Assembly (NCBI GenBank): GCA_018000995.1
Contig: JAGNIU010000005.1
Span: forward strand, 1 to 64,000
DNA length: 64,000 bases
Reading direction: 5' to 3'
Origin: Bacteroidia bacterium
Lineage (GTDB): Bacteria > Bacteroidota > Bacteroidia > B-17B0 > Aurantibacillaceae
The number at the start of each line of letters is the position of its first letter. Position 1 is the stretch's first letter. The notes beneath the pieces were generated by a model, which searched no databases, was not told the origin of the DNA, and saw only the letters and a list, made by a program, of their open reading frames with translations. The position numbers and the translations under genes are program-made. Positions 1 through 64,000 of the stretch are shown one piece after another.

Positions 1-2161
1 AACGTTCTAACTGTACATTGAAGTCGGTTAAAATGGTATTCTTCTTTTTGTTTAAAACAGAAAGTTCTTCTTCAATTAAATTTAATTTCTGACGGTTACC
101 GCTTAATGAAGTTTCGATTTCAGTGCCTGCTTTTTGTTTCCACTCTTCTAATTCTTCAATTAGTTTTTGTTCGCGTTTCTCAGCTAATTCTAAAGAGTAA
201 GCTAAAACTTTAACGTCTTCTTTATATTCACCTAATTGTTTCCCAAAACGATCAGCAGCTAACATCTTCTCTTCGTTATTAGCAACTTGGAATTGGTTTA
301 AAGATTCTTCTAAATCTTTAATTTGTGCCAGACGTTCGTTTTTCTCGTGTTGATATTCTTCAATACTTTTCGATACAACTTCAACCTGACCTAATTCTAA
401 ATGGATACCATATAAAGTCTTGGCTGATTCTGCTTTAAACTCAGGGGTTAAATCGGTACGGAATAATAGTTTTTCGTTTACTACTTTACCAATGGTGGTA
501 TGCCAGTCTTTTACGTTTTTCTCTAAATAACCATAAAACGCATCGTGTTGTACATTTAATTTATCCTCAATTTCCTTAATCTCATTTTTTAATTTGATGA
601 TTTCGTTATTGATTTTATTAACCTGATTATTTAAAGAGGTTTTTAATTTTAATTCAGTCGCTTCCCACTCACGTGTCAAGGTCTGAACCATGTTTTGCTT
701 AATAGCGCGCTCAGATTTGTTTTTGTAGTTGATGGCACGCAATTCCGCTAATTCACTTTCTAAGCCTTTAATCTCAGTTTCGTAGAAACGTGTGTTGCGG
801 ATTACTTTCTCTTCCGATTTTAATTCGTTAAACTCAATTTGCTTAGCGGTAGTTTCAGAATTTAATTCATCAATTGCTTCTTCGCGTTTTGATTTTAATT
901 CAGTATCCTTTTTATTGTATTCGTTTTTCTGTAATAATTGTAATTCGTTATAGTGATTAAATACTTCACCGGTTTTAGAATTTATCTTATTAATGTACGC
1001 CGATTTATCATTACGTAATTGTTCAATTAAAGAAGAATACTTTTGCTCGATACTGGAAACGTTAGAGGTTAACGATTCATATTCGCGACGAGCAATATTT
1101 AAATCAACCTGTAACTTTTCACGCTCAGCGTTTTTTTCTACAGCTTGTTCAATGTTTTTCTCTTTATATTCTTTTAATTTCTTGTTCGCATCACGGATGG
1201 TACGGTCGTAGTAACCAATTTCCTCGCGGATATCTTTTTGCTTTTCTTCTAAATTAGTTTTAAAAGTATCATGCGCTTCCACTAAACCATCTAATTCTTC
1301 TTCCTTCTTCTTTGCGGCTTCACGGATAGTTTCGTTTTGAGTTTCAGCATAACGAAGACTGCTTCCTAATTTGTCAGCTAACTCCATTTGTGAACCCTTC
1401 AACATGTGAACCTGATCGTATTTTTTATCAATCAATTCAACCAACTGCTGACTTTCCTTCTTTAAGTAAGTTTCAATATCTGCATACTTCTCGTTAAACT
1501 GACGAAGCTGACGTTCTACTTGTTCTAATTTAATACTAGAGTTCTCAGTTGTTAAAGAGTTAGCGATAAAATCCTTAATGAAACGGGAATCGATACTGCT
1601 TTTAGAACTTAAGAATACGTTAGTAATAGATTTCGGAATGTTTTGATATTTCTCGTTACCTTTTAATAAATGGAATTTAGAAAGCATTTTATCTGTCTCA
1701 GTTCCATAAATAATATTTCTGTAACGTTCGAAGGTATCGATTTGATTAGAGATAAAAATACCGCGTTTTTCAAAACCACCGATTACTTCTTTAATCTTCA
1801 TCGCTTCATCATTCGCATTTAAGAAGAAATCCGGATTGTACGGCGCATCAAAGAAACGGAATACTAATTTATTGTGACGGTACACCATTACACAAAACGC
1901 TGAATCTTCAGTCGTAATTTCATAAATTAAATATGAATTTTCGAAACGGAAGTAGTGTTCCTCAAATGTTTTTTGTGATTGAGCAATACCTAATCCACGA
2001 CTATTAGCGCTATAGAAAAATAAAATAGCACGTTGTAACGATGTTTTTCCGTAGTTGTTTGTTCCCACAAAACAGGTGTTTCCGCACAATTCAATATCCG
2101 CATACTTTACGTTGGTGATATTAATCTCAACAATCCTGTTTAAAATTCTGGTGTTTTCCAT
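1..2161 (-). CDS. jetC: JetC/MksB-like SMC-family ATPase (N-terminal 720 residues; runs off left edge)
   Basis: The reading frame opens with ATG at 2161 and stays open to the window edge, giving 720 codons without a stop. A beta strand (RILNRIVEINITNVKY) leads into a Walker A motif, GTNNYGKTS, at residues 33-41, the arrangement of an ABC/SMC-type head. From roughly residue 225 onward the sequence is almost unbroken charged coiled coil rich in Lys, Glu, Gln and Leu, as in SMC, MukB and MksB arms. Walker B, the ABC signature and any hinge lie outside the window. It follows MksF-like and MksE-like genes on the same strand, so I infer the loop-extruding motor of a Wadjet-type condensin. A Rad50-like or other SMC-like ATPase is the alternative, but the two upstream partners argue against it. 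The Walker A departs from the usual GxNGxGKST form. Confidence 0.75.
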   Translation of the reverse strand, partial: MENTRILNRIVEINITNVKYADIELCGNTCFVGTNNYGKTSLQRAILFFYSANSRGLGIAQSQKTFEEHYFRFENSYLIYEITTEDSAFCVMVYRHNKLVFRFFDAPYNPDFFLNANDEAMKIKEVIGGFEKRGIFISNQIDTFERYRNIIYGTETDKMLSKFHLLKGNEKYQNIPKSITNVFLSSKSSIDSRFIKDFIANSLTTENSSIKLEQVERQLRQFNEKYADIETYLKKESQQLVELIDKKYDQVHMLKGSQMELADKLGSSLRYAETQNETIREAAKKKEEELDGLVEAHDTFKTNLEEKQKDIREEIGYYDRTIRDANKKLKEYKEKNIEQAVEKNAEREKLQVDLNIARREYESLTSNVSSIEQKYSSLIEQLRNDKSAYINKINSKTGEVFNHYNELQLLQKNEYNKKDTELKSKREEAIDELNSETTAKQIEFNELKSEEKVIRNTRFYETEIKGLESELAELRAINYKNKSERAIKQNMVQTLTREWEATELKLKTSLNNQVNKINNEIIKLKNEIKEIEDKLNVQHDAFYGYLEKNVKDWHTTIGKVVNEKLLFRTDLTPEFKAESAKTLYGIHLELGQVEVVSKSIEEYQHEKNERLAQIKDLEESLNQFQVANNEEKMLAADRFGKQLGEYKEDVKVLAYSLELAEKREQKLIEELEEWKQKAGTEIETSLSGNRQKLNLIEEELSVLNKKKNTILTDFNVQLER

Positions 2162-2207
2162 TCTCTCTTTTTATTTAGTTTCTGTATTTTTTATCTTGTA
2201 AACGTGT

Positions 2208-2230
2208 GTCATCCTGAGCTTGCCGAAGGG
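2208..2230. repeat. Short palindromic repeat (CCTGAGCTTGCCGAAGG type) between jetB and jetC
   Basis: The 23 bases contain the core TCCTGAGCTTGCCGAAGG, which recurs in altered form at 36921-36948 and 53435-53457. Dispersed elements of this type are common between genes in Bacteroidota. The jetB stop codon (TAG on the minus strand) begins at the very next base, and the element lies in the 69-base gap before jetC. Confidence 0.6.
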
Positions 2231-2836
2231 CTAGTTATAAATAATTCCGCCAGTTCCTTCTTCCGGACTAGTTTCCTCGTAAATAGCAATTGAGTTAATC
2301 ATATCTAACAAATACGAATACGCATCCATTACTTTGTAGCTCTCTGTTTGTTCGTCTTCTAATTCTAAAAACGAATCACGGGTCATTAAATCACAAATAT
2401 CACGCACCTTGTTCAATAAAGTTTCAGAGCGGTACATTGGAATTTTCTGTAATTTTTGTTTCAAACGAACATTCGCATTACACTCTTCCGAAATTTCGCT
2501 TGGGCGGAAACGTGAACCAATAGTGATTTTATTATCCATACTTGCGAATAAATCAATAACATCGATATAACGTTCAAACGTTTCTAATTTTTTCTCAATG
2601 ATACTATTCGCTTCGCTTGTTTTTGAGAAATAGAAATAATTATTTCCTCTTTCAATATTGTAACGAATAACGTTAAAATACGCCTGTAAACGATCGAAGT
2701 TATCAGGGTTATTGATGATATCATACAAACGTCCCATGTTATCTCTAGAACCATTGCTGGAAATAAAATGTCCACGCGCCATAATGGCGAAAATATCGTG
2801 GGTTTGTTTCGGTAAGTTAAAATCTTCTGCTGTCAT
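2231..2836 (-). CDS. jetB: JetB/MksE-like condensin subunit (DUF4194-like)
   Basis: This 201-residue soluble protein has the size and layout of MksE/JetB winged-helix accessory subunits (about 190-220 residues). Near the N-terminus it shows the family-style pattern of an Ile/Ala-Met-Ala-Arg-Gly-x-Phe-Ile segment, a downstream LYDIINN element, then a YFNVIRY segment followed by GNNYFYF. In MksBEF and Wadjet complexes this subunit binds the kleisin (JetA/MksF) as a dimer and helps gate the SMC motor. It starts 44 bases after jetA ends and is followed after 69 bases by jetC, so the three are probably co-transcribed. The family call rests on pattern recognition and gene order; a profile search against MksE/JetB would settle it. 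The stop codon directly touches a dispersed palindromic repeat. Confidence 0.7.
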   Translation of the reverse strand: MTAEDFNLPKQTHDIFAIMARGHFISSNGSRDNMGRLYDIINNPDNFDRLQAYFNVIRYNIERGNNYFYFSKTSEANSIIEKKLETFERYIDVIDLFASMDNKITIGSRFRPSEISEECNANVRLKQKLQKIPMYRSETLLNKVRDICDLMTRDSFLELEDEQTESYKVMDAYSYLLDMINSIAIYEETSPEEGTGGIIYN

Positions 2837-2880
2837 GATAGTTTATAGTTGAGTGTCTATAGTTTATAGTTTTCTCCGCA

Positions 2881-4122
2881 CTAAGCGGCTTTTTTCTTCT
2901 TTTTTTCTTTTTCTTCGGTTACGGGTAAAATCACAGTGTATCCTAGTCGTTTTTTCTTTTCCCCTACTTCGTATTCAAAATAATTTAAACGGTATCTGAA
3001 ATCTAATTCTTTCTCATATTCCATCGCAATCTCAACGAATAACGATAGTCGGTCTTCAAATTTTACATCTCCGATTGCTTTCGGGAATTTATAATCCATC
3101 AAGTACTCAAATAAATTCGCTTTGTTCTGAGCAAGGAAACGGTCAACCAATTTCTCGGTATCCAATTTAATTTGGTTGTCAACCATTTTATCCTTGAAGT
3201 TGCTGGCCATTTTACCTGCCATACCACGCGCCATTAAACGGGAAATTTTATATTTCTCCGCAATACGCTTACACAAAACATGTCCGTCGTCAGTTACTAA
3301 AAAATCGAGCGCAATTTTGGTACGCGGACCTTTCACACCGTTAAATCGCAAAGGTTTTACAGCTCTTACAATTTCATTAAAATTAGTTCTGAAATGCAGA
3401 GCTCCGTGATCTTTTACCTCTTTCAGTTTTTGTGCTTTCACATACACATCCAGCTGGAATTGAATTTTGTTGATGTAATCGGTAATGTCGGTTTGAATTT
3501 CAATTAAGAAGTCTAAGTTCTCAATCAAATTCGCTTTCAAAGAGTTTACAATACCGTAAAGTTCTGTATCGTTAGTCATGCTGAACAAAGCACGTGTTTC
3601 GGTAATAACCTCTTCTGTTTTCTGAATGAAATCAATGATTGTATCACGTTTCTGGCGGTAATCTTCCAGCTTTTGAATTTTTATGCGGTAGTTACTTTCG
3701 TTTTTGTAAGTATCATCCACATTTTTTTGAAGCTTGATGATTTCGCGAGAGAGAGCGATGTTGATGCGTTTTAAATATTTTTTTATGCTGCGTAAAAAAC
3801 GGTGTTCGTGTACTTCTTGATAGAAGCGGATGTGACGTTTTAGTTCGTTGATGTAATCGTTGATGAAGCCCGGCGTTACCTCTCCAATCTCCATGAAATC
3901 TTCGAACATCGCTACAACAGCGTCGTTCAAACTCACAATACTTTCGTATTCGTAAACCAAATCCAGTGAGCGGAGTTTTTGATATTGATCCGCAGAGAGA
4001 TCTTCTCGCGCCAATAATTCGTTAACCGTTATGTTTTCACGGTTGGCGAACAAAAATTCAACTACGCCACGGTTGTGGTAAAGTTGTGATAATATATCTT
4101 TTACATTGACCTGTAATGCCAT
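2881..4122 (-). CDS. jetA: JetA/MksF-like kleisin subunit of a condensin-type complex
   Basis: The protein has 413 residues. Residues 1-75 look like a winged-helix domain (VVEFLFANRENITVNELL, then a second helix pair). The middle, about 85-235, is long amphipathic helix, and the C-terminal third is mixed alpha/beta ending in a Lys-rich tail (EKEKKKKKAA). This matches MukF/MksF/JetA: N-terminal winged helix, helical neck and C-terminal winged helix that bridges the SMC heads. Known JetA proteins are usually somewhat longer (about 450-500 residues). It is the first gene of the operon jetA-jetB-jetC, the order known for Wadjet. The ATG at 4122 has no competing upstream start. The alternative is a stand-alone MksBEF condensin acting on the chromosome; finding JetD/MksG beyond the left edge would favour defence. 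Confidence 0.7.
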   Translation of the reverse strand: MALQVNVKDILSQLYHNRGVVEFLFANRENITVNELLAREDLSADQYQKLRSLDLVYEYESIVSLNDAVVAMFEDFMEIGEVTPGFINDYINELKRHIRFYQEVHEHRFLRSIKKYLKRINIALSREIIKLQKNVDDTYKNESNYRIKIQKLEDYRQKRDTIIDFIQKTEEVITETRALFSMTNDTELYGIVNSLKANLIENLDFLIEIQTDITDYINKIQFQLDVYVKAQKLKEVKDHGALHFRTNFNEIVRAVKPLRFNGVKGPRTKIALDFLVTDDGHVLCKRIAEKYKISRLMARGMAGKMASNFKDKMVDNQIKLDTEKLVDRFLAQNKANLFEYLMDYKFPKAIGDVKFEDRLSLFVEIAMEYEKELDFRYRLNYFEYEVGEKKKRLGYTVILPVTEEKEKKKKKAA

Positions 4123-4160
4123 TCTTTATTGGGTATATCCGCTAAAATACAAAGGCTAGA

Positions 4161-4182
4161 GCCCGCAATTGGTGCGGGTTTT
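4161..4182. other. Hairpin with trailing T run upstream of jetA
   Basis: CCCGCAATTGGTGCGGG can fold into a short G+C-rich stem and is followed by TTTT on the plus strand. No plus-strand gene ends here, so a terminator role is unclear. It may be a repeat remnant in the leader region of the jetABC operon. Confidence 0.3.
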
Positions 4183-4279
4183 CAACAAAAAAGGGAGTAA
4201 TTCACAAAACTGTAAGTGAGGGGTTGTAATGTATTGGTTTTGAGTCTCTAGCGAGTAGCTCTAGAGGGAAATAAAGAAG

Positions 4280-5416
4280 TTAACACCTGTTATATAATTC
4301 TAACACCCTGTTGATAAATGTTGGCCACAGATATTTTGTTTTTTCCACTTTTAAATTTTCAACAAATTCTTTCTCTCTGTTATTTTCAAAATAATCTAAA
4401 ATACACTCTGAAATTTGATTAGTATCGATAGGAACTGTGTAGCCAATTTTTTTATGTGGAACAAGTTCAGAAAGTCCACCCACATCAGTAACCAGCATTG
4501 GTTTTTCATAATAGTAACCTACCATGGTTACACCGCTGTTAGTGGCATTACGATACGTTTGAGCTACAAGATCTGAAGCGCAGAAGTAATAACGCACGTC
4601 TTCATTAGGAATAAACTGCGAATGAAAAACAACTTTATCTTTCAATCCGTGTTTCTCAATTAAATCTAAATACGGTTGTTTGTCCTCGTAAAACTCACCG
4701 GCTACTAATAATTTTATATTTGAATTTTTGATTTTATCATTGGCCATTGCTTCCAACAAAATATCCAATCCTTTGTATTTACGAATCAAACCAAAAAACA
4801 AAATCACTTTAACGTTTGGATCAAGATTCAATTTCTTTCTGGCTTCTTCTTTACTTACAGCAGCACCGTAAGTCTCATACATTGGATGAGGAGAATATAC
4901 TTTTTTATCAGTCGGTGTAAATACAGAAATATCATTGAAAACAGCTTTACTCATGGTAATAAAACCGTGACAAGCTTTTACAAAATATTTAGTGAATGGC
5001 TTATCCCCTGCTCTTTTCTCGTGAGGAATAATGTTATCGGTAAGAGCCAAAACTTTTATGTTGGTTCCTTTTCTTACCAAACGTCCAATAGTTCCTAAAC
5101 TAGGACCAAAAAACGGGAGCCAGTAACGGAAAATAATAAAATCAGGTTTTTCCTTCTTAATAAATCTTGCTACAGAAAACCAATTGAAGGGATTTACTGT
5201 ATTTATTAAAGTGTGAATTTTTATATCTGATGGAGCGCTTCCACTCGTTTCGTATTGGGAACTCCCCGGGAATAAAAAATTAGGGTATTGTAATGAATAG
5301 GAAATAATCTGAGCATCATGTCCCATCTTATTAAACTCACGGCATAAATTTTCATTGAATTGCGCAGGTCCTCCTCGTAAAGGAAAACCCGGACCAACTA
5401 TAAATACTTTTGCCAT
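4280..5416 (-). CDS. Glycosyltransferase family 4 (GT-B fold)
   Basis: A 378-residue GT-B glycosyltransferase of the GT4/GT1-like superfamily, likely transferring a sugar from a nucleotide-sugar donor in surface polysaccharide or glycolipid synthesis. The N-terminal domain opens with VFIVGPGFPLRGGPAQFNEN, the glycine-rich acceptor-side loop of these enzymes. The C-terminal domain has the donor-side elements ILFFGLIRKYKGLDILLEA and, near the end, the EX7E-like region with VTMVGYYYEKPMLVTDVGGLSELV. It has no signal peptide and acts at the inner face of the membrane. It is a single gene, not part of a visible polysaccharide cluster, and the acceptor cannot be inferred. Confidence 0.85.
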   Translation of the reverse strand: MAKVFIVGPGFPLRGGPAQFNENLCREFNKMGHDAQIISYSLQYPNFLFPGSSQYETSGSAPSDIKIHTLINTVNPFNWFSVARFIKKEKPDFIIFRYWLPFFGPSLGTIGRLVRKGTNIKVLALTDNIIPHEKRAGDKPFTKYFVKACHGFITMSKAVFNDISVFTPTDKKVYSPHPMYETYGAAVSKEEARKKLNLDPNVKVILFFGLIRKYKGLDILLEAMANDKIKNSNIKLLVAGEFYEDKQPYLDLIEKHGLKDKVVFHSQFIPNEDVRYYFCASDLVAQTYRNATNSGVTMVGYYYEKPMLVTDVGGLSELVPHKKIGYTVPIDTNQISECILDYFENNREKEFVENLKVEKTKYLWPTFINRVLELYNRC

Positions 5417-5490
5417 GGATTCAAAAATACAATAAAATAATGGTTTGGAAATTATGCGTTGTTAAGGATTGTGAATCGCTGTTTAAAAAA

Positions 5491-5592
5491 AAAGTCCCGG
5501 AGGGACGACCTGTTTGTAATATATCTATGACAAAATCAATTGAGCTCCGTAGGAGCGTCCCGTTTGTCCACAAGTCGTCCCTACGGGACTTA
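5491..5592. repeat. About 100-bp element with terminal inverted repeats
   Basis: The left end AAGTCCCGGAGGGACGAC and the right end GTCGTCCCTACGGGACTT are near-perfect inverted copies, and each is itself a small palindrome (GTCCC..GGGAC). A further inner palindrome, CTCCGTAGGAGCGTCCCGTTTGT, lies at about 5543-5565, and TGTTTGT/CCGTTTGT occurs twice. This is the structure of a dispersed non-autonomous repeat (REP/MITE-like). Its right end supplies the TAA stop codon of the helicase gene on the minus strand. Confidence 0.7.
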
Positions 5593-7017
5593 ACTAAAAA
5601 AATCCTCTGAAAAATTAATTAGATACACCTTTTCTTTAGCTCGGGTAATAGCAGTATACAACCATCTCAAATAATTAAAATCAATCATTTCCTTAGTCAA
5701 ATACCCCTGATCAATAAAAACTACCGGCCATTGTCCACCCTGCGCTTTATGACAAGTAACAGCGTAACAGAATTTAGCCTGGAGAGCATTGTAATACGGA
5801 CTGTTTTTCATGTAGGCAATCCTCTTCCCTTTGCTTGGTTCATCAGCAACATCAGCGAGTACACCTTCATATAAAGCCTTTTGTTGTTCCTGAGTTAAAC
5901 TTGGTCCGTCAGATGTCATACTTTCTTGTACGATTTTTAGTTGTAAGTCGGGCATATTGGGGTAATCAATCAAACCGACAACACATTCTAAAAAATTGAA
6001 ACCATACATTTCCTCGCGTTTCACAATTCTTTTTATTTCAAAACTATCTCCATTGGCAATAAAACCGATTTCGCTTTTTTCATCGAGCCAGAAATAGTTA
6101 TTCTTTACACTCATAAATAAATCTCCGGCACAAACATCTTCTTCCATATAACGAACTCTCGCTCTCACCGCTTGATTAAATAAATTGGCGCGTTTGTTGC
6201 TTCTTGTCACTATCAACACATCATTATAACCATATTTACTGTAAGCCATATTTAAAATATCCTGCAATTCATCGCCTTCCACTTTCACAACATCGGGCGT
6301 TAAAAATAATTTGGGTTGTTGTCCCTCGTAATTTGCAAGCAACTCTCTTAATTTGGTGGCATTTTCTAAAATTCCACTCTCTAAACTTTGGCGTGCTACT
6401 GTTTTTAACTCGCAACCGTGAATGTTTAAATGAAAGGATGCTTTTAAGAATTTTGGATTCAAAGCAGGACTTTCATCACAACCAACAGGCGGCAATTGGG
6501 CGGTATCTCCAACAAATAACAATTTACAATTCTCACCAGAAAAAACGTATTCAAAAAGGCTTTCTAATAAACCCGGACTCGCATAAGAACTCTGCGTATT
6601 GGAATCAATTCCAATCATAGAGGCTTCATCAACAATAAAAACAGTGTTTGTATGCTTGTTCTCGCCTAACGAAAAGTACATGGAACCACTTTCGTTAACT
6701 GATTTATTGAATATTTTTTTGTGAATGGTTTGCGCCGGACGTTTTGAGTATAAGGATAAAACTTTCGCTGCTCTTCCTGTTGGGGCTAATAAAACGCTCT
6801 TCCATTTAAAAGTGGGAAGTATTTGAGATAAAGCTGATACTAAATTGGTTTTTCCTGTTCCAGCGTATCCTTTCAATATAAATAAATCGGTATTGTTTTC
6901 GCTATTTACAAAAGTGGCAAGTTTTGCAATGGCATCTTCCTGGTCGGGATTAGCCGTAAAGGGCAATTGCTCAGTGAATTGTTTAATAAAAGTACTTATG
7001 TTGAATTGGGCCGGCAT
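5590..7017 (-). CDS. RecD/Dda-like superfamily 1B DNA helicase
   Basis: This 475-residue SF1 helicase is related to RecD, TraA and phage Dda. Motif I is LKGYAGTGKTN (about residues 47-57). Motif II is FIVDEASMIG, motif III is FVGDTAQLPPVG, and the C-terminal UvrD_C_2-type motifs are AVTCHKAQGGQWPVVFID and YTAITRAKEKVYLI. It probably unwinds DNA 5' to 3' in repair or recombination; no RecB or RecC genes are nearby. Similar stand-alone proteins are frequent in Bacteroidota. The final codons (SEDFFS, then TAA) run into the terminal inverted repeat at 5491-5592, so the C-terminus may have been set by repeat insertion. Confidence 0.85.
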   Translation of the reverse strand: MPAQFNISTFIKQFTEQLPFTANPDQEDAIAKLATFVNSENNTDLFILKGYAGTGKTNLVSALSQILPTFKWKSVLLAPTGRAAKVLSLYSKRPAQTIHKKIFNKSVNESGSMYFSLGENKHTNTVFIVDEASMIGIDSNTQSSYASPGLLESLFEYVFSGENCKLLFVGDTAQLPPVGCDESPALNPKFLKASFHLNIHGCELKTVARQSLESGILENATKLRELLANYEGQQPKLFLTPDVVKVEGDELQDILNMAYSKYGYNDVLIVTRSNKRANLFNQAVRARVRYMEEDVCAGDLFMSVKNNYFWLDEKSEIGFIANGDSFEIKRIVKREEMYGFNFLECVVGLIDYPNMPDLQLKIVQESMTSDGPSLTQEQQKALYEGVLADVADEPSKGKRIAYMKNSPYYNALQAKFCYAVTCHKAQGGQWPVVFIDQGYLTKEMIDFNYLRWLYTAITRAKEKVYLINFSEDFFS

Positions 7018-7079
7018 AAAGAGTAAAGTTACTGCATTTTGAATTTAAGAAGATACATTGTGAATATCTATATTTTTCA

Positions 7080-7261
7080 TTTCGACCCCCACCCCGGCTT
7101 TGCCGGGACTCCCCCTTGTAAAGGGGGAGAAATTTTCCGATTACAAATGGAGATATCTATTAAGACAATTTTTACTCCTTAGTAGAAATTCCCGAAAGTA
7201 TACGAAACTATTTTCTCCCCTTTACAAGGGGAGATGTCACGCAGTGACAGAGGGGTCGAAA
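7080..7261. repeat. 182-bp MITE-like element with long imperfect inverted repeats
   Basis: The left arm begins TTTCGACCCC and includes CTCCCCCTTGTAAAGGGGGAG. The right arm includes CTCCCCTTTACAAGGGGAG and ends GGGGTCGAAA. The arms are inverted copies about 45-50 bases long. The left arm carries an inserted GGCTTTGCC hairpin and the right arm a GTCACGCAGTGAC palindrome, so it is composite. It contains no transposase and fills the gap upstream of the DUF3822 gene. Confidence 0.75.
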
Positions 7262-7350
7262 GCGATCAATCAAGTATTTTTCTTAGAAAAGCTGTTTCAA
7301 CCAACTATTTCATCTTTAAAATAAAATACTTTAGTAACTTTAAGCCTTTA

Positions 7351-8205
7351 ATGCTAAGCACAACCGACATACAAAAAAACGTGATTGAATTGAAGGTGGA
7401 AAAGCTTCCATCCGAAGTGCTGGTCATTAATTTGTCTTATCACGGCTTTGAGGTGATTAGTTTTACTAAATCTCCTTACACGATTACAAAAATTGCAGAA
7501 TCTGTTTTTAAAGAGCCTGTTAAACATGCCGATGAATTAAGCGACTTGTTTTTACAATTTGTTGCTGAAAATAATTTCAATAAAGAGAACTACAAAAGTG
7601 TTTTAGTGAATTGGTTAGGAAATAATTTCACTTTAGTCCCGGCCTCGTTTTACGATGCTGATAAAGCAAAAGAAATGTTGGAATTTAATGTTGGCGGAAC
7701 GAACGGCGAATTAACTTTCACAAATGATGTGAATGATATTAAATTAATTTACTCCGTTCCTGCTGAATTAAAAAACAGTTTAGATAAAACATTCCCCAAT
7801 CATAATTTCAAACATATTGGTTACAGCACCATGAAATTGTTTTTCACACACTTTCAATTAAAAAATGCGGATGTGTTTTTGAATATACACCAAGGACAAA
7901 CCGAAGTTCTTATTAAGAAAGACAAAAAGCCGGTTTTATATAATATGTTCAAAACGCAAAGTGATGAAGATGTTTTATACTATTTATTATTTTCTGTTGA
8001 GCAATTTGATTTGAATCCAACGACTTTAAAGTTATTTGTATCCGCTAACCGTTCTACAACCGATAATTTATTCACGGCCATAAAAAAATATGTTAAGCAT
8101 GTTGATTTTACAGTGAGTGATAAAATTATTGTCCGCAAAGAAGCCTTCGAACAAACGCCTCATCATTTTTATTTTTCAGCTTTAAACCGTTTGCTTTGCG
8201 AATAA
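7351..8205 (+). CDS. DUF3822 family protein
   Basis: A 284-residue cytoplasmic protein of the Bacteroidota family DUF3822, function unknown. The fold looks like the actin/ASKHA type: an N-terminal half with alternating strands and helices (SEVLVINLSYHGFEVISF) and a second half with VFLNIHQGQTEVLIKKDKK and LKLFVSANRS. I chose the ATG at 7351; the longer frame from 7234 would begin inside the inverted-repeat element. Its last codons overlap the TTG start of rsmD by 10 bases, the usual DUF3822-rsmD pairing in this phylum, which implies translational coupling and perhaps a ribosome-related role (inference). Confidence 0.8.
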   Translation: MLSTTDIQKNVIELKVEKLPSEVLVINLSYHGFEVISFTKSPYTITKIAESVFKEPVKHADELSDLFLQFVAENNFNKENYKSVLVNWLGNNFTLVPASFYDADKAKEMLEFNVGGTNGELTFTNDVNDIKLIYSVPAELKNSLDKTFPNHNFKHIGYSTMKLFFTHFQLKNADVFLNIHQGQTEVLIKKDKKPVLYNMFKTQSDEDVLYYLLFSVEQFDLNPTTLKLFVSANRSTTDNLFTAIKKYVKHVDFTVSDKIIVRKEAFEQTPHHFYFSALNRLLCE

Positions 8206-8753
8206 TTGGTGGTATACATAGTGGTAAAACAATTCATGTTTCAAAAGGCATGGATGTAAGACCCACAACTGATTTTGCAAAAGAAGGTTTATTCAACATT
8301 TTAAATAACAAAGTAGATTTTGAAGGGTTAGAAGTATTGGATCTGTTTTCCGGTACAGGAAATATTGCTTTTGAGTTTGCCTCACGTGGCGCCACTGTAA
8401 CTTCTTTGGATAAAAACTTTGAATGTTCTAGATTCATTTCAAACACCGCGAAAAGTTTAAATCTTAACATTCATACTTTAAAAGGAGATGTATTTAAGTT
8501 TTTGAAAACGCACACACAGAAATACGATTTAATTTTTGCTGACCCTCCTTACATCTTGACAAACATTCCTGAAATTCATGAATGGGTATTTCAAAATAAT
8601 TTATTGAAAGAAGGAGCTTGGTTAATTATAGAACACGGGCCAACAACAAAATTAAACGAACTCCCTCATTTTTTTGAACAACGTAAATACGGCAACGTAA
8701 ACTTTAGTTTTTTCACAAATGTCACGTCGAGCGAAGTCGAGACGTCTAAATAA
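8196..8753 (+). CDS. rsmD: 16S rRNA (guanine(966)-N(2))-methyltransferase RsmD
   Basis: A 185-residue class I SAM-dependent methyltransferase that modifies G966 of 16S rRNA. Diagnostic features are the N-terminal RIIGGIHSGKTI with RPTTDFAKEGLFNIL, SAM-binding motif I VLDLFSGTGNIAFE and the N2-amino methyltransferase motif FADPPY at about residues 112-117. The start is a TTG overlapping the upstream gene by 10 bases; no closer ATG would preserve the conserved RIIGG start. The C-terminus (VTSSEVETSK) is encoded by a dispersed palindromic repeat (8720-8746), so the native tail has been replaced or extended by repeat sequence. Confidence 0.9.
   Translation: MRIIGGIHSGKTIHVSKGMDVRPTTDFAKEGLFNILNNKVDFEGLEVLDLFSGTGNIAFEFASRGATVTSLDKNFECSRFISNTAKSLNLNIHTLKGDVFKFLKTHTQKYDLIFADPPYILTNIPEIHEWVFQNNLLKEGAWLIIEHGPTTKLNELPHFFEQRKYGNVNFSFFTNVTSSEVETSK
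8720..8746. repeat. Palindromic repeat (CGTCGAGCGAAGTCGAGACG) inside the rsmD 3' end
   Basis: GTCACGTCGAGCGAAGTCGA followed by GACGTC is an imperfect palindrome of a type commonly dispersed between bacterial genes. Here it is translated as the last residues of RsmD, 4 bases from the stop codon, and sits 14 bases before the next gene. Confidence 0.65.
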
Positions 8754-8760
8754 AAATATC

Positions 8761-9750
8761 ATGTTCACAATAGACACCCACACCCACATTATGCCGAAGA
8801 ACATGCCTGACTATGCAAAGCAATTCGGCTATGGACAATTCATAAAACTAGAACATCATGCTCCAGGACGTGCCTGGATGATGCAAGGTGATGTGAAATT
8901 CAGAGAAATTGTTGAGAATTGTTGGGATGCAGAAGTTCGTATAAAAGAAATGGCGCAACACAAAGCTGATATGCAAGTGATTTGTACTATTCCTGTTCTC
9001 TTTAATTATTGGGCGAAACCAAATGATGCTTTAATTACTTCTCAGTTTTTGAATGATGATATTGCTGCTACTTTTACAAAATACCCTGATAAATTTGTTG
9101 GACTTTGTACAGTTCCTTTACAAGATGTAAATTTATCAGTACAGGAATTAGAGCGTTGCATGAAAATGGGATACAAAGGTGTTCAGATTGGAAGTAACGT
9201 TAACAATATAAATTTAAGTGAACCTCAGTTCCATGAATTCTGGGCGGCTTGCGAAAGATTGAATGCGGCTATCTTAGTTCACCCTTGGCAAATGATGGGA
9301 CAAGAGCATATGAGCAAATATTGGTTGCCGTGGTTAGTTGGTATGCCTGCAGAAATTAGTCGCGCTGCTTGCAGTATGATATTTGGTGGTGTATTTGAAA
9401 AATATCCGAAATTAAAAGTTTGTTTTGCTCACGGCGGTGGCTCATTCTTACCAACTATCAGTAGAATTGAACACGGCTGGGATTGCAGACCTGATCTTGT
9501 AGCAATAGACAACAAAGAAAATCCAAAAAAATATTTAGGAAAGTTTTGGGTGGATTCACATGTGTGTGACCATAAAATGTTGCAGTACGTAATTGATTTA
9601 GTTGGTGCAGATAAAGTAATGCAAGGTTCTGATTATCCATTTCCTTTAGGGGAAGCTGTGCCGGGTGAATTAGTAAGAACTGCACCTTTAGATGATAAAA
9701 CCAAGAAGACAATTATGGGCGATGCTGCTAAGGCGTGGTTGGGATTGTAA
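8761..9750 (+). CDS. 2-amino-3-carboxymuconate-6-semialdehyde decarboxylase (ACMSD)
   Basis: A 329-residue metal-dependent amidohydrolase-fold decarboxylase resembling ACMSD along its whole length. ACMSD is the branch enzyme of the kynurenine and 2-nitrobenzoate pathways that diverts aminocarboxymuconate semialdehyde away from quinolinate. Visible metal and active-site elements are THTHIMPKN near the N-terminus, ENCWDAEVRIKEM, IPVLFNYWAKP, LVHPWQMMGQ with KYWLPWLVGMPAE, CFAHGGGSFLPT and GSDYPFPLGE. I chose the ATG at 8761 because the frame from 8719 starts within a palindromic repeat. No other kynurenine-pathway genes are in the window, so its pathway partners must be elsewhere. Confidence 0.88.
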   Translation: MFTIDTHTHIMPKNMPDYAKQFGYGQFIKLEHHAPGRAWMMQGDVKFREIVENCWDAEVRIKEMAQHKADMQVICTIPVLFNYWAKPNDALITSQFLNDDIAATFTKYPDKFVGLCTVPLQDVNLSVQELERCMKMGYKGVQIGSNVNNINLSEPQFHEFWAACERLNAAILVHPWQMMGQEHMSKYWLPWLVGMPAEISRAACSMIFGGVFEKYPKLKVCFAHGGGSFLPTISRIEHGWDCRPDLVAIDNKENPKKYLGKFWVDSHVCDHKMLQYVIDLVGADKVMQGSDYPFPLGEAVPGELVRTAPLDDKTKKTIMGDAAKAWLGL

Positions 9751-9797
9751 GTATAAATTTTTTACTTTAGAAATACCAATAAATTAATAGCTCGACA

Positions 9798-10055
9798 ATG
9801 AAAATTCCGACTTGGTTTTTGTGGACAATTAACGCGCTGAATGTTATTTTAATTTTACTGTTTGTTATTTATCCCAATTTTTACTGGGGACTTACGCCTA
9901 ATAACTATACCGTTATTTGGACGACAACAATTGCTGTTGCAACACTTCACATCTTCGTTTATTTCAAGACAAGAAAGTTTTTGTCATTCTTACCGCTAAT
10001 GATACCGTTTATTTTTTATTTTCTTCTTTATTGTGCAAACGTTTTAAGGCTTTAA
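9798..10055 (+). CDS. Small hypothetical membrane protein (85 residues)
   Basis: An 85-residue hydrophobic protein with three predicted membrane segments (about residues 6-26, 36-54 and 62-82) separated by short polar turns. I do not recognise the family. The ATG lies 47 bases after the ACMSD gene. A 35-base inverted repeat follows. It could be an accessory or recently acquired small membrane protein. Confidence 0.6.
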   Translation: MKIPTWFLWTINALNVILILLFVIYPNFYWGLTPNNYTVIWTTTIAVATLHIFVYFKTRKFLSFLPLMIPFIFYFLLYCANVLRL

Positions 10056-10066
10056 CATTTTTATAG

Positions 10067-10101
10067 GCGGACACTTAAGCAAGGCATAATTGTGTGTCCG
10101 C
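10067..10101. repeat. Inverted repeat GCGGACAC/GTGTCCGC
   Basis: An exact 8-bp stem (10067-10074 and 10094-10101) encloses a 19-base loop. It follows the small membrane gene by 12 bases but has no T run, so it is more likely a repeat remnant or a weak 3' hairpin than a classical terminator. Confidence 0.45.
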
Positions 10102-10152
10102 TACAACCACTAACACCAAGCAAGCGACCACTTTTTGCGGGTTAGCGCTCAA

Positions 10153-10935
10153 ATGCATAACTTGGAACTAATTTTGAAATCTACCAACCCCTTTTTTATT
10201 CCTTTTAAGCATTCTTTAGCTGATCATGCTATTCCATCTGAATTTAGTTTAATGAGTGATGCGCCACATCCTTTATGTTTGTTGGCGGCTAATGATTTGC
10301 AATCGCATTTGAAAGATCAAAACGAATGGGCTCATAATTTTGGCTTAGAGAACGATGCTGAAAATATTATTGGTAAGATGTTTGGCGTATTGGTAGTGAA
10401 GACGAAAGAAAACGAAATCGGCTATTTGTCTGCCTTTTCAGGAAAACTGGCTAAGGGAAATCATCATTCTAAATTCGTGCCGCCTGTTTTTGATTCACTC
10501 ACCGAAAAAAGTTTTGTGAATTTGGGCATGGAAGAATTAACCCGCATCAATAAAGAAATTGAAACTTTAACAGATCCTGAACGGATTGAAGAATTAAAAA
10601 CCCTGCGGAAAAATAATTCAATTGCTTTGCAAAATAAAATCTTCGATCAATATCATTTTTTGAACCGCGCAGGCGAAGAAAAAAGTTTAATAGACTTAGT
10701 TAAAGCAGCCGGATACAAAAATTGTGTTGCCGGTGCAGGCGAATGTGCTGGACCAAAATTATTACAATATGCTTTTCAAAATAAGATGCAGCCACTAGCC
10801 TTAGCCGAATTCTGGTGGGGACTTTCCCCTAAATCAGAAAAATGGAAACACGGTCACTTCTACCCTTGCTGTAAAGAAAAATGCGAACCTATTTTAGCAC
10901 ATATGCTTTCGGGGATTGATAGAAACGAAAAATAA
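10153..10935 (+). CDS. Stand-alone N-terminal domain of large RluA-type pseudouridine synthases
   Basis: A 260-residue protein that corresponds to the accessory N-terminal half of the long (about 550-residue) RluA-family synthases found in Bacteroidota and gamma-proteobacteria. It includes the cysteine-rich signature GAGECAGPKLLQYAF, LALAEFWWG and FYPCCKEKCEPIL near the C-terminus. The cysteines (GECAG, CCKEKC) suggest metal or RNA binding. The catalytic pseudouridine synthase domain, with its HRLD motif, is absent: the frame ends at 10935 and a strong terminator follows. A TTG at 10135 could add six residues; the ATG at 10153 looks better. Either the protein has been split from its enzyme partner or it works alone. 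Its function is unknown. Confidence 0.7.
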   Translation: MHNLELILKSTNPFFIPFKHSLADHAIPSEFSLMSDAPHPLCLLAANDLQSHLKDQNEWAHNFGLENDAENIIGKMFGVLVVKTKENEIGYLSAFSGKLAKGNHHSKFVPPVFDSLTEKSFVNLGMEELTRINKEIETLTDPERIEELKTLRKNNSIALQNKIFDQYHFLNRAGEEKSLIDLVKAAGYKNCVAGAGECAGPKLLQYAFQNKMQPLALAEFWWGLSPKSEKWKHGHFYPCCKEKCEPILAHMLSGIDRNEK

Positions 10936-10940
10936 AAATT

Positions 10941-10976
10941 AAAAATGAAAAAGCCGGAATTATCCGGCTTTTTTAT
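10941..10976. terminator. Bidirectional Rho-independent terminator
   Basis: The 8-bp stem AAGCCGGA/TCCGGCTT (10951-10970) is flanked by an A tract on the left and TTTTTT on the right. It lies between two convergent genes and can serve both. Confidence 0.85.
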
Positions 10977-10991
10977 TGTTATATAGAATTC

Positions 10992-11693
10992 TTAAATGCC
11001 GTAAGCTGTAATCCATAATGCGCCATAAATACCTAAATAAACGGCGAGAATAATAGCTATTAAACCTGTAGCGGCACCAACTATACCAAACACAAGTGTT
11101 GGTGTATTTTTGTTATTTCTGTAATCCTTTATTCCCTGTGTGCCAAAAACAATACCAAGGATACCTAATATCAATCCAAGAATCATACCTAAAAGTACAA
11201 TGTATTCTAATGCTGATATAGCAACAACAAACGTGATAATATCAATCGCAATCCCGGCAACACCACAAGCAAAACCGACTAATGATTTTGTGCTAATACC
11301 TTCCTCGCCTTTACCGGCTTTAAGTGGTTCGGATTTTTTCTGTTTTAAGGGGTTTAAAAAATCTAAAGCCTTTTTTAAGGCGATAGCTTTTGTCTTTTTT
11401 GAAGTACTATTAATATTGATTGGCTTATGTTTCTTTTCAGTAAAAACAACTTGTTTGCTTGTATTGGCAGCTATTAAAACTGACGTTTCTTTTGTTTCAT
11501 AAACAGCTGTAAGCTTTTCTTTTTTTACAGAAATATCGCTTGGTTTACTTGCAATCGCCTCAGGTTTTTTAACACTTGAATGATTTGCTTTATAATGCCC
11601 GGCCGTATAGCGTCGAGAAGTAAAATTGTTTCCTGTTTTACAAGAAGCGATAAAGATGATAACCGCAGAAAGAAATAATAGTTTGGATTTCAT
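10992..11693 (-). CDS. Lipoprotein with C-terminal membrane segments (DUF4190-like)
   Basis: A 233-residue protein with a lipoprotein signal peptide (MKSKLLFLSAVIIFIASCKTG; lipobox IASC, acylated Cys17). A basic, Ser/Thr/Lys-rich linker follows to about residue 130. The C-terminal 100 residues hold Gly-rich hydrophobic segments (GFACGVAGIAIDIITFVV, LGMILGLILGILGIVFGTQG, VFGIVGAATGLIAIILAV), resembling DUF4190-type domains. A lipid anchor combined with helical membrane segments is odd for an outer-membrane lipoprotein, so it may remain in the inner membrane. Function unknown. It is a single-gene unit between a terminator and the kinase gene. Confidence 0.7.
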   Translation of the reverse strand: MKSKLLFLSAVIIFIASCKTGNNFTSRRYTAGHYKANHSSVKKPEAIASKPSDISVKKEKLTAVYETKETSVLIAANTSKQVVFTEKKHKPININSTSKKTKAIALKKALDFLNPLKQKKSEPLKAGKGEEGISTKSLVGFACGVAGIAIDIITFVVAISALEYIVLLGMILGLILGILGIVFGTQGIKDYRNNKNTPTLVFGIVGAATGLIAIILAVYLGIYGALWITAYGI

Positions 11694-11808
11694 AAGATTA
11701 AATATTTAAACAAATATATAATTTATTGGGTTTCATCCAAAAAGAAGTATTCTGAAGCCAATCTGACAGCTTTTATCGAGCACATCGATTTAGCACCTAA
11801 TTCATTGC

Positions 11809-12999
11809 TTACTGCTTAAACTTCATGTTAAAAACCAAACCATTTTGGTTGGTAAAACTACTTTCTGCACTAATTTGGTCTGCTAAAGATTTTATTAATT
11901 CTATACCTAAGGAGTTAGGTTTGTTTTGTCCACCTTTTTCTATGCCGGGTCCGTTATCCCTTACCTGTAATTCCACATTCTCACCAATTGATTTTAATGT
12001 AATTTCAATTTCTATCGGCTTACCGTTTTGTCCGGCATATTTATAAGAATTGGTAATGAGTTCGTTTAAAATTAAACCGCAAGGGATAGCATTGGATAAT
12101 TCCAGAAAAACATCATCCATTTCCAATTTAGTTTTAACGGATTTGGTTCCATTTAAAGAATTGATAATGTCATTTACCAAATCGTTAGCGTATTCCTTAA
12201 AATTTAAACTGACAACATTTTTATTATTAAATACTTTTTGATGAACTAAAGCCATTGAATAAACACGACTACGGCATTCTTCTAAGGCTTCACGAACTTC
12301 AAATGAATCGGAGGAGTTCTTTTTAAGGTTTAATAAACTTGTAACGATGTTCATGTTGTTTTTAACGCGATGAAAAACTTCTGCTAACAAAATTTCTTTT
12401 TCAGTAAGCATGCTTTTTATGAGGCGTTCCTGACTTAAGGATTCTTTTACTACAGCTACAATAAAAGTTATAGCCGTGAACATTCCTAAAATAATATTAA
12501 ATACCGCAAGGTTCACCTCAGTTTCAGGATTAACCAACTGAGGCATCCATTGATATTTTAATCCGAATGCAATTAAAACTATGGATATAAAACCAAGCAC
12601 GCCGATAATAATTAAATGCTTTATAGTTTCACGTCGACCAAGTAGTTGAACTAAAGAAATGATAACCGGAAAATAAAATACAGAAGCGTAAGAATGGATT
12701 CCTTCCGCCAAATTAATGAAGAAGAAAAAAACAAAACCAATAATATTGAATGCATAGGCTGACCAAACATAATTTTTGAAACGGTTTAAAAGAATTACAA
12801 TAGGCGCCGCTAACAACGGCCATACACAATGCACAACAAACTGCTCATATCCCATTAAAATAAAGAAAATAAGCGCCATTGACATATTAAATATAGCAAT
12901 GAGTGTAATGAAATTTAGTTTACGGGTAAGGAAAATTTCCCAAGGTTGGTATTCTTGCTTAATGCCAATATTTAGAAATCTATTCAGTGCGGTACGCAT
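11809..12999 (-). CDS. Membrane-bound sensor histidine kinase (HisKA_2 type)
   Basis: A 396-residue histidine kinase. About six hydrophobic segments fill residues 20-190 and form a membrane sensor with almost no periplasmic domain. The dimerisation domain carries the phospho-acceptor histidine in EVFHRVKNNMNIVTSLL. The HATPase domain shows the N box (LILNELITNSYKYA) and G boxes (VRDNGPGI, SLGIELIKSL). I prefer the ATG at 12999, 4 bases after the ABC-F gene ends; a longer frame from 13050 would overlap that gene. It is last in the sixA-ppk1-ppx-cdaA-ABC-F run and no response regulator is adjacent, so the partner is unknown. Confidence 0.85.
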   Translation of the reverse strand: MRTALNRFLNIGIKQEYQPWEIFLTRKLNFITLIAIFNMSMALIFFILMGYEQFVVHCVWPLLAAPIVILLNRFKNYVWSAYAFNIIGFVFFFFINLAEGIHSYASVFYFPVIISLVQLLGRRETIKHLIIIGVLGFISIVLIAFGLKYQWMPQLVNPETEVNLAVFNIILGMFTAITFIVAVVKESLSQERLIKSMLTEKEILLAEVFHRVKNNMNIVTSLLNLKKNSSDSFEVREALEECRSRVYSMALVHQKVFNNKNVVSLNFKEYANDLVNDIINSLNGTKSVKTKLEMDDVFLELSNAIPCGLILNELITNSYKYAGQNGKPIEIEITLKSIGENVELQVRDNGPGIEKGGQNKPNSLGIELIKSLADQISAESSFTNQNGLVFNMKFKQ

Positions 13000-13003
13000 A
13001 GTA

Positions 13004-14938
13004 CTATCCGATTTTTTCCTGTAATTCAATCCAACGGAAGGATTTCGCATCCATTTCTTCGTTGTTCTTTTTTAGCTTTGCGCCTAGTTCGTTTAATTTT
13101 TCGTAATCCGTTGTTTCGCTTAATAATGCCTCAAGCTCAGTTCTTACTTTTTCGTGTTCAGCTATTTCTTTTTCAAGAGTTTCAAGTTCGTGTTTATCTT
13201 TAAAAGACAACTTCTTTGAAATTTCCTTTTTCTCTTGTTCAACTACAACCTTTTTTGTCTCTTCAGTCCCTTTTGTCTTTTCAGTCTCTTGAATCTCTCT
13301 TTTCTCTTCCGTCGCTTTAATTTCTTTCTTCTCTTCTGCCTTTTGATCTTGTTTCCAATCTCTGTATTCGGTGTAGTTGCCGGGATAATCTTTAATATAC
13401 CCATCCCCTTCAAACACAAAAACGTGATCTACTAATTTATCTACAAAATAACGATCGTGAGACACGATAATAACACAACCACCAAAATCAGCTAAGAATT
13501 CTTCTAACACTTGTAAGGTCGGAATATCCAAATCATTGGTAGGCTCATCCAATATTAAAAAGTTAGGATTTTTCTGAAGTACCGTTAAAAGATAAAGTCT
13601 TCTTTTTTCACCACCACTTAATTTTTTTACATAGCTAAATTGGACTTCAGGTGGGAAATTGAAACGGGTTAATAATTGCGAAGCTGATAATTGCGTTCCA
13701 TTCGCTAAAGGAATATAATCCGCAATATCACGCACCACTTCTATTACGCGTTTGTCTTCACTTACTTTAATACCTCCTTGCGAATAATAACCGAAAATTA
13801 CAGTTTCGCCTGTTTGAATTTTTCCTGTATCGTATCCTTCTAATCCTTGTAAGATATTTAAAAAAGTACTCTTCCCTACTCCATTCTTTCCAATGATCCC
13901 AATCTTCTCTCCTTTTTTAAAAGTATAAGAGAATGGTTCTAATATTTTTTTGCTGCCGAATGATTTTGAAATTTTAATGAGTTCAAGAATCTTAGAACCT
14001 AAACGTTCCATCTTCACACTTAACTCAACTTGTTTATCAATACGTTTTTGTTTTGCCCTTATTTCAATATCACTGAATGCATCCACACGCGATTTTGATT
14101 TTACGGTTCGTGCTTTTGGCATTTTTCGCACCCATTCTAATTCGCGTTTATATAAATTCTTCGCTTTATCAACTTCCGAATTAAAGATAGTTTCCCGTTC
14201 CGCTTTTTTGGTAACGAAATAACTGTAATCCCCTCTGTATTCGTAAAGTTGTGTGTTGTCTAATTCTAAAACTGTATTACACACCGCATCTAAAAAATAT
14301 CTATCGTGAGTAACCAGTAATACACTGATATCTTCCTTAGCGATATAATTCTCCAACCATTCAATCATATCTATATCCAAATGATTGGTCGGCTCATCCA
14401 TTATTAATAAATCAGGTTTATTAATTAGAACTTGCGCAAGAGCAAGACGTTTTTTTTGTCCCCCGCTTAAAGTTTTTATACTCTGTTCAAAATTACTAAG
14501 CTCTAATCGGGAAAGGATTTCTTTTACTGTCATTTCATAATCCCAGCCATTCAGTTCATTCATTTCTGCTAATGAACTTTCCAGTAAATTAGCTGCGCTT
14601 ACATGACCTTCTTCTGATAGTTTAACCGCTTTTTCGTAAGCTTTGATACACCTGGTTAATTTATTGTCGGAAGCAAACACATGATCGATAACAGTTAATT
14701 CTTCATTCAGAATAATATCTTGGTCTAAAAAAGAAACCATGATATCTTTTCTGAATACCGATTCTCCGCTATCTGCAATCTCAATCCCTTTTAAGATTTT
14801 AAATAAAGTAGATTTTCCACTACCGTTTTTAGCCACTAAAGCGACTTTATCACCTTGATTAATACCAAAGGAAATATTTCTGAATAAAACACGGTCGCCA
14901 TATGCTTTAGAGAGATTATTGACTGACAAAAGATTCAT
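13004..14938 (-). CDS. ABC-F family ATPase (Uup-like)
   Basis: A 644-residue soluble protein with two ABC ATPase domains and no membrane segments. Walker A motifs are AKNGSGKSTL (domain 1) and GKNGVGKSTF (domain 2), signatures are LSGGQKKRLALAQ and LSGGEKRRLYLL, and Walker B motifs are LLIMDEPTNHLD and FLILDEPTNDLD. The inter-domain linker is the basic ABC-F type. The C-terminus (about 530-644) is a Lys/Glu-rich stretch then coiled coil, typical of Uup-type DNA-binding tails. ABC-F proteins act on the ribosome or, for Uup, on DNA/ribosome quality control. It lies 45 bases after cdaA in the same direction. Confidence 0.9.
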   Translation of the reverse strand: MNLLSVNNLSKAYGDRVLFRNISFGINQGDKVALVAKNGSGKSTLFKILKGIEIADSGESVFRKDIMVSFLDQDIILNEELTVIDHVFASDNKLTRCIKAYEKAVKLSEEGHVSAANLLESSLAEMNELNGWDYEMTVKEILSRLELSNFEQSIKTLSGGQKKRLALAQVLINKPDLLIMDEPTNHLDIDMIEWLENYIAKEDISVLLVTHDRYFLDAVCNTVLELDNTQLYEYRGDYSYFVTKKAERETIFNSEVDKAKNLYKRELEWVRKMPKARTVKSKSRVDAFSDIEIRAKQKRIDKQVELSVKMERLGSKILELIKISKSFGSKKILEPFSYTFKKGEKIGIIGKNGVGKSTFLNILQGLEGYDTGKIQTGETVIFGYYSQGGIKVSEDKRVIEVVRDIADYIPLANGTQLSASQLLTRFNFPPEVQFSYVKKLSGGEKRRLYLLTVLQKNPNFLILDEPTNDLDIPTLQVLEEFLADFGGCVIIVSHDRYFVDKLVDHVFVFEGDGYIKDYPGNYTEYRDWKQDQKAEEKKEIKATEEKREIQETEKTKGTEETKKVVVEQEKKEISKKLSFKDKHELETLEKEIAEHEKVRTELEALLSETTDYEKLNELGAKLKKNNEEMDAKSFRWIELQEKIG

Positions 14939-14983
14939 AGTACCACCGGGGTTTATTGAAGGCGCAAAGATAGCAATTTAAAG

Positions 14984-15784
14984 CTATTTAAGGTTTTTCT
15001 CTATGAGAAAACGGAGTTTATCCCTATTAAGGTTAGCGTTAATCTCTCCTGCTATTGTTAAAGAAACGCCTCCTGTTTGCTCTGATACGGTTATCGCTAT
15101 AGCATCAGTTGTCTCTGTAATACCAACAGCGGCACGGTGACGCATACCAAAATGAGCCGGGAAATTCTCTTTTTCGGTAACCGGTAATACACAACGGGCA
15201 GCAATAATCCGATTGCTTTTAATAATAACCGCCCCATCATGTAAGGGGGAGTTTTTAAAGAAAATATTCTCTAACATTCTGTCGGTTAAACCGGAATCAA
15301 TAGGCTCGCCTGAACTAATATAAAATTTAAGGTCGGATTTACGGGAAACGATTATAAGAGCACCTGTTTTTGTATCGCTCATGCTGAAACAAGCATTTAC
15401 GATAGCGTCCACATCCAATTCAATTTCTTCCGATTCTCCTGCTCCCATTTTAAATTTGAGAATGTTTTTCCAGTTACGACTACGGATAAATTCGTTAGAA
15501 CCAATGTATAATAAGAATTTCCGGATTTCCTGTTGAAACACTATCATAATGGCGATTACACCAACGTTTACGAATTTCCCCATTAAAGAACTTAGTAATT
15601 TTAAATCAAGAGCACGGATAATAATCCACAAAAAATAAATTACGGCCAGACCAATAAAAATATTTACAGCTGATGTGCCTTTAACCATATTATACAGCAA
15701 GTACAATATAATTGCCACCAATAAAATGTCGATGGCATCCGTAATCGAAAAAGAAAGGAATAATATGAAATTAGTAAACAGCAT
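14984..15784 (-). CDS. cdaA: Diadenylate cyclase CdaA (c-di-AMP synthase)
   Basis: A 266-residue membrane-anchored diadenylate cyclase that condenses two ATP into c-di-AMP. Three N-terminal transmembrane helices (about residues 5-85) precede a DAC domain. Catalytic motifs are visible: DGAVIIKSNRI (DGA) and FGMRHRAAVGITE (RHR), then the strand VSEQTGGVSLTIAGE. Its start overlaps the end of ppx by one base, so it belongs to the sixA-ppk1-ppx operon. The usual glmM and cdaR neighbours of Firmicutes are absent, as is common in Bacteroidota. Confidence 0.93.
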   Translation of the reverse strand: MLFTNFILFLSFSITDAIDILLVAIILYLLYNMVKGTSAVNIFIGLAVIYFLWIIIRALDLKLLSSLMGKFVNVGVIAIMIVFQQEIRKFLLYIGSNEFIRSRNWKNILKFKMGAGESEEIELDVDAIVNACFSMSDTKTGALIIVSRKSDLKFYISSGEPIDSGLTDRMLENIFFKNSPLHDGAVIIKSNRIIAARCVLPVTEKENFPAHFGMRHRAAVGITETTDAIAITVSEQTGGVSLTIAGEINANLNRDKLRFLIEKNLK

Positions 15785-16671
15785 TATTTTTTCTTGGCCT
15801 TATGAACTTCATATAAATCGTGAATAATACCATCCGATAAACCAATTTGCGGCACATACACTTTATCAATATCTGCGGTTTTCATTACCGTTAAAAAGAT
15901 TCTTGCTGCAAGAACAATTACATCGGCACGATCGGGTTTTAAACCTAAGCGTTCAATTCTTTCTTCATAAGTATAAGAGCTTAACATTTCGTACTGACTT
16001 TTTAATTTTTCGTAGCTTAAATGTTTAGTTTCTTTCTTATTTGCCATCTTAAAAATTTTGTTGATGTTTCCACCCGAGCCAATCGCGTTTAAGGGGTGAA
16101 TACCAACAGTACTTCGTTTTAACCAAGCTTTCATTTCTTCCCATTCGTTCTTTTCGTCTTTATTTAAAAGCATACGAACAGTTCCAATATTAAAAGATTT
16201 AGCAGCAATTACTTTTTGATTAAAATAAAGAGTTAGCTCAGTACTTCCACCACCTACATCGATATACAAATAAGCAAACTTTGGATTTAATAATTCCTCA
16301 ATGTGATTAGAAAATACGAGAGCGGCTTCTAATTTACCATCAATAATTTCAACGCTTATACCGGATTCCTTTTTAGCGCGGCTAATAATCTCAACGCCGT
16401 TAGAAGCATCGCGCATGGCACTTGTGGCTACTGCGCGGAACGCCGTTACATCATAAGCTTTAATTAATTCGCTAAAACCACGTAAGGATGTTATTAAGCG
16501 TTCTTCTTTTTGTTCTGAAATTCTTCCTTTGGTAAACACATCTTCACCTAAACGGATGGGCATACGGATTAATTCTTCTTTAGAGAAATGTGGCTTTCCG
16601 GCTACTTCATAAACCCTACAAAACAGGAGACGCATAGCATTACTCCCAATATCAATTGCTGCAAAAATCAT
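15784..16671 (-). CDS. ppx: Ppx/GppA family exopolyphosphatase
   Basis: A 295-residue ASKHA-fold phosphatase that removes terminal phosphate from polyphosphate or pppGpp. The P1 loop is AAIDIGSNAMRLLFCRV at the N-terminus, the middle phosphate-binding loop is LYIDVGGGSTELTLY, and LNAIGSGGNINKIFK follows. At about 300 residues it is the short form lacking the C-terminal HD domain of E. coli Ppx. It overlaps ppk1 by four bases (ATGA) and cdaA by one. The pairing with ppk1 argues for polyphosphate as substrate, though pppGpp cannot be excluded. Confidence 0.9.
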   Translation of the reverse strand: MIFAAIDIGSNAMRLLFCRVYEVAGKPHFSKEELIRMPIRLGEDVFTKGRISEQKEERLITSLRGFSELIKAYDVTAFRAVATSAMRDASNGVEIISRAKKESGISVEIIDGKLEAALVFSNHIEELLNPKFAYLYIDVGGGSTELTLYFNQKVIAAKSFNIGTVRMLLNKDEKNEWEEMKAWLKRSTVGIHPLNAIGSGGNINKIFKMANKKETKHLSYEKLKSQYEMLSSYTYEERIERLGLKPDRADVIVLAARIFLTVMKTADIDKVYVPQIGLSDGIIHDLYEVHKAKKK

Positions 16672-18779
16672 CTGGCGGTAGCTGTTAATTCTTTTTTATG
16701 TGACTTTAAATACTCTTCGTTATCGTTCTTCAAATAATTATAAACTTCATCCTGAACACGGATTTTTTTCTCACCCGGTTTTGGCTTTACATATTCATTG
16801 GCAAAAGTGGAATCTAAAATACGAACCTTTGTATTACCCGAAAGCTGAATGTTAATGATGTCTTTTAATTGCTTTCTTATTTCTTTATCATAAATCGGTA
16901 CAGCTACTTCGCTTCGGCTATCTAAGTTTCTGCTCATCCAATCGGCCGATGTAAGGTAAATTTTTTCATCACCATTATTATGAAAAATAAAAACACGGGT
17001 ATGTTCCAAATATTTATCTACAATACTAAAAGCCTGAATATTTTCACTGAACCCTTCAACTCCGGTTACTAACGAACAAGCGCCACGGATAATTAATTTA
17101 ATTTTCACTCCGGCATTCGACGCTTCGTATAATTTCAAAATCATTTCACGATCAACCAAGCTATTCATTTTTAAAATAATCGAAGCATTCTTTCCTGCTT
17201 TAGCATGTTGAATTTCTTTATTGATATGCGCTATAAATATTTTACGCATATAAAAAGGTGCTACAGCTAAATGCTTAAATACTCCAACTTTAAAATTATC
17301 AACGTAAAAATCAAATACTTTACTTACCTCTTCAGTAATGCGTTTATCACAGGTAATTAAACTGAAGTCGGTATAAATGCGTGCTGTTTTTTCGTTAAAA
17401 TTTCCTGTACCTATGTGCGCACATTTTATTTCTTTACCTTTTACTTTTGCGGTTATTAAACATAGTTTAGAATGCACTTTTAATCCGGTTACGCCATAAA
17501 TAACCTGCGCGCCTTCTTCTTGTAGTTTACTGGCCCAATACATATTATTTTCCTCATCAAAACGAGCTTGCAACTCAACTAACACAGTGACTTTCTTTCC
17601 ATTTTTTACTGCATTAACTAAAGCATTTGCAATACGGGATGCATCTGCCATTCGGTACAAAGTAATTTTAATAGAGTCTACAATCGGGTCGATGGAAGCC
17701 TCGCGTAATAAATTGATAATATGATTGAAAGTATGGTATGGATAATGCAATAAAATATCTCTACCCATTGCAGTTTTCAAAATAGTATTACTGTTCGTCA
17801 ATAAATATTTATGCTCTAAAGGTGTAGGATGTTTGTAAACCAATTTCTTCTCACCTAAAGTGGGGAAACCGATAAAATCTTTAAAGTTGTGATAACGTCC
17901 GCCGGGAATGGCATTATCCTTTTTATTCATGTTCAGCTTCTTCATGATAAACGATAACATATCGTTTGGCATAGCGGCGTCATAAACAAAACGAACGGGT
18001 AAACCTTTCTTGCGGTCTTTAACGCCTTTCGATATTTTTTCGAGCATGCTTTTGCTTACATCGTTATCAATATCTAATTCGGCATCGCGGGTTAATTTAA
18101 TATTGTATGCTTCCTGAGCTTTATAACCAAATACTTCAAAAATTTCATCTACACAAGAACGGATAATATCATCCAAAAGAATAACGTACTTTTTCTCATC
18201 TTCAATAGGTAACACCACAAAACGATTCGTTGCTCTTGAAGGAATTTCGATTAAAGCGTATTTTACTTTCTTCTTCTCATCATTCGAAAACAATTTCACA
18301 AACAAATAGCCCGATTTATCTTTCATATAAGGGAAAGAACGGATTTCATCCACCATAATGGGGAATAAAGCCGGCATAATTTCGGTATGGAAATACTCCT
18401 TTACAAATGGAATATGATATTTAGTCAACTGCTTTTCGTTTATAATAAAAATATTATGCTCTGCTAATTCTTTTAATATCTGAACATAAATTTCTTCGAA
18501 ACGATGTTGTTGTTCAATTACCTTACGTTGAAGCTTTGGTAATAATTCTATAGGATCATCACCATAAAGAGTGAACGCCTTTTTTCCAAGTTTGCTTAAA
18601 CGACGAACAGTAGCCACTCGTACACGGTAAAACTCATCGCGGTTATTACTGAAAATACCGAGAAATTTTACACGTTCAATTAAGGGAGTTGTTTCATCAG
18701 CGGCTTCCTGTAAAACACGTTCGTTAAATGAGAGCCAGCTTATTTCGCGGTTTATATAGGGAATACTTTTCTTTTTCAT
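16668..18779 (-). CDS. ppk1: Polyphosphate kinase 1
   Basis: A 703-residue enzyme that makes polyphosphate reversibly from ATP, of usual family length. The N-terminal domain begins YINREISWLSFNERVLQEA. The catalytic phospholipase-D-like domains carry KVHSKLCLI and HIGTGNFNEKTARIYTD, the region of the autophosphorylated histidine, and ADWMSRNLDSRSEVAVPIYD. It is peripheral to the membrane. It lies two bases after sixA and overlaps ppx, so synthesis and breakdown of polyphosphate are transcribed together. Confidence 0.95.
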   Translation of the reverse strand: MKKKSIPYINREISWLSFNERVLQEAADETTPLIERVKFLGIFSNNRDEFYRVRVATVRRLSKLGKKAFTLYGDDPIELLPKLQRKVIEQQHRFEEIYVQILKELAEHNIFIINEKQLTKYHIPFVKEYFHTEIMPALFPIMVDEIRSFPYMKDKSGYLFVKLFSNDEKKKVKYALIEIPSRATNRFVVLPIEDEKKYVILLDDIIRSCVDEIFEVFGYKAQEAYNIKLTRDAELDIDNDVSKSMLEKISKGVKDRKKGLPVRFVYDAAMPNDMLSFIMKKLNMNKKDNAIPGGRYHNFKDFIGFPTLGEKKLVYKHPTPLEHKYLLTNSNTILKTAMGRDILLHYPYHTFNHIINLLREASIDPIVDSIKITLYRMADASRIANALVNAVKNGKKVTVLVELQARFDEENNMYWASKLQEEGAQVIYGVTGLKVHSKLCLITAKVKGKEIKCAHIGTGNFNEKTARIYTDFSLITCDKRITEEVSKVFDFYVDNFKVGVFKHLAVAPFYMRKIFIAHINKEIQHAKAGKNASIILKMNSLVDREMILKLYEASNAGVKIKLIIRGACSLVTGVEGFSENIQAFSIVDKYLEHTRVFIFHNNGDEKIYLTSADWMSRNLDSRSEVAVPIYDKEIRKQLKDIINIQLSGNTKVRILDSTFANEYVKPKPGEKKIRVQDEVYNYLKNDNEEYLKSHKKELTATAR

Positions 18780-18781
18780 TG

Positions 18782-19285
18782 CTATTTCTTGAAGCTTTTC
18801 GGGAACTTACTAAGTAGTAACTTACCTTCTTGTTTGTTCAAAATCTCTTTCCAATCGTTAAACTCAAAACCAATCTTAATAATCCCACAAGTAGGAACAT
18901 TATCAAACATTAAACCATTATTCAATTCGTTAGTCAATTCGGTAAGCATGGGGTTATGACCAAATACCATTAAGCGGTTTACTTTGTTATCGACTTGTGA
19001 AATGCTTTTCAAATAACTCTTTACAAAACTTTCGTAAAGTGTTTCGTCAACCAAAACATCCTTTTCCTTCATCTCAAAAGTGCGCGCAAAAATAAAAGCT
19101 GTGTTTAAAGCCCTGGTGGCGGGACTCGAAATAATTAAATCCGGTAAACCCATCTCTTCTTTAAACCATTTGCTTAAAATATATGCGTCTTCATATCCTC
19201 TTTCTCCCAATGGGCGGTCGATATCCTGAATACTTTCTTTGGTCCAATCTGACTTGGCGTGACGTACTAAAACTAACTCTTTCAT
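18782..19285 (-). CDS. sixA: SixA-like phosphohistidine phosphatase
   Basis: A 167-residue histidine phosphatase superfamily protein with the catalytic LVLVRHAKSDWT at the N-terminus, SSPATRALNTA in the middle and VFGHNPMLTEL containing the second histidine. SixA enzymes remove phosphate from phosphohistidine on HPt or PTS proteins. Here it heads the ppk1-ppx-cdaA operon, two bases before ppk1. PPK1 works through a phosphohistidine intermediate, so that is a conceivable target, but this is inference. It starts at ATG 19285, divergent from the DUF2130 gene. Confidence 0.85.
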   Translation of the reverse strand: MKELVLVRHAKSDWTKESIQDIDRPLGERGYEDAYILSKWFKEEMGLPDLIISSPATRALNTAFIFARTFEMKEKDVLVDETLYESFVKSYLKSISQVDNKVNRLMVFGHNPMLTELTNELNNGLMFDNVPTCGIIKIGFEFNDWKEILNKQEGKLLLSKFPKSFKK

Positions 19286-19365
19286 TCCTTAGCTAAATAT
19301 GTTTATAAATATGCACATTTGTATGCTATAAAAGTTATAAATTTACGAGAAAGCTTGGGTGAATT

Positions 19366-20553
19366 ATGAGCAACAAATCAACAATAAAATGTCCTAACTG
19401 CCAACATGAATTTGAGGCGACTGATGCTTTTAGGGATGAAGTGCAGCGTGACCTGAACAAAAAGGCAAAAGAATGGCAGTTACAGAAGGAAGAAGAGTAT
19501 AAAAAGAAGGAAGATACTTTTAGAAATGAACTTAACGAAGCCCTTGTTAAGCAAAAGTTAAGTATTGAAGAATCTGTAAAAAAATCGATTACCAACGATT
19601 ACGAGAATAAATTAAAGCTCTTAAGTGAAACCAATATTCAAAATGAAGAGAAATTAAAAGCAGCACGCGATAAAGAATTGGAATTTTTAAGAAAAGAACA
19701 GGAATTAAAGACCAAAGAGGCTGAACTTGAGATTAACTTGCAGAAAAAACTGAATGCCGAGCGTGGAAGCTTATTGGAAACCATTACCAAACAGGAAGAA
19801 GAAAAAATCTCACTGAAACTGAAGGAATATCAGAAGCAAATTGAAGACCAGAAAAAATTGATTGATGAAATGCAACGTAAAGCCGAACAAGGTAGTATGC
19901 AATTACAAGGTGAGGTTTTAGAATTGGCTTTAGAAGAATTATTGAGAACTACTTTCCCTTTTGATAAGATAGAAGAAGTTGGAAAAGGTGTAAAAGGAGC
20001 AGATTGTGTTCAGCATGTTCGCAATGCATCCGGACAAATTTGCGGGAAGATTATTTTTGAAAGCAAAAGAACTAAAGCTTTCACTAATGAATGGATTGAG
20101 AAATTAAAAATAGATATGCGCGCCCAAACCGCGGATATCGCAGTTATAGTTACAGAAACGATGCCTAAGGACATGGATCGCTTTGGGATGAAAGACGGGG
20201 TTTGGATTTGTAATTTCTCGGAAATAAAATCTTTAGCGTTTGTACTACGCGATTCTTTAATAAAAATTCAAGCCGTGGCTGTTAGTCAGGATAACAAAGG
20301 CGACAAAATGCAATTATTATACAATTACCTGACAAGTAACGAATTCAAACAACAAATTGAAGCGATTGTTGAAGGCTTTACTGCCTTAAAGGACGGAATA
20401 AGCAAAGAAAAAATCCAAATGGAAAAACTTTGGAAGGAACGCGAAAAGCAATTGGAAAAAGTAATCTTAAACACAACTCATTTCTACGGTTCAGTAAAAG
20501 GAATTGCAGGAAATGCTATTGGGGATATTAAAACTTTAGAGTTGGGGGAGTAA
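19366..20553 (+). CDS. DUF2130 coiled-coil protein with restriction-endonuclease-like core
   Basis: A 395-residue DUF2130 protein. It begins with a zinc-ribbon-like half motif (IKCPNCQHEFEA), followed by long Lys/Glu coiled coil from about 20 to 190. The conserved DUF2130 core follows: GEVLELALEELLRTTFPFDKIEEVGKGVKGADCVQ, then KIIFESKRTKAFTNEWIEKLK and DIAVIVTETMP. The D..ESK pattern resembles the PD-(D/E)xK nuclease fold, which suggests but does not prove nuclease ancestry. It is divergent from sixA and monocistronic or leads the STAS/kinase cassette 48 bases downstream. Biological role unknown. Confidence 0.85.
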   Translation: MSNKSTIKCPNCQHEFEATDAFRDEVQRDLNKKAKEWQLQKEEEYKKKEDTFRNELNEALVKQKLSIEESVKKSITNDYENKLKLLSETNIQNEEKLKAARDKELEFLRKEQELKTKEAELEINLQKKLNAERGSLLETITKQEEEKISLKLKEYQKQIEDQKKLIDEMQRKAEQGSMQLQGEVLELALEELLRTTFPFDKIEEVGKGVKGADCVQHVRNASGQICGKIIFESKRTKAFTNEWIEKLKIDMRAQTADIAVIVTETMPKDMDRFGMKDGVWICNFSEIKSLAFVLRDSLIKIQAVAVSQDNKGDKMQLLYNYLTSNEFKQQIEAIVEGFTALKDGISKEKIQMEKLWKEREKQLEKVILNTTHFYGSVKGIAGNAIGDIKTLELGE

Positions 20554-20601
20554 ACCGGCCCCTTCATTCCATTAAAACTTAATTCTTATATTTACCGCTC
20601 T

Positions 20602-20991
20602 ATGGAAGTCCCGAAAAATGCCATAAATGTTACCGGATACTGGACCTGGATGGGCGAAGACGGCATTGCCCGTACAAAAGTTAAACCCGATATAGATATT
20701 ACGCTAAATCATGCCTTAGAGAATACAGAAGTTGTCACTTCATTTTTTAAGGATAAAAAGTTTCCGATATTAATAGATTCACGCGGCATAAAATCGATGA
20801 GTCGTGAAGCAAGAGAGCATTTTTCTACACGTGGGCGGGATTCAAAAACAAATTCGTTTGGTATAGTAATTAAATCGCCATTAAGTCGAGTGGTAGGTAA
20901 TTTTTTTCTTGGGATAAATAAACCTGCTGTACCTACAAGATTATTCGATAATGAACATGATGCCTTGGAATGGCTTAAAAAGCATTTATAA
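20602..20991 (+). CDS. STAS/SpoIIAA-like protein (DUF7793-like)
   Basis: A 129-residue soluble protein with a SpoIIAA/STAS-like outline: [21 protein letters not shown] at the position of the regulatory loop, then a conserved end [27 protein letters not shown]. The protein at 45909-46325 shares the same ending (FFLSINKPIVPTKGF..KDACAWLNK), so the two are paralogues. The stop codon overlaps the kinase ATG by one base, so the two are translationally coupled. I infer a partner-switch or sensory role for the kinase. A TATATTTA box at 20587-20594 could be its -7 element. Confidence 0.7.
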
Positions 20992-21794
20992 TGGCAGAGA
21001 AAAAAAATAACACATCGCTTTCGCAAGATTCCCGTGCCAACGAGATATTGGAAGTTATTTTATCCTTTGCCAGAATGGATTTTTCGAGAAAAGTGACTAT
21101 TAGTAAAGAGGATGATGTATTAGATGGTATTGGCTCTGGCGTAAACATGTTAGGCGAAGAATTAAAACACTCTGCCCTATCCTTAAAAGAGAAAGAACAT
21201 TTATTAAAAGAGATCCATCACCGTGTAAAAAACAATCTACAAATTGTCTCCAGTCTATTAAATCTTCAATCCGATAGTATTGTTGATGAAAAATTTCTTG
21301 CTCTTATAAAAGAAAGTCATAATCGTATTAACTCAATGGCTTTAGTTCACGAAATGCTTTATAAATCAACCGATTTAAGCACTATTGAACTGAAAGAGTA
21401 CATCGAATTATTATCGAGTAGCGTAAATATGTCGTATTCATCACCTACCAAAGCAATAAGTTTCGATTATAAAATTGAGACTGGTATTTTTTTAGAGATT
21501 GATATGATGATACCGATTGGCTTAATATTAAATGAAATATTAAGTAATTCGTTTAAATATGCTTTTGAGGAGAAGAAGAAAGGTGTTATCTCGATTACTT
21601 TAAACCGCGAAAAAGAAAAATTGAAGTTGGTAGTAAGCGATAATGGCATTGGCTTAGAAAAAAAGTTTGACATTAAAAAGCAAGGCAGTTTAGGCATGCA
21701 ATTAATACACATGTTAAGCGAACAAATTGAAGCTGACATGAAAGTGTCGTCGAAAGACGGAACCCGTTATGATATTACATTTCCATTAAAATAA
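20991..21794 (+). CDS. Soluble sensor histidine kinase (HisKA_2 type)
   Basis: A 267-residue histidine kinase without membrane segments. Residues 15-70 form a short helical segment ([15 protein letters not shown], then [14 protein letters not shown]) that looks like a cytoplasmic HAMP-like linker. The phosphorylated histidine lies in [20 protein letters not shown]. The ATP domain has N box [14 protein letters not shown] and G boxes [10 protein letters not shown] and [11 protein letters not shown]. It overlaps the STAS-like gene by one base and is followed after one base by an OmpR-type regulator, presumably its partner. Confidence 0.9.
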
Positions 21795-21795
21795 A

Positions 21796-22485
21796 ATGCA
21801 CAAACCAAGCATATTAATAGTTGAAGATGAAGAAAGTTTAGGGAAAACCCTCTTGCTTAATCTTGAATTAGAAAATTACAATGCTAAACTGGCAAACACC
21901 GGCAGTTCTGCGCTTGAACTTTTTAATCAACTTCATAAAAACTTAAATCTTGTTTTATTGGATGTGATGCTTCCGGAAATAAACGGTTTTGAATTATGTC
22001 AGAAATTTAAAAACATAAATCCGGAAGTGCCTGTTATATTTTTAACAGCCAAAAACCAGACTTCCGAAAAAATATCAGGATTGAAACTAGGAGCTGATGA
22101 TTACATTACTAAACCGTTTGAATTGGAAGAACTATTACTAAGAATTCAAAATGTAATTAAACGTAACGCTAAACCAAATGCTGCTGTTTTTGAATTCGGG
22201 AAATGCTCTATCAATTTTGAGACTTTTGAAATTAAAGATGTTAGTGGAGAAATAAGCACCTTGTCGAAAAGAGAAATTGGTCTATTGAAATTACTAACTG
22301 ATAACGAGAACAAAGTTATTTCGCGCGACCAGATTATTGAAAATCTTTGGAGTGAAAAAGAAAATTCTTCGTCACGCACCATTGATAATTACATTTTAGG
22401 ATTCCGGAAATATTTCGAACTTAATGCTAAAGAACCAAAGCATTTTCATTCGGTAAGAGGAGTTGGTTATAAATTTACAGCCTGA
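21796..22485 (+). CDS. OmpR/PhoB-family response regulator
   Basis: A 229-residue two-domain regulator. The receiver has the acidic pair VEDEES, the phospho-acceptor aspartate in LVLLDVMLPEINGFE, the conserved threonine/alanine pair in VIFLTAKN and lysine in DDYITKPFE. The C-terminal winged helix contains LSKREIGLLKLL and SSRTIDNYILGFRKYF and ends GVGYKF. It is the last kinase-linked gene and probable output of the STAS-like/kinase cassette. HisKA_2 kinases more often pair with other regulator types, so the pairing is inferred from adjacency. Confidence 0.9.
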   Translation: MHKPSILIVEDEESLGKTLLLNLELENYNAKLANTGSSALELFNQLHKNLNLVLLDVMLPEINGFELCQKFKNINPEVPVIFLTAKNQTSEKISGLKLGADDYITKPFELEELLLRIQNVIKRNAKPNAAVFEFGKCSINFETFEIKDVSGEISTLSKREIGLLKLLTDNENKVISRDQIIENLWSEKENSSSRTIDNYILGFRKYFELNAKEPKHFHSVRGVGYKFTA

Positions 22486-22498
22486 AGAGTCAATTATA

Positions 22499-23113
22499 AT
22501 GTTTAAAGAAAAATTAAATAAAAAATTAGCAAATGCCTTAGCGCTTAATGGAATTGAAACGCCAAAAGAGTTACAATTAAAATGCATCGCTAAAATAAAT
22601 GGTGGGTTTGATATTATTGGTATCGGACCTTTGAACTCCGGCAAAACCACTACTATTATCATAAGTGCTATTCAAAAATTACAATACGCCATTGAAACTG
22701 CCCCGAGAGTTTTGATAGTTGTATCTGATAAACAAAAAGCAATGGCGATGCAAGAGCAAGTTATGTTGCTCGCAGAAGGAACTGACCTAAGATCTGTTTG
22801 TGTTTATGAAGAAGGAAAAATAGAAAAACAAGCGGAAGAAGTACAAAAAGGAATCGACATATTAATTGGTACTCCAAAACGAATAATGGAACATTATTTT
22901 TTATGGAATTTGAACTTAAACAAAATTAAACTTTTTGCAATAGACGATACTGAAACTATGCCTAAAATTTCGGCTCAAGGGGAAATCGACCGATTAGCGT
23001 TAAGTTTACCAAAGTGTCAGCATTTGGTTTTTACAACTGAATTAAACGAAAAAGTAGAAAAATTAATAAAGAAATTTATTATCGCACCACAAATTTTTGA
23101 AGTGCTAGAATAG
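22499..23113 (+). CDS. Half DEAD-box helicase: isolated N-terminal RecA-like domain
   Basis: A 204-residue protein matching only domain 1 of DEAD-box RNA helicases. A Q-like region (LALNGIETPKELQLKCI) leads to motif I GPLNSGKTTT, motif Ib-like IDILIGTPKRI, motif II in altered form FAIDDTETM (DDTE in place of DEAD) and a motif III position reading FTTEL in place of SAT. The helicase C domain is missing, and a convergent gene begins four bases later. I chose the ATG at 22499; the frame from 22463 would overlap the regulator gene. It may bind ATP and RNA as a switch but probably cannot unwind. It is co-directional with the two-component genes. Confidence 0.7.
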   Translation: MFKEKLNKKLANALALNGIETPKELQLKCIAKINGGFDIIGIGPLNSGKTTTIIISAIQKLQYAIETAPRVLIVVSDKQKAMAMQEQVMLLAEGTDLRSVCVYEEGKIEKQAEEVQKGIDILIGTPKRIMEHYFLWNLNLNKIKLFAIDDTETMPKISAQGEIDRLALSLPKCQHLVFTTELNEKVEKLIKKFIIAPQIFEVLE

Positions 23114-23117
23114 ATAA

Positions 23118-23816
23118 TTAAGGATTTTTCATAATCCAATCTTGTAAATCCTTTTTATAACTGTCGAAGGTCATTACATCAACTACTTTGTAATAATTTT
23201 TCTTGTCTAAAGTTCTTTTATAAAGAAATTTACCGGCATCTACTTTTTTTGTATCGAAACCAAATTGTTTAACTAATTCGGCTGATTGAGCTGAAGATAA
23301 ATGTTCGTCATTAAACAAAAATTTAAGCTTTGTCATTTTTTTATCGTCAAAACTTTCACTCTTCACTGAATTTAGTTTTGCTTTAAAGTCAGCATCCTTC
23401 ATTTCTGTAATCACAACAACAGTTGGCGTTGCAGGTGCCGTTGGAGTTGGTGCAACAGTTGGAGTCGGATTTGCGGGATTTGGGTTAGCATTAAACTTAA
23501 ATTTACTCTCTAAAGTTAAAGCATAAGCATCGTATTGATCTTTTTCCAGAATATAAATGGTTTCGTAACCCGGTGTACTTGTAATTTGGAAGTTTATCGG
23601 ATTATTGTTTCTGGGAAACCAAAGTTTAACCATGTAATCATTGTCTTCTGCATATTCTAAAACAACCTTACTGCGGTACTCATTAATCCATCTTGCACCA
23701 TTAAAGGAAATTAAAAAGGATTGATTGTCTTTACTGTAAATGGTGATTTTTCCGTAGCTCTGTGCATTCAGCACTATCGACGAAACTAAAGCTAAAATGG
23801 TAAATAGTTTTTTCAT
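23118..23816 (-). CDS. Secreted DUF4476 protein
   Basis: A 232-residue exported protein. A signal peptide (KKLFTILALVSSIVLNAQS) is followed by a beta-rich domain (about 22-120), a Pro/Thr/Ala linker (NPNPANPTPTVAPTPTAPAT) and a C-terminal DUF4476 domain that starts MKDADFKAKL and contains LKFLFNDEHLSSAQSAELVKQFGF. The ATG at 23816 gives the signal peptide directly; the longer frame from 23903 adds 29 improbable residues and overlaps the phosphatase gene. Function unknown; DUF4476 proteins are common in Bacteroidota. Confidence 0.8.
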   Translation of the reverse strand: MKKLFTILALVSSIVLNAQSYGKITIYSKDNQSFLISFNGARWINEYRSKVVLEYAEDNDYMVKLWFPRNNNPINFQITSTPGYETIYILEKDQYDAYALTLESKFKFNANPNPANPTPTVAPTPTAPATPTVVVITEMKDADFKAKLNSVKSESFDDKKMTKLKFLFNDEHLSSAQSAELVKQFGFDTKKVDAGKFLYKRTLDKKNYYKVVDVMTFDSYKKDLQDWIMKNP

Positions 23817-23871
23817 ATGATTTAATAAAGGCAAGCAATGTGCCACGATTTTAAAAAATTTGTTAAATGTA

Positions 23872-25341
23872 TTATAATTTAATTCCAATAACGAGCATAT
23901 CATCTACTTGCTCCAATGTTTTCATCCAATTGTTCATGGTTGTATCTAAATTTTGTTTTTGTTCTGCAACAGATAAACGATGAATACTTAAAAAATGTTC
24001 CTTCAAACGTTTGCTCGAAAACTTCTTTCCCTTCTCTCCTCCAAATTGATCGGTATAACCATCGGTATAAAAATAAAGCATATCCCCTTCTTGGTAAGTA
24101 ATTTTAATTTCTTCAAACACTTTCTCGCCGGTTCGCATACCACCTAAAGAAAACTTACTGCCTTTTAAATCCTGTAATTGTTTGTCGCGGATAAAGGCAA
24201 CCGGACGTTTAGCACCTGTTATAATAAATTCTTTTTTCAATTTGTTTACTTTAACCAGCGATAAATCCATTCCATCCTGAACAGAAATATCGTAATCCTT
24301 TTGCTGTTTCAGAGTGAAATTAATTTGTTTATCCAATTCAATTAAAATCTTTGATGGCTCTGTAATTTTATTATCAATTACAGTTTGATTTAATAAACTA
24401 CTGCCAATTACAGTCATGAAAGCTCCCGGCACACCATGTCCTGTACAATCTGCACAAACTAAAATGTATTCCTCCTTATTAATTTCATGAAACCAGAAAA
24501 AATCACCGCTAACAATATCTTTTGGTTTGTAATAGATAAATGAAAGGGGAATAGTTCTGTAAATAGTTTCTTCGTGCGGTAAAACTGCTGATTGAATACG
24601 TTTTGCGTAATTGATACTATCGGTTACGTCTTTATTTCTTAGTTCAAGCTCAGCTTTTGCTGATTTAATTTGCTCTAAAAACTGTTCTTTACTGGTTTCA
24701 TACAAGTAAACAATCAAACACATAAAAACAACTGCCAAAATATAGTTAAAGAAATAGTAACTGGAATCTAAAGGCGCTGTCATCGCCCTGAAATCACGAA
24801 CGCCGTGAAGGTCGCAGTAGTAAAAAACACTTAAAGTAATTCCAATAATAACAAACCAAAAAATGCCGCTAATTTTATCGGCTACCAAAAACACCCAAGC
24901 TGAAATGATAATACCCCAAATATTATCGGCTGAAAATATACCACCTGTAGTTTCAAAGGTTCCAAAGTTACCTGCCCAACCAAAAAAGGTCATGATATTT
25001 ACCAAAAGAATTCGTTTTCCCCACTTCTTATAAATCCAAAAAAAACTAAAAACAGCAACTAAGCCAATGAGATTAAAAACAAAAAGTTCAGGATGTTCAT
25101 TAATTTCCTTAGGATTAACTAACGCATAGTAAGGGATTGCAGAAAAGCAAAGTAAGAAGAAAAGAAAGGTAGAATAAACAAAAAACTTACCTTTTAGGTA
25201 ATTCTCGGAGCTTTCTTTATCCTTAAAATAAATGAATTTATCAACTAATGCGGACGTTGCCATAAGCAAATAAAGATAAGGGTTTTTCTGAAAATAAAAA
25301 TTATCAAAATATATCCCGTTTTCACCTTTAAAAGTCCACAT
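23872..25341 (-). CDS. Membrane-bound SpoIIE/PP2C-type phosphatase
   Basis: A 489-residue protein with six to seven transmembrane segments (about residues 50-215), a coiled-coil linker and a C-terminal SpoIIE/RsbU phosphatase domain. The linker reads DVTDSINYAKRIQSAVLP. Metal-binding and catalytic elements are VSGDFFWF, CADCTGHGVPGAFM, LVKVNK and FYTDGYTDQFGG. Such enzymes dephosphorylate STAS-domain proteins or act as outputs of signalling chains. The linker is shared with four proteins nearby that lack the phosphatase (27675, 29023, 30652, 40788). The upstream end is divergent from paaZ. Confidence 0.88.
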   Translation of the reverse strand: MWTFKGENGIYFDNFYFQKNPYLYLLMATSALVDKFIYFKDKESSENYLKGKFFVYSTFLFFLLCFSAIPYYALVNPKEINEHPELFVFNLIGLVAVFSFFWIYKKWGKRILLVNIMTFFGWAGNFGTFETTGGIFSADNIWGIIISAWVFLVADKISGIFWFVIIGITLSVFYYCDLHGVRDFRAMTAPLDSSYYFFNYILAVVFMCLIVYLYETSKEQFLEQIKSAKAELELRNKDVTDSINYAKRIQSAVLPHEETIYRTIPLSFIYYKPKDIVSGDFFWFHEINKEEYILVCADCTGHGVPGAFMTVIGSSLLNQTVIDNKITEPSKILIELDKQINFTLKQQKDYDISVQDGMDLSLVKVNKLKKEFIITGAKRPVAFIRDKQLQDLKGSKFSLGGMRTGEKVFEEIKITYQEGDMLYFYTDGYTDQFGGEKGKKFSSKRLKEHFLSIHRLSVAEQKQNLDTTMNNWMKTLEQVDDMLVIGIKL

Positions 25342-25384
25342 TTTGCTATATTTATAACCCTTACAACACTATACAAAAAGTACT

Positions 25385-27487
25385 ATGAATACACTTAATA
25401 ATTATACCTGCGGACAATGGGTTGCAGGTTCAGAAAAAGGACAAGAATTATTTAACGCCATTACCGGTGAAGCTATTGCAACTGCAAGTAGCAAAGGAAT
25501 TGATTTTGGAAAAATGTGCGATTACGCTCGTACAGTTGGTGGACCGAAACTCCGTAAAATGACTTTCCAAGAGAGAGGAATGATGTTGAAAGCATTAGCG
25601 ACTCATTTAATTAGTAAGAAAGAAGATTTCTATAAAATTAGCTGGGCAACAGGTGCAACACGTGTTGATAGTTGGGTAGATATTGAAGGCGGTATTGGAA
25701 ATTTATTTGCTTACGCTTCTTTACGCCGCCAATTTCCAAATGAAACGTATTGCTACGATGGTGATGTTGCAAAATTAAGTAAGAACAATACGTTTATTGG
25801 TCACCATATTTGTGTGCCTAAAGAAGGTGTTGCTATTCATATCAACGCGTTTAATTTCCCTGTATGGGGAATGTTAGAAAAAGTAGCTGTGAATTGGTTA
25901 GCAGGAGTTCCGGCTATTGTAAAACCGGCGACAGTAACTTCATTCTTAACTGAAGCGGTAGTAAAAGAAATTATAGCAAGTAAAATTCTTCCTGAAGGTG
26001 CCTTACAATTAATTTGCGGAAGTGCGAATGGAATTTTAGATCATGTGATGAACCAAGACGTAGTTACGTTTACAGGAAGTGCTTCAACCGGAAAAATGTT
26101 GAAGGCTCACCCTCGCTTACTCGAGGAATCTGTTCATTTTAATATGGAAGCTGATTCTTTGAATTGTTGTGTATTAGGACCGGATGTAACTCCTGATAAA
26201 CCTGAATTCGATATTTTTATTAAAGAAGTTTCAAGAGAGATTACAACTAAAGCGGGACAAAAATGTACTGCCATCCGAAGAATTATTGTTCCAGAGAAAA
26301 TAGTAGAAGATGTTCAAATTGCATTAGGAAAACGTTTAGCGCAAAATGTTATTGGTGATCCGAATGTGGAAGGTGTTCGTATGGGTTCTCTTGCCGGACA
26401 AGCCCAATTGAAAGAAGTAAAAGAAAAAGTGGAGCAATTAAGTAAATCACAAAAAATAATTATTGGTGATTTCGAAAAATTTGAAGTGAAAGGGGCTGAT
26501 AAACACAAAGGCGCGTTTATGCCTCCTATTATTTTCTTAAATGATTCTCCTTTTAAAAATACGGATTGTCATAGTATAGAAGCATTTGGTCCGGTTAGTA
26601 CTTTAATGCCTTACAAAACTATTGATGAAGCTATACAGCTTAGTAAAATGGGAAAAGGTTCATTGGTAAGTTCAATTGTAACGGCTGATGATAAAATTGC
26701 CCGTATGTATGTTATTGGTGCAGCTTGTATGCACGGACGAATCTTAGTTCTGAATGCAGAATGTGCTAAAGAAAGTACAGGTCACGGTTCTCCTATGCCA
26801 ATGTTAGTGCATGGTGGTCCGGGCCGCGCAGGTGGCGGTGAAGAAATGGGTGGAAAACGTGGAGTGTTCCATTATTTACAGCGTACCGCTATTCAAGGTT
26901 CTCCTACCACAATTACAAATGTATTGAACAGCTATCAATATGGCGGAAAATATATTACTAAAGATGTTCATCCGTTCCGTCAGTATTTTGAAGATTTAGA
27001 AGTGGGCGAAACATTAATTACAAAAACACACACTGTAAAGGAAGAAGATATTTTAAACTTCGCTGAATTAAGCGGCGATAAATTTTACGCTCACATGGAA
27101 CCGGGTTCATTAGAAGGAACCATTTTTAAACGCACTGTGGCTCACGGTTATTTTATTTTGTCACGTGCTGCAGGTTTATTTGTTGATCCGCCTAAAGGTC
27201 CTGTGTTATTAAATTATGGCATTGACGAATGCCGTTTTACTAAACCAATTTATCCGGGCATGACTATCGGCGTTCGTTTTACTTGTAAAGAGAAATTAGA
27301 AAACGATAAGCCATTAACAGCTGCAAATGGTGAAGATGTAAAAGTTGGAATTGTAAAATGGGTGGTTGATATTTATGATGCTAGTCCGCAAGAAGTTCGC
27401 GACAAATTAGGTTTAGAAGGTGCTACAGGAGATACTGCCGGTATTGCTACTATTTTAACGATGGTGAAAAAGAAAATTCAAAAGTAA
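25385..27487 (+). CDS. paaZ: PaaZ-like bifunctional ring-opening protein (aldehyde dehydrogenase + MaoC hydratase)
   Basis: A 700-residue fusion. Residues 1-520 form an aldehyde dehydrogenase (FNFPVWGMLEKVA, VTFTGSASTGKML, catalytic cysteine in KAGQKCTAIRRI). Residues 545-700 form a MaoC-type R-hydratase domain (ELSGDKFYAHMEPGS, VAHGYFILS). PaaZ hydrolyses oxepin-CoA and oxidises the resulting semialdehyde in aerobic phenylacetate degradation. It has the full usual length and both domains. No paaABCDE, paaG, paaJ or paaK is in the window, so this is a detached copy or the rest lies elsewhere. It is divergent from the phosphatase gene. Confidence 0.9.
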   Translation: MNTLNNYTCGQWVAGSEKGQELFNAITGEAIATASSKGIDFGKMCDYARTVGGPKLRKMTFQERGMMLKALATHLISKKEDFYKISWATGATRVDSWVDIEGGIGNLFAYASLRRQFPNETYCYDGDVAKLSKNNTFIGHHICVPKEGVAIHINAFNFPVWGMLEKVAVNWLAGVPAIVKPATVTSFLTEAVVKEIIASKILPEGALQLICGSANGILDHVMNQDVVTFTGSASTGKMLKAHPRLLEESVHFNMEADSLNCCVLGPDVTPDKPEFDIFIKEVSREITTKAGQKCTAIRRIIVPEKIVEDVQIALGKRLAQNVIGDPNVEGVRMGSLAGQAQLKEVKEKVEQLSKSQKIIIGDFEKFEVKGADKHKGAFMPPIIFLNDSPFKNTDCHSIEAFGPVSTLMPYKTIDEAIQLSKMGKGSLVSSIVTADDKIARMYVIGAACMHGRILVLNAECAKESTGHGSPMPMLVHGGPGRAGGGEEMGGKRGVFHYLQRTAIQGSPTTITNVLNSYQYGGKYITKDVHPFRQYFEDLEVGETLITKTHTVKEEDILNFAELSGDKFYAHMEPGSLEGTIFKRTVAHGYFILSRAAGLFVDPPKGPVLLNYGIDECRFTKPIYPGMTIGVRFTCKEKLENDKPLTAANGEDVKVGIVKWVVDIYDASPQEVRDKLGLEGATGDTAGIATILTMVKKKIQK

Positions 27488-27674
27488 CTTTAACATATCT
27501 GCATTTTTTATAGATTGGGTTTAATGAACTGAAATAAAGCATAATATTATATTCAAGAAAATCATATTCGCTTTAATTCTGCTTGGGGTTGTTTCTGCAA
27601 ATGCACAGAAGCGAAAACTTTCAATTGATTCTTTATACAGAGAGCTCGGAAAATCTAATACAGACTCTACTAAA

Positions 27675-29030
27675 ATGAAAGTGGAGTTTAATATTGGTAA
27701 TTTCTATCAATTTAAAAATACAGATAGCGCCTTAGTTCATTTTCAAAAATCCCTAAGTATTGCTGAATCCGGTAAATTTGAATACATATCCGTGTTGAGT
27801 GCCAAAGAAATTGCTTATTACTATTTTGAAACTGGTATGCTAGATAGCAGTATGAACTATTTCAACAGAGCTATTCAAAATATTAAAAAAACAAATTCAA
27901 AATATATTGAAGTTTTTAGCGGGGCAGGAAATCTTTATCTCTATAAGGGTGATTATGTCAAGGCATATGAGCACTACCTTACATTTCTAAAACTAGCAGA
28001 GCTCGATGGCAGACCAAAAATTATTTCAAGGGCGTATGGTAGTGTTGGAGTAGCATTAAAAGAACAAAAAAAACTAGATGATGCTTTGATTTTCTTTAAC
28101 AAATCACTCAGCATCGCAAAAGCGAACGATCTTCAAAGTAATTTATACGTAGCCTACACTAACATTGGAAATATTTATTCTGACAAAAACAATATTACCC
28201 CTACTCCATATCTCATTGAACAAGCCCTTGAAAATTACTTAAAAGCCAAAGAAATTGTAATGAAGTTGCTGGATAGCGATAAGGATAAAGGAAACGCTAT
28301 CACATTACTTAATAACATTGGTAGCGTTTATGGTATGCGTAAGCAATTCGATAAGGCTCTACAAGAATACGACACTGCCCTTGAGTTAATGGCAAGCTTA
28401 GATTATTTTGCGTCAAAATCTTTAATTTACAACAATCTTGCTTCAATTCATTTGGATATGAAGAATACCAAGGAGGCCGAAAAATATCTTAAACTTGCGA
28501 ATATTGCCGCAGCAGAAAACGAATCGCCTTCTGATTTCATGGAAAATTATGAAGTTTATTCAAGGTACTACGATCAAAAAGGTGATTATAAAAATGCCTA
28601 TCAATTTTATGTAAGATTTAAGAAATTAAGTGATAGTTTATTTAGCACTGAAACTGCAGAAAAAAGAAAAGAACTTGAATTGAATGCCGAATTTGATAAA
28701 AAAGAAACGCAAGCTAAAGCTGCACAAGATAAAAGAGAAGCCATTGAGACAGAAGAAAAACGTCGTCAGCAGATTTTCAGAAATGCATTAATTGTAGGAT
28801 TTGTTTTGATGTTGTTGGTAGCATTCTTGATTTATAGAAGTTACAGAATAAAGAAAAAAAGCAACGAAATAATTACACAGCAAAAGCTGGAAGTTGAAAA
28901 ACAGAAAGAAATTATTGAAGAAAAACAGAAGGAAATTATAGATAGCATACGTTATGCTAAACGCATACAACAAAGTTTGTTGCCGACAAAAAAATATATT
29001 GATAGAAATTTAAAACGTTTAAATGAGTAA
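27675..29030 (+). CDS. TPR-transmembrane protein ending in a SpoIIE-type linker, without phosphatase domain
   Basis: From ATG 27675 the protein has 451 residues: about seven TPR-like repeats (residues 5-320), a charged coil, one transmembrane helix (about 366-387) and a coiled-coil tail with EIIDSIRYAKRIQQSLLPT that stops 14 residues later. The same linker joins the coil to the phosphatase domain in the SpoIIE protein at 23872. In-frame sequence from 27546 encodes a convincing signal peptide (KKIIFALILLGVVSANAQ) with no ATG, GTG or TTG, only an ATT at 27546, so the true start is uncertain or has been lost. With the signal, TPRs would be periplasmic and the coil cytoplasmic. The next gene overlaps by 8 bases. 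Confidence 0.75.
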   Translation: MKVEFNIGNFYQFKNTDSALVHFQKSLSIAESGKFEYISVLSAKEIAYYYFETGMLDSSMNYFNRAIQNIKKTNSKYIEVFSGAGNLYLYKGDYVKAYEHYLTFLKLAELDGRPKIISRAYGSVGVALKEQKKLDDALIFFNKSLSIAKANDLQSNLYVAYTNIGNIYSDKNNITPTPYLIEQALENYLKAKEIVMKLLDSDKDKGNAITLLNNIGSVYGMRKQFDKALQEYDTALELMASLDYFASKSLIYNNLASIHLDMKNTKEAEKYLKLANIAAAENESPSDFMENYEVYSRYYDQKGDYKNAYQFYVRFKKLSDSLFSTETAEKRKELELNAEFDKKETQAKAAQDKREAIETEEKRRQQIFRNALIVGFVLMLLVAFLIYRSYRIKKKSNEIITQQKLEVEKQKEIIEEKQKEIIDSIRYAKRIQQSLLPTKKYIDRNLKRLNE

Positions 29031-30303
29031 ATACTTAAAACATATATTTATAGTTTTCATTCTAATAGGAAATTTAGCTAATGCCCGTGAATCAAAAAAA
29101 GATTCTTTGTTAAATCAATTGAACAATTCTATTGAAGACACTAGTAAAGTAAATACGTACATTGCCTTGGCTAATCAATACGATTACTTTAGTTCAAGAG
29201 AACGTATAGAAAATTATATCTCAGCTTTAAATCTTAGCAAAAAATTAAATCATAAAAACGGTATTGTAAAAGCATCTTCAACTTTAATAACAAACCTTTC
29301 GCACCGTCAATTATACGATGTGGCACTTGAATACTGTAACAATTATATTGATTACTTAAAAACAAATGGGTTTGAGGAAGAGCTAAAGAAAAACTATAAA
29401 CTTTATGCTACCTTGTTAAGCCGACAAGGTAAATACTATGAATCGTTGCAATACAATTACAAAGCCTTGAATTATTATCTTTCAAAAAACGACGAGATTC
29501 AATATGCAACCGTGTTAAGTAATATTTGTTTGCTTCATTTAAATAACAAACAAACCGATAGCGCTTATTTTTACGGATTAAGAGCCATAGATATTTTCAG
29601 GAAAAATAATAAACAATCTGAATTGGCCAACTCAATATCTGCGTTGGCAGAAATTAGCTTTCTAAAAAAGGATTATTTTACCGCAAGAAACAAAGCTTTA
29701 CAATCCTTGGAAATTTATTCAAATGCGAAAATTGACTTAGGTATTCTCAATGTAAATTGTTTATTGGGGAATATTGATTTAGAAGAAAAAAAATACGATT
29801 CAGCGATTGTACGTTATACTATTGCTTTAGACTTTCTCAAAAAATATTCGTTGCCCGAAATTAAACGCGATTGTTATTTATCTCTTTCAAAATGTTACGC
29901 AGGGCTAAAAAAATCGGATTTGGCTTATACAAACCATATATTGTTTTCAGCTTATAATGATAGTGTATCAGACCAACGGTTAAAAGCTAAAACACTTGAG
30001 ATGGATGCAAAATACAGCATCACCAAAAAAGAAGGAGAATTAAGAGAGAAAGAACTTAAAATTATTAGTCAGGGCAAACAACGTAATTTTTTAATCTTAG
30101 GGTTAGTTGGCATTCTCATTTTATTCATTCTCTCCTACCGGGGCTATCAGCAAAAGAAAAAAGCTAACCACTTAATTACAGAACAAAAGAAATTGGTTGA
30201 GGAAAAGCAAAAGGAAATATTGGATAGTATTAAATACGCGCAACGAATACAACAAAGTTTATTGCCCACTGAAAAATATATTGAAAGAAATTTAAAAAAA
30301 TAA
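29023..30303 (+). CDS. TPR-transmembrane protein ending in a SpoIIE-type linker, without phosphatase domain
   Basis: A 426-residue protein starting inside the 3' end of the preceding paralogue (8-base overlap). A signal peptide (KYLKHIFIVFILIGNLANA) is followed by TPR-like repeats to about residue 320, a charged stretch, a transmembrane helix (FLILGLVGILILFILSY) and a coil ending LDSIKYAQRIQQSLLPTEKY, then nine more residues. The layout is that of a membrane receptor whose cytoplasmic output domain is missing. The tail could dock onto a separate SpoIIE phosphatase or another coiled-coil partner (inference). Confidence 0.8.
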   Translation: MSKYLKHIFIVFILIGNLANARESKKDSLLNQLNNSIEDTSKVNTYIALANQYDYFSSRERIENYISALNLSKKLNHKNGIVKASSTLITNLSHRQLYDVALEYCNNYIDYLKTNGFEEELKKNYKLYATLLSRQGKYYESLQYNYKALNYYLSKNDEIQYATVLSNICLLHLNNKQTDSAYFYGLRAIDIFRKNNKQSELANSISALAEISFLKKDYFTARNKALQSLEIYSNAKIDLGILNVNCLLGNIDLEEKKYDSAIVRYTIALDFLKKYSLPEIKRDCYLSLSKCYAGLKKSDLAYTNHILFSAYNDSVSDQRLKAKTLEMDAKYSITKKEGELREKELKIISQGKQRNFLILGLVGILILFILSYRGYQQKKKANHLITEQKKLVEEKQKEILDSIKYAQRIQQSLLPTEKYIERNLKK

Positions 30304-30305
30304 AA

Positions 30306-30629
30306 ATGCCCTGGAAAAAATCACCACCACAAAACAATTATTACGCTGTAATATTCTCATCCACTAAATCAGATAATCTCGAAGGTTATTTGGAAATGGA
30401 CGAAGAAACCATGCATTTAGCTCAAGAGCAACCGGGTTTTTTAGGTTATGAAAGCGTTAACAATGGTAATACCGGAATTTTTGTTTCGTATTGGGAAAGT
30501 ATGGATGCTATTAACGGGTGGCGACAAAACTCTACTCACTTAATGGCAAAAGCCAAGGCTGAGCAATGGTATAAACGTTATTTAAGTCAGATTTGTAAAG
30601 TAGAGCATTCGCATTTAATGGAAAAATAA
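30306..30629 (+). CDS. Antibiotic biosynthesis monooxygenase (ABM)-like protein
   Basis: A 107-residue dimeric alpha/beta-barrel-type protein, with YYAVIFSSTKSDNLEGYLE as the first strand-helix and QPGFLGYESV then FVSYWESMDAINGWRQNSTH, the usual ABM pattern. Members range from monooxygenases to haem-degrading or purely structural proteins. The catalytic role here cannot be told. It begins two bases after the preceding TPR gene and may be co-transcribed, although a functional link is not obvious. Confidence 0.75.
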   Translation: MPWKKSPPQNNYYAVIFSSTKSDNLEGYLEMDEETMHLAQEQPGFLGYESVNNGNTGIFVSYWESMDAINGWRQNSTHLMAKAKAEQWYKRYLSQICKVEHSHLMEK

Positions 30630-30651
30630 ACTGAAATTACGTTTTACATAT

Positions 30652-32067
30652 TTGCTTTTAGGGATGTGCGCAGCTCTTGCTATGTCATCTCAACAAAAGA
30701 TTAATCTCGATTCGTTAAAAAGAAAATTGAACGATCGGTCTCTCGTTGATTCGGTGCGCTCCCGGATTTATAGCACCCTCAGTAATAGTTATAATGGAAT
30801 ATCCGAATTTGATTCAACTATTGCCTATGCAAAAAAAGGACTCGCGTTAACAGAAAAACAAAAGGATATTGATGGGCAAATTGATTTTTATAGTAAGATC
30901 GGAGTTGCACTATGGAATAAATCGGAATACGATAATGCAATTGCTAATTATGAAAAAGGCTTAGAGTTATGTGAAATAACAAAAGTTGAAAGCAATTACT
31001 CGATGCTATACAACAATATTGGTCTAGCTTATTGGGATAAGTCAGATTTCCCGAAAGCCCTGAATTATTTTATAAAATCGTTCGATATTGATAAAAAGAA
31101 TAACGACAAGCAAGGAATGTCGTCAAGCTTACTCAACATTGGATTGGTGTATAGTGATATGGCTGATTATAAAAATGCACTCAATTACTATTTCATGTCG
31201 ATAAAGATGTGTAATGAGATTGGTGACGAACAAAGCAAAGCAATTGCTTATATAAATATCGGACAAGTATATGGCAGCTTGAAGCAAAAAATGAAATCAC
31301 TGGAATTTGACAATAAGGCTTTACGTATTGCTGAAAAATACAATGATAAAAGAAACATTGCCTTATGTCACAATAATATTGGAAGTCTTTTAAGCGACGG
31401 TCGCGATACTAAGAAAGCCTTTTACCATTACGAAATTGCCTTAAAAAATTATGAATGGATTGGCGATTATTCAGGGCAGGTTTTGGTTTTAAATAATATT
31501 GGCGATTTGTTTTGTAATACAAACCGGTTTAAAGAATCGTTGCCTGTTTTTGAAAAAGCTTTAAAAATTGAAAGCGAATTTGGATTAATAGATGATGAAA
31601 CTACAAGCCGGAGAGGAATTGCCAATGCTTACCATGGACTTAATAATTATGAAAAGGCTTACGAAAATTATGTTATTTACATGAAACTAAATGATACTAT
31701 TTCTAAACTGAGAAACCTTACTGAAATTAGTAATATTCAAAAATCGATGGAAATAAAAGCAAGGGAAATGGAATTAGAGATTCAGAAACAAAAAGAATTG
31801 GCACTTAAAGATGCTGAAAAACAAAAACAAACTTTTTTTACACTTGGGGCAGTAATAATATTATTGATTGTAGCTGCTTTTTCGGTTTATGTTTACCGAC
31901 AAAAAAGTATAATTGAAAAGCAAAAACATTTGGTGGATGAGAAACAGAAAGAAATTATTGATAGTATCCGGTATGCTAAACGTATTCAGCAGAGTTTAAT
32001 TTCGAGCGAGAAATACATTCATAAAACTATTGAACGTTTAAAGAAAAGTGATACTCCTAAAGCTTAA
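30652..32067 (+). CDS. TPR-transmembrane protein ending in a SpoIIE-type linker, without phosphatase domain
   Basis: A third paralogue, 471 residues from the TTG at 30652. An in-frame CTG at 30631, directly after the previous stop, would give a better signal peptide (KLRFTYLLLGMCAALAMSS). About eight TPRs with recurring NNIG(L/S/D) turns occupy residues 25-360. A Lys/Glu-rich coil, a membrane helix (TFFTLGAVIILLIVAAFSVYV) and the tail EIIDSIRYAKRIQQSLISS follow, with 22 further residues. The stop overlaps the convergent HAD gene by four bases, so no phosphatase remnant can lie behind it. Confidence 0.8.
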   Translation: MLLGMCAALAMSSQQKINLDSLKRKLNDRSLVDSVRSRIYSTLSNSYNGISEFDSTIAYAKKGLALTEKQKDIDGQIDFYSKIGVALWNKSEYDNAIANYEKGLELCEITKVESNYSMLYNNIGLAYWDKSDFPKALNYFIKSFDIDKKNNDKQGMSSSLLNIGLVYSDMADYKNALNYYFMSIKMCNEIGDEQSKAIAYINIGQVYGSLKQKMKSLEFDNKALRIAEKYNDKRNIALCHNNIGSLLSDGRDTKKAFYHYEIALKNYEWIGDYSGQVLVLNNIGDLFCNTNRFKESLPVFEKALKIESEFGLIDDETTSRRGIANAYHGLNNYEKAYENYVIYMKLNDTISKLRNLTEISNIQKSMEIKAREMELEIQKQKELALKDAEKQKQTFFTLGAVIILLIVAAFSVYVYRQKSIIEKQKHLVDEKQKEIIDSIRYAKRIQQSLISSEKYIHKTIERLKKSDTPKA

Positions 32068-32750
32068 AGGATAGTTTTTAAATCGTGTAGCGAATTAATG
32101 AAACTAATATTGGGGTGCGAGTCTGATTTCGGAGTTTCATTATAATAAACTGCCTTCCACCCTGCTCCAATAGCGCCTTCAATATCACTCACCCAATTAT
32201 CGCCAATCATAATACATTTATCGGAAGTTGTATTCGCTAGTTTTTCTCCTAATCTAAAAATATCAATATGAGGCTTGGTTAAGCCGTGTTCCTCCGAAAT
32301 AATAATGGCTTTAAAATATTTTCGCAATCCACAGTTATCAATTTTTATATCCTGAACTTCTGCAAATCCGTTGGTAATAATGTGCAAATGATAATCTGAA
32401 CTCAAATGATCTAAAACTTCAACACAACCTTCTTTTAAATGTTTTGAGTAAGGCGAAATCTTTATGTAGTCTTCGGCGATAGATTTACTCAATTGTAAAT
32501 TATCCAGACCAAAATTTAAAAACGTATCGTGAAAGCGTTTGTAGCGGAGTTCTTCCTTTTTTATTTTATTGAAATAATACAAATGCCACAGCTCATCGTT
32601 TTTCTTATAGTAAAAATCGTGAAAGGTTTTAAAATCGACACCTAATTTAGGTTCGAAATTATTTTCAGAGAATAATTGCTCTAAAACAGCTTTCGAATTT
32701 TTATCAAAATCCCAAAGGGTATTATCCAAATCAAAAAATAAATGCTTCAT
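32064..32750 (-). CDS. YjjG-family HAD hydrolase (pyrimidine 5'-nucleotidase)
   Basis: A 228-residue HAD-superfamily phosphatase of the YjjG type, which removes phosphate from non-canonical pyrimidine nucleotides. Motif I is LFFDLDNTLWDFDKN, motif II is LHIITNGFAEVQ, motif III lysine is in GLTKPHIDIF and motif IV is IMIGDNWVSDIEGA. A helical cap lies between motifs I and II. The ATG at 32750 starts just before motif I; the longer frame from 32810 would only extend into the upstream gene. It overlaps that gene by four bases (ATGA), so the two are coupled. Confidence 0.85.
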   Translation of the reverse strand: MKHLFFDLDNTLWDFDKNSKAVLEQLFSENNFEPKLGVDFKTFHDFYYKKNDELWHLYYFNKIKKEELRYKRFHDTFLNFGLDNLQLSKSIAEDYIKISPYSKHLKEGCVEVLDHLSSDYHLHIITNGFAEVQDIKIDNCGLRKYFKAIIISEEHGLTKPHIDIFRLGEKLANTTSDKCIMIGDNWVSDIEGAIGAGWKAVYYNETPKSDSHPNISFINSLHDLKTIL

Positions 32751-33217
32751 ATCACCTTCGTAATGGTGTCGTAGAAAAACAAGAGCAAGAAATAGATAGT
32801 GACGTACCAAAATATAACCGCAGTACTAAAAACGAATACCACCTTTTTCTTATCCTTATAAAAGCGTTCTGCAATAAAAGTTCCCACAGGAATTGACAAT
32901 CCTAAAGGTGTAACTAAGGCTATTCCCCAAATACCAAAACGTTTTTTTATTCTAATGATGCGGCGGTTGCCTTTTGTAAATACTTTGGGGTGACGGTGAT
33001 TTCTGAAATATTGCATTTTCGCGTTATGCCACCATTTCATTAAGACTGCACTAATGTTTGTAAAAACTATAACACCTGTAACGCCACCTGCGCAGGTTAC
33101 AATAAGTACTTTCCATAAATTAAAATCGAACAAGGCAATAGCTGAGGGCACTGAAATTTTACCAAAGCCAAGCATACTTGTAATAAACACGGGAACTATT
33201 TTCCAGAACTCTTCCAT
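32747..33217 (-). CDS. Hypothetical membrane protein
   Basis: A 156-residue protein with hydrophobic segments at about 8-30, 32-58, 98-118 and 128-153 and a strongly basic cytoplasmic loop (NHRHPKVFTKGNRRIIRIKKRF) between the second and third. It resembles small-export or DedA-like short membrane proteins, but I cannot name the family with certainty. The stop overlaps the start of the HAD gene. Confidence 0.65.
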   Translation of the reverse strand: MEEFWKIVPVFITSMLGFGKISVPSAIALFDFNLWKVLIVTCAGGVTGVIVFTNISAVLMKWWHNAKMQYFRNHRHPKVFTKGNRRIIRIKKRFGIWGIALVTPLGLSIPVGTFIAERFYKDKKKVVFVFSTAVIFWYVTIYFLLLFFYDTITKVI

Positions 33218-33393
33218 TAATCAAATTCAAATTACCCCAACAAATAATTAAAAAGCAAATAATGGGTGTTAATTAAACCTTTTAAAACATGATAAAATTC
33301 AGGGAGCATCTAAAGGCTACCAATTAGCACTTTTGTTGGCTCAAAATGGCTTTTTATACCATAAAACTGTAATCTTAAAACATGCTTTTTTTA

Positions 33394-33423
33394 TTGTGGG
33401 CAATAGTAAAATTGTTACCTTTA
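33394..33423 (+). promoter_or_regulatory. Candidate Bacteroidota promoter for glutamate dehydrogenase
   Basis: TTG at 33394-33396 and TACCTTTA at 33416-33423 (near TAnnTTTG) are spaced by 19 bases and lie 28 bases before the gdh ATG, fitting the -33/-7 promoter form of this phylum. Confidence 0.4.
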
Positions 33424-33451
33424 ACCCCCAGTTAACTATATACATTTTATT

Positions 33452-34729
33452 ATGTCTACACAAACTGCAAACGCAGAAGCTGCAAAACACGAAAGTATGT
33501 TTGAAGCTGTATTAGCCCGCTTAGATGTTGCGGCTAAATTAATGAACCTTTCAGATGACGTTAAAACCATTTTAAAGAACCCACTTAAGCAGGTAAAAGT
33601 AAGTTTACCCGTTATGATGGATAATGGAAAAGTTGAAGTTTTTGAAGGTTATCGTGTTGTTCACTCTGTAGCAATTGGTCCATCGAAAGGTGGTATCCGT
33701 TATGCAATGGATGTTAACCAAGATGAAGTAATGGCTTTAGCGGCTTGGATGAGCTTTAAATGTGCCGTTGCGAACTTACCGTATGGTGGTGCAAAAGGTG
33801 GTATTAAATGTGATCCCCGCGCTATGAGTGTTGGTGAATTAGAGAGATTATCTCGCGCCTACGCAAAATCAATGAAAGATGTATTTGGTGTAAATAAAGA
33901 TATTCCTGCTCCTGATATGGGTACAAGCGGTCGTGAGATGGCTTGGATTTTGGATGAATTCAATAAAATTACAGGAGAAGATTCTCCCGGTGTTATCACC
34001 GGTAAACCGATTGCAATTGGTGGTTCGTTAGGACGAGATGCTGCAACTGGTCGCGGTGTTATGGTGAACTCTTTAGCTGCTTTAAAGAAAATGGGATTAA
34101 ATCCTAAAGATGTTACGGCAGTTGTTCAAGGTTTCGGAAATGTAGGTTCTCACTCTGCCCGTTTATTAAATGAAAAAGGCGTGAAAATTGTAGGTATTGG
34201 TGATCATACTGCTTCATATTACAATGAAAAAGGTATTGATATCAGAGCTGCGTTAGAATTTTCAGCAAAAAATAAAAACACATTAAAAGGCTTTACAGGC
34301 GCAACTGAAATTGCACACGATCAATTATTATTGAGTAAGTGTGATTTATTAGTTCCTGCAGCTTTACAAAACGTTATTAACGAAGAATACGCGAAGAAAA
34401 TTCAAGCTAAATTAATCGTTGAAGGTGCTAACGGACCAACTATGCCGGAAGCCGATCACGTATTAAATGAGCGTAAAATTATTGTTGTACCTGATATCTT
34501 AGCAAATAGTGGCGGTGTTACCGTTTCTTATTTTGAATGGGTACAAAACAAAGCCGGTTACTATTGGACAGAAGAAGAAGTTAATAATAAGCATGACCAT
34601 AAAATGGAGATTGCTTTCAGTAACGTCTGGAACAATGCCGAGAAGTTTAAAACCAGTATGCGTATTGCCGCTTACATCACTGCTTTACAGAAAATTGAGC
34701 AAGGTGTTAAGTTAAAGGGTAATTACTAA
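33452..34729 (+). CDS. gdhA: Glu/Leu/Phe/Val dehydrogenase (glutamate dehydrogenase)
   Basis: A 425-residue hexameric-type dehydrogenase that interconverts glutamate and 2-oxoglutarate plus ammonia. The substrate and catalytic region shows GPSKGGIRY, LPYGGAKGGIKCDPR with the catalytic lysine, and DIPAPDMGT. The nucleotide domain has VVQGFGNVGSHSARLL, and NGPTMPEAD and ILANSGGVTVSYFEW follow. Length is typical of the class II (about 420-residue) enzymes, often NAD-dependent; the cofactor is not decided here. It is monocistronic with its own promoter. Confidence 0.92.
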   Translation: MSTQTANAEAAKHESMFEAVLARLDVAAKLMNLSDDVKTILKNPLKQVKVSLPVMMDNGKVEVFEGYRVVHSVAIGPSKGGIRYAMDVNQDEVMALAAWMSFKCAVANLPYGGAKGGIKCDPRAMSVGELERLSRAYAKSMKDVFGVNKDIPAPDMGTSGREMAWILDEFNKITGEDSPGVITGKPIAIGGSLGRDAATGRGVMVNSLAALKKMGLNPKDVTAVVQGFGNVGSHSARLLNEKGVKIVGIGDHTASYYNEKGIDIRAALEFSAKNKNTLKGFTGATEIAHDQLLLSKCDLLVPAALQNVINEEYAKKIQAKLIVEGANGPTMPEADHVLNERKIIVVPDILANSGGVTVSYFEWVQNKAGYYWTEEEVNNKHDHKMEIAFSNVWNNAEKFKTSMRIAAYITALQKIEQGVKLKGNY

Positions 34730-34846
34730 TTATCTGTTTTTCAATATATTAACATGAATCTGTTTATATTAATAAGCGGGTTCATCGATTTTTATAACCC
34801 ATTACTTAATAATTCTGTTATTTTTGCTTAACTCAAAATTCAGGTT

Positions 34847-35482
34847 TTGGAAATACTCTATATAACTCTATTCCTTTTTGTAGCCTACCTTTTAGGCTCC
34901 ATCCCTACTTCTGTTTGGATAGGTAAGTTTTTCTATAATATAGATGTACGCGAGTTTGGAAGTGGTAATGCCGGAGCGACTAATACCTTCAGAGTTTTAG
35001 GTAAAAAGGCAGGTATCCCTGTTTTAATTATCGATATTTTAAAAGGTACAGCCGCAGTTTCTTTATCATTTTTAAGTGGCTTTCAAATGGAAACGCCTTT
35101 CTTTACTAATTTTCAAATTGGTTTAGGTATTGCCGCTTTAATCGGACATATCTTTCCTGTTTTTGCAGGTTTTAGAGGGGGAAAAGGAGTTGCTACCATT
35201 TTAGGTGTTGTAATATGTATCACACCAGTTTCTTGTTGCGTTGCTTTATTAGTGTTTTTAACGGTTTTATTAATTACACGTTATGTATCCTTGGGTTCTA
35301 TTATGGCAGGTATCAGTTATCCTATCATTCTTAATTTAGGAATGCACAATACAGATGTTATTTTAGTTGTCTTCTCAATACTTACAGCTGTGCTATTAGT
35401 TATTACACACCGTAAAAACATTGTCCGTTTATTTAACAAACAAGAAGCCCGCATTAAACTCTACAATAAAGCGGCTAATTAA
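34847..35482 (+). CDS. plsY: Glycerol-3-phosphate acyltransferase PlsY
   Basis: A 211-residue integral membrane enzyme that acylates glycerol-3-phosphate using acyl-phosphate, the first step of phospholipid synthesis. Conserved motifs are LLGSIPTSVWIGK, GSGNAGATNTFRVLGKKAG and FPVFAGFRGGKGVAT. Five or more membrane helices span the protein. The start is TTG at 34847, placing MEILYITLF just before the first helix; no nearby ATG exists. The C-terminal basic tail is short, as usual. Confidence 0.93.
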   Translation: MEILYITLFLFVAYLLGSIPTSVWIGKFFYNIDVREFGSGNAGATNTFRVLGKKAGIPVLIIDILKGTAAVSLSFLSGFQMETPFFTNFQIGLGIAALIGHIFPVFAGFRGGKGVATILGVVICITPVSCCVALLVFLTVLLITRYVSLGSIMAGISYPIILNLGMHNTDVILVVFSILTAVLLVITHRKNIVRLFNKQEARIKLYNKAAN

Positions 35483-35513
35483 TCGTTAATATTTCCTATT
35501 AATCTCCTTTAAA

Positions 35514-35545
35514 TTGTTCGAATTGTACATTTGGCAGTAAATTTG
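35514..35545 (+). promoter_or_regulatory. Bacteroidota-type promoter before the T9SS plug gene
   Basis: TAAATTTG at 35538-35545 matches the -7 consensus TAnnTTTG exactly. TTG at 35514-35516 lies 21 bases upstream as a -33 element. The ATG follows 13 bases after the -7 box. Confidence 0.55.
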
Positions 35546-35558
35546 ATTTAATTGAATT

Positions 35559-36857
35559 ATGGCTCTTAAACATTCTTATACTTTAATCTTCCTCTTTATC
35601 CTTACATCTGTATTTTCACAGGATGATGATTACGTAAACGATGACCAACTACGCTACGAAGACTACATTTATAAACCCAATATTAAAACCGTTCAACTTC
35701 ACGAAATATCTTGGGAATTTTCTTTACCACTTATTAAATTTAATTCCGGCGAACAATTACAATTAAGTTTTGACGATTTAGACGGCGATCAAAAACAATA
35801 CTCACTTACCTTGGTGCATTGCGATGCCAAATGGAATCCCACTGATTTAATGATTTCAGAATACATTCAGGGCTTTTTTGATTTAAATCTTTTAAATTTC
35901 AATTTCTCGATAAACACTTTACAAAAATATACGCACTACTCTATTGTGTTTCCAACAACGAATATGCAATTAACTAAATCCGGAAATTACATTGTTTATG
36001 TTTATTTAAATGGTGATAAAAACAAACCCGTATTGTCTCGCCGCTTTATGGTGTATGATGAAAAAGTTTCTGTAATTGGAAATTTGAAACAAGCTATTGG
36101 AAACGATGAGCAATACGAAAAACAACATCTCGATTTTTCAGTAATGAATACATCTTACAACATCACCAACTCTCACATCGATTTAAAAGTTGTAGTCACA
36201 CAAAATTACCGTTGGGATAATGCTGTTTACGATATCAAACCAACCTTCAATACCCCAACACAATTAACTTATAGTTTAGACGACGCCAGTACATTTAATG
36301 GTGGAAATGAATTCCGTTTTTTCGATACCCGTTCGCTCCGAACTTATACCGAACGCGTGAAAAATATTTATAAAGATAGTCTCAATAAAAACCACGTTGA
36401 ATTAATGAACGACGAGAACCGAAGTTATTTGAATTATATTTTTTACAACGACATTAACGGCGATTTTTTAATTAAGAATAAAGACATGGCCAGCAATCAG
36501 GATATTGAAGCTGATTACGTTTGGATAAACTTCTTTATGCCTTTTGATAATCCAACTCCCGAAGGAAATTTTTATGTTCTCGGAAAACTTACCAACTGGA
36601 AATTTGATAAAGTAAACCGCATGAGCTATAATTACAAACGACAAGGTTACGAATGTAATTTGTATGTGAAACAAGGTTATTACAATTACATCTACGCCTT
36701 TTTAAAAGATAAAAGCAAAGCAGGTGATGAAACCCTAACCGAAGGCAACCACTGGGAAACTGAAAACGATTACATTATTTATGTTTACCACCGCGCTCGT
36801 GGCACTTATTACGATCAATTGATTGGGATGAGGAAGTTTAATTCGAGAAAGAATTAA
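35559..36857 (+). CDS. DUF5103 protein, type IX secretion system plug-like
   Basis: A 432-residue exported protein with signal peptide (LKHSYTLIFLFILTSVFSQ). The DUF5103 family has been identified as the Plug component that closes the SprA translocon of the type IX secretion system when no cargo is passing. Family-like segments are VQLHEISWEFSLPLI, LSFDDLDGDQKQYSLTLVHC and WNPTDLMISEYIQGF. The predicted structure is beta-rich, with several Ig-like domains. It is a single-gene unit with a good promoter. The window also holds a T9SS cargo protein at 42007. Confidence 0.85.
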   Translation: MALKHSYTLIFLFILTSVFSQDDDYVNDDQLRYEDYIYKPNIKTVQLHEISWEFSLPLIKFNSGEQLQLSFDDLDGDQKQYSLTLVHCDAKWNPTDLMISEYIQGFFDLNLLNFNFSINTLQKYTHYSIVFPTTNMQLTKSGNYIVYVYLNGDKNKPVLSRRFMVYDEKVSVIGNLKQAIGNDEQYEKQHLDFSVMNTSYNITNSHIDLKVVVTQNYRWDNAVYDIKPTFNTPTQLTYSLDDASTFNGGNEFRFFDTRSLRTYTERVKNIYKDSLNKNHVELMNDENRSYLNYIFYNDINGDFLIKNKDMASNQDIEADYVWINFFMPFDNPTPEGNFYVLGKLTNWKFDKVNRMSYNYKRQGYECNLYVKQGYYNYIYAFLKDKSKAGDETLTEGNHWETENDYIIYVYHRARGTYYDQLIGMRKFNSRKN

Positions 36858-36864
36858 TTCTTAT

Positions 36865-36890
36865 GGTGGCTTCGGCTACGCTCAGCCACC
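36865..36890. repeat. Palindromic repeat GGTGGC...GCCACC
   Basis: GGTGGCTTCGGCTACGCTCAGCCACC has inverted ends GGTGGC/GCCACC and an inner CTTCGGCTACGCTCAG core resembling other dispersed palindromes. It lies 8 bases after the plug gene and may act as a 3' hairpin. Confidence 0.5.
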
Positions 36891-36920
36891 GCGTATTCAC
36901 AACTATCTTATCGAAGCAAG

Positions 36921-36948
36921 GCGGTCACTGAGCTTGTCGAAGTGCCGC
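36921..36948. repeat. Palindromic repeat GCGGTCACTGAGCTTGTCGAAGTGCCGC
   Basis: The ends GCGG.CACT/AGTG.CCGC are inverted around CTGAGCTTGTCGAAG. The core is related to the elements at 2208-2230 and 53435-53457. The stop codon of the minus-strand membrane protein begins two bases further on. Confidence 0.6.
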
Positions 36949-36949
36949 T

Positions 36950-38311
36950 TTATTCAACTCCTTTACGTGCTGCCTCATAATCCGGTCGCTTAATCAATTT
37001 CTCAATATTCGGAGACGTTTCCACTCTACCTATCGCATCTATATAAGCTTCTTTCGTCATGCCATCGTAATGAATTACACCGCGGCGGTACTGGTACATT
37101 TGAAAACAATTGATGAGAACCAAAATGCCGAGCAGACTCATCACTACCTTATTTGAAACCATTTTATTAATAAACACCGCGAAACAAATTATTAAAAATG
37201 GATAAATATCAATCATCGCTCTTAATCCATAAGCACCGCCATACCACCAACACCACCACGATAAAATCACGTAAGTATAAATCAAAAATAAAACAGCAAC
37301 CGGCCAACTGAATTCTCTTCTGTTCTTAAACAACATAAACATCCCAAACAACGAAAAAATCATAATGGGCGAATACAACAACCATCCTTTTCTAAATCCA
37401 AACAATCCTTCCAATAAATGAGGATTCCCGAAATAAAATTGTTCGCCTACGTAAGAATTAAAGAAATAATGTCCCGTAATGTGTTTCCAGTACAACATCT
37501 GCGGTAAGAAAACCAAAGTCGCTAAAATTATCATCAAGAAAACAAACTTGATATGACGAAGGAATAAAAACAATCTATGCTTTAAGCCGTTTAAATTGGT
37601 TACACCAAACAAAACCAAGAACAGAACAAACAAAATATTTATCGGACGAATTAAAACAATCATTCCAACCAACAATCCTAAAATGATAGTTGCTTTTAAA
37701 TTCGGCTTTACCAACCATTTTATACCATACCACATAAAAATACAAGCCAGACAAAATGTGTGTACATGACTCATCGCGCCATGCACCGAAGCATAATAAA
37801 ACAAATTGCTTCCGAATAAAACGCAAAACAATGTAATAGCTGTTACTTTCTCAGAATAATACAACAATAACAAACGACGTAAAAAAAACAGACCAATTAC
37901 TAAATACACCAATCCCGAAAACTGAATCATCAATTGGTAAGGCTCCGAAAATCCATCTGTTTCGTAACCAAAAATATTTGCAGACAAATGAGCCACTGCA
38001 AAGAACGGCAAATACATTACCGCCATGCCCATGCTGGTTTTAATAACATAATTTCCGTTTGGTAATTTTATAGGAAGGTATTGATGATTCTCAGAATAAT
38101 ATACAGGCTTCTCTTCCACAAATTTTAAACTGATATCCTTTTTAATGAAAGTCGCGGGCAAATAGCAATAGTAATACGTTACATCCCAATCAATCACGCT
38201 TTTTTTATTCCATTTGGCAACATTACCGTTTACCCAAATGCAGGAAATTATCAATACAACAATCACCAATACACTTGGACTCTGCTTTAAGTATTTAATC
38301 AGGTTAGTCAA
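36950..38311 (-). CDS. Multi-spanning membrane protein, GT-C glycosyltransferase-like
   Basis: A 453-residue protein with ten or more hydrophobic helices. After the first helix an acidic loop (KKSVIDWDVTYYYCYLPATF) sits where GT-C fold enzymes carry catalytic Asp residues. Late in the sequence there is a WWCWWYGGAYGLRAMIDIYPF segment typical of GT39-like and DUF2029-like proteins. It probably transfers a sugar from a polyprenyl-phosphate donor on the periplasmic side (inference). Its start overlaps the end of the LolE-like permease gene by eight bases. Confidence 0.7.
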   Translation of the reverse strand: MTNLIKYLKQSPSVLVIVVLIISCIWVNGNVAKWNKKSVIDWDVTYYYCYLPATFIKKDISLKFVEEKPVYYSENHQYLPIKLPNGNYVIKTSMGMAVMYLPFFAVAHLSANIFGYETDGFSEPYQLMIQFSGLVYLVIGLFFLRRLLLLYYSEKVTAITLFCVLFGSNLFYYASVHGAMSHVHTFCLACIFMWYGIKWLVKPNLKATIILGLLVGMIVLIRPINILFVLFLVLFGVTNLNGLKHRLFLFLRHIKFVFLMIILATLVFLPQMLYWKHITGHYFFNSYVGEQFYFGNPHLLEGLFGFRKGWLLYSPIMIFSLFGMFMLFKNRREFSWPVAVLFLIYTYVILSWWCWWYGGAYGLRAMIDIYPFLIICFAVFINKMVSNKVVMSLLGILVLINCFQMYQYRRGVIHYDGMTKEAYIDAIGRVETSPNIEKLIKRPDYEAARKGVE

Positions 38312-39572
38312 ACCTTAAAGTTTTAATTGGAGTGATTCTTGTTAAAATAAGTGTTGGGAAGAACATCATTAGCATACAACTTACAATAATGCCGGCATTC
38401 AACAATAAAATGTAAGTGATATTAAAAATTACAGGTACATACTCTACGTAATACGTATCACTATCCAATTTCACCAAATGGAAAAAATATTGCAGTAACA
38501 CCGCGCCTATTCCAATTAAATTCCCAATTAATAAACCGCGCCACAATAATTTAAGTGAGACATAGAAGAACACTTTGCGCACGCTCACATTACTCATCCC
38601 CATCGATTTCACCAGACCAATCATATTAGCGCGTTCTAAGATTAGAATTAATAAAGCCGTAATCATGTTAACCCCAGCTACCATTAACATTAAGCTGATA
38701 ATGATAATTCCATTCACATCCACCATCTCTAACCAAGAGAAAATATTTTCGTAAGCTTCGTTTACAGGGATAATTCTGTAATTGTAACCTAATAATTCCT
38801 GAACTTTCTCAACATCTTCGTCCAACGAATTAAAATCATTTAAAAACAATTCGTAGCTACCTACTTCGTTGTTCTCCCAATAATTTAGTTTCTGAATTTG
38901 TTTTAAATCAACAATCGCCAAATTTTCATCAAACTCTGCAAAGCCTGTATTAAAAATGCCGCATACTCTAAAATCACGTGAGCGTTTTTCTAATTCTGAA
39001 TAACCGCGTGACGATAACGAATCGGATAATTTTTTGTTGGTTAAGAAATAAGCTAAGAGTTTTTGTCCCGTTTTAATATTTAATCTGTCAGCTAACTTTT
39101 GTGAAATGAAAATTTCCTTACTCACACCTGTATCCGTGTAAACAGGTAAAGCCCCATCGCTCAAATATTTCTTAAAGAAACTGAAATCGAAGTCTTTTGA
39201 AACACCTTTCAGCAAAACCCCTTCATTCTCGCTTTTAGTTTTAATAATTCCGTTTTTAATAGCGGTTGGCTGTATATGCTTAATGAAACCTGATTCTTTA
39301 AGGATTTTTAAGGAATCGTCGGGTAATCTCAGTGGACTTGGCTCGTTACTTGTATTAAGACTGGTACTACTGATAGTAATATGGGAAGTAATACCTGTTA
39401 TCTTAGTGATAATCTCCTGTTTAAAGCCTAAAACAATGCCAACAGTTAATATCATTACACTAATACCAAGCGCAATTCCTGTAATCCCGATTTTCACAAT
39501 GGGCTTAGAAATGTTATTTTTACCCTTATTTGATAAGGTAATACGATTGGCTATGAATTTCTCAACACTCAC
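38304..39572 (-). CDS. LolC/LolE-like FtsX-family ABC permease
   Basis: A 422-residue permease with one N-terminal helix (about 22-48), a large periplasmic MacB-PCD-like domain (about 50-265) and three C-terminal helices. FtsX-type loop elements include the coupling segment near LVKSMGMSNVSVRKVFF. In this phylum such single permeases pair with a LolD-like ATPase encoded elsewhere and extract lipoproteins from the inner membrane. I prefer the GTG at 39572, which puts SVEKFIANRI at the N-terminus as in relatives; a TTG at 39581 is the alternative. The divergent neighbour starts only 21 bases away. Confidence 0.85.
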   Translation of the reverse strand: MSVEKFIANRITLSNKGKNNISKPIVKIGITGIALGISVMILTVGIVLGFKQEIITKITGITSHITISSTSLNTSNEPSPLRLPDDSLKILKESGFIKHIQPTAIKNGIIKTKSENEGVLLKGVSKDFDFSFFKKYLSDGALPVYTDTGVSKEIFISQKLADRLNIKTGQKLLAYFLTNKKLSDSLSSRGYSELEKRSRDFRVCGIFNTGFAEFDENLAIVDLKQIQKLNYWENNEVGSYELFLNDFNSLDEDVEKVQELLGYNYRIIPVNEAYENIFSWLEMVDVNGIIIISLMLMVAGVNMITALLILILERANMIGLVKSMGMSNVSVRKVFFYVSLKLLWRGLLIGNLIGIGAVLLQYFFHLVKLDSDTYYVEYVPVIFNITYILLLNAGIIVSCMLMMFFPTLILTRITPIKTLRFD

Positions 39573-39593
39573 TATACACAAAAATACTATTTA

Positions 39594-40775
39594 ATGCGTA
39601 GCTTTTTACTTCTCATATTCGTTTTTACGAGCCTCTTATTAAAGCCGCAAAGTTTAAAAGTATTAACTGAGGCTGATGTGGTAACAGGCGCCCAACAATT
39701 TGAACTCTACCTCCCAAAACTAAAAGGCAAGAAAGTCGCTATCGTTACCAATATTAGCGGAATGGTTGGGAATAAAACCATTGTAGATACTCTTTTGAAA
39801 CTAAAAGTGAACATCAAAAAAATATTTGGTCCTGAGCATGGTTTTAGAGGGACTTCTGACGCGGGCGAAAAAGTAAAAAGTAATATTGATAAGAAAACGG
39901 GCATTCCTGTTACTTCATTATACGGCTCACACAAAAAACCCACAGCTGAAGATTTAAAAGGTATTGACGTTGTGGTTTACGATATACAAGATGTGGGCGT
40001 TCGTTTTTATACGTTTATCTCTACTCTTACTTATGTAATGCAAGCATGTGCTGAGCAGAACAAAGAATTAATTGTACTCGACCGACCGAACCCTAATGGA
40101 TTTTATGTTGATGGCCCCGTGATGAAAGATAAATACAAAAGTTTTTTAGGTGTACACAATGTGCCCTTAGTTTATGGTATGACAACCGGAGAATACGCAC
40201 AAATGGTAAATGGTGAGAGGTGGTTCACTGAAAAAGTATTTTGCAAACTAACTGTAGTGCCCGTAAAAAATTACGACCACAATTGTACTTATGTTTTACC
40301 GGTGAAGCCCTCGCCTAACCTTCCTACTTTGAACTCAGTATTATTATACCCAAGTTTAGGATTATTTGAAGGCACCATTATGAGTTTAGGAAGAGGAACA
40401 GATTTTCCTTTTGAAGTATTAGGACATCCTTTATACAGCAACAAAACATTTAGCTTCATGCCAAAAACAAATGCCATTAGCAAAGAACCAAAATATTTTA
40501 ATAAGATTTGTTACGGAGTAGATTTAAGAAAAGAAAACCTAATACAAAATCACCCTCGTAAAATAGAATTAAAATGGCTCATTAATTTTTATGCCGATTT
40601 AAAAGACAGCACTTTTATGGATAAAAATTTTAACTGGCACAGTGGCGATGACGAACTACAACAACAAATAAGAAACAAAATACCCGAAGCCGACATAAGA
40701 CTTTTATGGGAAAAAGATATTAAAGCTTTTAAAGCTATTAGGAAGAAGTATTTACTTTATAAGGATTTTGAGTAA
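39594..40775 (+). CDS. DUF1343 protein, NamZ-type exo-beta-N-acetylmuramidase
   Basis: A 393-residue exported protein with signal peptide (RSFLLLIFVFTSLLLKPQS). DUF1343 corresponds to NamZ enzymes, which remove terminal MurNAc from peptidoglycan fragments. Characteristic segments are VAIVTNISG, FGPEHGFRGTSDAGEKV, VYDIQDVGVRFYTFISTL, VLDRPNPNG and MTTGEYAQMVNGE. Family members recycle cell-wall fragments. It has full family length. It starts 12-21 bases from a divergent permease gene, so its promoter must lie within that gene's 5' end. Confidence 0.87.
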   Translation: MRSFLLLIFVFTSLLLKPQSLKVLTEADVVTGAQQFELYLPKLKGKKVAIVTNISGMVGNKTIVDTLLKLKVNIKKIFGPEHGFRGTSDAGEKVKSNIDKKTGIPVTSLYGSHKKPTAEDLKGIDVVVYDIQDVGVRFYTFISTLTYVMQACAEQNKELIVLDRPNPNGFYVDGPVMKDKYKSFLGVHNVPLVYGMTTGEYAQMVNGERWFTEKVFCKLTVVPVKNYDHNCTYVLPVKPSPNLPTLNSVLLYPSLGLFEGTIMSLGRGTDFPFEVLGHPLYSNKTFSFMPKTNAISKEPKYFNKICYGVDLRKENLIQNHPRKIELKWLINFYADLKDSTFMDKNFNWHSGDDELQQQIRNKIPEADIRLLWEKDIKAFKAIRKKYLLYKDFE

Positions 40776-40787
40776 ATTAGTAGTCAG

Positions 40788-41372
40788 ATGACGGCAAGAA
40801 AAAGATTTTTGATTTTTATCACTTTATTTCCTATTATTTCCTTTTCACAAAAAGATATTGAGCTTAACGGTATTCATACTACTTATAATAAATATCGACA
40901 TATCTCTAAAATCGGTTATTTTGAAAAAAATCGATTAAAGTTTGGTATTGCTTTAGACTACGTTGATTCTACCCGTCTAATTCAACAAATAAAATTGTAT
41001 GATAATGACTTAATGAATCAGGTAATTTTTGACAGAGATACTTTTGAAGTAGAAAAGTCTAAACTTGAAAAACGAGGTAAAAAATTTGAACAAGAAATCG
41101 TAAATCAGAAACAAACAATAAAAAAAGAAAAAGAGAAGAATTTTATTTTCCTTATTGTTTCAGTATGTGTTACTGTGTTATTACTAATATCAATAATTAG
41201 TATTTTAAGTATTAGGAAAAAGAATAAGGAGATTAAATTATTGCTAAAAAGTATAGAACATCAAAAACAGGAGATTATTGATAGTATAAAGTATGCGAAA
41301 CGAATTCAGGACGCATCAATGACATCACAAAATTATATTTCAAAGAATTTAAAACGCTTGTTAAATAAATGA
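40788..41372 (+). CDS. Short membrane protein ending in the SpoIIE-type linker
   Basis: A 194-residue protein with signal peptide (ARKRFLIFITLFPIISFSQ), a short extracytoplasmic region of about 70 residues without TPRs, a charged coil, a membrane helix (NFIFLIVSVCVTVLLLISIIS) and a tail with QEIIDSIKYAKRIQDASM followed by 18 residues. The tail is shared with the TPR proteins at 27675, 29023 and 30652. It is the most reduced member of that group here. It follows the DUF1343 gene by 12 bases. Function unknown. Confidence 0.7.
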   Translation: MTARKRFLIFITLFPIISFSQKDIELNGIHTTYNKYRHISKIGYFEKNRLKFGIALDYVDSTRLIQQIKLYDNDLMNQVIFDRDTFEVEKSKLEKRGKKFEQEIVNQKQTIKKEKEKNFIFLIVSVCVTVLLLISIISILSIRKKNKEIKLLLKSIEHQKQEIIDSIKYAKRIQDASMTSQNYISKNLKRLLNK

Positions 41373-41377
41373 CACCT

Positions 41378-41406
41378 CGTTAGCGCGGATTTTCAATCCT
41401 TGCAAA
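41378..41406. repeat. Dispersed repeat (TTAGCGCGGATT...AATCC.TGCAAAA)
   Basis: GTTAGCGCGGATTTTCAATCCTTGCAAAA is a short palindromic repeat whose ends are shared with 43715-43758. It spans the gap before the SRPBCC gene. Confidence 0.5.
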
Positions 41407-41414
41407 AGTATTAT

Positions 41415-41885
41415 ATGGTAAAGAATATGCAAACGAACGAAATCCTAAACAACCCCGACTGTCTCATCACAAGCACAAGGATTTTTAATTTTAATCAAAA
41501 ACTAGTTTTTAAAGCTTGGACCAATCCCGACTATTTAAAAAAATGGTGGGGACCAAAAGGGTTCACTAATACTTTTCATGAATTTGATTTGCGTCCGGGT
41601 GGTAAATGGGTATTCGTTATGCACGCCCCTGAACAAGGCAATTTTAATAATGAAATTGAGTTTATAAAAATAGAAGAACCCAATTTAATTTGGTGGAACA
41701 GAATTTCTCAACCTTGGTTTCAAGTGTACACCACTTTTGAAACTGTTGAAGGCAATAAAACAAAAGTTGTTTTCAATATGGTATTCGATACCAAAGAAGC
41801 CCGCGATAAATTAATAAAATTCGTCCCCGAGAAGAACGAAGAGAATTTTGATAGATTGGAAGTGGTGTTGAATGAGATGAAATGA
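41415..41885 (+). CDS. SRPBCC/AHSA1-family ligand-binding protein
   Basis: A START/SRPBCC-fold protein of about 156 residues. Typical AHSA1 elements are RIFNFNQKLVFKAWTNPDYLKKWWGPKGF, FDLRPGGKWVFVMH, IEEPNLIWWNRI and FDTKEARDKLIKF. These proteins bind hydrophobic ligands or act as Hsp90-cochaperone-like factors; the ligand is unknown. Starts are possible at ATG 41415 or 41427. The TTG at 41400 lies inside the repeat and is less likely. Confidence 0.85.
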   Translation: MVKNMQTNEILNNPDCLITSTRIFNFNQKLVFKAWTNPDYLKKWWGPKGFTNTFHEFDLRPGGKWVFVMHAPEQGNFNNEIEFIKIEEPNLIWWNRISQPWFQVYTTFETVEGNKTKVVFNMVFDTKEARDKLIKFVPEKNEENFDRLEVVLNEMK

Positions 41886-41959
41886 TTTCTATCACTTTTC
41901 TTTAGTTACGCCGTACCTACCGCTTATTACAAAAGGTCTGCCACTTATATATCCGTGCT

Positions 41960-41989
41960 TTGTTTCTCCGCTTCTTAACTTTATCTTCG
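41960..41989 (+). promoter_or_regulatory. Candidate promoter for the T9SS cargo gene
   Basis: TTG at 41960-41962 and TATCTTCG at 41982-41989 (7 of 8 positions of TAnnTTTG) are 19 bases apart, 17 bases before the ATG. Confidence 0.4.
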
Positions 41990-42006
41990 GATAAACAATT
42001 TATGAT

Positions 42007-43686
42007 ATGAAAAAGAACCTGTTTTTTATTTTATTATCCTTCTTCAGCCTTTCTATTATAAGTCAGCCTGCTTCTGTCCAGTGGGCATATGGTTATGGTG
42101 ATGCTTTAGCTAGTCCTTTTTATATTCAGTCAGTCATCACGGATGCTTCAGGAAATGTCTATTCTACAGGCTATTTCACCGGTAACTGTGATTTTGATTC
42201 GGGTCCGGCTACCTTTACAATGCAAGGTGGTGCCCTCTATAATGGTTTTGTGTTTAAAACCGATCCGAATGGAAATTTTTTATGGGCTAAACAAATAGGT
42301 TATACTTCAATAGTAACTCCGAACTTACTCTCACTTGATAATAGTGGTGATCTTATAGTTGGGGGGGCATTCCAAAATTCCGTTGATTTCGATCCCGGGC
42401 CTGTTTCATATTCATTAACTTCTTTCGGATCCAGTGATATATTTTTTTTGAAACTAAGTCCTGCAGGGAATTTTATTAACGTGACTCAGATCGGTGGAAC
42501 CGGGGCAGATTCACCCTACTCTCTTTCGGTTGATCCTTCAGGCAATATTTATTATAGTTCAAGCTTTTCAAATACTGTAGATTTTGATCCTGGTGCCGGA
42601 ACATTTACTTTAACTTCTATAGGAAGCAACGATATAGCTATTACAAAATTGAACTCTTCTTGGAGTTTCGTTTGGTCAAAACAATTCGGCGGACCTGGTA
42701 TTGATATTCTAAGAAATACAGTTTTACATATTTCTGGTGATATTTATACAGGATTGCAATTTTCAGGTCCTGCAGATTTTGATCCGGGACCAGGTACATA
42801 CATTTTAAATGCAAGTGGCCCCTATGATGTCGCAATTCTAAAACTGGACAATAATGGAAATCTAGTTTATGTAAGATCAATATCAAGTGGGACTGATGTT
42901 CAAATGGCGAAGATAACTGTTGATGCTCCAGGGAATGTTTATGCTACCGGAAATGTTCTTGATACAGTAGATTTTGATCCAAGCCTTTCAACTTATACTA
43001 TTGGAACTATCGGAAGCAATGATGCTTTTGTATGGAAATTGGACGTATCAGGTAATTTTTCTTTTGCAAAACATTTTGGCTGGGCGAATGGCTGTGGTAT
43101 TGCTCTTGATGCGGCCAATAACATTTACGTTGCCGGAAATTTTATGACGACTTGTGATATTGATCCGGGACCAGGCACCTATTCTTTGACTCCCTATGGA
43201 AATTGGGATGCTTATCTCTTAAAATTAAATAATTCAGGGAGTTTTTTATGGGCAGGTCAGATAGGTGGAATTGATTATGAGACCATGATCGGAATTAATA
43301 TTCTGCCATCAGGTGATATGTTCTGCGTTGGAAGTTACAGCGGCACATGTGATATGGATCCAACTGCCGGCAGCTATACAATCACAAGTACTGATGATCA
43401 GCAATACCTGGCAAAATACAGTATAACATCAATTGGAATTACAGAACATTACGGGGACATTGGTCACATTGTATTTCCCAATCCTGTCAGCAATATTTTA
43501 ACCGTTCAATTTAGTACAGCAACTGACAAAACCGTAATTGAATTGTATAATACACTTGGGCAAATATTGATTACAGAAAAAATTGATGCGCCGGTTCATA
43601 GAATGGATCTAGGAAATTTTTCTCAAGGTGTTTATTATCTGAAAATAAATGGTAGTAGTTCTTCTGTTAAGATCATTAAGAACTAG
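42007..43686 (+). CDS. Secreted seven-repeat beta-propeller-like protein with T9SS sorting domain
   Basis: A 559-residue secreted protein. After a signal peptide (KKNLFFILLSFFSLSIISQ) there are seven repeats, each with a DxDPGP-like turn followed by a Thr/Ser-Tyr/Phe-Thr strand and a GS(N/S)D turn, for example VDFDPGPVSYSLTSFGSSD. This fits an SBBP-like seven-bladed propeller. The last 75 residues are a type A T9SS C-terminal domain (IVFPNPVSNILTVQF to YYLKINGSSSSVKIIKN) that directs export and surface anchoring. The role is probably adhesion or binding; no catalytic motif is visible. Confidence 0.88.
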   Translation: MKKNLFFILLSFFSLSIISQPASVQWAYGYGDALASPFYIQSVITDASGNVYSTGYFTGNCDFDSGPATFTMQGGALYNGFVFKTDPNGNFLWAKQIGYTSIVTPNLLSLDNSGDLIVGGAFQNSVDFDPGPVSYSLTSFGSSDIFFLKLSPAGNFINVTQIGGTGADSPYSLSVDPSGNIYYSSSFSNTVDFDPGAGTFTLTSIGSNDIAITKLNSSWSFVWSKQFGGPGIDILRNTVLHISGDIYTGLQFSGPADFDPGPGTYILNASGPYDVAILKLDNNGNLVYVRSISSGTDVQMAKITVDAPGNVYATGNVLDTVDFDPSLSTYTIGTIGSNDAFVWKLDVSGNFSFAKHFGWANGCGIALDAANNIYVAGNFMTTCDIDPGPGTYSLTPYGNWDAYLLKLNNSGSFLWAGQIGGIDYETMIGINILPSGDMFCVGSYSGTCDMDPTAGSYTITSTDDQQYLAKYSITSIGITEHYGDIGHIVFPNPVSNILTVQFSTATDKTVIELYNTLGQILITEKIDAPVHRMDLGNFSQGVYYLKINGSSSSVKIIKN

Positions 43687-43714
43687 CTACTTTAAAGTTG
43701 TATCGATTTTCCCC

Positions 43715-43758
43715 TTAGCGCGGTTCCGTTAGCTATCGGAATGCAATCCGTGCAAAAT
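43715..43758. repeat. Dispersed repeat (TTAGCGCGG...AATCCGTGCAAAA)
   Basis: TTAGCGCGGTTCCG is followed by an inner palindrome TCCGTTAGCTATCGGA and then GCAATCCGTGCAAAA. The ends match the repeat at 41378-41406, with an extra hairpin inserted. It lies between the T9SS cargo gene and the DUF2200 gene. Confidence 0.55.
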
Positions 43759-43775
43759 TTAATGAAGAAAGAATA

Positions 43776-44124
43776 ATGCAAAACCACAAAATATATAAAA
43801 TGCCTTTTGCGAGTGTTTACCCTCTTTTACATTACAAAAGTTGAGAAAAAAGGTCGTACTAAAGCTGAAGTAGATGAAATTATTTTCTGGTTAACAGGTT
43901 TTGATAAGAAAAGTCTTCAGAAACATTTGGATAAGAAAACTGATTTCGAAACCTTTTTTGCTGAAGCTAAAATAAATCCTAAAGCCAAACTAATAACCGG
44001 CGTTATTTGTGGTTACCGTGTTGAAGAGATTGAAGAAAAACTTATGAGAAATATCCGCTACCTCGATAAGCTAATTGATGAATTAGCAAAAGGAAAAACA
44101 ATGGATAAAATTTTGAGGAAATAA
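43776..44124 (+). pseudogene. DUF2200 family gene interrupted by a +1 frameshift
   Basis: The ATG at 43776 opens [16 protein letters not shown], the conserved start of DUF2200 proteins, but this frame ends at a TGA after 22 codons. The rest of the family sequence ([21 protein letters not shown] to the stop at 44124) continues in the +1 frame. Removing one T from the run of four at 43825-43828 restores a single frame reading [12 protein letters not shown]. The downstream part is otherwise intact and about 100 residues long, so the event is recent, a sequencing error or, less likely, a recoding site. Function of DUF2200 is unknown. Confidence 0.85.
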
Positions 44125-44128
44125 ATTA

Positions 44129-44165
44129 AACTGAATCGAACCCCAAAGTCCGATTCAGTTCTTTT
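44129..44165. terminator. Rho-independent terminator, probably bidirectional
   Basis: The perfect 10-bp stem AACTGAATCG/CGATTCAGTT (44129-44138 and 44151-44160) is followed by CTTTTATT. It lies between the convergent DUF2200 and lipoprotein genes. Confidence 0.8.
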
Positions 44166-44166
44166 A

Positions 44167-44406
44167 TTATTTAGATAATGTACAATTTCTGGTTTGAATA
44201 CCTGCAGGATACGATTGGTCGTATGAAGTACCTGAAGTACAATTAGCACTGCCTGCCTTCTTGGTCACTTTATTAAAAGTAGTTACATGAGTATCAGTAT
44301 TTGATGAACCTGAATTAGTATAAATACAAGTACAAGTTCTGTCTTTTTTACAAGATGCAAAGCTAAATGCTAAAGCTGCGATTGCGATAAATGCTGTTTT
44401 TTTCAT
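44167..44406 (-). CDS. Small lipoprotein (79 residues)
   Basis: A 79-residue lipoprotein: signal peptide KKTAFIAIAALAFSFASCKK with lipobox FASC, acylated Cys19. The mature part is Ser/Thr-rich with four further cysteines (RTCTC, ANCTSG, TRNCTL), suggesting disulfides. Many Bacteroidota carry several similar short paralogues. Function unknown. Confidence 0.7.
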   Translation of the reverse strand: MKKTAFIAIAALAFSFASCKKDRTCTCIYTNSGSSNTDTHVTTFNKVTKKAGSANCTSGTSYDQSYPAGIQTRNCTLSK

Positions 44407-44576
44407 TTTGTTTTTTTTGTTTAGTTTATTTTAAATTATTTAGTCAAAGGTAAACGTAAGCTTTAAGGACATTTTACACAATTCAAAGAATAGGTTGTAT
44501 AATTCACACATAAATGTTTTAGCTTACAACAAAATGTATTGTTTACTCGACATTTAAAATTAAATAAGAGAAAAAC

Positions 44577-45278
44577 CTACGATTTCTTTCCGAGTTTTTT
44601 CATTTGGATGATGTCAACCAAAAAGGCGAATGCCATTGAGAAATAGATATAGCCTTTAGGAATTACAACATGAAACCCTTCGGCAATAAGAGAAAGACCA
44701 ATCATCATTAAAAAACAAAGCGCCAGAATTTTAAAGGAAGGATGCTTTGTAATAAATGTACTGATAGGTTTTGATGCGAATAGCATAATAAGCACAGCTA
44801 CAACAACAGAAACATACATAATCCATAATTGCTGTACCATACCAACAGCAGTTATAATGGAGTCGATAGAGAAAACTAAATCCAACACAATAATTTCTGA
44901 AAGTAACTTTTTGAAGCTTCCTGTTTTTTTAGTCACATCTGATACTTCTCCGTGTTTGTTTTCTGTATTGAGAAAAATTTCGCTGGTACTTTTGTAAAGG
45001 AGAAATATACCACCTACAATAAGAATTATTCCCTTTCCTGAAAATTCAATATTAAACAAACTAAACAAGGTGCTGTCGAGTTTTAAAATCCAGGAAATAA
45101 AACCTAACAAAGCCAATCTGATTAACATCGCCAATGCTATTCCCCAGTAACGCAATTTATCTCGCTTCTCCGCAGGTAATTTGTCTGCCAGAATAGAAAT
45201 AAAAATAATATTGTCGATTCCCAGAATAACCTCTAAAGCAATTAGTGATAATAAGGGGACAATTATATCGACAAACAT
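44577..45278 (-). CDS. TerC family integral membrane protein
   Basis: A 233-residue protein with about seven membrane helices. The TerC motif residues in membrane helices are visible: LEVILGIDNIIFISILADKLP near the N-terminus and LDLVFSIDSIITAVGMV in the second half, each with the conserved Asp. TerC proteins are linked to metal export (manganese, or tellurite resistance) and metalation of secreted proteins. It is encoded alone. Confidence 0.9.
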   Translation of the reverse strand: MFVDIIVPLLSLIALEVILGIDNIIFISILADKLPAEKRDKLRYWGIALAMLIRLALLGFISWILKLDSTLFSLFNIEFSGKGIILIVGGIFLLYKSTSEIFLNTENKHGEVSDVTKKTGSFKKLLSEIIVLDLVFSIDSIITAVGMVQQLWIMYVSVVVAVLIMLFASKPISTFITKHPSFKILALCFLMMIGLSLIAEGFHVVIPKGYIYFSMAFAFLVDIIQMKKLGKKS

Positions 45279-45380
45279 GATCTGTTAATTTATTTAACAA
45301 ACATAGTTAATACTTATCAGCTAATTCTTATAGTTTAGGATTTTTAACTTTTAGTTTTTCAAATCCGGTGCAAAATCTAT

Positions 45381-45388
45381 TAAGTTTG
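45381..45388 (+). promoter_or_regulatory. Candidate -7 promoter box TAAGTTTG
   Basis: An exact TAnnTTTG match lies 26 bases before the ATG of the GreA/Rnk-like gene. A T-rich stretch is present at the -33 region, without a clear TTTG. Confidence 0.4.
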
Positions 45389-45414
45389 TAAAACACGCAC
45401 TAAATAAAAACACT

Positions 45415-45777
45415 ATGGAACCAATAATTTCAGAAAATGATTTCAATGCAATAAACGAGGTACTGATTAAACAAAAACAAAAAGAAGGCAATTTTTTTCG
45501 CGGACTACTGAAGAAATTTAAATTAGTGAAAGAAAAAGAAGTGTCTGATAAAACCGTACGTCTTAATTCAGTTGTTGAAGTTTGGCACTCTTTGCTTAAA
45601 AAAATAATTAAAATCCGTATTGTTTTACCTACAAAGGAAAATATAAAACAAAAATACGTATCGGTTTTTTCACCAATTAGTATGGCTTTAATTGGCTATA
45701 AAGAAAATGATACAGTTGAAATTAATATGCCTGGCTTAAAAAAGCATTTCAAAATTATTAAGGTCACGAATAACTAA
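45415..45777 (+). CDS. GreA/Rnk C-terminal-domain-like RNA polymerase-binding protein
   Basis: A 120-residue protein whose C-terminal 70 residues resemble the FKBP-like domain of GreA/GreB and Rnk: TVRLNSVVEVW, VSVFSPISMALIGYKENDTVEINMPG. The helical coiled-coil N-terminal domain of GreA is missing, replaced by about 45 residues. By analogy it would bind the RNA polymerase secondary channel region and modulate elongation or Gre access (inference). A strong terminator follows. Confidence 0.75.
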   Translation: MEPIISENDFNAINEVLIKQKQKEGNFFRGLLKKFKLVKEKEVSDKTVRLNSVVEVWHSLLKKIIKIRIVLPTKENIKQKYVSVFSPISMALIGYKENDTVEINMPGLKKHFKIIKVTNN

Positions 45778-45804
45778 GCGCGTCAAAATAAAATTTAGTT
45801 GAAT

Positions 45805-45838
45805 AGGGTGTTTCCATTACAGGGACACCCTTTTTTTA
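45805..45838 (+). terminator. Rho-independent terminator
   Basis: The stem AGGGTGT/ACACCCT (45805-45811 and 45825-45831), extended by GTTTCC/GGGAC pairing, is followed by seven T residues. It ends the GreA/Rnk-like transcript 28 bases after the stop codon. Confidence 0.85.
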
Positions 45839-45863
45839 TTCATTATAGTTCTTCAATAAAATC

Positions 45864-45871
45864 TATATTTG
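45864..45871 (+). promoter_or_regulatory. Candidate -7 promoter box TATATTTG
   Basis: An exact TAnnTTTG match lies 37 bases before the ATG of the STAS-like gene and just after the preceding terminator, so a promoter is expected here. Confidence 0.45.
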
Positions 45872-45908
45872 GTTTCCTTGTGGAATTTTGTATCTTTATT
45901 TTATACAA

Positions 45909-46325
45909 ATGCCAAACAAACCTAAAATAGTTAAGGAGATTGTGGATGAAGGTTATTTAACAGCTTCACTTTACAGTAACGGTACTATTGAAATTATTTG
46001 GGAACCTTCACTTCAAATAATTGACATCGTTCATTTATCCAAGATGCAGGAAGCTGTTTGCGATTTAGGAGATGGTAAGAAAATGCCTTTACTTTTTATT
46101 CCTCACGATTTTTTAACGGTTAGTAAAGAAGGCGCGAAATATGCTGCTTCAGAAGAAGGCGTTAAATATACTTTAGCTATTGCAGTTTTAATAGATAATC
46201 TCGCTAAAAAAATATTGATGAATTTTTTTCTTAGTATTAACAAACCTATAGTTCCCACCAAAGGGTTTTCAAACAAAAAGGATGCCTGTGCCTGGCTGAA
46301 TAAGTTCAGAAAAGGAACTATTTAG
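45909..46325 (+). CDS. STAS/SpoIIAA-like protein (DUF7793-like), second copy
   Basis: A 138-residue paralogue of the protein at 20602-20991. Both share the closing segment FFLxINKPxVPT, a Phe, then an Asp-Ala..WL helix. Here the loop before it reads PLLFIPHDFLTVSKEGAKYAAS, without the Asp-Ser-Arg of the other copy. The ATG at 45909 is preferred over a TTG at 45888. It is encoded alone, not beside a kinase. It may be a target of SpoIIE-type phosphatases (inference). The 280 bases that follow contain no gene I can recognise. Confidence 0.65.
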   Translation: MPNKPKIVKEIVDEGYLTASLYSNGTIEIIWEPSLQIIDIVHLSKMQEAVCDLGDGKKMPLLFIPHDFLTVSKEGAKYAASEEGVKYTLAIAVLIDNLAKKILMNFFLSINKPIVPTKGFSNKKDACAWLNKFRKGTI

Positions 46326-46607
46326 GCTCTACACTACTAAAACTTTTAATGTTTTTTCTCTGTGTTCCAATGAAATTTATCATCGGACAAATTACTTTCT
46401 TAATCAACTTTTGCATTGTTATTTAATTTGATTACAAAGTTAGATACCAGCACAATACAAAATTCACTTAAATAAAACGTTCACACTATTTAACGTATAT
46501 AAATTGGTCTGATTAAACAAACTAATTGTCGGTTATTAAACTCCTTTCACTGGTAAATTCCCTCTTACAGCGTTCCTGTTTGAAAAAAATACTGTATATT
46601 TATGCTA

Positions 46608-47006
46608 ATGAAAACCAAGTTTATATTCATAATTACTTTTCTATTTTCGCTTTGTGCGTTTAGTCAAACCAAACCCGACTCAACAAAAAAAGCAAGCAAT
46701 ACCCACAACTCTATTAAAGACGTGAAAAAATTTCCAGAGTTTCCGGGTGGACAACAAAAACTAAAAGAATTTGTTTACGCTAATCTTCAAAAACCAAAGG
46801 ACTCTACTCCCGGAAAAATTTATACCAGATTTACTGTTTTAGCTGATGGACAAGTTACAAATCCTGTTATTATAAAAGGGTTAAACAAAAATTGCGATAA
46901 AGCTGTAATTGAAGTTATAAATAAACTACCAAAATTTAATCCTGCGCTTGACAGAACGGATAACCCTGTTGTGTGTGATTTGTTTTTGCCGGTGGAGATT
47001 AACTAG
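46608..47006 (+). CDS. Exported TonB C-terminal-domain protein
   Basis: A protein of about 132 residues. The signal peptide (KTKFIFIITFLFSLCAFSQ) is followed by a TonB_C-like domain: FPEFPGGQQKLKEFVYANL, IYTRFTVLADGQVTNPVIIKG and ELPKF-like INKLPKFNPAL. Normal TonB has a membrane anchor and Pro-rich span; here only the receptor-binding fold is exported, as in many Bacteroidota 'energy transducer TonB' paralogues whose job is unclear. An ATG at 46602 is an alternative start. Confidence 0.75.
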   Translation: MKTKFIFIITFLFSLCAFSQTKPDSTKKASNTHNSIKDVKKFPEFPGGQQKLKEFVYANLQKPKDSTPGKIYTRFTVLADGQVTNPVIIKGLNKNCDKAVIEVINKLPKFNPALDRTDNPVVCDLFLPVEIN

Positions 47007-47020
47007 GCTTATGAAGATAA

Positions 47021-47728
47021 ATGATTGAGAATTTGCCCACATATATTTCAATCACTTTTGGTTTAACAACGTTTGCAACACTCTTCTTATTTTATTGGTC
47101 GGTAAAAAATTCAGCTGCTACTGCAATAAAAAGCTTAGGGACTAAAATTTTATTGGGTGGAATTATTTGGTTAGCTATTCAAGCTCTTTTAGCATTCAAT
47201 TCCGTTTACAATTCAAATACAGATTCCCTCCCACCAAAAATTGTTGTGTTCGGACTATTTCCAATAATTTTGCTGATTGTACTTTTATTCATCACAAAAA
47301 AAGGAAAACAGTTTATAGATAGCTTGCCATTAGTAAACACCACCTACATTCATATTGTACGAATTCCTGTTGAAATAGTATTGTTCTGGCTTTTTGTAAA
47401 TGAAAAAGTTCCTGAAATCATGACGTTTGAAGGTCGTAATTTTGATATACTTTCAGGAATTAGCGCGCCTTTAATTGCTTATTTCGGTTTCACAAAAGGG
47501 AAATTAAAAAAGAAATTAATTTTAATCTGGAATTTAATTTGTTTGGGCTTACTCTTTAATATTGTTATTCACGCCGTTTTAGCTGCACCTTTTCCATTTC
47601 AACAAATAGCTTTTGATCAACCTAATGTTGCTGTTTTAAATTTTCCGTTTGTTTGGCTACCTACGTTTATTGTTCCCGTTGTTTTATTCGCGCACTTAGT
47701 CTCAATAAGGCAATTAAGCCTCCGCTAA
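47021..47728 (+). CDS. Hypothetical multi-spanning membrane protein
   Basis: A 235-residue protein with about seven hydrophobic helices spread over the whole length and short loops. I do not recognise the family. It starts 14 bases after the TonB-domain gene in the same direction, and its end is separated by 8 bases from a convergent gene. Confidence 0.65.
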   Translation: MIENLPTYISITFGLTTFATLFLFYWSVKNSAATAIKSLGTKILLGGIIWLAIQALLAFNSVYNSNTDSLPPKIVVFGLFPIILLIVLLFITKKGKQFIDSLPLVNTTYIHIVRIPVEIVLFWLFVNEKVPEIMTFEGRNFDILSGISAPLIAYFGFTKGKLKKKLILIWNLICLGLLFNIVIHAVLAAPFPFQQIAFDQPNVAVLNFPFVWLPTFIVPVVLFAHLVSIRQLSLR

Positions 47729-47736
47729 AGATTTAC

Positions 47737-48432
47737 TTAATCATGTAAGTCTCCAACAGAATCGTGTTTACTGAGCTCTTCGTTTGTTCTTCTGTTGTCT
47801 TCTATCTTTCCTGTTTCCAAATCTAAGTACACATTACCATAAATTGGGTCGTAGTGCGCCATACGGTCAACTCCTGAACCTTCTCCTAAAAACACTTTAC
47901 TATCACGTATATCTGTAATCCAATACTTTTCATCAATTTTAAAACCAGTGTCAATTATTGTATCACCTACGACCGAAAATTTTAAAATAAAACCAGGTTC
48001 ATCTCTTCGGTTGCTATGTGTAATTGATACCAACCAAACATCGTTATTGGCGTTAATAATCATTTCAGGCGTAGCTTGTATAGTTGAAACAGGAGATGAA
48101 AATTTCAGTTTGGATAAAGACGTTTTGGTTAGACTATCCGTTAATTCTAAATAATAACCATAATGTATATTGCTACTTTGTCGTTCACCAAAATGATCCT
48201 TGGTTCTGGTAGAGGAGGATTTTTCTGAAAATATAAGAATGCGCTCCTTGCCATTAAGTGTAACATGAGCTCTGCCTATTGGACTTTCCTCCGCAAAATA
48301 CTCTCTTGCAAAGAAAAATAAAGGAACAGCTATTGCGAGACAAAGAACTACAACTATTATTGCTTTCCTGGTCGTTCTCTTTTCTTCTAACTCTTCTTTA
48401 GTTTGTCCTTTATAATCCTTTAATTTTTTCAT
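47737..48432 (-). CDS. Hypothetical single-pass membrane protein
   Basis: A 231-residue protein with a basic cytoplasmic head (residues 1-22), one membrane helix (AIIVVVLCLAIAVPLFFFA) and a 180-residue extracytoplasmic beta-rich domain. That domain has repeating features (ITHSNRRDEPGFILKF, YWITDIRDSKVFLGEG, VYLDLETGKIED) suggesting a small propeller-like fold. The family is not recognised. Confidence 0.65.
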   Translation of the reverse strand: MKKLKDYKGQTKEELEEKRTTRKAIIVVVLCLAIAVPLFFFAREYFAEESPIGRAHVTLNGKERILIFSEKSSSTRTKDHFGERQSSNIHYGYYLELTDSLTKTSLSKLKFSSPVSTIQATPEMIINANNDVWLVSITHSNRRDEPGFILKFSVVGDTIIDTGFKIDEKYWITDIRDSKVFLGEGSGVDRMAHYDPIYGNVYLDLETGKIEDNRRTNEELSKHDSVGDLHD

Positions 48433-48500
48433 AAATTAGGGGAGATTGTTAATCAAATATAATATTCTTTACAATACATTTACAATTTCAACTATAAAAA

Positions 48501-48866
48501 ATGAAGAGTAAGCCAATCAACTTCAATGAGTACATTGAGAACTTTCCTTTATTTACTCAAAAAATACTAAAACAAATACGCACAACAATTAAAAAAGCTG
48601 CGCCTAAAGCTGAAGAAACCATTAGCTATGGCATGCCGGCGTTTACTTTAAATGGTCATTTAGTTTACTTTGCAGGCTATAAAAATCATATTGGCTTATA
48701 TGCCTTACCAAGCGGTCACGCAGCATTTAAAAATGAATTGGCGAAATACAAACAAGGAAAAGGCTCCGTACAATTTCCTATTGATGAACCCATGCCTTTA
48801 GCGCTTATTACAAAAATTGTAAAGTTTAGAGTAAAAGAGAATTTAGCTAAGGTTAAAAAGAAGTAG
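48501..48866 (+). CDS. DUF1801 (YdhG/YjbR-like) protein
   Basis: A 121-residue small soluble protein of the DUF1801 family: FNEYIENFPLFTQKILKQIRTTIKKAAPKAEETISYGMPAF, then YFAGYKNHIGLYALPSG and GSVQFPIDEPMPLALI. A related protein, Fra/YdhG, binds iron as a frataxin-like chaperone in Bacillus, but most members are uncharacterised. It is convergent with the RND gene, two bases apart. Confidence 0.85.
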   Translation: MKSKPINFNEYIENFPLFTQKILKQIRTTIKKAAPKAEETISYGMPAFTLNGHLVYFAGYKNHIGLYALPSGHAAFKNELAKYKQGKGSVQFPIDEPMPLALITKIVKFRVKENLAKVKKK

Positions 48867-48868
48867 AA

Positions 48869-51214
48869 TTATTCCTCCACTTCAATTATCGATTGCTTCA
48901 TGATTTCTTTGTTACGTTGCTTATTCGCTATAGAAAGCAATATAGCAGGCAATAAAACCAAATTCGTAATTAACGACATTATCAAAGTTAAAGAGATTAA
49001 AACACCTAAAGCAGCTGTTCCACCAAAACTTGATACAGAGAAAATAGAAAATCCGAAAAATAAAATCACCGAAGTATAAACCATACTTAATCCCGTATCT
49101 TTAATTGCTTCGCTTATCGCTTTAAAGGCATCTCCACCCTTCTTTCTTAATTCTTGTCGGTACTTAGTCAAGAAATAAATAGTGCCGTCGGAGGATATAC
49201 CAAAAGCTATACTGAATATTAAAATGGTAGATGGTTTAAACCTGATATCTAAAAATCCCATTACCCCTGCTGTAATGATTAACGGAATTAAACACGGTAA
49301 CTTAGAAAGAACGATAATCCGCACCGAACGGAATAAGGCCATGCCAACAATTGCAATCAATAAAATTTCAATAATTAAACTCTCCAATAAATTATATAAG
49401 AGATAATCGTTACTCTTTAAAAACACCAGACTATGACCTGTCATGTGTACTTCGTATTCTTTAGGATCGAAAATTGAATCTACTTTCGGTCGGATTTCTG
49501 CAACTAATTCTTTTATACGTTTAGAACCAATATCTGCCATTTGAAAACTGATACGAGTAATACTTTTAGCACTATCAATAAATAATTTCAGTTTGCTGTT
49601 TTGTCCGCTTAGCGTACCTGAATAATCCGATAATGCTTTCAAATCGTCGATAGCAGGCAAACGGTAATATTTTGGATCGCCGCCTTTATACGATTGATAA
49701 GAGAATTTAATTGCTTCCACAACGGAAACTGGTTTTGAAAATTCTTTGTACCCGGCAAAAATACCCTGAAGGGCTTTCATTTTATAAAGTACTTTAGCGT
49801 TTTGGGCAAATACACCATTTTCTTTTTTGGTGTCGATTGAAATCTCAAATGGTAAAACCCCTTTAAATGCACTTTCGAAAAAATGTAAATCAGTGTAAAC
49901 CGGATCTTTCTTTGGTAAATCATCTACCACATATCCAATAAAACTAATTTTAAACATACCTATTACACCAAGTGCGGTTACAATTATTGTAGTGATGTAA
50001 ATAGTTTTTCTTCTATTTTGAACCAGATTATCAATACCGTCTAATATTTTTGTAATTAATTTTCCTTCTAAGTGTTTAGTGTGTTTTGCTTTTGGCTCCG
50101 GTAATAAATATAACATCACCGGTACTAAAATAAGTGTGATGAAATAAGTTACCATTACACCAATCGCAGCAACAACACCAAATTCAACCAACATCGAACT
50201 CTTTGTAAAATATAAAACACCAAAACCAATAGCTGTGGTAACGTTTGCTAAAAATAAAGTCACACCAATAGTTTCAACCATTCTTGACAAGGCTTTCATT
50301 TTATTACGATGTAAAATAAACTCGCCCTGATATTTATTTATGAGAAAAATACAATTGGGAACACCTATCACCATTATTAAAGGAGCGAGTAGTCCTGTTA
50401 GAACTGTAATTTTATAGCCGTACAATTCTAAAATCCCCACCGACCATACCACTCCTATTGCTACAATTAGCAAACTAAAAAATACTGTAACACCTGAACG
50501 GAAAAATATCCAAAGTATAAAGCCGGTGATTAAAACAGCAAGGATTAGAAATAAAGTCATTTCGTGAGAAATTTTCTCCATCATCTGCGAACGGATATAA
50601 GGCATACCCGAATACTGCATTTGCACATTGTGTTTCTCACCAAACGATTCGGTTAATGTTTTAATTTCCTTTACAATATCTAAACGGCGTTTTGAATTTA
50701 GAGAGGTGTGGTTGAAAGTGATGGCCATTAAAGTAGCGCCTGTCTCTTTATTATAAATAATGCCTTCGTAAAATTTCAGTTTCTCAACTTCCATCTTAAT
50801 ACTGTCAACATCAGATTGTGTTCTTGGAATTTTTGTGATTAAGGGGGTAAATTCAAATTTTGAAAGGCTATCATTTAAAGAAAGCTTATAGGCCGTTGGT
50901 ACAGAAAGTACCTCTTTAATACCATTAATAATTTTTATGGCTTTGCTTAAATGGTACCAGTCGTTAAATTTATTAAGTGTGAAAAAGTTTTTGTCCTGAA
51001 AACCCAATACCATCACATTACCATCTTCACCAAATTGTTTTTTGAAATCTTGATATTCAATAAAAGTAGGATCATTTTCAGGAAGTATTTTTGCGAACTC
51101 GTATGAAAGCTCCATTTTAGAGGCTTCATAACCTATGAATATAGTGCCTAATACTACCGCTAAAGTAAATACCAGTTTATTTCTTAATAATAATCCCGAA
51201 AACTTTCTCCACAT
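48869..51214 (-). CDS. MMPL/RND-family transporter
   Basis: A 781-residue RND-superfamily exporter with two repeats, each one helix, a periplasmic domain and a block of five helices (first block about 205-400, second about 610-770). N-terminal ELSYEFAKILPENDPTFIEYQDFKKQFG marks the MMPL/'predicted exporter' group that moves lipids or hydrophobic compounds, in contrast to AcrB (over 1000 residues). No adaptor or outer-membrane channel gene is adjacent. It is co-directional with the small membrane gene 2 bases upstream, so these two probably work together. Confidence 0.87.
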   Translation of the reverse strand: MWRKFSGLLLRNKLVFTLAVVLGTIFIGYEASKMELSYEFAKILPENDPTFIEYQDFKKQFGEDGNVMVLGFQDKNFFTLNKFNDWYHLSKAIKIINGIKEVLSVPTAYKLSLNDSLSKFEFTPLITKIPRTQSDVDSIKMEVEKLKFYEGIIYNKETGATLMAITFNHTSLNSKRRLDIVKEIKTLTESFGEKHNVQMQYSGMPYIRSQMMEKISHEMTLFLILAVLITGFILWIFFRSGVTVFFSLLIVAIGVVWSVGILELYGYKITVLTGLLAPLIMVIGVPNCIFLINKYQGEFILHRNKMKALSRMVETIGVTLFLANVTTAIGFGVLYFTKSSMLVEFGVVAAIGVMVTYFITLILVPVMLYLLPEPKAKHTKHLEGKLITKILDGIDNLVQNRRKTIYITTIIVTALGVIGMFKISFIGYVVDDLPKKDPVYTDLHFFESAFKGVLPFEISIDTKKENGVFAQNAKVLYKMKALQGIFAGYKEFSKPVSVVEAIKFSYQSYKGGDPKYYRLPAIDDLKALSDYSGTLSGQNSKLKLFIDSAKSITRISFQMADIGSKRIKELVAEIRPKVDSIFDPKEYEVHMTGHSLVFLKSNDYLLYNLLESLIIEILLIAIVGMALFRSVRIIVLSKLPCLIPLIITAGVMGFLDIRFKPSTILIFSIAFGISSDGTIYFLTKYRQELRKKGGDAFKAISEAIKDTGLSMVYTSVILFFGFSIFSVSSFGGTAALGVLISLTLIMSLITNLVLLPAILLSIANKQRNKEIMKQSIIEVEE

Positions 51215-51216
51215 AA

Positions 51217-51765
51217 TTATCGAAGGCTTTTACTACGCCTTAAAGCTACATTATAATAAAACAATACTGAAAGAAGTCCTGCTACAATCCCAACAACATT
51301 GGTTATGGTAACAAACATTCCAACAAACATAACGGTTAACCCGCCTAAAAACATTTTTTCTGAAAAATGAACTAATTCCATTAAAGATAAATCGCCGCTT
51401 TTTCTTGAGTATTTGTACAACTCTTTATCTATATGCAATTGTGCTACAATCATCCATATTAATGCCACTTTTAGCAATAAAATTCCCATGCTGTTAATTA
51501 CAGGATGGTCAAATTTATCAAGTGGAATAAAAATGTAATATTGCTCAGGAAACAACCAGAATATTAATACCATAATGAAGAAGATAATAAACAGAAAAAG
51601 AAAGAGGTTGTTTATTCTTTTTAAGCGGTGATAATTAACTGTTCGCTCTATATCACTGTATTCCTTAGCTCTTAAAGTTTTCCGAAACCATTTCCAAAAA
51701 AAAGTAATACAAAGAAATATTACCAAAAAGGAAGGTAAAAACAATTGTAAAACTTCTGTTCCCAT
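51217..51765 (-). CDS. Hypothetical membrane protein coupled to the MMPL transporter
   Basis: A 182-residue protein with four or five hydrophobic helices and a basic loop (RAKEYSDIERTVNYHRLKRINN). Family not recognised. It lies 2 bases ahead of the RND/MMPL gene, which suggests an accessory role. Confidence 0.65.
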   Translation of the reverse strand: MGTEVLQLFLPSFLVIFLCITFFWKWFRKTLRAKEYSDIERTVNYHRLKRINNLFLFLFIIFFIMVLIFWLFPEQYYIFIPLDKFDHPVINSMGILLLKVALIWMIVAQLHIDKELYKYSRKSGDLSLMELVHFSEKMFLGGLTVMFVGMFVTITNVVGIVAGLLSVLFYYNVALRRSKSLR

Positions 51766-51885
51766 GGTACAAACTTCTAATTACTGAGAGCTAAAGTTAA
51801 CATTTTTAGCCTGTTTATCCAATAAAAAATTACAAGAGTTACATATTAGATGAATTTATTAAACAATTTTGTATATTGCAGAAGC

Positions 51886-52863
51886 ATGAATCCGTTTTTA
51901 ACACAAATAGTTATAAATGCCTCACAAAAAAAACAAGGGGGCGAAACTGAGAGTAAAAAAAAGCCATCAAGATACTTGCTTGCAAAAGCTTACCGTGAAT
52001 TTTTAATTACTACTAAACGTCATGTAAAAGACTTCTTCTTAATTTCATTTGGTATTGTATCAGCTACTTTTGGATTTAAAGGATTTTTATTAACCAATCA
52101 TTTTATTGATGGTGGGGCAACAGGGATTTCTCTATTAATTTCTGCTTTAACTGAGATTCCGCTTTATTTATTAATTATCGGTATTAATATTCCATTTGTA
52201 ATTCTCGGTTACAATATATTAGGAAAACAATTCGCGTTTAAAACAGCTTTAGCCATTTCCGGATTAGCACTTTGCGTTGCAACAGTTCATTTTCCAAATG
52301 TGACTGATGATAATTTACTGGTAGCAGTATTCGGAGGATTTTTTCTCGGTGCAGGCATTGGACTTTCCGTTCGAGGCGGCGCGGTAATTGATGGGACTGA
52401 AGTACTCGCCATATTTTTAAGTAAGAAATTCGGAACCACTATTGGCGACGTAATCATTTTAATAAACGTTTTAATATTTTCGGCAGCTGCGTATTTCTTA
52501 TCTATTGAAATTGCCCTCTACTCTATGATAACTTATCTAGCTGCTTCAAAAACATTAGACTTTATTATTGAAGGTATTGAAGAATACATTGGTGTTACTA
52601 TAGTTTCCTCACATAGCGAAGAAATACGAGAAATGATTATTAATGTAATGGGACGAGGCGTTACTGTTTACAGTGGAAAACGCGGTTACGGTAAAAAAGG
52701 AGAAACTCGCGAAATAGATATTATTTATACCGTTGTAACAAGGTTAGAATTAAATAAACTCAACACAGAAATAGAAAAGATTGAACCCACCGCATTCGTG
52801 GTGATGAATAGTGTAAAAGATACAAAAGGCGGAATGATTAAGAAACGTCCTTTAGATCATTAA
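51886..52863 (+). CDS. YitT/DUF2179 family membrane protein
   Basis: A YitT family protein of about 325 residues. Five to six membrane helices (about 45-230) include FGFKGFLLTNHFIDGGATGISLLIS and LGAGIGLSVRGGAVIDGTEVLAI, which match the family. A C-terminal DUF2179 cytoplasmic ferredoxin-like domain follows: GVTVYSGKRGYGKKGETREIDIIYTVVTRLE. Its role is unknown. ATG 51850 is an alternative start; I prefer 51886 because the 12 extra residues look unconserved. It overlaps the convergent DUF4199 gene by four bases. Confidence 0.85.
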   Translation: MNPFLTQIVINASQKKQGGETESKKKPSRYLLAKAYREFLITTKRHVKDFFLISFGIVSATFGFKGFLLTNHFIDGGATGISLLISALTEIPLYLLIIGINIPFVILGYNILGKQFAFKTALAISGLALCVATVHFPNVTDDNLLVAVFGGFFLGAGIGLSVRGGAVIDGTEVLAIFLSKKFGTTIGDVIILINVLIFSAAAYFLSIEIALYSMITYLAASKTLDFIIEGIEEYIGVTIVSSHSEEIREMIINVMGRGVTVYSGKRGYGKKGETREIDIIYTVVTRLELNKLNTEIEKIEPTAFVVMNSVKDTKGGMIKKRPLDH

Positions 52864-53366
52864 CGTTTCTTCATAAACACAGCTGTAATAAAAGCAAAAG
52901 CAAAGCTGAGTAAGAAAAAAGAGAAAAGTTTTGCTGTTACCGCTTTCATGGCTGAAAGAGCTGCTGTATTTTCTTCAATAATTTTCGGATACATTTCAGG
53001 CGTAATTTTTGTCTGCTTTTTTAAAAACTCTAAATACTCTGCACTATTATAATATTGAACAGAAATTTCACGGAGCTTCCATTCAAATTCAATATAGGTA
53101 TAGGTACTTAATATAAGAACAGAAATTCCAAATACACCTAAGCCAACTTTAACAGCATCTTTCCCGCTAATCACACCACCATTATCATTGTCACGTGACA
53201 ACTTAATGGCAATAATCATAAATGGTAAAATAAATGCTACCGATAAAAAATGTGAATAATAAAATCCAAACTTAGTTAGCTGATAACCTCCCAATAAAAT
53301 AATCAACTTGTAAATTATAACTAAAATACTGTAAGTGATACCAAGATATAGAGCGCGACGATTCAT
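52860..53366 (-). CDS. DUF4199 membrane protein
   Basis: A 168-residue membrane protein with helices at about 7-25, 34-55, 70-90 and 143-165. The long extracytoplasmic loop with YYNSAEYLEFLKKQTKITPEMYPKI is typical of Bacteroidota DUF4199 proteins. Function unknown. Its 3' end overlaps the YitT gene by four bases in convergent orientation. Confidence 0.8.
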   Translation of the reverse strand: MNRRALYLGITYSILVIIYKLIILLGGYQLTKFGFYYSHFLSVAFILPFMIIAIKLSRDNDNGGVISGKDAVKVGLGVFGISVLILSTYTYIEFEWKLREISVQYYNSAEYLEFLKKQTKITPEMYPKIIEENTAALSAMKAVTAKLFSFFLLSFAFAFITAVFMKKR

Positions 53367-53395
53367 TTCTGGTTTTTGGTTTCTTGTTAATTTCT

Positions 53396-53418
53396 CGCAA
53401 AGACGCTAAGACGCAAAG
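53396..53418. repeat. Dispersed repeat CGCAAAGACGCTAAGACGCAAAG
   Basis: Direct copies of a CGCAAAGA/CGCTAAGA/CGCAAAG unit make up a repeat type common between bacterial genes. It lies in the 92-base gap before the end of rho. Confidence 0.5.
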
Positions 53419-53434
53419 TTTAAAATTAAACGAT

Positions 53435-53457
53435 GCCATCCTGAGCTTTACGAGGGA
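53435..53457. repeat. Palindromic repeat (CCATCCTGAGCTTTACGAGGGA) at the rho stop codon
   Basis: It shares the ATCCTGAGCTT core with 2208-2230 in slightly diverged form. The stop codon of rho (minus strand) begins two bases later. Confidence 0.5.
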
Positions 53458-53458
53458 T

Positions 53459-54868
53459 TTATCCGTTCATGCTAATTAAAAATTCCTCGTTGCTTTGTGT
53501 ACGACGTAAACGGTCTTGTAAAAATTCCATCGCTTCTTGTGGTGTCATATCGCTTAAGTGTTTACGCAATACCCACAATCTGCTTAACATATCTTTTTCA
53601 ATTAATAGGTCATCGCGACGTGTTGAAGATGCTACAAGGTCGATAGCAGGATAAATACGACGGTTAGATAATTTTCTATCCAACTGTAATTCCATATTAC
53701 CTGTTCCTTTAAATTCTTCAAAAATTACTTCGTCCATTTTAGAACCAGTCTCAGTTAAAGCAGTTGCAATAATAGTTAATGAACCACCATTCTCAATTTT
53801 ACGAGCTGCTCCAAAGAAACGTTTTGGTTTATGTAATGCGTTTGCATCCACCCCACCCGTTAATACTTTACCTGAAGCCGGAGATGTTGTATTGTAAGCA
53901 CGCGCTAAACGTGTGATACTATCTAATAAAATAACTACATCATGTCCGCACTCTACTAAACGTTTTGCTTTTTCTAAAACTATATTGGCAATTTTTACGT
54001 GTTTGTCAGCCGGCTCATCAAATGTTGATGAAACCACTTCTGCTTTTACGCTACGTGCCATATCAGTTACCTCTTCCGGACGTTCATCAATTAATAAAAT
54101 CATCAAATAAATTTCAGGATGATTAAATGCAATGGCGTTGGCGATTTCTTTTAATAAAACTGTTTTACCTGTTTTTGGTTGCGCAACAATTAATCCACGC
54201 TGGCCTTTACCAATAGGCGCAAACATATCCATGATACGAGTGCTCATGGTTTCTTGCGGATGGCCGGTTAATTTAATTTTTTCGTTCGGGAATAATGGTG
54301 TTAAATAATCGAATACTACACGATCACGCACAAATGCAGGCTCGCGACCGTTAATTTGATCTACTTTAATTAATGGGAAATATTTTTCACCTTCTTTTGG
54401 AGGGCGGATTCCACCTTTAACAACATCTCCTGTTTTTAATCCAAATAATTTTATTTGAGATTGAGAAACATAAACGTCATCGGGTGAATTTAAATAGTTG
54501 TAATCAGAGCTGCGTAAAAAACCATAACCATCAGGCATAATTTCAAGAACGCCTTCTGCGGTAACGATACCATCAAAATTATAATATACTTTTTCAGGTT
54601 TTTTAAATTCAACAGGAACTTGCTGTTCGCTCATACCTGTGTTTTCATTCATCCCGGTATTTTCGTTCGATGATTGATTTTCATCAGAAGAAGATGACTC
54701 TTCATTTTCGTTATTCTCCTCAGTTTTTGCTTCAACTACAGGAGTCACTTCTTCCTCGTCGGCAACAGGCTCAACTGTATCGTCAATAATTGGATCTAAT
54801 TTTACAATTTTGCGTGGACGTTTTTCGCGTTCAGGACCATCTTTTTTACCGGTTAATTTAGCTGCCAT
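53459..54868 (-). CDS. rho: Transcription termination factor Rho
   Basis: A 469-residue hexameric RNA-dependent ATPase. The cold-shock-type RNA-binding domain carries [15 protein letters not shown] and [20 protein letters not shown]. The motor domain has Walker [42 protein letters not shown] and the R-loop region [23 protein letters not shown]. Residues 1-90 are a disordered acidic/Asn-Ser-rich segment ([18 protein letters not shown]); the usual helical Rho_N domain is not evident. Low-complexity Rho insertions are known in Bacteroidota. About 205 bases of untranslated leader precede it, where autoregulation could act. Confidence 0.95.
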
Positions 54869-55073
54869 AGGGAGTTTTTAATGTGAAATAATTTTTGTTG
54901 AAATTGAATGAGGGGATATCATCAAACGTTTGGTTTGATAAGTTTAATTAAGATTTTAATTATTTAGATGTTTTGTAATTATAAGCTTTTTTTGATTGTT
55001 GACCCGCAAGAAAATGCGTTTCACTAATACGTAGTACAAGTATAGGTATTATTTATTAAACCAAAAAATATTT

Positions 55074-55568
55074 TTAATGAAAGCTAAAAGTAGCTACTAA
55101 ATCACGATTTCCGGGTTGTGAATGACAGCCTGTGCATACCGAATGCTCTGAATCTACACTATGAATTATGCTTTTAAGATCGGGTGTAAATTCAGCCCAA
55201 ATCCATGAACCGCTTAGTTTATACATTACTGCATATTCCTTTATAGTGGTGCCAGACAATATCTCTTTCACAATCATTGAACCATCAGAAAAAACACCGC
55301 CAACTGGTAATTTTCCGCCATCTGTTAATTGAGCATAAGCCTTGTGGTTAAACTTTAACTTAAAACTTCCGTGCGGTCCATTCGTTCCCGGATAAACAGT
55401 ATTTGGATCGTTTTTATAATAAACAAAAGCTGCACTATTTCGGCTGCTATCACGTAAAGCAAAGTTAGAATAAGCTAATGCCGGATTTCGTCCCTTATCT
55501 TTTGTACATGAGTAAATAATTACAAAAGAAAACACTAATAAAAAACTTATAGGAATAAATAGCCTCAT
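55074..55568 (-). CDS. Cytochrome P460-like c-type haem lipoprotein
   Basis: A 164-residue exported protein with lipoprotein signal (FLLVFSFVIIYSCTKD; acylated Cys about 21). The mature domain resembles cytochrome P460: FALRDSSRNSAAFVYYKND, GPHGSFKLKFNH, GGVFSDGSMIVKEI and WAEF, ending in the covalent haem site CTGCHSQPGNRDLVATFSF. P460 relatives oxidise hydroxylamine or act in nitric-oxide chemistry, but the crosslinking lysine needed for P460 chromophores cannot be confirmed here. It is co-directional with the genes upstream, 5 bases away. Confidence 0.75.
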   Translation of the reverse strand: MRLFIPISFLLVFSFVIIYSCTKDKGRNPALAYSNFALRDSSRNSAAFVYYKNDPNTVYPGTNGPHGSFKLKFNHKAYAQLTDGGKLPVGGVFSDGSMIVKEILSGTTIKEYAVMYKLSGSWIWAEFTPDLKSIIHSVDSEHSVCTGCHSQPGNRDLVATFSFH

Positions 55569-55573
55569 GGGTA

Positions 55574-56041
55574 TTAAGACGAAATACCTTCTAAATACTT
55601 ACTTAACCAGGTATTTTTAAGAGGTTTCTTCCACTGACTTAACTCTGCCGAAGAAGTAATTGTAGTATCGTAAACGGAAGTATGTTCACTGATAACAAAT
55701 CTGGTTAACAGTTCCTTGATTTTAGAAGAATGAACTATCACTATACTATCATCCACGTCAAGCGCAACTAAAAAACGGTTTAATAACTCAAGACCGAATT
55801 CCTTTTCTTGTAGTTGTACAAAGCGCATAAGTTTATCAATACTGCAACCACTGGCATTGTAGGCGCTTTCATCCACCTTCATAATCAATAACCGGTCTTT
55901 ATAAATTTCAAATGAAGCTTCCAATTTTACATCGTGTGCAGTCCAAGAACCAACAAATGTTTCACAATTAGAAATGAATTGTTGCATTTCTGATGCAGTC
56001 AACTCTTTATTTAAAACATATATCCAGATTTTTTCTGCCAT
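55574..56041 (-). CDS. Uncharacterised cytoplasmic protein (annotated in relatives as ABC transporter ATPase)
   Basis: A 155-residue soluble protein: IWIYVLNKELTASEMQQFISNCETFVGSWTAHDVKLEASFEIYKDRLLIMKVDE. Similar proteins are frequent in Bacteroidota and often misnamed 'ABC transporter ATPase', but no Walker motif is present. It overlaps purB by one base, so it is translationally coupled to it. Function unknown. Confidence 0.7.
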   Translation of the reverse strand: MAEKIWIYVLNKELTASEMQQFISNCETFVGSWTAHDVKLEASFEIYKDRLLIMKVDESAYNASGCSIDKLMRFVQLQEKEFGLELLNRFLVALDVDDSIVIVHSSKIKELLTRFVISEHTSVYDTTITSSAELSQWKKPLKNTWLSKYLEGISS

Positions 56042-57396
56042 TAAAAGTTTGGGTTAACCCCAATGTAATTTTGAGGTGTGATTTTTTTCAATTCTGTTTT
56101 AATATCAGCACTTACATTTAAAGTATCAATAAAACTGTGCATCGACTCTTTTGTAATAACTGCATTAGTGCGCGTTAAATCTTTTAAAGCTTCGTAAGGT
56201 TTAGGATAACCCTCGCGGCGTAAAACAGTTTGAATGGCTTCCGCAACCACCGCCCAGTTTCTTTCTAAATCGCGGTTGATACAAGTTTCATTCAAAATTA
56301 ATTTATCCAAGCCTTTTAAAATACTCTTCAACGAAATTAACATGTGAGATAAAGGCACGCCAATATTTCTTAGCACTGTACTATCTGTTAAATCACGTTG
56401 TAAACGTGAAATAGGTAATTTAGCAGCTAAATATTCTAAAGAAGCGTTTGCCATTCCTAAATTTCCTTCTGCATTTTCAAAATCAATCGGATTTACTTTA
56501 TGAGGCATAGCTGACGAACCAATCTCACCTGACTTTAATTTTTGCTTGAAATATTCAACACTAATGTAAGACCAGATATCACGGCATAAATCAATTAAAA
56601 TGGTGTTGATGCGTTTACAAGCATCACAATACGCTGCTAAATTATCGTAATGCTCAATTTGAGTTGTGAATTGTGAACGCGATAAACCTAAGTTTTTATT
56701 TACAAAATCATTTCCGAATTTAATCCAGTCGTGTTTGGGATAAGCAACATAATGTGCGTTAAAATTACCTGTAGCGCCACCAAATTTAGCTGAGTATTCA
56801 ACAGCTTTTAATTGCTTCAATTGTTTTTCTAAACGCTCAACAAAAACGTAAATTTCTTTTCCTAATCTTGTTGGGGAGGCTGGTTGTCCGTGAGTACGTG
56901 CTAATAAACTTACATTTTCCCAAGCTTTACTTTGTAATTTTAATTTGGCAATAACAGCTTCAATTTGTTTATACAAACTGTTGTTTGTTGCGTCTTTTAA
57001 TGATAATGGGATTGCTGTATTATTTATGTCCTGAGAAGTTAATCCAAAATGAACAAACTCTAATTGTTTTTCTAAACCCAGAGCTTGTAATTTCTCTTTC
57101 ACAAAATATTCAACCGCTTTCACATCGTGGTTAGTCGTTTTTTCAGTCTCTTTAATTTTTAAAGCATCTTCAACCGAAAAACCATTGATTACGTTACGTA
57201 AAGTGTTTTTTTGATTGGTATCCAATGGTTTTAATTGCGGTAGATTAAAGTCGCACAAAGCAATAAAATATTCTATCTCAATTAAAACGCGGTATTTTAT
57301 TAAACCGTATTCAGAAAAATAAGCCGAAAGTTCTTCAGTTGTTTTGCGATATCTGCCGTCGACCGGAGAGATGGCTGTAAGGGCATTTAATTCCAT
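56041..57396 (-). CDS. purB: Adenylosuccinate lyase
   Basis: A 451-residue fumarase-superfamily enzyme that cleaves SAICAR and adenylosuccinate in purine synthesis. N-terminal LTAISPVDGRYRK is the PurB start, KTTNHDVKAVEYFVKEKL and FVHFGLTSQDINNTAIPL form the active site, LARTHGQPASPTRLGKE carries the general acid histidine, and GSSAMPHKVNPIDFENAEGN is the signature loop with the catalytic serine. Length is usual. It is first in a small operon with the two genes downstream. Confidence 0.95.
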   Translation of the reverse strand: MELNALTAISPVDGRYRKTTEELSAYFSEYGLIKYRVLIEIEYFIALCDFNLPQLKPLDTNQKNTLRNVINGFSVEDALKIKETEKTTNHDVKAVEYFVKEKLQALGLEKQLEFVHFGLTSQDINNTAIPLSLKDATNNSLYKQIEAVIAKLKLQSKAWENVSLLARTHGQPASPTRLGKEIYVFVERLEKQLKQLKAVEYSAKFGGATGNFNAHYVAYPKHDWIKFGNDFVNKNLGLSRSQFTTQIEHYDNLAAYCDACKRINTILIDLCRDIWSYISVEYFKQKLKSGEIGSSAMPHKVNPIDFENAEGNLGMANASLEYLAAKLPISRLQRDLTDSTVLRNIGVPLSHMLISLKSILKGLDKLILNETCINRDLERNWAVVAEAIQTVLRREGYPKPYEALKDLTRTNAVITKESMHSFIDTLNVSADIKTELKKITPQNYIGVNPNF

Positions 57397-57491
57397 AAAA
57401 ATTTAAAAGGTAAAGATACGGTTTTATTGTATATACAACCACAACAAAAAACCTCTCTTGTATTTAGAATATTGAATTATATTTGAACCAA

Positions 57492-57597
57492 ATTAGGGGT
57501 GTCGGCCTTTTGGCAGACTGAGAACAAACCCTCATAACCTGATGCAGATAATGCTGCCGAAGGGAAATTGATGAGCCTGTTCTGTGCATTCCCCTAG
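57492..57597 (+). ncRNA. TPP (thiamine pyrophosphate) riboswitch before the PnuC-like gene
   Basis: The conserved parts of the THI box are present in order: AGGGGTGTC (57494-57502), GACTGAGAAC with CTGAGA around 57518-57523, ACCTGATGCAGATAATGC (57537-57554) and CGAAGGGAAA (57558-57567). A CCCCTA at 57591-57596 is complementary to the opening TAGGGG and could form a longer closing stem or mask the ribosome site 14 bases before the next ATG. It would repress the downstream pnuC-like and NadR-like genes when TPP is abundant. Confidence 0.9.
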
Positions 57598-57610
57598 TTT
57601 TTATTGATAT

Positions 57611-58156
57611 ATGTCGATTTTAGGAATTATAGCTCTTGTTTTTGGCGTGGCCGGTGTTTTACTGACCATTAAACAAAGCATTTGGTGTTGGCCTGTAGCT
57701 TTAATTTCGGTTGTTACATCCGGTTACGAATTTTATGAAAGTCGTTTGTATGGCGATATGTCACTTCAAGTGTTTTATTTTATTGCCGGTGTTTATGGTT
57801 GGATATATTGGGGAGCGCATAAAAACAAAACCTTTACTGTAACAACAATTCCTTTTTCGATGGCCACTTTTTTAATTGGGATAACAGTTTTGCAAGCTAT
57901 AACTTATTATTTCCTGCTTAACTATTTTAAAGGCGATAAGATTATTTTTGATGCCATCCTCACAGCATGTAGTATTAGTGCCACTTATATGATGACCAAA
58001 AAATGGATTGAGAATTGGATATGTTGGGTAATGATTGATTTTGCATACATTGTTCTTTATGGCATTAAAGAACTTTGGTTGTACGCCATTTTATATTTTG
58101 TATTTACACTAATGGCCGCTTACGGTTTTTATTCATGGAAGAAAATAAAGTCATAA
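57611..58156 (+). CDS. pnuT: PnuC-family transporter, probable thiamine transporter (PnuT)
   Basis: A 181-residue membrane protein of the PnuC family with seven or so helices. Family elements include ILGIIALVFGVAGVLLTIKQSIWCWPVALIS, VFYFIAGVYGWIYWG and MTKKWIENWICWVMIDFAYIVLYGIK. PnuC proteins move nicotinamide riboside; PnuT relatives controlled by TPP riboswitches take up thiamine. Placement directly after a TPP riboswitch and before a second TPP-controlled receptor favours thiamine. It overlaps the NadR-like kinase gene by 22 bases. Confidence 0.85.
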   Translation: MSILGIIALVFGVAGVLLTIKQSIWCWPVALISVVTSGYEFYESRLYGDMSLQVFYFIAGVYGWIYWGAHKNKTFTVTTIPFSMATFLIGITVLQAITYYFLLNYFKGDKIIFDAILTACSISATYMMTKKWIENWICWVMIDFAYIVLYGIKELWLYAILYFVFTLMAAYGFYSWKKIKS

Positions 58157-58665
58157 AAATTGCAGTGGTTGGTCCTGAAAGCACAGGTAAATCTACTTTG
58201 TGTGAACAATTGGCTTTGCACTATCAAACGGCTTTCGTTCCGGAGTATGCGCGACATTATTTCAAAAAGAAAAATATTGATGATTACTCATTAAACGAAT
58301 TAGAAACCATTTACGTTCATCAGGTAGAAAATGAAAAAAAAGCTATTCCCACTGCTAACAAATTTTTGTTTTGTGATACCAGTTTAATTACCGGCAAAAT
58401 TTGGGGATTAGAGGATTTTAGAAGTGTGCCACATTTTATCTCAACAAACCTTTCAAAAGTTAATTACGATTTATATTTGCTTACTAATAACGACGTGCTT
58501 TGGAAAAAAGATTCACTCCGCAAAAATCCGGATAACCGCGAACATATTTACAAGCGAAACATAGAAGAATTAGAATTATTAAAGGCCAACTATAAAGTAA
58601 TTGAAGGAATTAACGAACAACGTTTAACAAATGCCATAATATATATCGATACTTTGTTTAAGTAA
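58135..58665 (+). CDS. NadR-like P-loop kinase (thiamine or nicotinamide riboside kinase)
   Basis: A 176-residue P-loop kinase matching the C-terminal ribosylnicotinamide kinase domain of NadR: IAVVGPESTGKSTLCEQLA (Walker A), VPEYARHYF, FLFCDTSLITGKIW (Walker B region) and LLTNNDVLWKKDSLRKNP. The adenylyltransferase and helix-turn-helix domains of NadR are absent. The ATG at 58135 begins just before the P-loop; the longer frame from 58075 would overlap pnuT much further. Being under TPP control, it may phosphorylate thiamine to trap it after PnuT uptake; nicotinamide riboside is the alternative. The substrate is unresolved. Confidence 0.8.
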   Translation: MEENKVIKIAVVGPESTGKSTLCEQLALHYQTAFVPEYARHYFKKKNIDDYSLNELETIYVHQVENEKKAIPTANKFLFCDTSLITGKIWGLEDFRSVPHFISTNLSKVNYDLYLLTNNDVLWKKDSLRKNPDNREHIYKRNIEELELLKANYKVIEGINEQRLTNAIIYIDTLFK

Positions 58666-58693
58666 GCAAAATGTAAGTATATTTGTTGCGAAT

Positions 58694-58870
58694 CTAAAGG
58701 GGTGCTTTTTGAAAGTTAAAAGTATCAAGTTAAAAGCCAAAACAGATTTTTTTGTTTTTTACTTTTAAATTTTGACTTTCCAAAGGCTGAGATTATACCC
58801 GTTACCGATTAAGCGCTCAACACTTAGCGGTATACACCTGATCAGGGTAATTCCTGCGTAGGGACAAAAG
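58694..58870 (+). ncRNA. TPP riboswitch with enlarged P3 arm, before the TonB-dependent receptor
   Basis: AGGGGTGCT (58698-58706) opens the aptamer. AAGGCTGAGATTATACCC (58790s to about 58800), ACACCTGATCAGGGTAATTCC (around 58834-58855) and GCGTAGGGA (58857-58863 region) complete the THI box. Between GGGGTGC and CTGAGA there is an insertion of about 80 bases whose ends (GAAAGTTAAAAGT and ACTTTTAAATTTTGACTTTC) pair imperfectly, forming an extended P3. The receptor ATG lies about 60 bases further. Confidence 0.87.
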
Positions 58871-58929
58871 TTAAAAGCAAATACGATCCCCTTCGTGTTT
58901 GAATGTTTAACAGTATTATAAAAAGTAAA

Positions 58930-61362
58930 ATGAATTTAAAAAACATCATCACCAAAAGCTGCTTGGCTATTGCATTATTTTGCGTTGCCAATTTGCAAGC
59001 ACAATTTAAAATTAGTGGTACTGTTACCGGTCCAAATAAAAAACCTGCTCCCTACTCCAGCATCGGAATAAAAAACACTTTTATTGCAGCCATGGCACAA
59101 AGTGATGGCACCTTCGAAATAAAAAATTTAAAAGCAGGGAAATACACTTTAATTACTCATGCTGTTGGTTACAAGACAAGAATCGATACCGTAGAGTTAA
59201 ATGCTGATGTTGTTTATAATGTTGCTTTAGCCAATGAAGATATTAATCTTGATGAAATTCCTGTAAGTTCAACACGTGCTACTAAACAAAGTGGAATGGC
59301 TTATACCGAATTAAACAAAGAAGACATCGAAAAACAAAATTTAGGTCAGGATTTACCAATGATTTTAAATACCGCTCCTTCTGTTGTTGTAAATACAGAT
59401 GCAGGAAATGGTGTTGGTTATACCGGATTAAGAATTCGCGGAACAGATGGAACACGCATTAATGTTACTATTAATGGCATTCCGGTGAATGATGCAGAAA
59501 GTCAGGGGACTTATTTTGTTGACATGCCTGATTTATTATCATCTGTAAACAGCATTCAAATTCAAAGAGGTGTTGGTGCATCGAGTAATGGTGCAGGTGC
59601 TTTTGGCGCGAGTATTAATATGCAAACCAATACACTTAACGAAAAACCTTATGCGCAGTTAATTAATTCGGGGGGTTCTTATAATACTTATCGTAATACC
59701 ATTGCAGCCGGAAGCGGATTAATTAGTAAGCATTTTGCTTTTGATGCAAGATTAAGTCGTATTGGAAGTGATGGTTATATCGACAGAGCAAAATCAACTT
59801 TAAACTCTTATTATTTATCAGGCGGCTATTACGGTAATAAAACAGTTGTTAAGGCGATTATGTTTTCAGGAACAGAAAAAACGTATCAAGCTTGGTATTA
59901 TGTTCCGGAAGATTCTCTTAAAAGAGGTAACAGAACTTATAACCCATCAGGTGAATATTATGATGCCAATGGAAAAGTACATTATTATGATAACGAAACT
60001 GATAATTACAAACAAGATAATTATCAAATACATTTAATTCAAACTATAAACGATAAATTGAATTTTACTTTAGCCGGACATTACACTGAAGGAAAAGGTT
60101 ATTACGAACAATACCGCAGCAACGATGCATTAGCAAATTACGGAATTGCAGATATTGTTATTGACTCACTCACAACCATAACTAATAGTGATTTAATCCG
60201 CCGACGTTGGTTAGATAATGATTTTATTGGAGCTGTTGGGAATTTCAATTATACGCCCAATAACAAAGTAAAATTTACTTTAGGTGGAGGAACCAATCAA
60301 TATTATGGGCGACACATGGGAGAAGTGATTTGGGCGCGTTATGCTTCTAATAGTGATATTGGAAAACGTTATTACTACAACCGTTCATTTAAAAATGATA
60401 ATAATGTGTATTTAAAAACCAATATTAATTTCATGAAAAATACTTCGGCCTTTATTGATTTACAATACAGAAATGTGTTTTATTCGTTCTTAGGTTTTGA
60501 TTCCACTTTAGCATCAGCACAACAAAGCGTTAAATATGATTTCTTTAATCCAAAGGTGGGATTGAATTATAATATTTCAGAAAAGATAAGAGTGTATGCT
60601 TCTTATGCAATCGCCAATAAAGAACCAAACCGTGATGATTTTACACAAAGTAGTATTGTTAGCCGACCAAAACACGAAAGCCTTAATGATTTAGAAATTG
60701 GCGGAAGTTTCTCAAATAAAAACATCTTTTTTGAAGCAAATATTTATAATATGGATTACACTAATCAATTAGTTTTAAATGGCGCGGTGAATGATGTTGG
60801 TGCTTATAATAGAATCAATGTAAAGAAAAGTTACCGTCGCGGTATTGAATTGCAAGCTGCTGTTAACTTATCTAAATATTTTACCTTAAGTGGAAATGTA
60901 ACCTTATCTAAAAATAAAATAAAAGATTATGTTGAGTTTTTAGACAGCGCTAGTGCCGATTGGAGCGTTTACAAACAAATGGAAATTAAATATTCAGAAA
61001 CAGATATTTCATTTTCACCAAATATTACTTCATGTGGTATCATAACTTTCAAAGCAGGCGATTTGTTGAATATTTCATTAATCAACAAATATGTGGGGCG
61101 ACAATACTTAGATAACACCTCAAATGTAAATCGTTCTATAAATCCTTATTCGGTTTTTGATGTGAAATTAACATCAACCATAAAAACCAGATGGATAAAA
61201 GAAATTATGTTTATGGTAAGTGTAAATAATATTTTCAGCACCAAATATGAAACGAATGGTTACACTTTTAGTTATTATACTGATGCCACACTGAATACAT
61301 TTAATTATTTAGCGCCTGCCGCGCCATTTAATGTGTTAGGTGGTGTGAGTCTTAAGTTTTAA
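58930..61362 (+). CDS. TonB-dependent outer-membrane receptor, probable thiamine receptor
   Basis: An 810-residue TonB-dependent receptor. After a signal peptide (LKNIITKSCLAIALFCVANLQAQ) a CarboxypepD_reg-like domain (ISGTVTGPNKKPAPYSSIGIKNT) precedes the plug (QNLGQDLPMILNTAPSVVV, GLRIRGTDGTRINVTINGIPVNDAE, SVNSIQIQRGVGASSNGAGAFGASINM) and a 22-strand-type barrel ending in an aromatic residue (VLGGVSLKF). It is controlled by its own TPP riboswitch next to a PnuT-type gene, which points to thiamine or its derivatives as ligand. I chose ATG 58930 because it starts the signal peptide properly. Confidence 0.9.
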   Translation: MNLKNIITKSCLAIALFCVANLQAQFKISGTVTGPNKKPAPYSSIGIKNTFIAAMAQSDGTFEIKNLKAGKYTLITHAVGYKTRIDTVELNADVVYNVALANEDINLDEIPVSSTRATKQSGMAYTELNKEDIEKQNLGQDLPMILNTAPSVVVNTDAGNGVGYTGLRIRGTDGTRINVTINGIPVNDAESQGTYFVDMPDLLSSVNSIQIQRGVGASSNGAGAFGASINMQTNTLNEKPYAQLINSGGSYNTYRNTIAAGSGLISKHFAFDARLSRIGSDGYIDRAKSTLNSYYLSGGYYGNKTVVKAIMFSGTEKTYQAWYYVPEDSLKRGNRTYNPSGEYYDANGKVHYYDNETDNYKQDNYQIHLIQTINDKLNFTLAGHYTEGKGYYEQYRSNDALANYGIADIVIDSLTTITNSDLIRRRWLDNDFIGAVGNFNYTPNNKVKFTLGGGTNQYYGRHMGEVIWARYASNSDIGKRYYYNRSFKNDNNVYLKTNINFMKNTSAFIDLQYRNVFYSFLGFDSTLASAQQSVKYDFFNPKVGLNYNISEKIRVYASYAIANKEPNRDDFTQSSIVSRPKHESLNDLEIGGSFSNKNIFFEANIYNMDYTNQLVLNGAVNDVGAYNRINVKKSYRRGIELQAAVNLSKYFTLSGNVTLSKNKIKDYVEFLDSASADWSVYKQMEIKYSETDISFSPNITSCGIITFKAGDLLNISLINKYVGRQYLDNTSNVNRSINPYSVFDVKLTSTIKTRWIKEIMFMVSVNNIFSTKYETNGYTFSYYTDATLNTFNYLAPAAPFNVLGGVSLKF

Positions 61363-61370
61363 AAGTAAGT

Positions 61371-61427
61371 GGTCATGCTGAACTTGTTTCAGCATTTTAT
61401 AGACCCTGAAATAAATTCAGGGTGACC
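61371..61427. repeat. Double-hairpin dispersed repeat
   Basis: Two adjacent palindromes, TGCTGAACTTGTTTCAGCA (61376-61394) and ACCCTGAAATAAATTCAGGGT (61403-61423), are bounded by GGTCA/TGACC ends. It lies between convergent genes and ends 3 bases before the LD-carboxypeptidase stop codon. It may double as a terminator, although it lacks a T run. Confidence 0.65.
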
Positions 61428-61430
61428 GCG

Positions 61431-62459
61431 TCAAGAAACCGCAGATTCATTTAGTTTAATGGTTCCTGTATCTGCATTCATAGTCACCTCCGCTCCAACA
61501 GGCAGAGTTAGTTTGTTTTCGATATGGCCGGTCATTAGTCCGTAAAACACAGGAATTGATAATGATTTAAAATGTTGTTCGAATACTTGCATAAATGTAA
61601 ATGCTTTGTGAGGTTCTTCGGCTTCACACTTTACAAATTTACCAATAGCAATGCCACTTATTTGTTTAAATACGCCCGCTAATTTTAATTGCGTTAGCAT
61701 TCTATCAATACGGTAAGGTTCTTCTTTCGTTTCTTCCAAGAATAAAATCTTTCCTTTAAAATCCGGCAAATAACCTGTGCCAATCAAACTTGAAATAACG
61801 GTAAGGTTCCCTCCTACTAATGTTCCGGTTGCAACTCCTTTATTTATTGTGACAATTTTATCTTCTTCGTTTGGACCAACCGGAAAAAGAGGTTGCTCCG
61901 CTTTCATCACTACTCTTTTAAAAGCATTGCTAGTCCAATCATTCCAACCCGAATTACCAACAGGGCCATGAAAGGTAATTAAACCGGTTTTGACATAAAT
62001 CGCGTTCAACAAAGTTGTGATATCACTGAATCCAATTAACACTTTGGGACTATTAGTAATGGTTTTGTAATCCAGTAATTCCAAAATACGGGCACTTCCC
62101 CAACCACCTTTCATACAAAAGATCCCTTGTATATCAGTATTAGCGAATAATGTATTTAATTCTTCCGCTCTCTCTTCATCAGTCCCTGCAAAATAACCTG
62201 TCTTCAAACTTAAAGATTGCCCTAACAAAACTTTAAACCCAAAACCTTTTAATATGTTTGAGAATTTTTCAATTTGAGTTTCATCCCAAACTGCTCCTGC
62301 CGGAGATGTAATAACTACAGTATCGCCAGATTTTAATCGTTTGGCTTTTATCTTATCTCCTGTGTCAGAAAATTCTTCTAATCCTTTAAATGATTGATTT
62401 AAAACAGCCAAGGAAGAAAGTAAAGCAGTACTTTTTACAAAATTGCGACGTGAGCTCAT
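61431..62459 (-). CDS. ldcA: LD-carboxypeptidase (LdcA/MccF family), Tat-exported
   Basis: A 342-residue S66-family peptidase that cleaves the L-Lys/Dap-D-Ala bond of tetrapeptides in peptidoglycan turnover. The catalytic serine loop is GIFCMKGGWGSARILELLDY, and GFSDITTLLNAIYVKT, FHGPVGNSGW and ILFLEETKEEPYRIDRML are family segments. The N-terminus SSRRNFVKSTALLSSLAVL is a twin-arginine (SRRxFVK) signal, so it is exported folded, unlike the cytoplasmic E. coli enzyme. It lies one base from the upstream GT39 gene. Confidence 0.87.
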   Translation of the reverse strand: MSSRRNFVKSTALLSSLAVLNQSFKGLEEFSDTGDKIKAKRLKSGDTVVITSPAGAVWDETQIEKFSNILKGFGFKVLLGQSLSLKTGYFAGTDEERAEELNTLFANTDIQGIFCMKGGWGSARILELLDYKTITNSPKVLIGFSDITTLLNAIYVKTGLITFHGPVGNSGWNDWTSNAFKRVVMKAEQPLFPVGPNEEDKIVTINKGVATGTLVGGNLTVISSLIGTGYLPDFKGKILFLEETKEEPYRIDRMLTQLKLAGVFKQISGIAIGKFVKCEAEEPHKAFTFMQVFEQHFKSLSIPVFYGLMTGHIENKLTLPVGAEVTMNADTGTIKLNESAVS

Positions 62460-62460
62460 T

Positions 62461-63927
62461 TTAATTATTTAATTTTTCGGTTATACTTAGAAGTTTAGCG
62501 TTATCAAAACTCTCGATAACTGTGTATTTATATCGTTTGTCAATTATGCCTATCAAACTATCATCACACACTAAAACTTTATCACTGATGTTAAAATCGT
62601 TCTGTTTCACAATTGTAATAGATTGGTTAATTGCTTTCAATTTATATTTATAAAACAATAATGAGCCCTTATAAACACTATAGTAAACCTTTATTCCATC
62701 TAGGTTTTGACTTCTATTCATTTTATGAAATATAAATCTTTCGTTTGCCTCCAGTCGTTTTTCTTCTGGATGAATTGTATTAGATTGAGCTTTGTTAAAC
62801 ATTGAATAGTATGGATAAACAAAAATTAATATAAGAAGCAAGCTTGCTTTTCTTAGGTCTACAAGTGATTCGGTAGTATTAAAATAATTAAGAATTTTAA
62901 AAATCGCAGCTGCTGCAATTACAGATAGTAAAGGGTATAAAGGCATATCATACCACTCAACTTTTGTTGCAGTGAGAGAGATAATTGTTAAATAAGCAAA
63001 TACAAGTAAAATACAATAGCCGGTAAATTTTTTAAATCCGGATTTTAGTTCATTAAATGAAACAATAAAACCTAATAGTAATAAAACAAACCAAATTGAA
63101 AATCTGGATTTAAAAAGATTGTCAATGTAAAAAACGAATGGTTTATTATGTTTTTCAATAACATTAACCAATCTACCCACGTCTTTATAAAATATTTCAT
63201 GTAAATAGCCGGGTGTTTCTTTTTCCCTTAACCAAATTAAAGCAACGGACGAGAAAATTAGGGTTATTATTCCTATAAAAAAATTTCTATTCATCAAAAA
63301 CTGCTTCAATTGCTTTTCCCGAATTAAAATAAAAAGATATGCCGGCGTAAATAATAGAGCGGAATATAACTTAGTTGCAAAAGCAAGCGTTATGAAAGTA
63401 AAAAACAAAAGTATATTTCGGCTTTCCTTCCTTTCTAAGTACTTAAAGAAATAAATATTTGAACACAAAAGAAATAAAGTGAGCAAGGCGTCAGAATCTG
63501 CAGTTCGACCCGTATGAAAATGAATGAAGCCAGAAGAAGTAAGCAACACCATGGCACTAATCCAAGCATAAATTAAATTGTAACGTTTAGATAAAAAAAG
63601 AAATAAAATAATTACTGTTAATGCAGCCGCAATTGCAGAAGGTAAGCGAACCGCCAATTCATTAAAGCCAATAAGCTTTATAAATACGATTTGTATCCAA
63701 CAACTTAATGGGGGTTTAGTGGTGTATAAATCAGGATTACCATCAAGAAAACGAGAAAAGTAATTTCCATTTTCTATCATTTCATAATCATTAACTGCAA
63801 ACATGGATTCATCCCACCAACGCATATGGAAAGAATCAAGTTTTACAAAAAGAACAAAGTAAATAAGGGTAAATAGTAAAACCAGATGATAATATATATT
63901 GTACTTCGATTCTTTCATGATAAACAA
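62461..63927 (-). CDS. ArnT/GT39-like membrane glycosyltransferase
   Basis: A 488-residue protein with about eleven membrane helices and a C-terminal periplasmic domain of roughly 110 residues. The first extracytoplasmic loop has MRWWDESMFAVNDYEMIENGNYF with the Asp-Glu pair of GT39/GT83 PMT-type enzymes and PPLSCWIQIVFIKLIGFNELAVRLPSAIAA. Such enzymes move a sugar from a polyprenyl carrier to a lipid or protein. The acceptor is unknown. The gene is first of its unit; about 70 bases of unassigned sequence follow to the edge. Confidence 0.85.
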   Translation of the reverse strand: MFIMKESKYNIYYHLVLLFTLIYFVLFVKLDSFHMRWWDESMFAVNDYEMIENGNYFSRFLDGNPDLYTTKPPLSCWIQIVFIKLIGFNELAVRLPSAIAAALTVIILFLFLSKRYNLIYAWISAMVLLTSSGFIHFHTGRTADSDALLTLFLLCSNIYFFKYLERKESRNILLFFTFITLAFATKLYSALLFTPAYLFILIREKQLKQFLMNRNFFIGIITLIFSSVALIWLREKETPGYLHEIFYKDVGRLVNVIEKHNKPFVFYIDNLFKSRFSIWFVLLLLGFIVSFNELKSGFKKFTGYCILLVFAYLTIISLTATKVEWYDMPLYPLLSVIAAAAIFKILNYFNTTESLVDLRKASLLLILIFVYPYYSMFNKAQSNTIHPEEKRLEANERFIFHKMNRSQNLDGIKVYYSVYKGSLLFYKYKLKAINQSITIVKQNDFNISDKVLVCDDSLIGIIDKRYKYTVIESFDNAKLLSITEKLNN

Positions 63928-64000
63928 TTATACGAAAAAATAATGTTTATCCGAATTTACAATATCTCCGGTTTAAATTAAATAAAAAAGGCTGTCTTTT

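Follow-up and report, generated by a model that had tools for sequence, protein, structure and literature searches.

The operon at the left end of the window, the 64,000 nt stretch of DNA analysed here, specifies a nuclease-free MksBEF complex, which most likely serves the host family as chromosome condensin. Its motor would be an ATPase dimer of MksB, with MksF as the bridging kleisin and MksE as the KITE subunit. As expected from these protein families, such a complex would extrude loops of chromosomal DNA, by which sister chromosomes would be compacted and segregated. Elsewhere this role is taken by SMC-ScpAB, and in E. coli by MukBEF; in the host family it would fall to MksBEF.

The genes mksF, mksE, and mksB are adjacent, all on the minus strand, and separated by intergenic gaps of 44 and 69 bases, consistent with one operon (Table 1). 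The three co-directional genes of 413, 201, and at least 720 aa described in the initial annotation were found as such. The order F-E-B is common to most loci of the host family. The window starts at the left end of contig C26 in the host genome (3.6 Mb, 77 contigs, 98.8% complete), and mksB runs into this edge. The last 71 codons of the gene, including an intact Walker B motif (CIIDEVG), are located on another contig (G000:C32:44135-44347), and about 436 codons, estimated from the length of a relative, are unassembled between C26 and C32. Full-length relatives of MksB consist of 1,227 aa. While Walker B had thus been correctly anticipated beyond the edge, the signature motif, expected there as well, falls inside the assembly gap in the host's own gene.

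Table 1. Features of the mksF-mksE-mksB operon in the window
Feature	Position	Strand	Basis
mksF / jetA-like kleisin, 413 aa	2881..4122	-	ORF; family orthologues; AlphaFold2 model, Foldseek, VIA
mksE / jetB-like KITE subunit, 201 aa	2231..2836	-	PF21980 MksE; family orthologues
mksB / jetC-like SMC ATPase, first 720 of ~1,227 residues	2..2161	-	PF12128 DUF3584; open at contig end
MksB Walker A GTNNYGKT, residues 33-40	2042..2065	-	read in translation

There is good support for placing this MksBEF/JetABC operon in the MksBEF family. MksE matched PF21980 (E 1.1e-30, 107.5 bits, cut-off 27), and MksB matched PF12128 (DUF3584) far above the cut-off (E 1.1e-53). The profile matches foreseen for all three proteins were therefore obtained for two of them; for MksF, no significant match was detected in Pfam, NCBIfam, or PADLOC, and its assignment relies on a structural model. 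NCBIfam yielded nothing useful for any of the three operon proteins, and PADLOC returned no match for MksE, no Jet match for MksF, and a weak match to JetC (E 0.014). Searches of PDB sequences produced coiled-coil or chance matches only with the MksB and MksF profiles, and one designed protein plus chance matches with the MksE profile. The AlphaFold2 model of MksF is of moderate quality (mean pLDDT 73, pTM 0.41) and shows one winged helix at each terminus with a helical domain between them. Its best Foldseek match was MukF (9gm7_C, E 3.2e-4). Comparison by VIA gave a Z of 13.8 over 243 residues with MukF 3rpu_B, at a high rmsd of 9.4, and a Z of 11.0 at a likewise high rmsd of 7.0 with Wadjet-II JetA. 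Since unrelated helical bundles matched the middle domain with equally high scores, weight was given to the alignment spanning two domains and to the operon context. With moderate confidence, MksF appears to be a MukF/JetA-type kleisin with terminal winged helices. Taken with the Pfam matches, the model agrees with the kleisin, KITE, and SMC-like ATPase of JetA/JetB/JetC type recognized initially.

All three subunits are conserved in the host family. Orthologues of MksE are 68-93% identical in most of its genomes, those of MksF 54-96%. The Walker A residues G33, G38, and K39 of MksB are invariant in alignment A1, and 60 of 60 distinct MksB proteins of the family retain the Walker A, signature, and Walker B motifs, three of them with the Walker A variant GANNYGKT. 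Among close relatives, nucleotide changes are overwhelmingly synonymous, with dN of 0.03-0.09 against a saturated dS of more than 1. The missing jetD and the broken mksB might be taken to indicate that a former defence operon is decaying here. However, mksB is interrupted by a gap in the assembly, its end being present on C32, and for the family as a whole a relic is refuted by the conservation of sequence and ATPase motifs, so that decay is extremely improbable.

The distribution of the operon was determined in a class sample of 396 Bacteroidia genomes, each at least 90% complete and 19 of them from the host family, and in a search of 37 host-family genomes (36 besides the host's own). In the class sample, MksE and DUF3584 above cut-off were detected in 19 of 19 host-family genomes. 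In the other search, MksE orthologues or pieces of them were present in 30 of the 36 genomes, frameshifted in one (G029); of the six without a match, five are at most 84% complete and the sixth 92%. All host-family genomes with known records are metagenome-assembled or uncultured bins. The host family formed one clade with support of 100 in a quick tree, whose deeper, long-branched nodes are uncertain. Six of six genera with several species were recovered as clades in the MksB tree, which indicates vertical inheritance. Genes flanking the operon vary between genera, while the operon genes persist.

Several deviations from the common arrangement were noted within the family. In G015, a distance of about 93 kb separates mksE from mksB on one contig (L048, L188) and mksF is contained in neither stretch read, suggesting a scattered operon. 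In G029, mksF, mksE, and mksB are fragmented in several frames (L052:5774-9885), for which sequencing errors in the metagenome-assembled genome are the likely cause. In several genera, a protein of 329-354 aa with a probable signal peptide is encoded between mksE and mksB (L174:6918-7937, L165:6935-7936, L168:1900-2898, and others); the one from L174 matched no Pfam family.

According to the initial annotation, a jetD gene was to be expected beyond the left edge. On C32, mksB is followed by a glycosyltransferase gene instead, as in the close relative G006, and the host genome contains no match to the JetD family PF09983. No jetD was found beside the operon in more than 70 host-family loci read, and the gene downstream of mksB differs between the genera, leaving no conserved neighbour. 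The Wadjet label, which requires JetD, was consequently dropped in favour of the alternative also put forward at the start, an MksBEF-type system without nuclease.

Five family genomes possess a separate Wadjet-like locus with a JetD-like gene in addition to the JetD-less operon (L050, L051, L120, L133, L140). For two of the 19 family genomes in the class sample, it was detected by a PF09983 match within 5 kb of a second, dissimilar MksE (L133, L140); G007, G030, and G012 likewise harbor a further operon that includes a JetD-like gene (L050, L051, L120). In the locus of G007, mksB is divided between two ORFs, one of 551 and one of 594 aa (L050:4299-7981), and may be broken or misassembled. The JetD of L051 matched PF09983 with an E of 7e-5 and DUF7281 with an E of 2e-9. 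A DUF7281-like JetD subtype is 285 aa long. The JetD subtype found in G007 was missed by PF09983, so that a solitary, distant JetD of this kind could be present in the host genome. Being diverged, the subtype is seen by PF09983 weakly at best, which would leave room for Wadjet defence with a JetD gene at another site, or with some unrelated nuclease supplied in trans in its place, and the fold and F-E-B order are the same as in JetD-bearing operons of the class. Against it stand the negative PF09983 search of the host genome, the variable gene downstream of mksB, the poor PADLOC matches, and the universal and vertical inheritance, which is unlike that of a defence island. Wadjet defence of this kind is accordingly considered quite improbable.

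The condensin reading draws on the absence of the standard complex. ScpA was found in none of the 19 host-family genomes of the class sample and, searched with PF02616, in none of the 37 genomes of the relatives search; E. coli as ScpA control was negative. Full-length SMC (TIGR02168) did not reach the cut-off in any of the 37 genomes, the best score being 63.5 bits against 567. With ScpA and full-length SMC both missing, MksBEF is the only condensin detected in the family. Defence, the function originally suggested, is unsupported, given that every well-sequenced family member has the locus, that it is vertically inherited, and that SMC-ScpAB is lacking. A nuclease-free complex could also act mainly on plasmids and other circular DNA, silencing or hindering them without cleavage, instead of folding the chromosome: Wadjet motors recognize circular DNA of small size, and circular viral DNA is restricted by Smc5/6 without being cut (PMC10586767). 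This appears unlikely, since universality and the missing standard condensin fit a housekeeping role better and some family members own a separate JetD-bearing system. What speaks against a role as condensin is that nuclease-free MksBEF can coexist with SMC, as in Cytophagales (see below) and in P. aeruginosa (PMC7485682).

Across the 396 genomes of the class sample, MksE and ScpA tend to avoid each other: 16 genomes have both, 107 MksE only, 78 ScpA only, and 195 neither (Fisher p 6e-4, odds ratio 0.37, uncorrected for kinship). MksE as the universal answer for Bacteroidia without SMC was rejected on account of the 195 genomes with neither. Either Bacteroidia can do without a condensin, or there are condensins that escaped detection, possibly in the host family too.

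The closest operons outside the host family are those of Cytophagales, with about 40% identity in MksB. Four Cytophagales formed the sister group of the host family in the quick tree, and ScpA was present in 4 of 4. The operons of Sporocytophaga, Chryseosolibacter, and Parachryseolinea are without JetD, whereas one Cytophagales metagenome-assembled genome has it. A strict pairing of JetD loss with ScpA loss was rejected, since these three genomes have a JetD-less operon together with ScpA. Most of the more distant F-E-B operons with an MksB of about 1,220 aa include JetD.

Reading of loci from other families without ScpA revealed further JetD-less operons of different subtypes. The operons of families f11, f21, f29, f43, f57, and f4 are arranged B-F-E and encode an MksB of about 880-910 aa; this layout, with about 880-905 aa, is nearly fixed in f11 and f21. 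JetD-less B-F-E loci are L106-L111, L113, L115-L118, L122, L126, and L131; in L136 and L112, which are of the B-F-E type as well, JetD is inserted between B and F. Families f37 and f16 have JetD-less F-E-B operons of another subtype, and the MksB of f37 matches the MukB N-terminal domain. Genomes with ScpA and a complete operon mostly possess JetD (6 loci), the exceptions being L145 and the Cytophagales. The overall pattern is consistent with repeated loss of JetD linked to loss of SMC-ScpAB, without proving it.

Such a distribution would be expected if defence motors repeatedly became housekeeping condensins, which is speculative. By this scenario, Bacteroidia lineages would have converted Wadjet-type motors into their sole condensin on several independent occasions, with JetD and SMC-ScpAB absent in every case. 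Besides the host operon, which would descend from a JetD-bearing ancestor, the cases would comprise two groups from other families without ScpA: the JetD-less B-F-E operons, with an MksB of about 890 aa, and the F-E-B operons that are MukB-like. We regard it as a serious but tentative possibility.

Two further arrangements were observed in the class. In the ScpA-positive family f2, MksB-like proteins of 1,020 and 1,050 aa are encoded beside an MksE gene (L101:7842-10904 and L102:3940-7092). They have no recognizable N-terminal Walker A and are possibly ATPase-dead MksBEF derivatives kept alongside SMC-ScpAB. In one sublineage, an extra gene is located between mksF and mksE (L153:5953-7302, L157:6064-7374), its L153 copy with a Fic/DOC domain.

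In a Hi-C study of two Bacteroidetes, no homologue of known condensins was found, and distant SMC homologues were suggested to await identification (PMC10197239). That suggestion also bears on the groups of the class in which neither complex was detected, half of the sample. No report on MksBEF or on SMC absence in Flavobacteria/Bacteroidetes was found, nor was a description of MksBEF fixed as the sole detected condensin of a Bacteroidia family in the literature searched, which did not include the 2011 MksBEF discovery paper. Descent of MukBEF and MksBEF from defence systems has been a speculation in a review (PMC10586767). A clade without nuclease and SMC-ScpAB, in which the motor is fixed and which has JetD-bearing relatives in the same class, makes the step from defence to housekeeping testable by phylogeny, Hi-C, and genetics.

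Among known systems, MksBEF of P. aeruginosa without MksG likewise consists of a kleisin, a KITE subunit, and a MukB-like ATPase and has no nuclease (PMC10586767). P. aeruginosa has SMC besides MksBEF (PMC7485682), whereas in the host family neither ScpA nor full-length SMC was detected and the complex is universal across the whole family. With Wadjet (JetABCD/MksBEFG), the host operon shares homologues of JetA, JetB, and JetC and the F-E-B order, and homologous operons with JetD occur in the same class; it differs by the absence of JetD beside the operon and by a universal and vertical instead of a sporadic and scattered distribution. MukBEF is the condensin of E. coli and its relatives. The host-family MksB, with about 1,227 aa, matches DUF3584 and not the MukB Pfam domain, but the MukF-like fold of the kleisin is shared, and MksBEF is probably the chromosome loop extruder of the host family, comparable to MukBEF, which serves as condensin in a lineage likewise lacking SMC-ScpAB.
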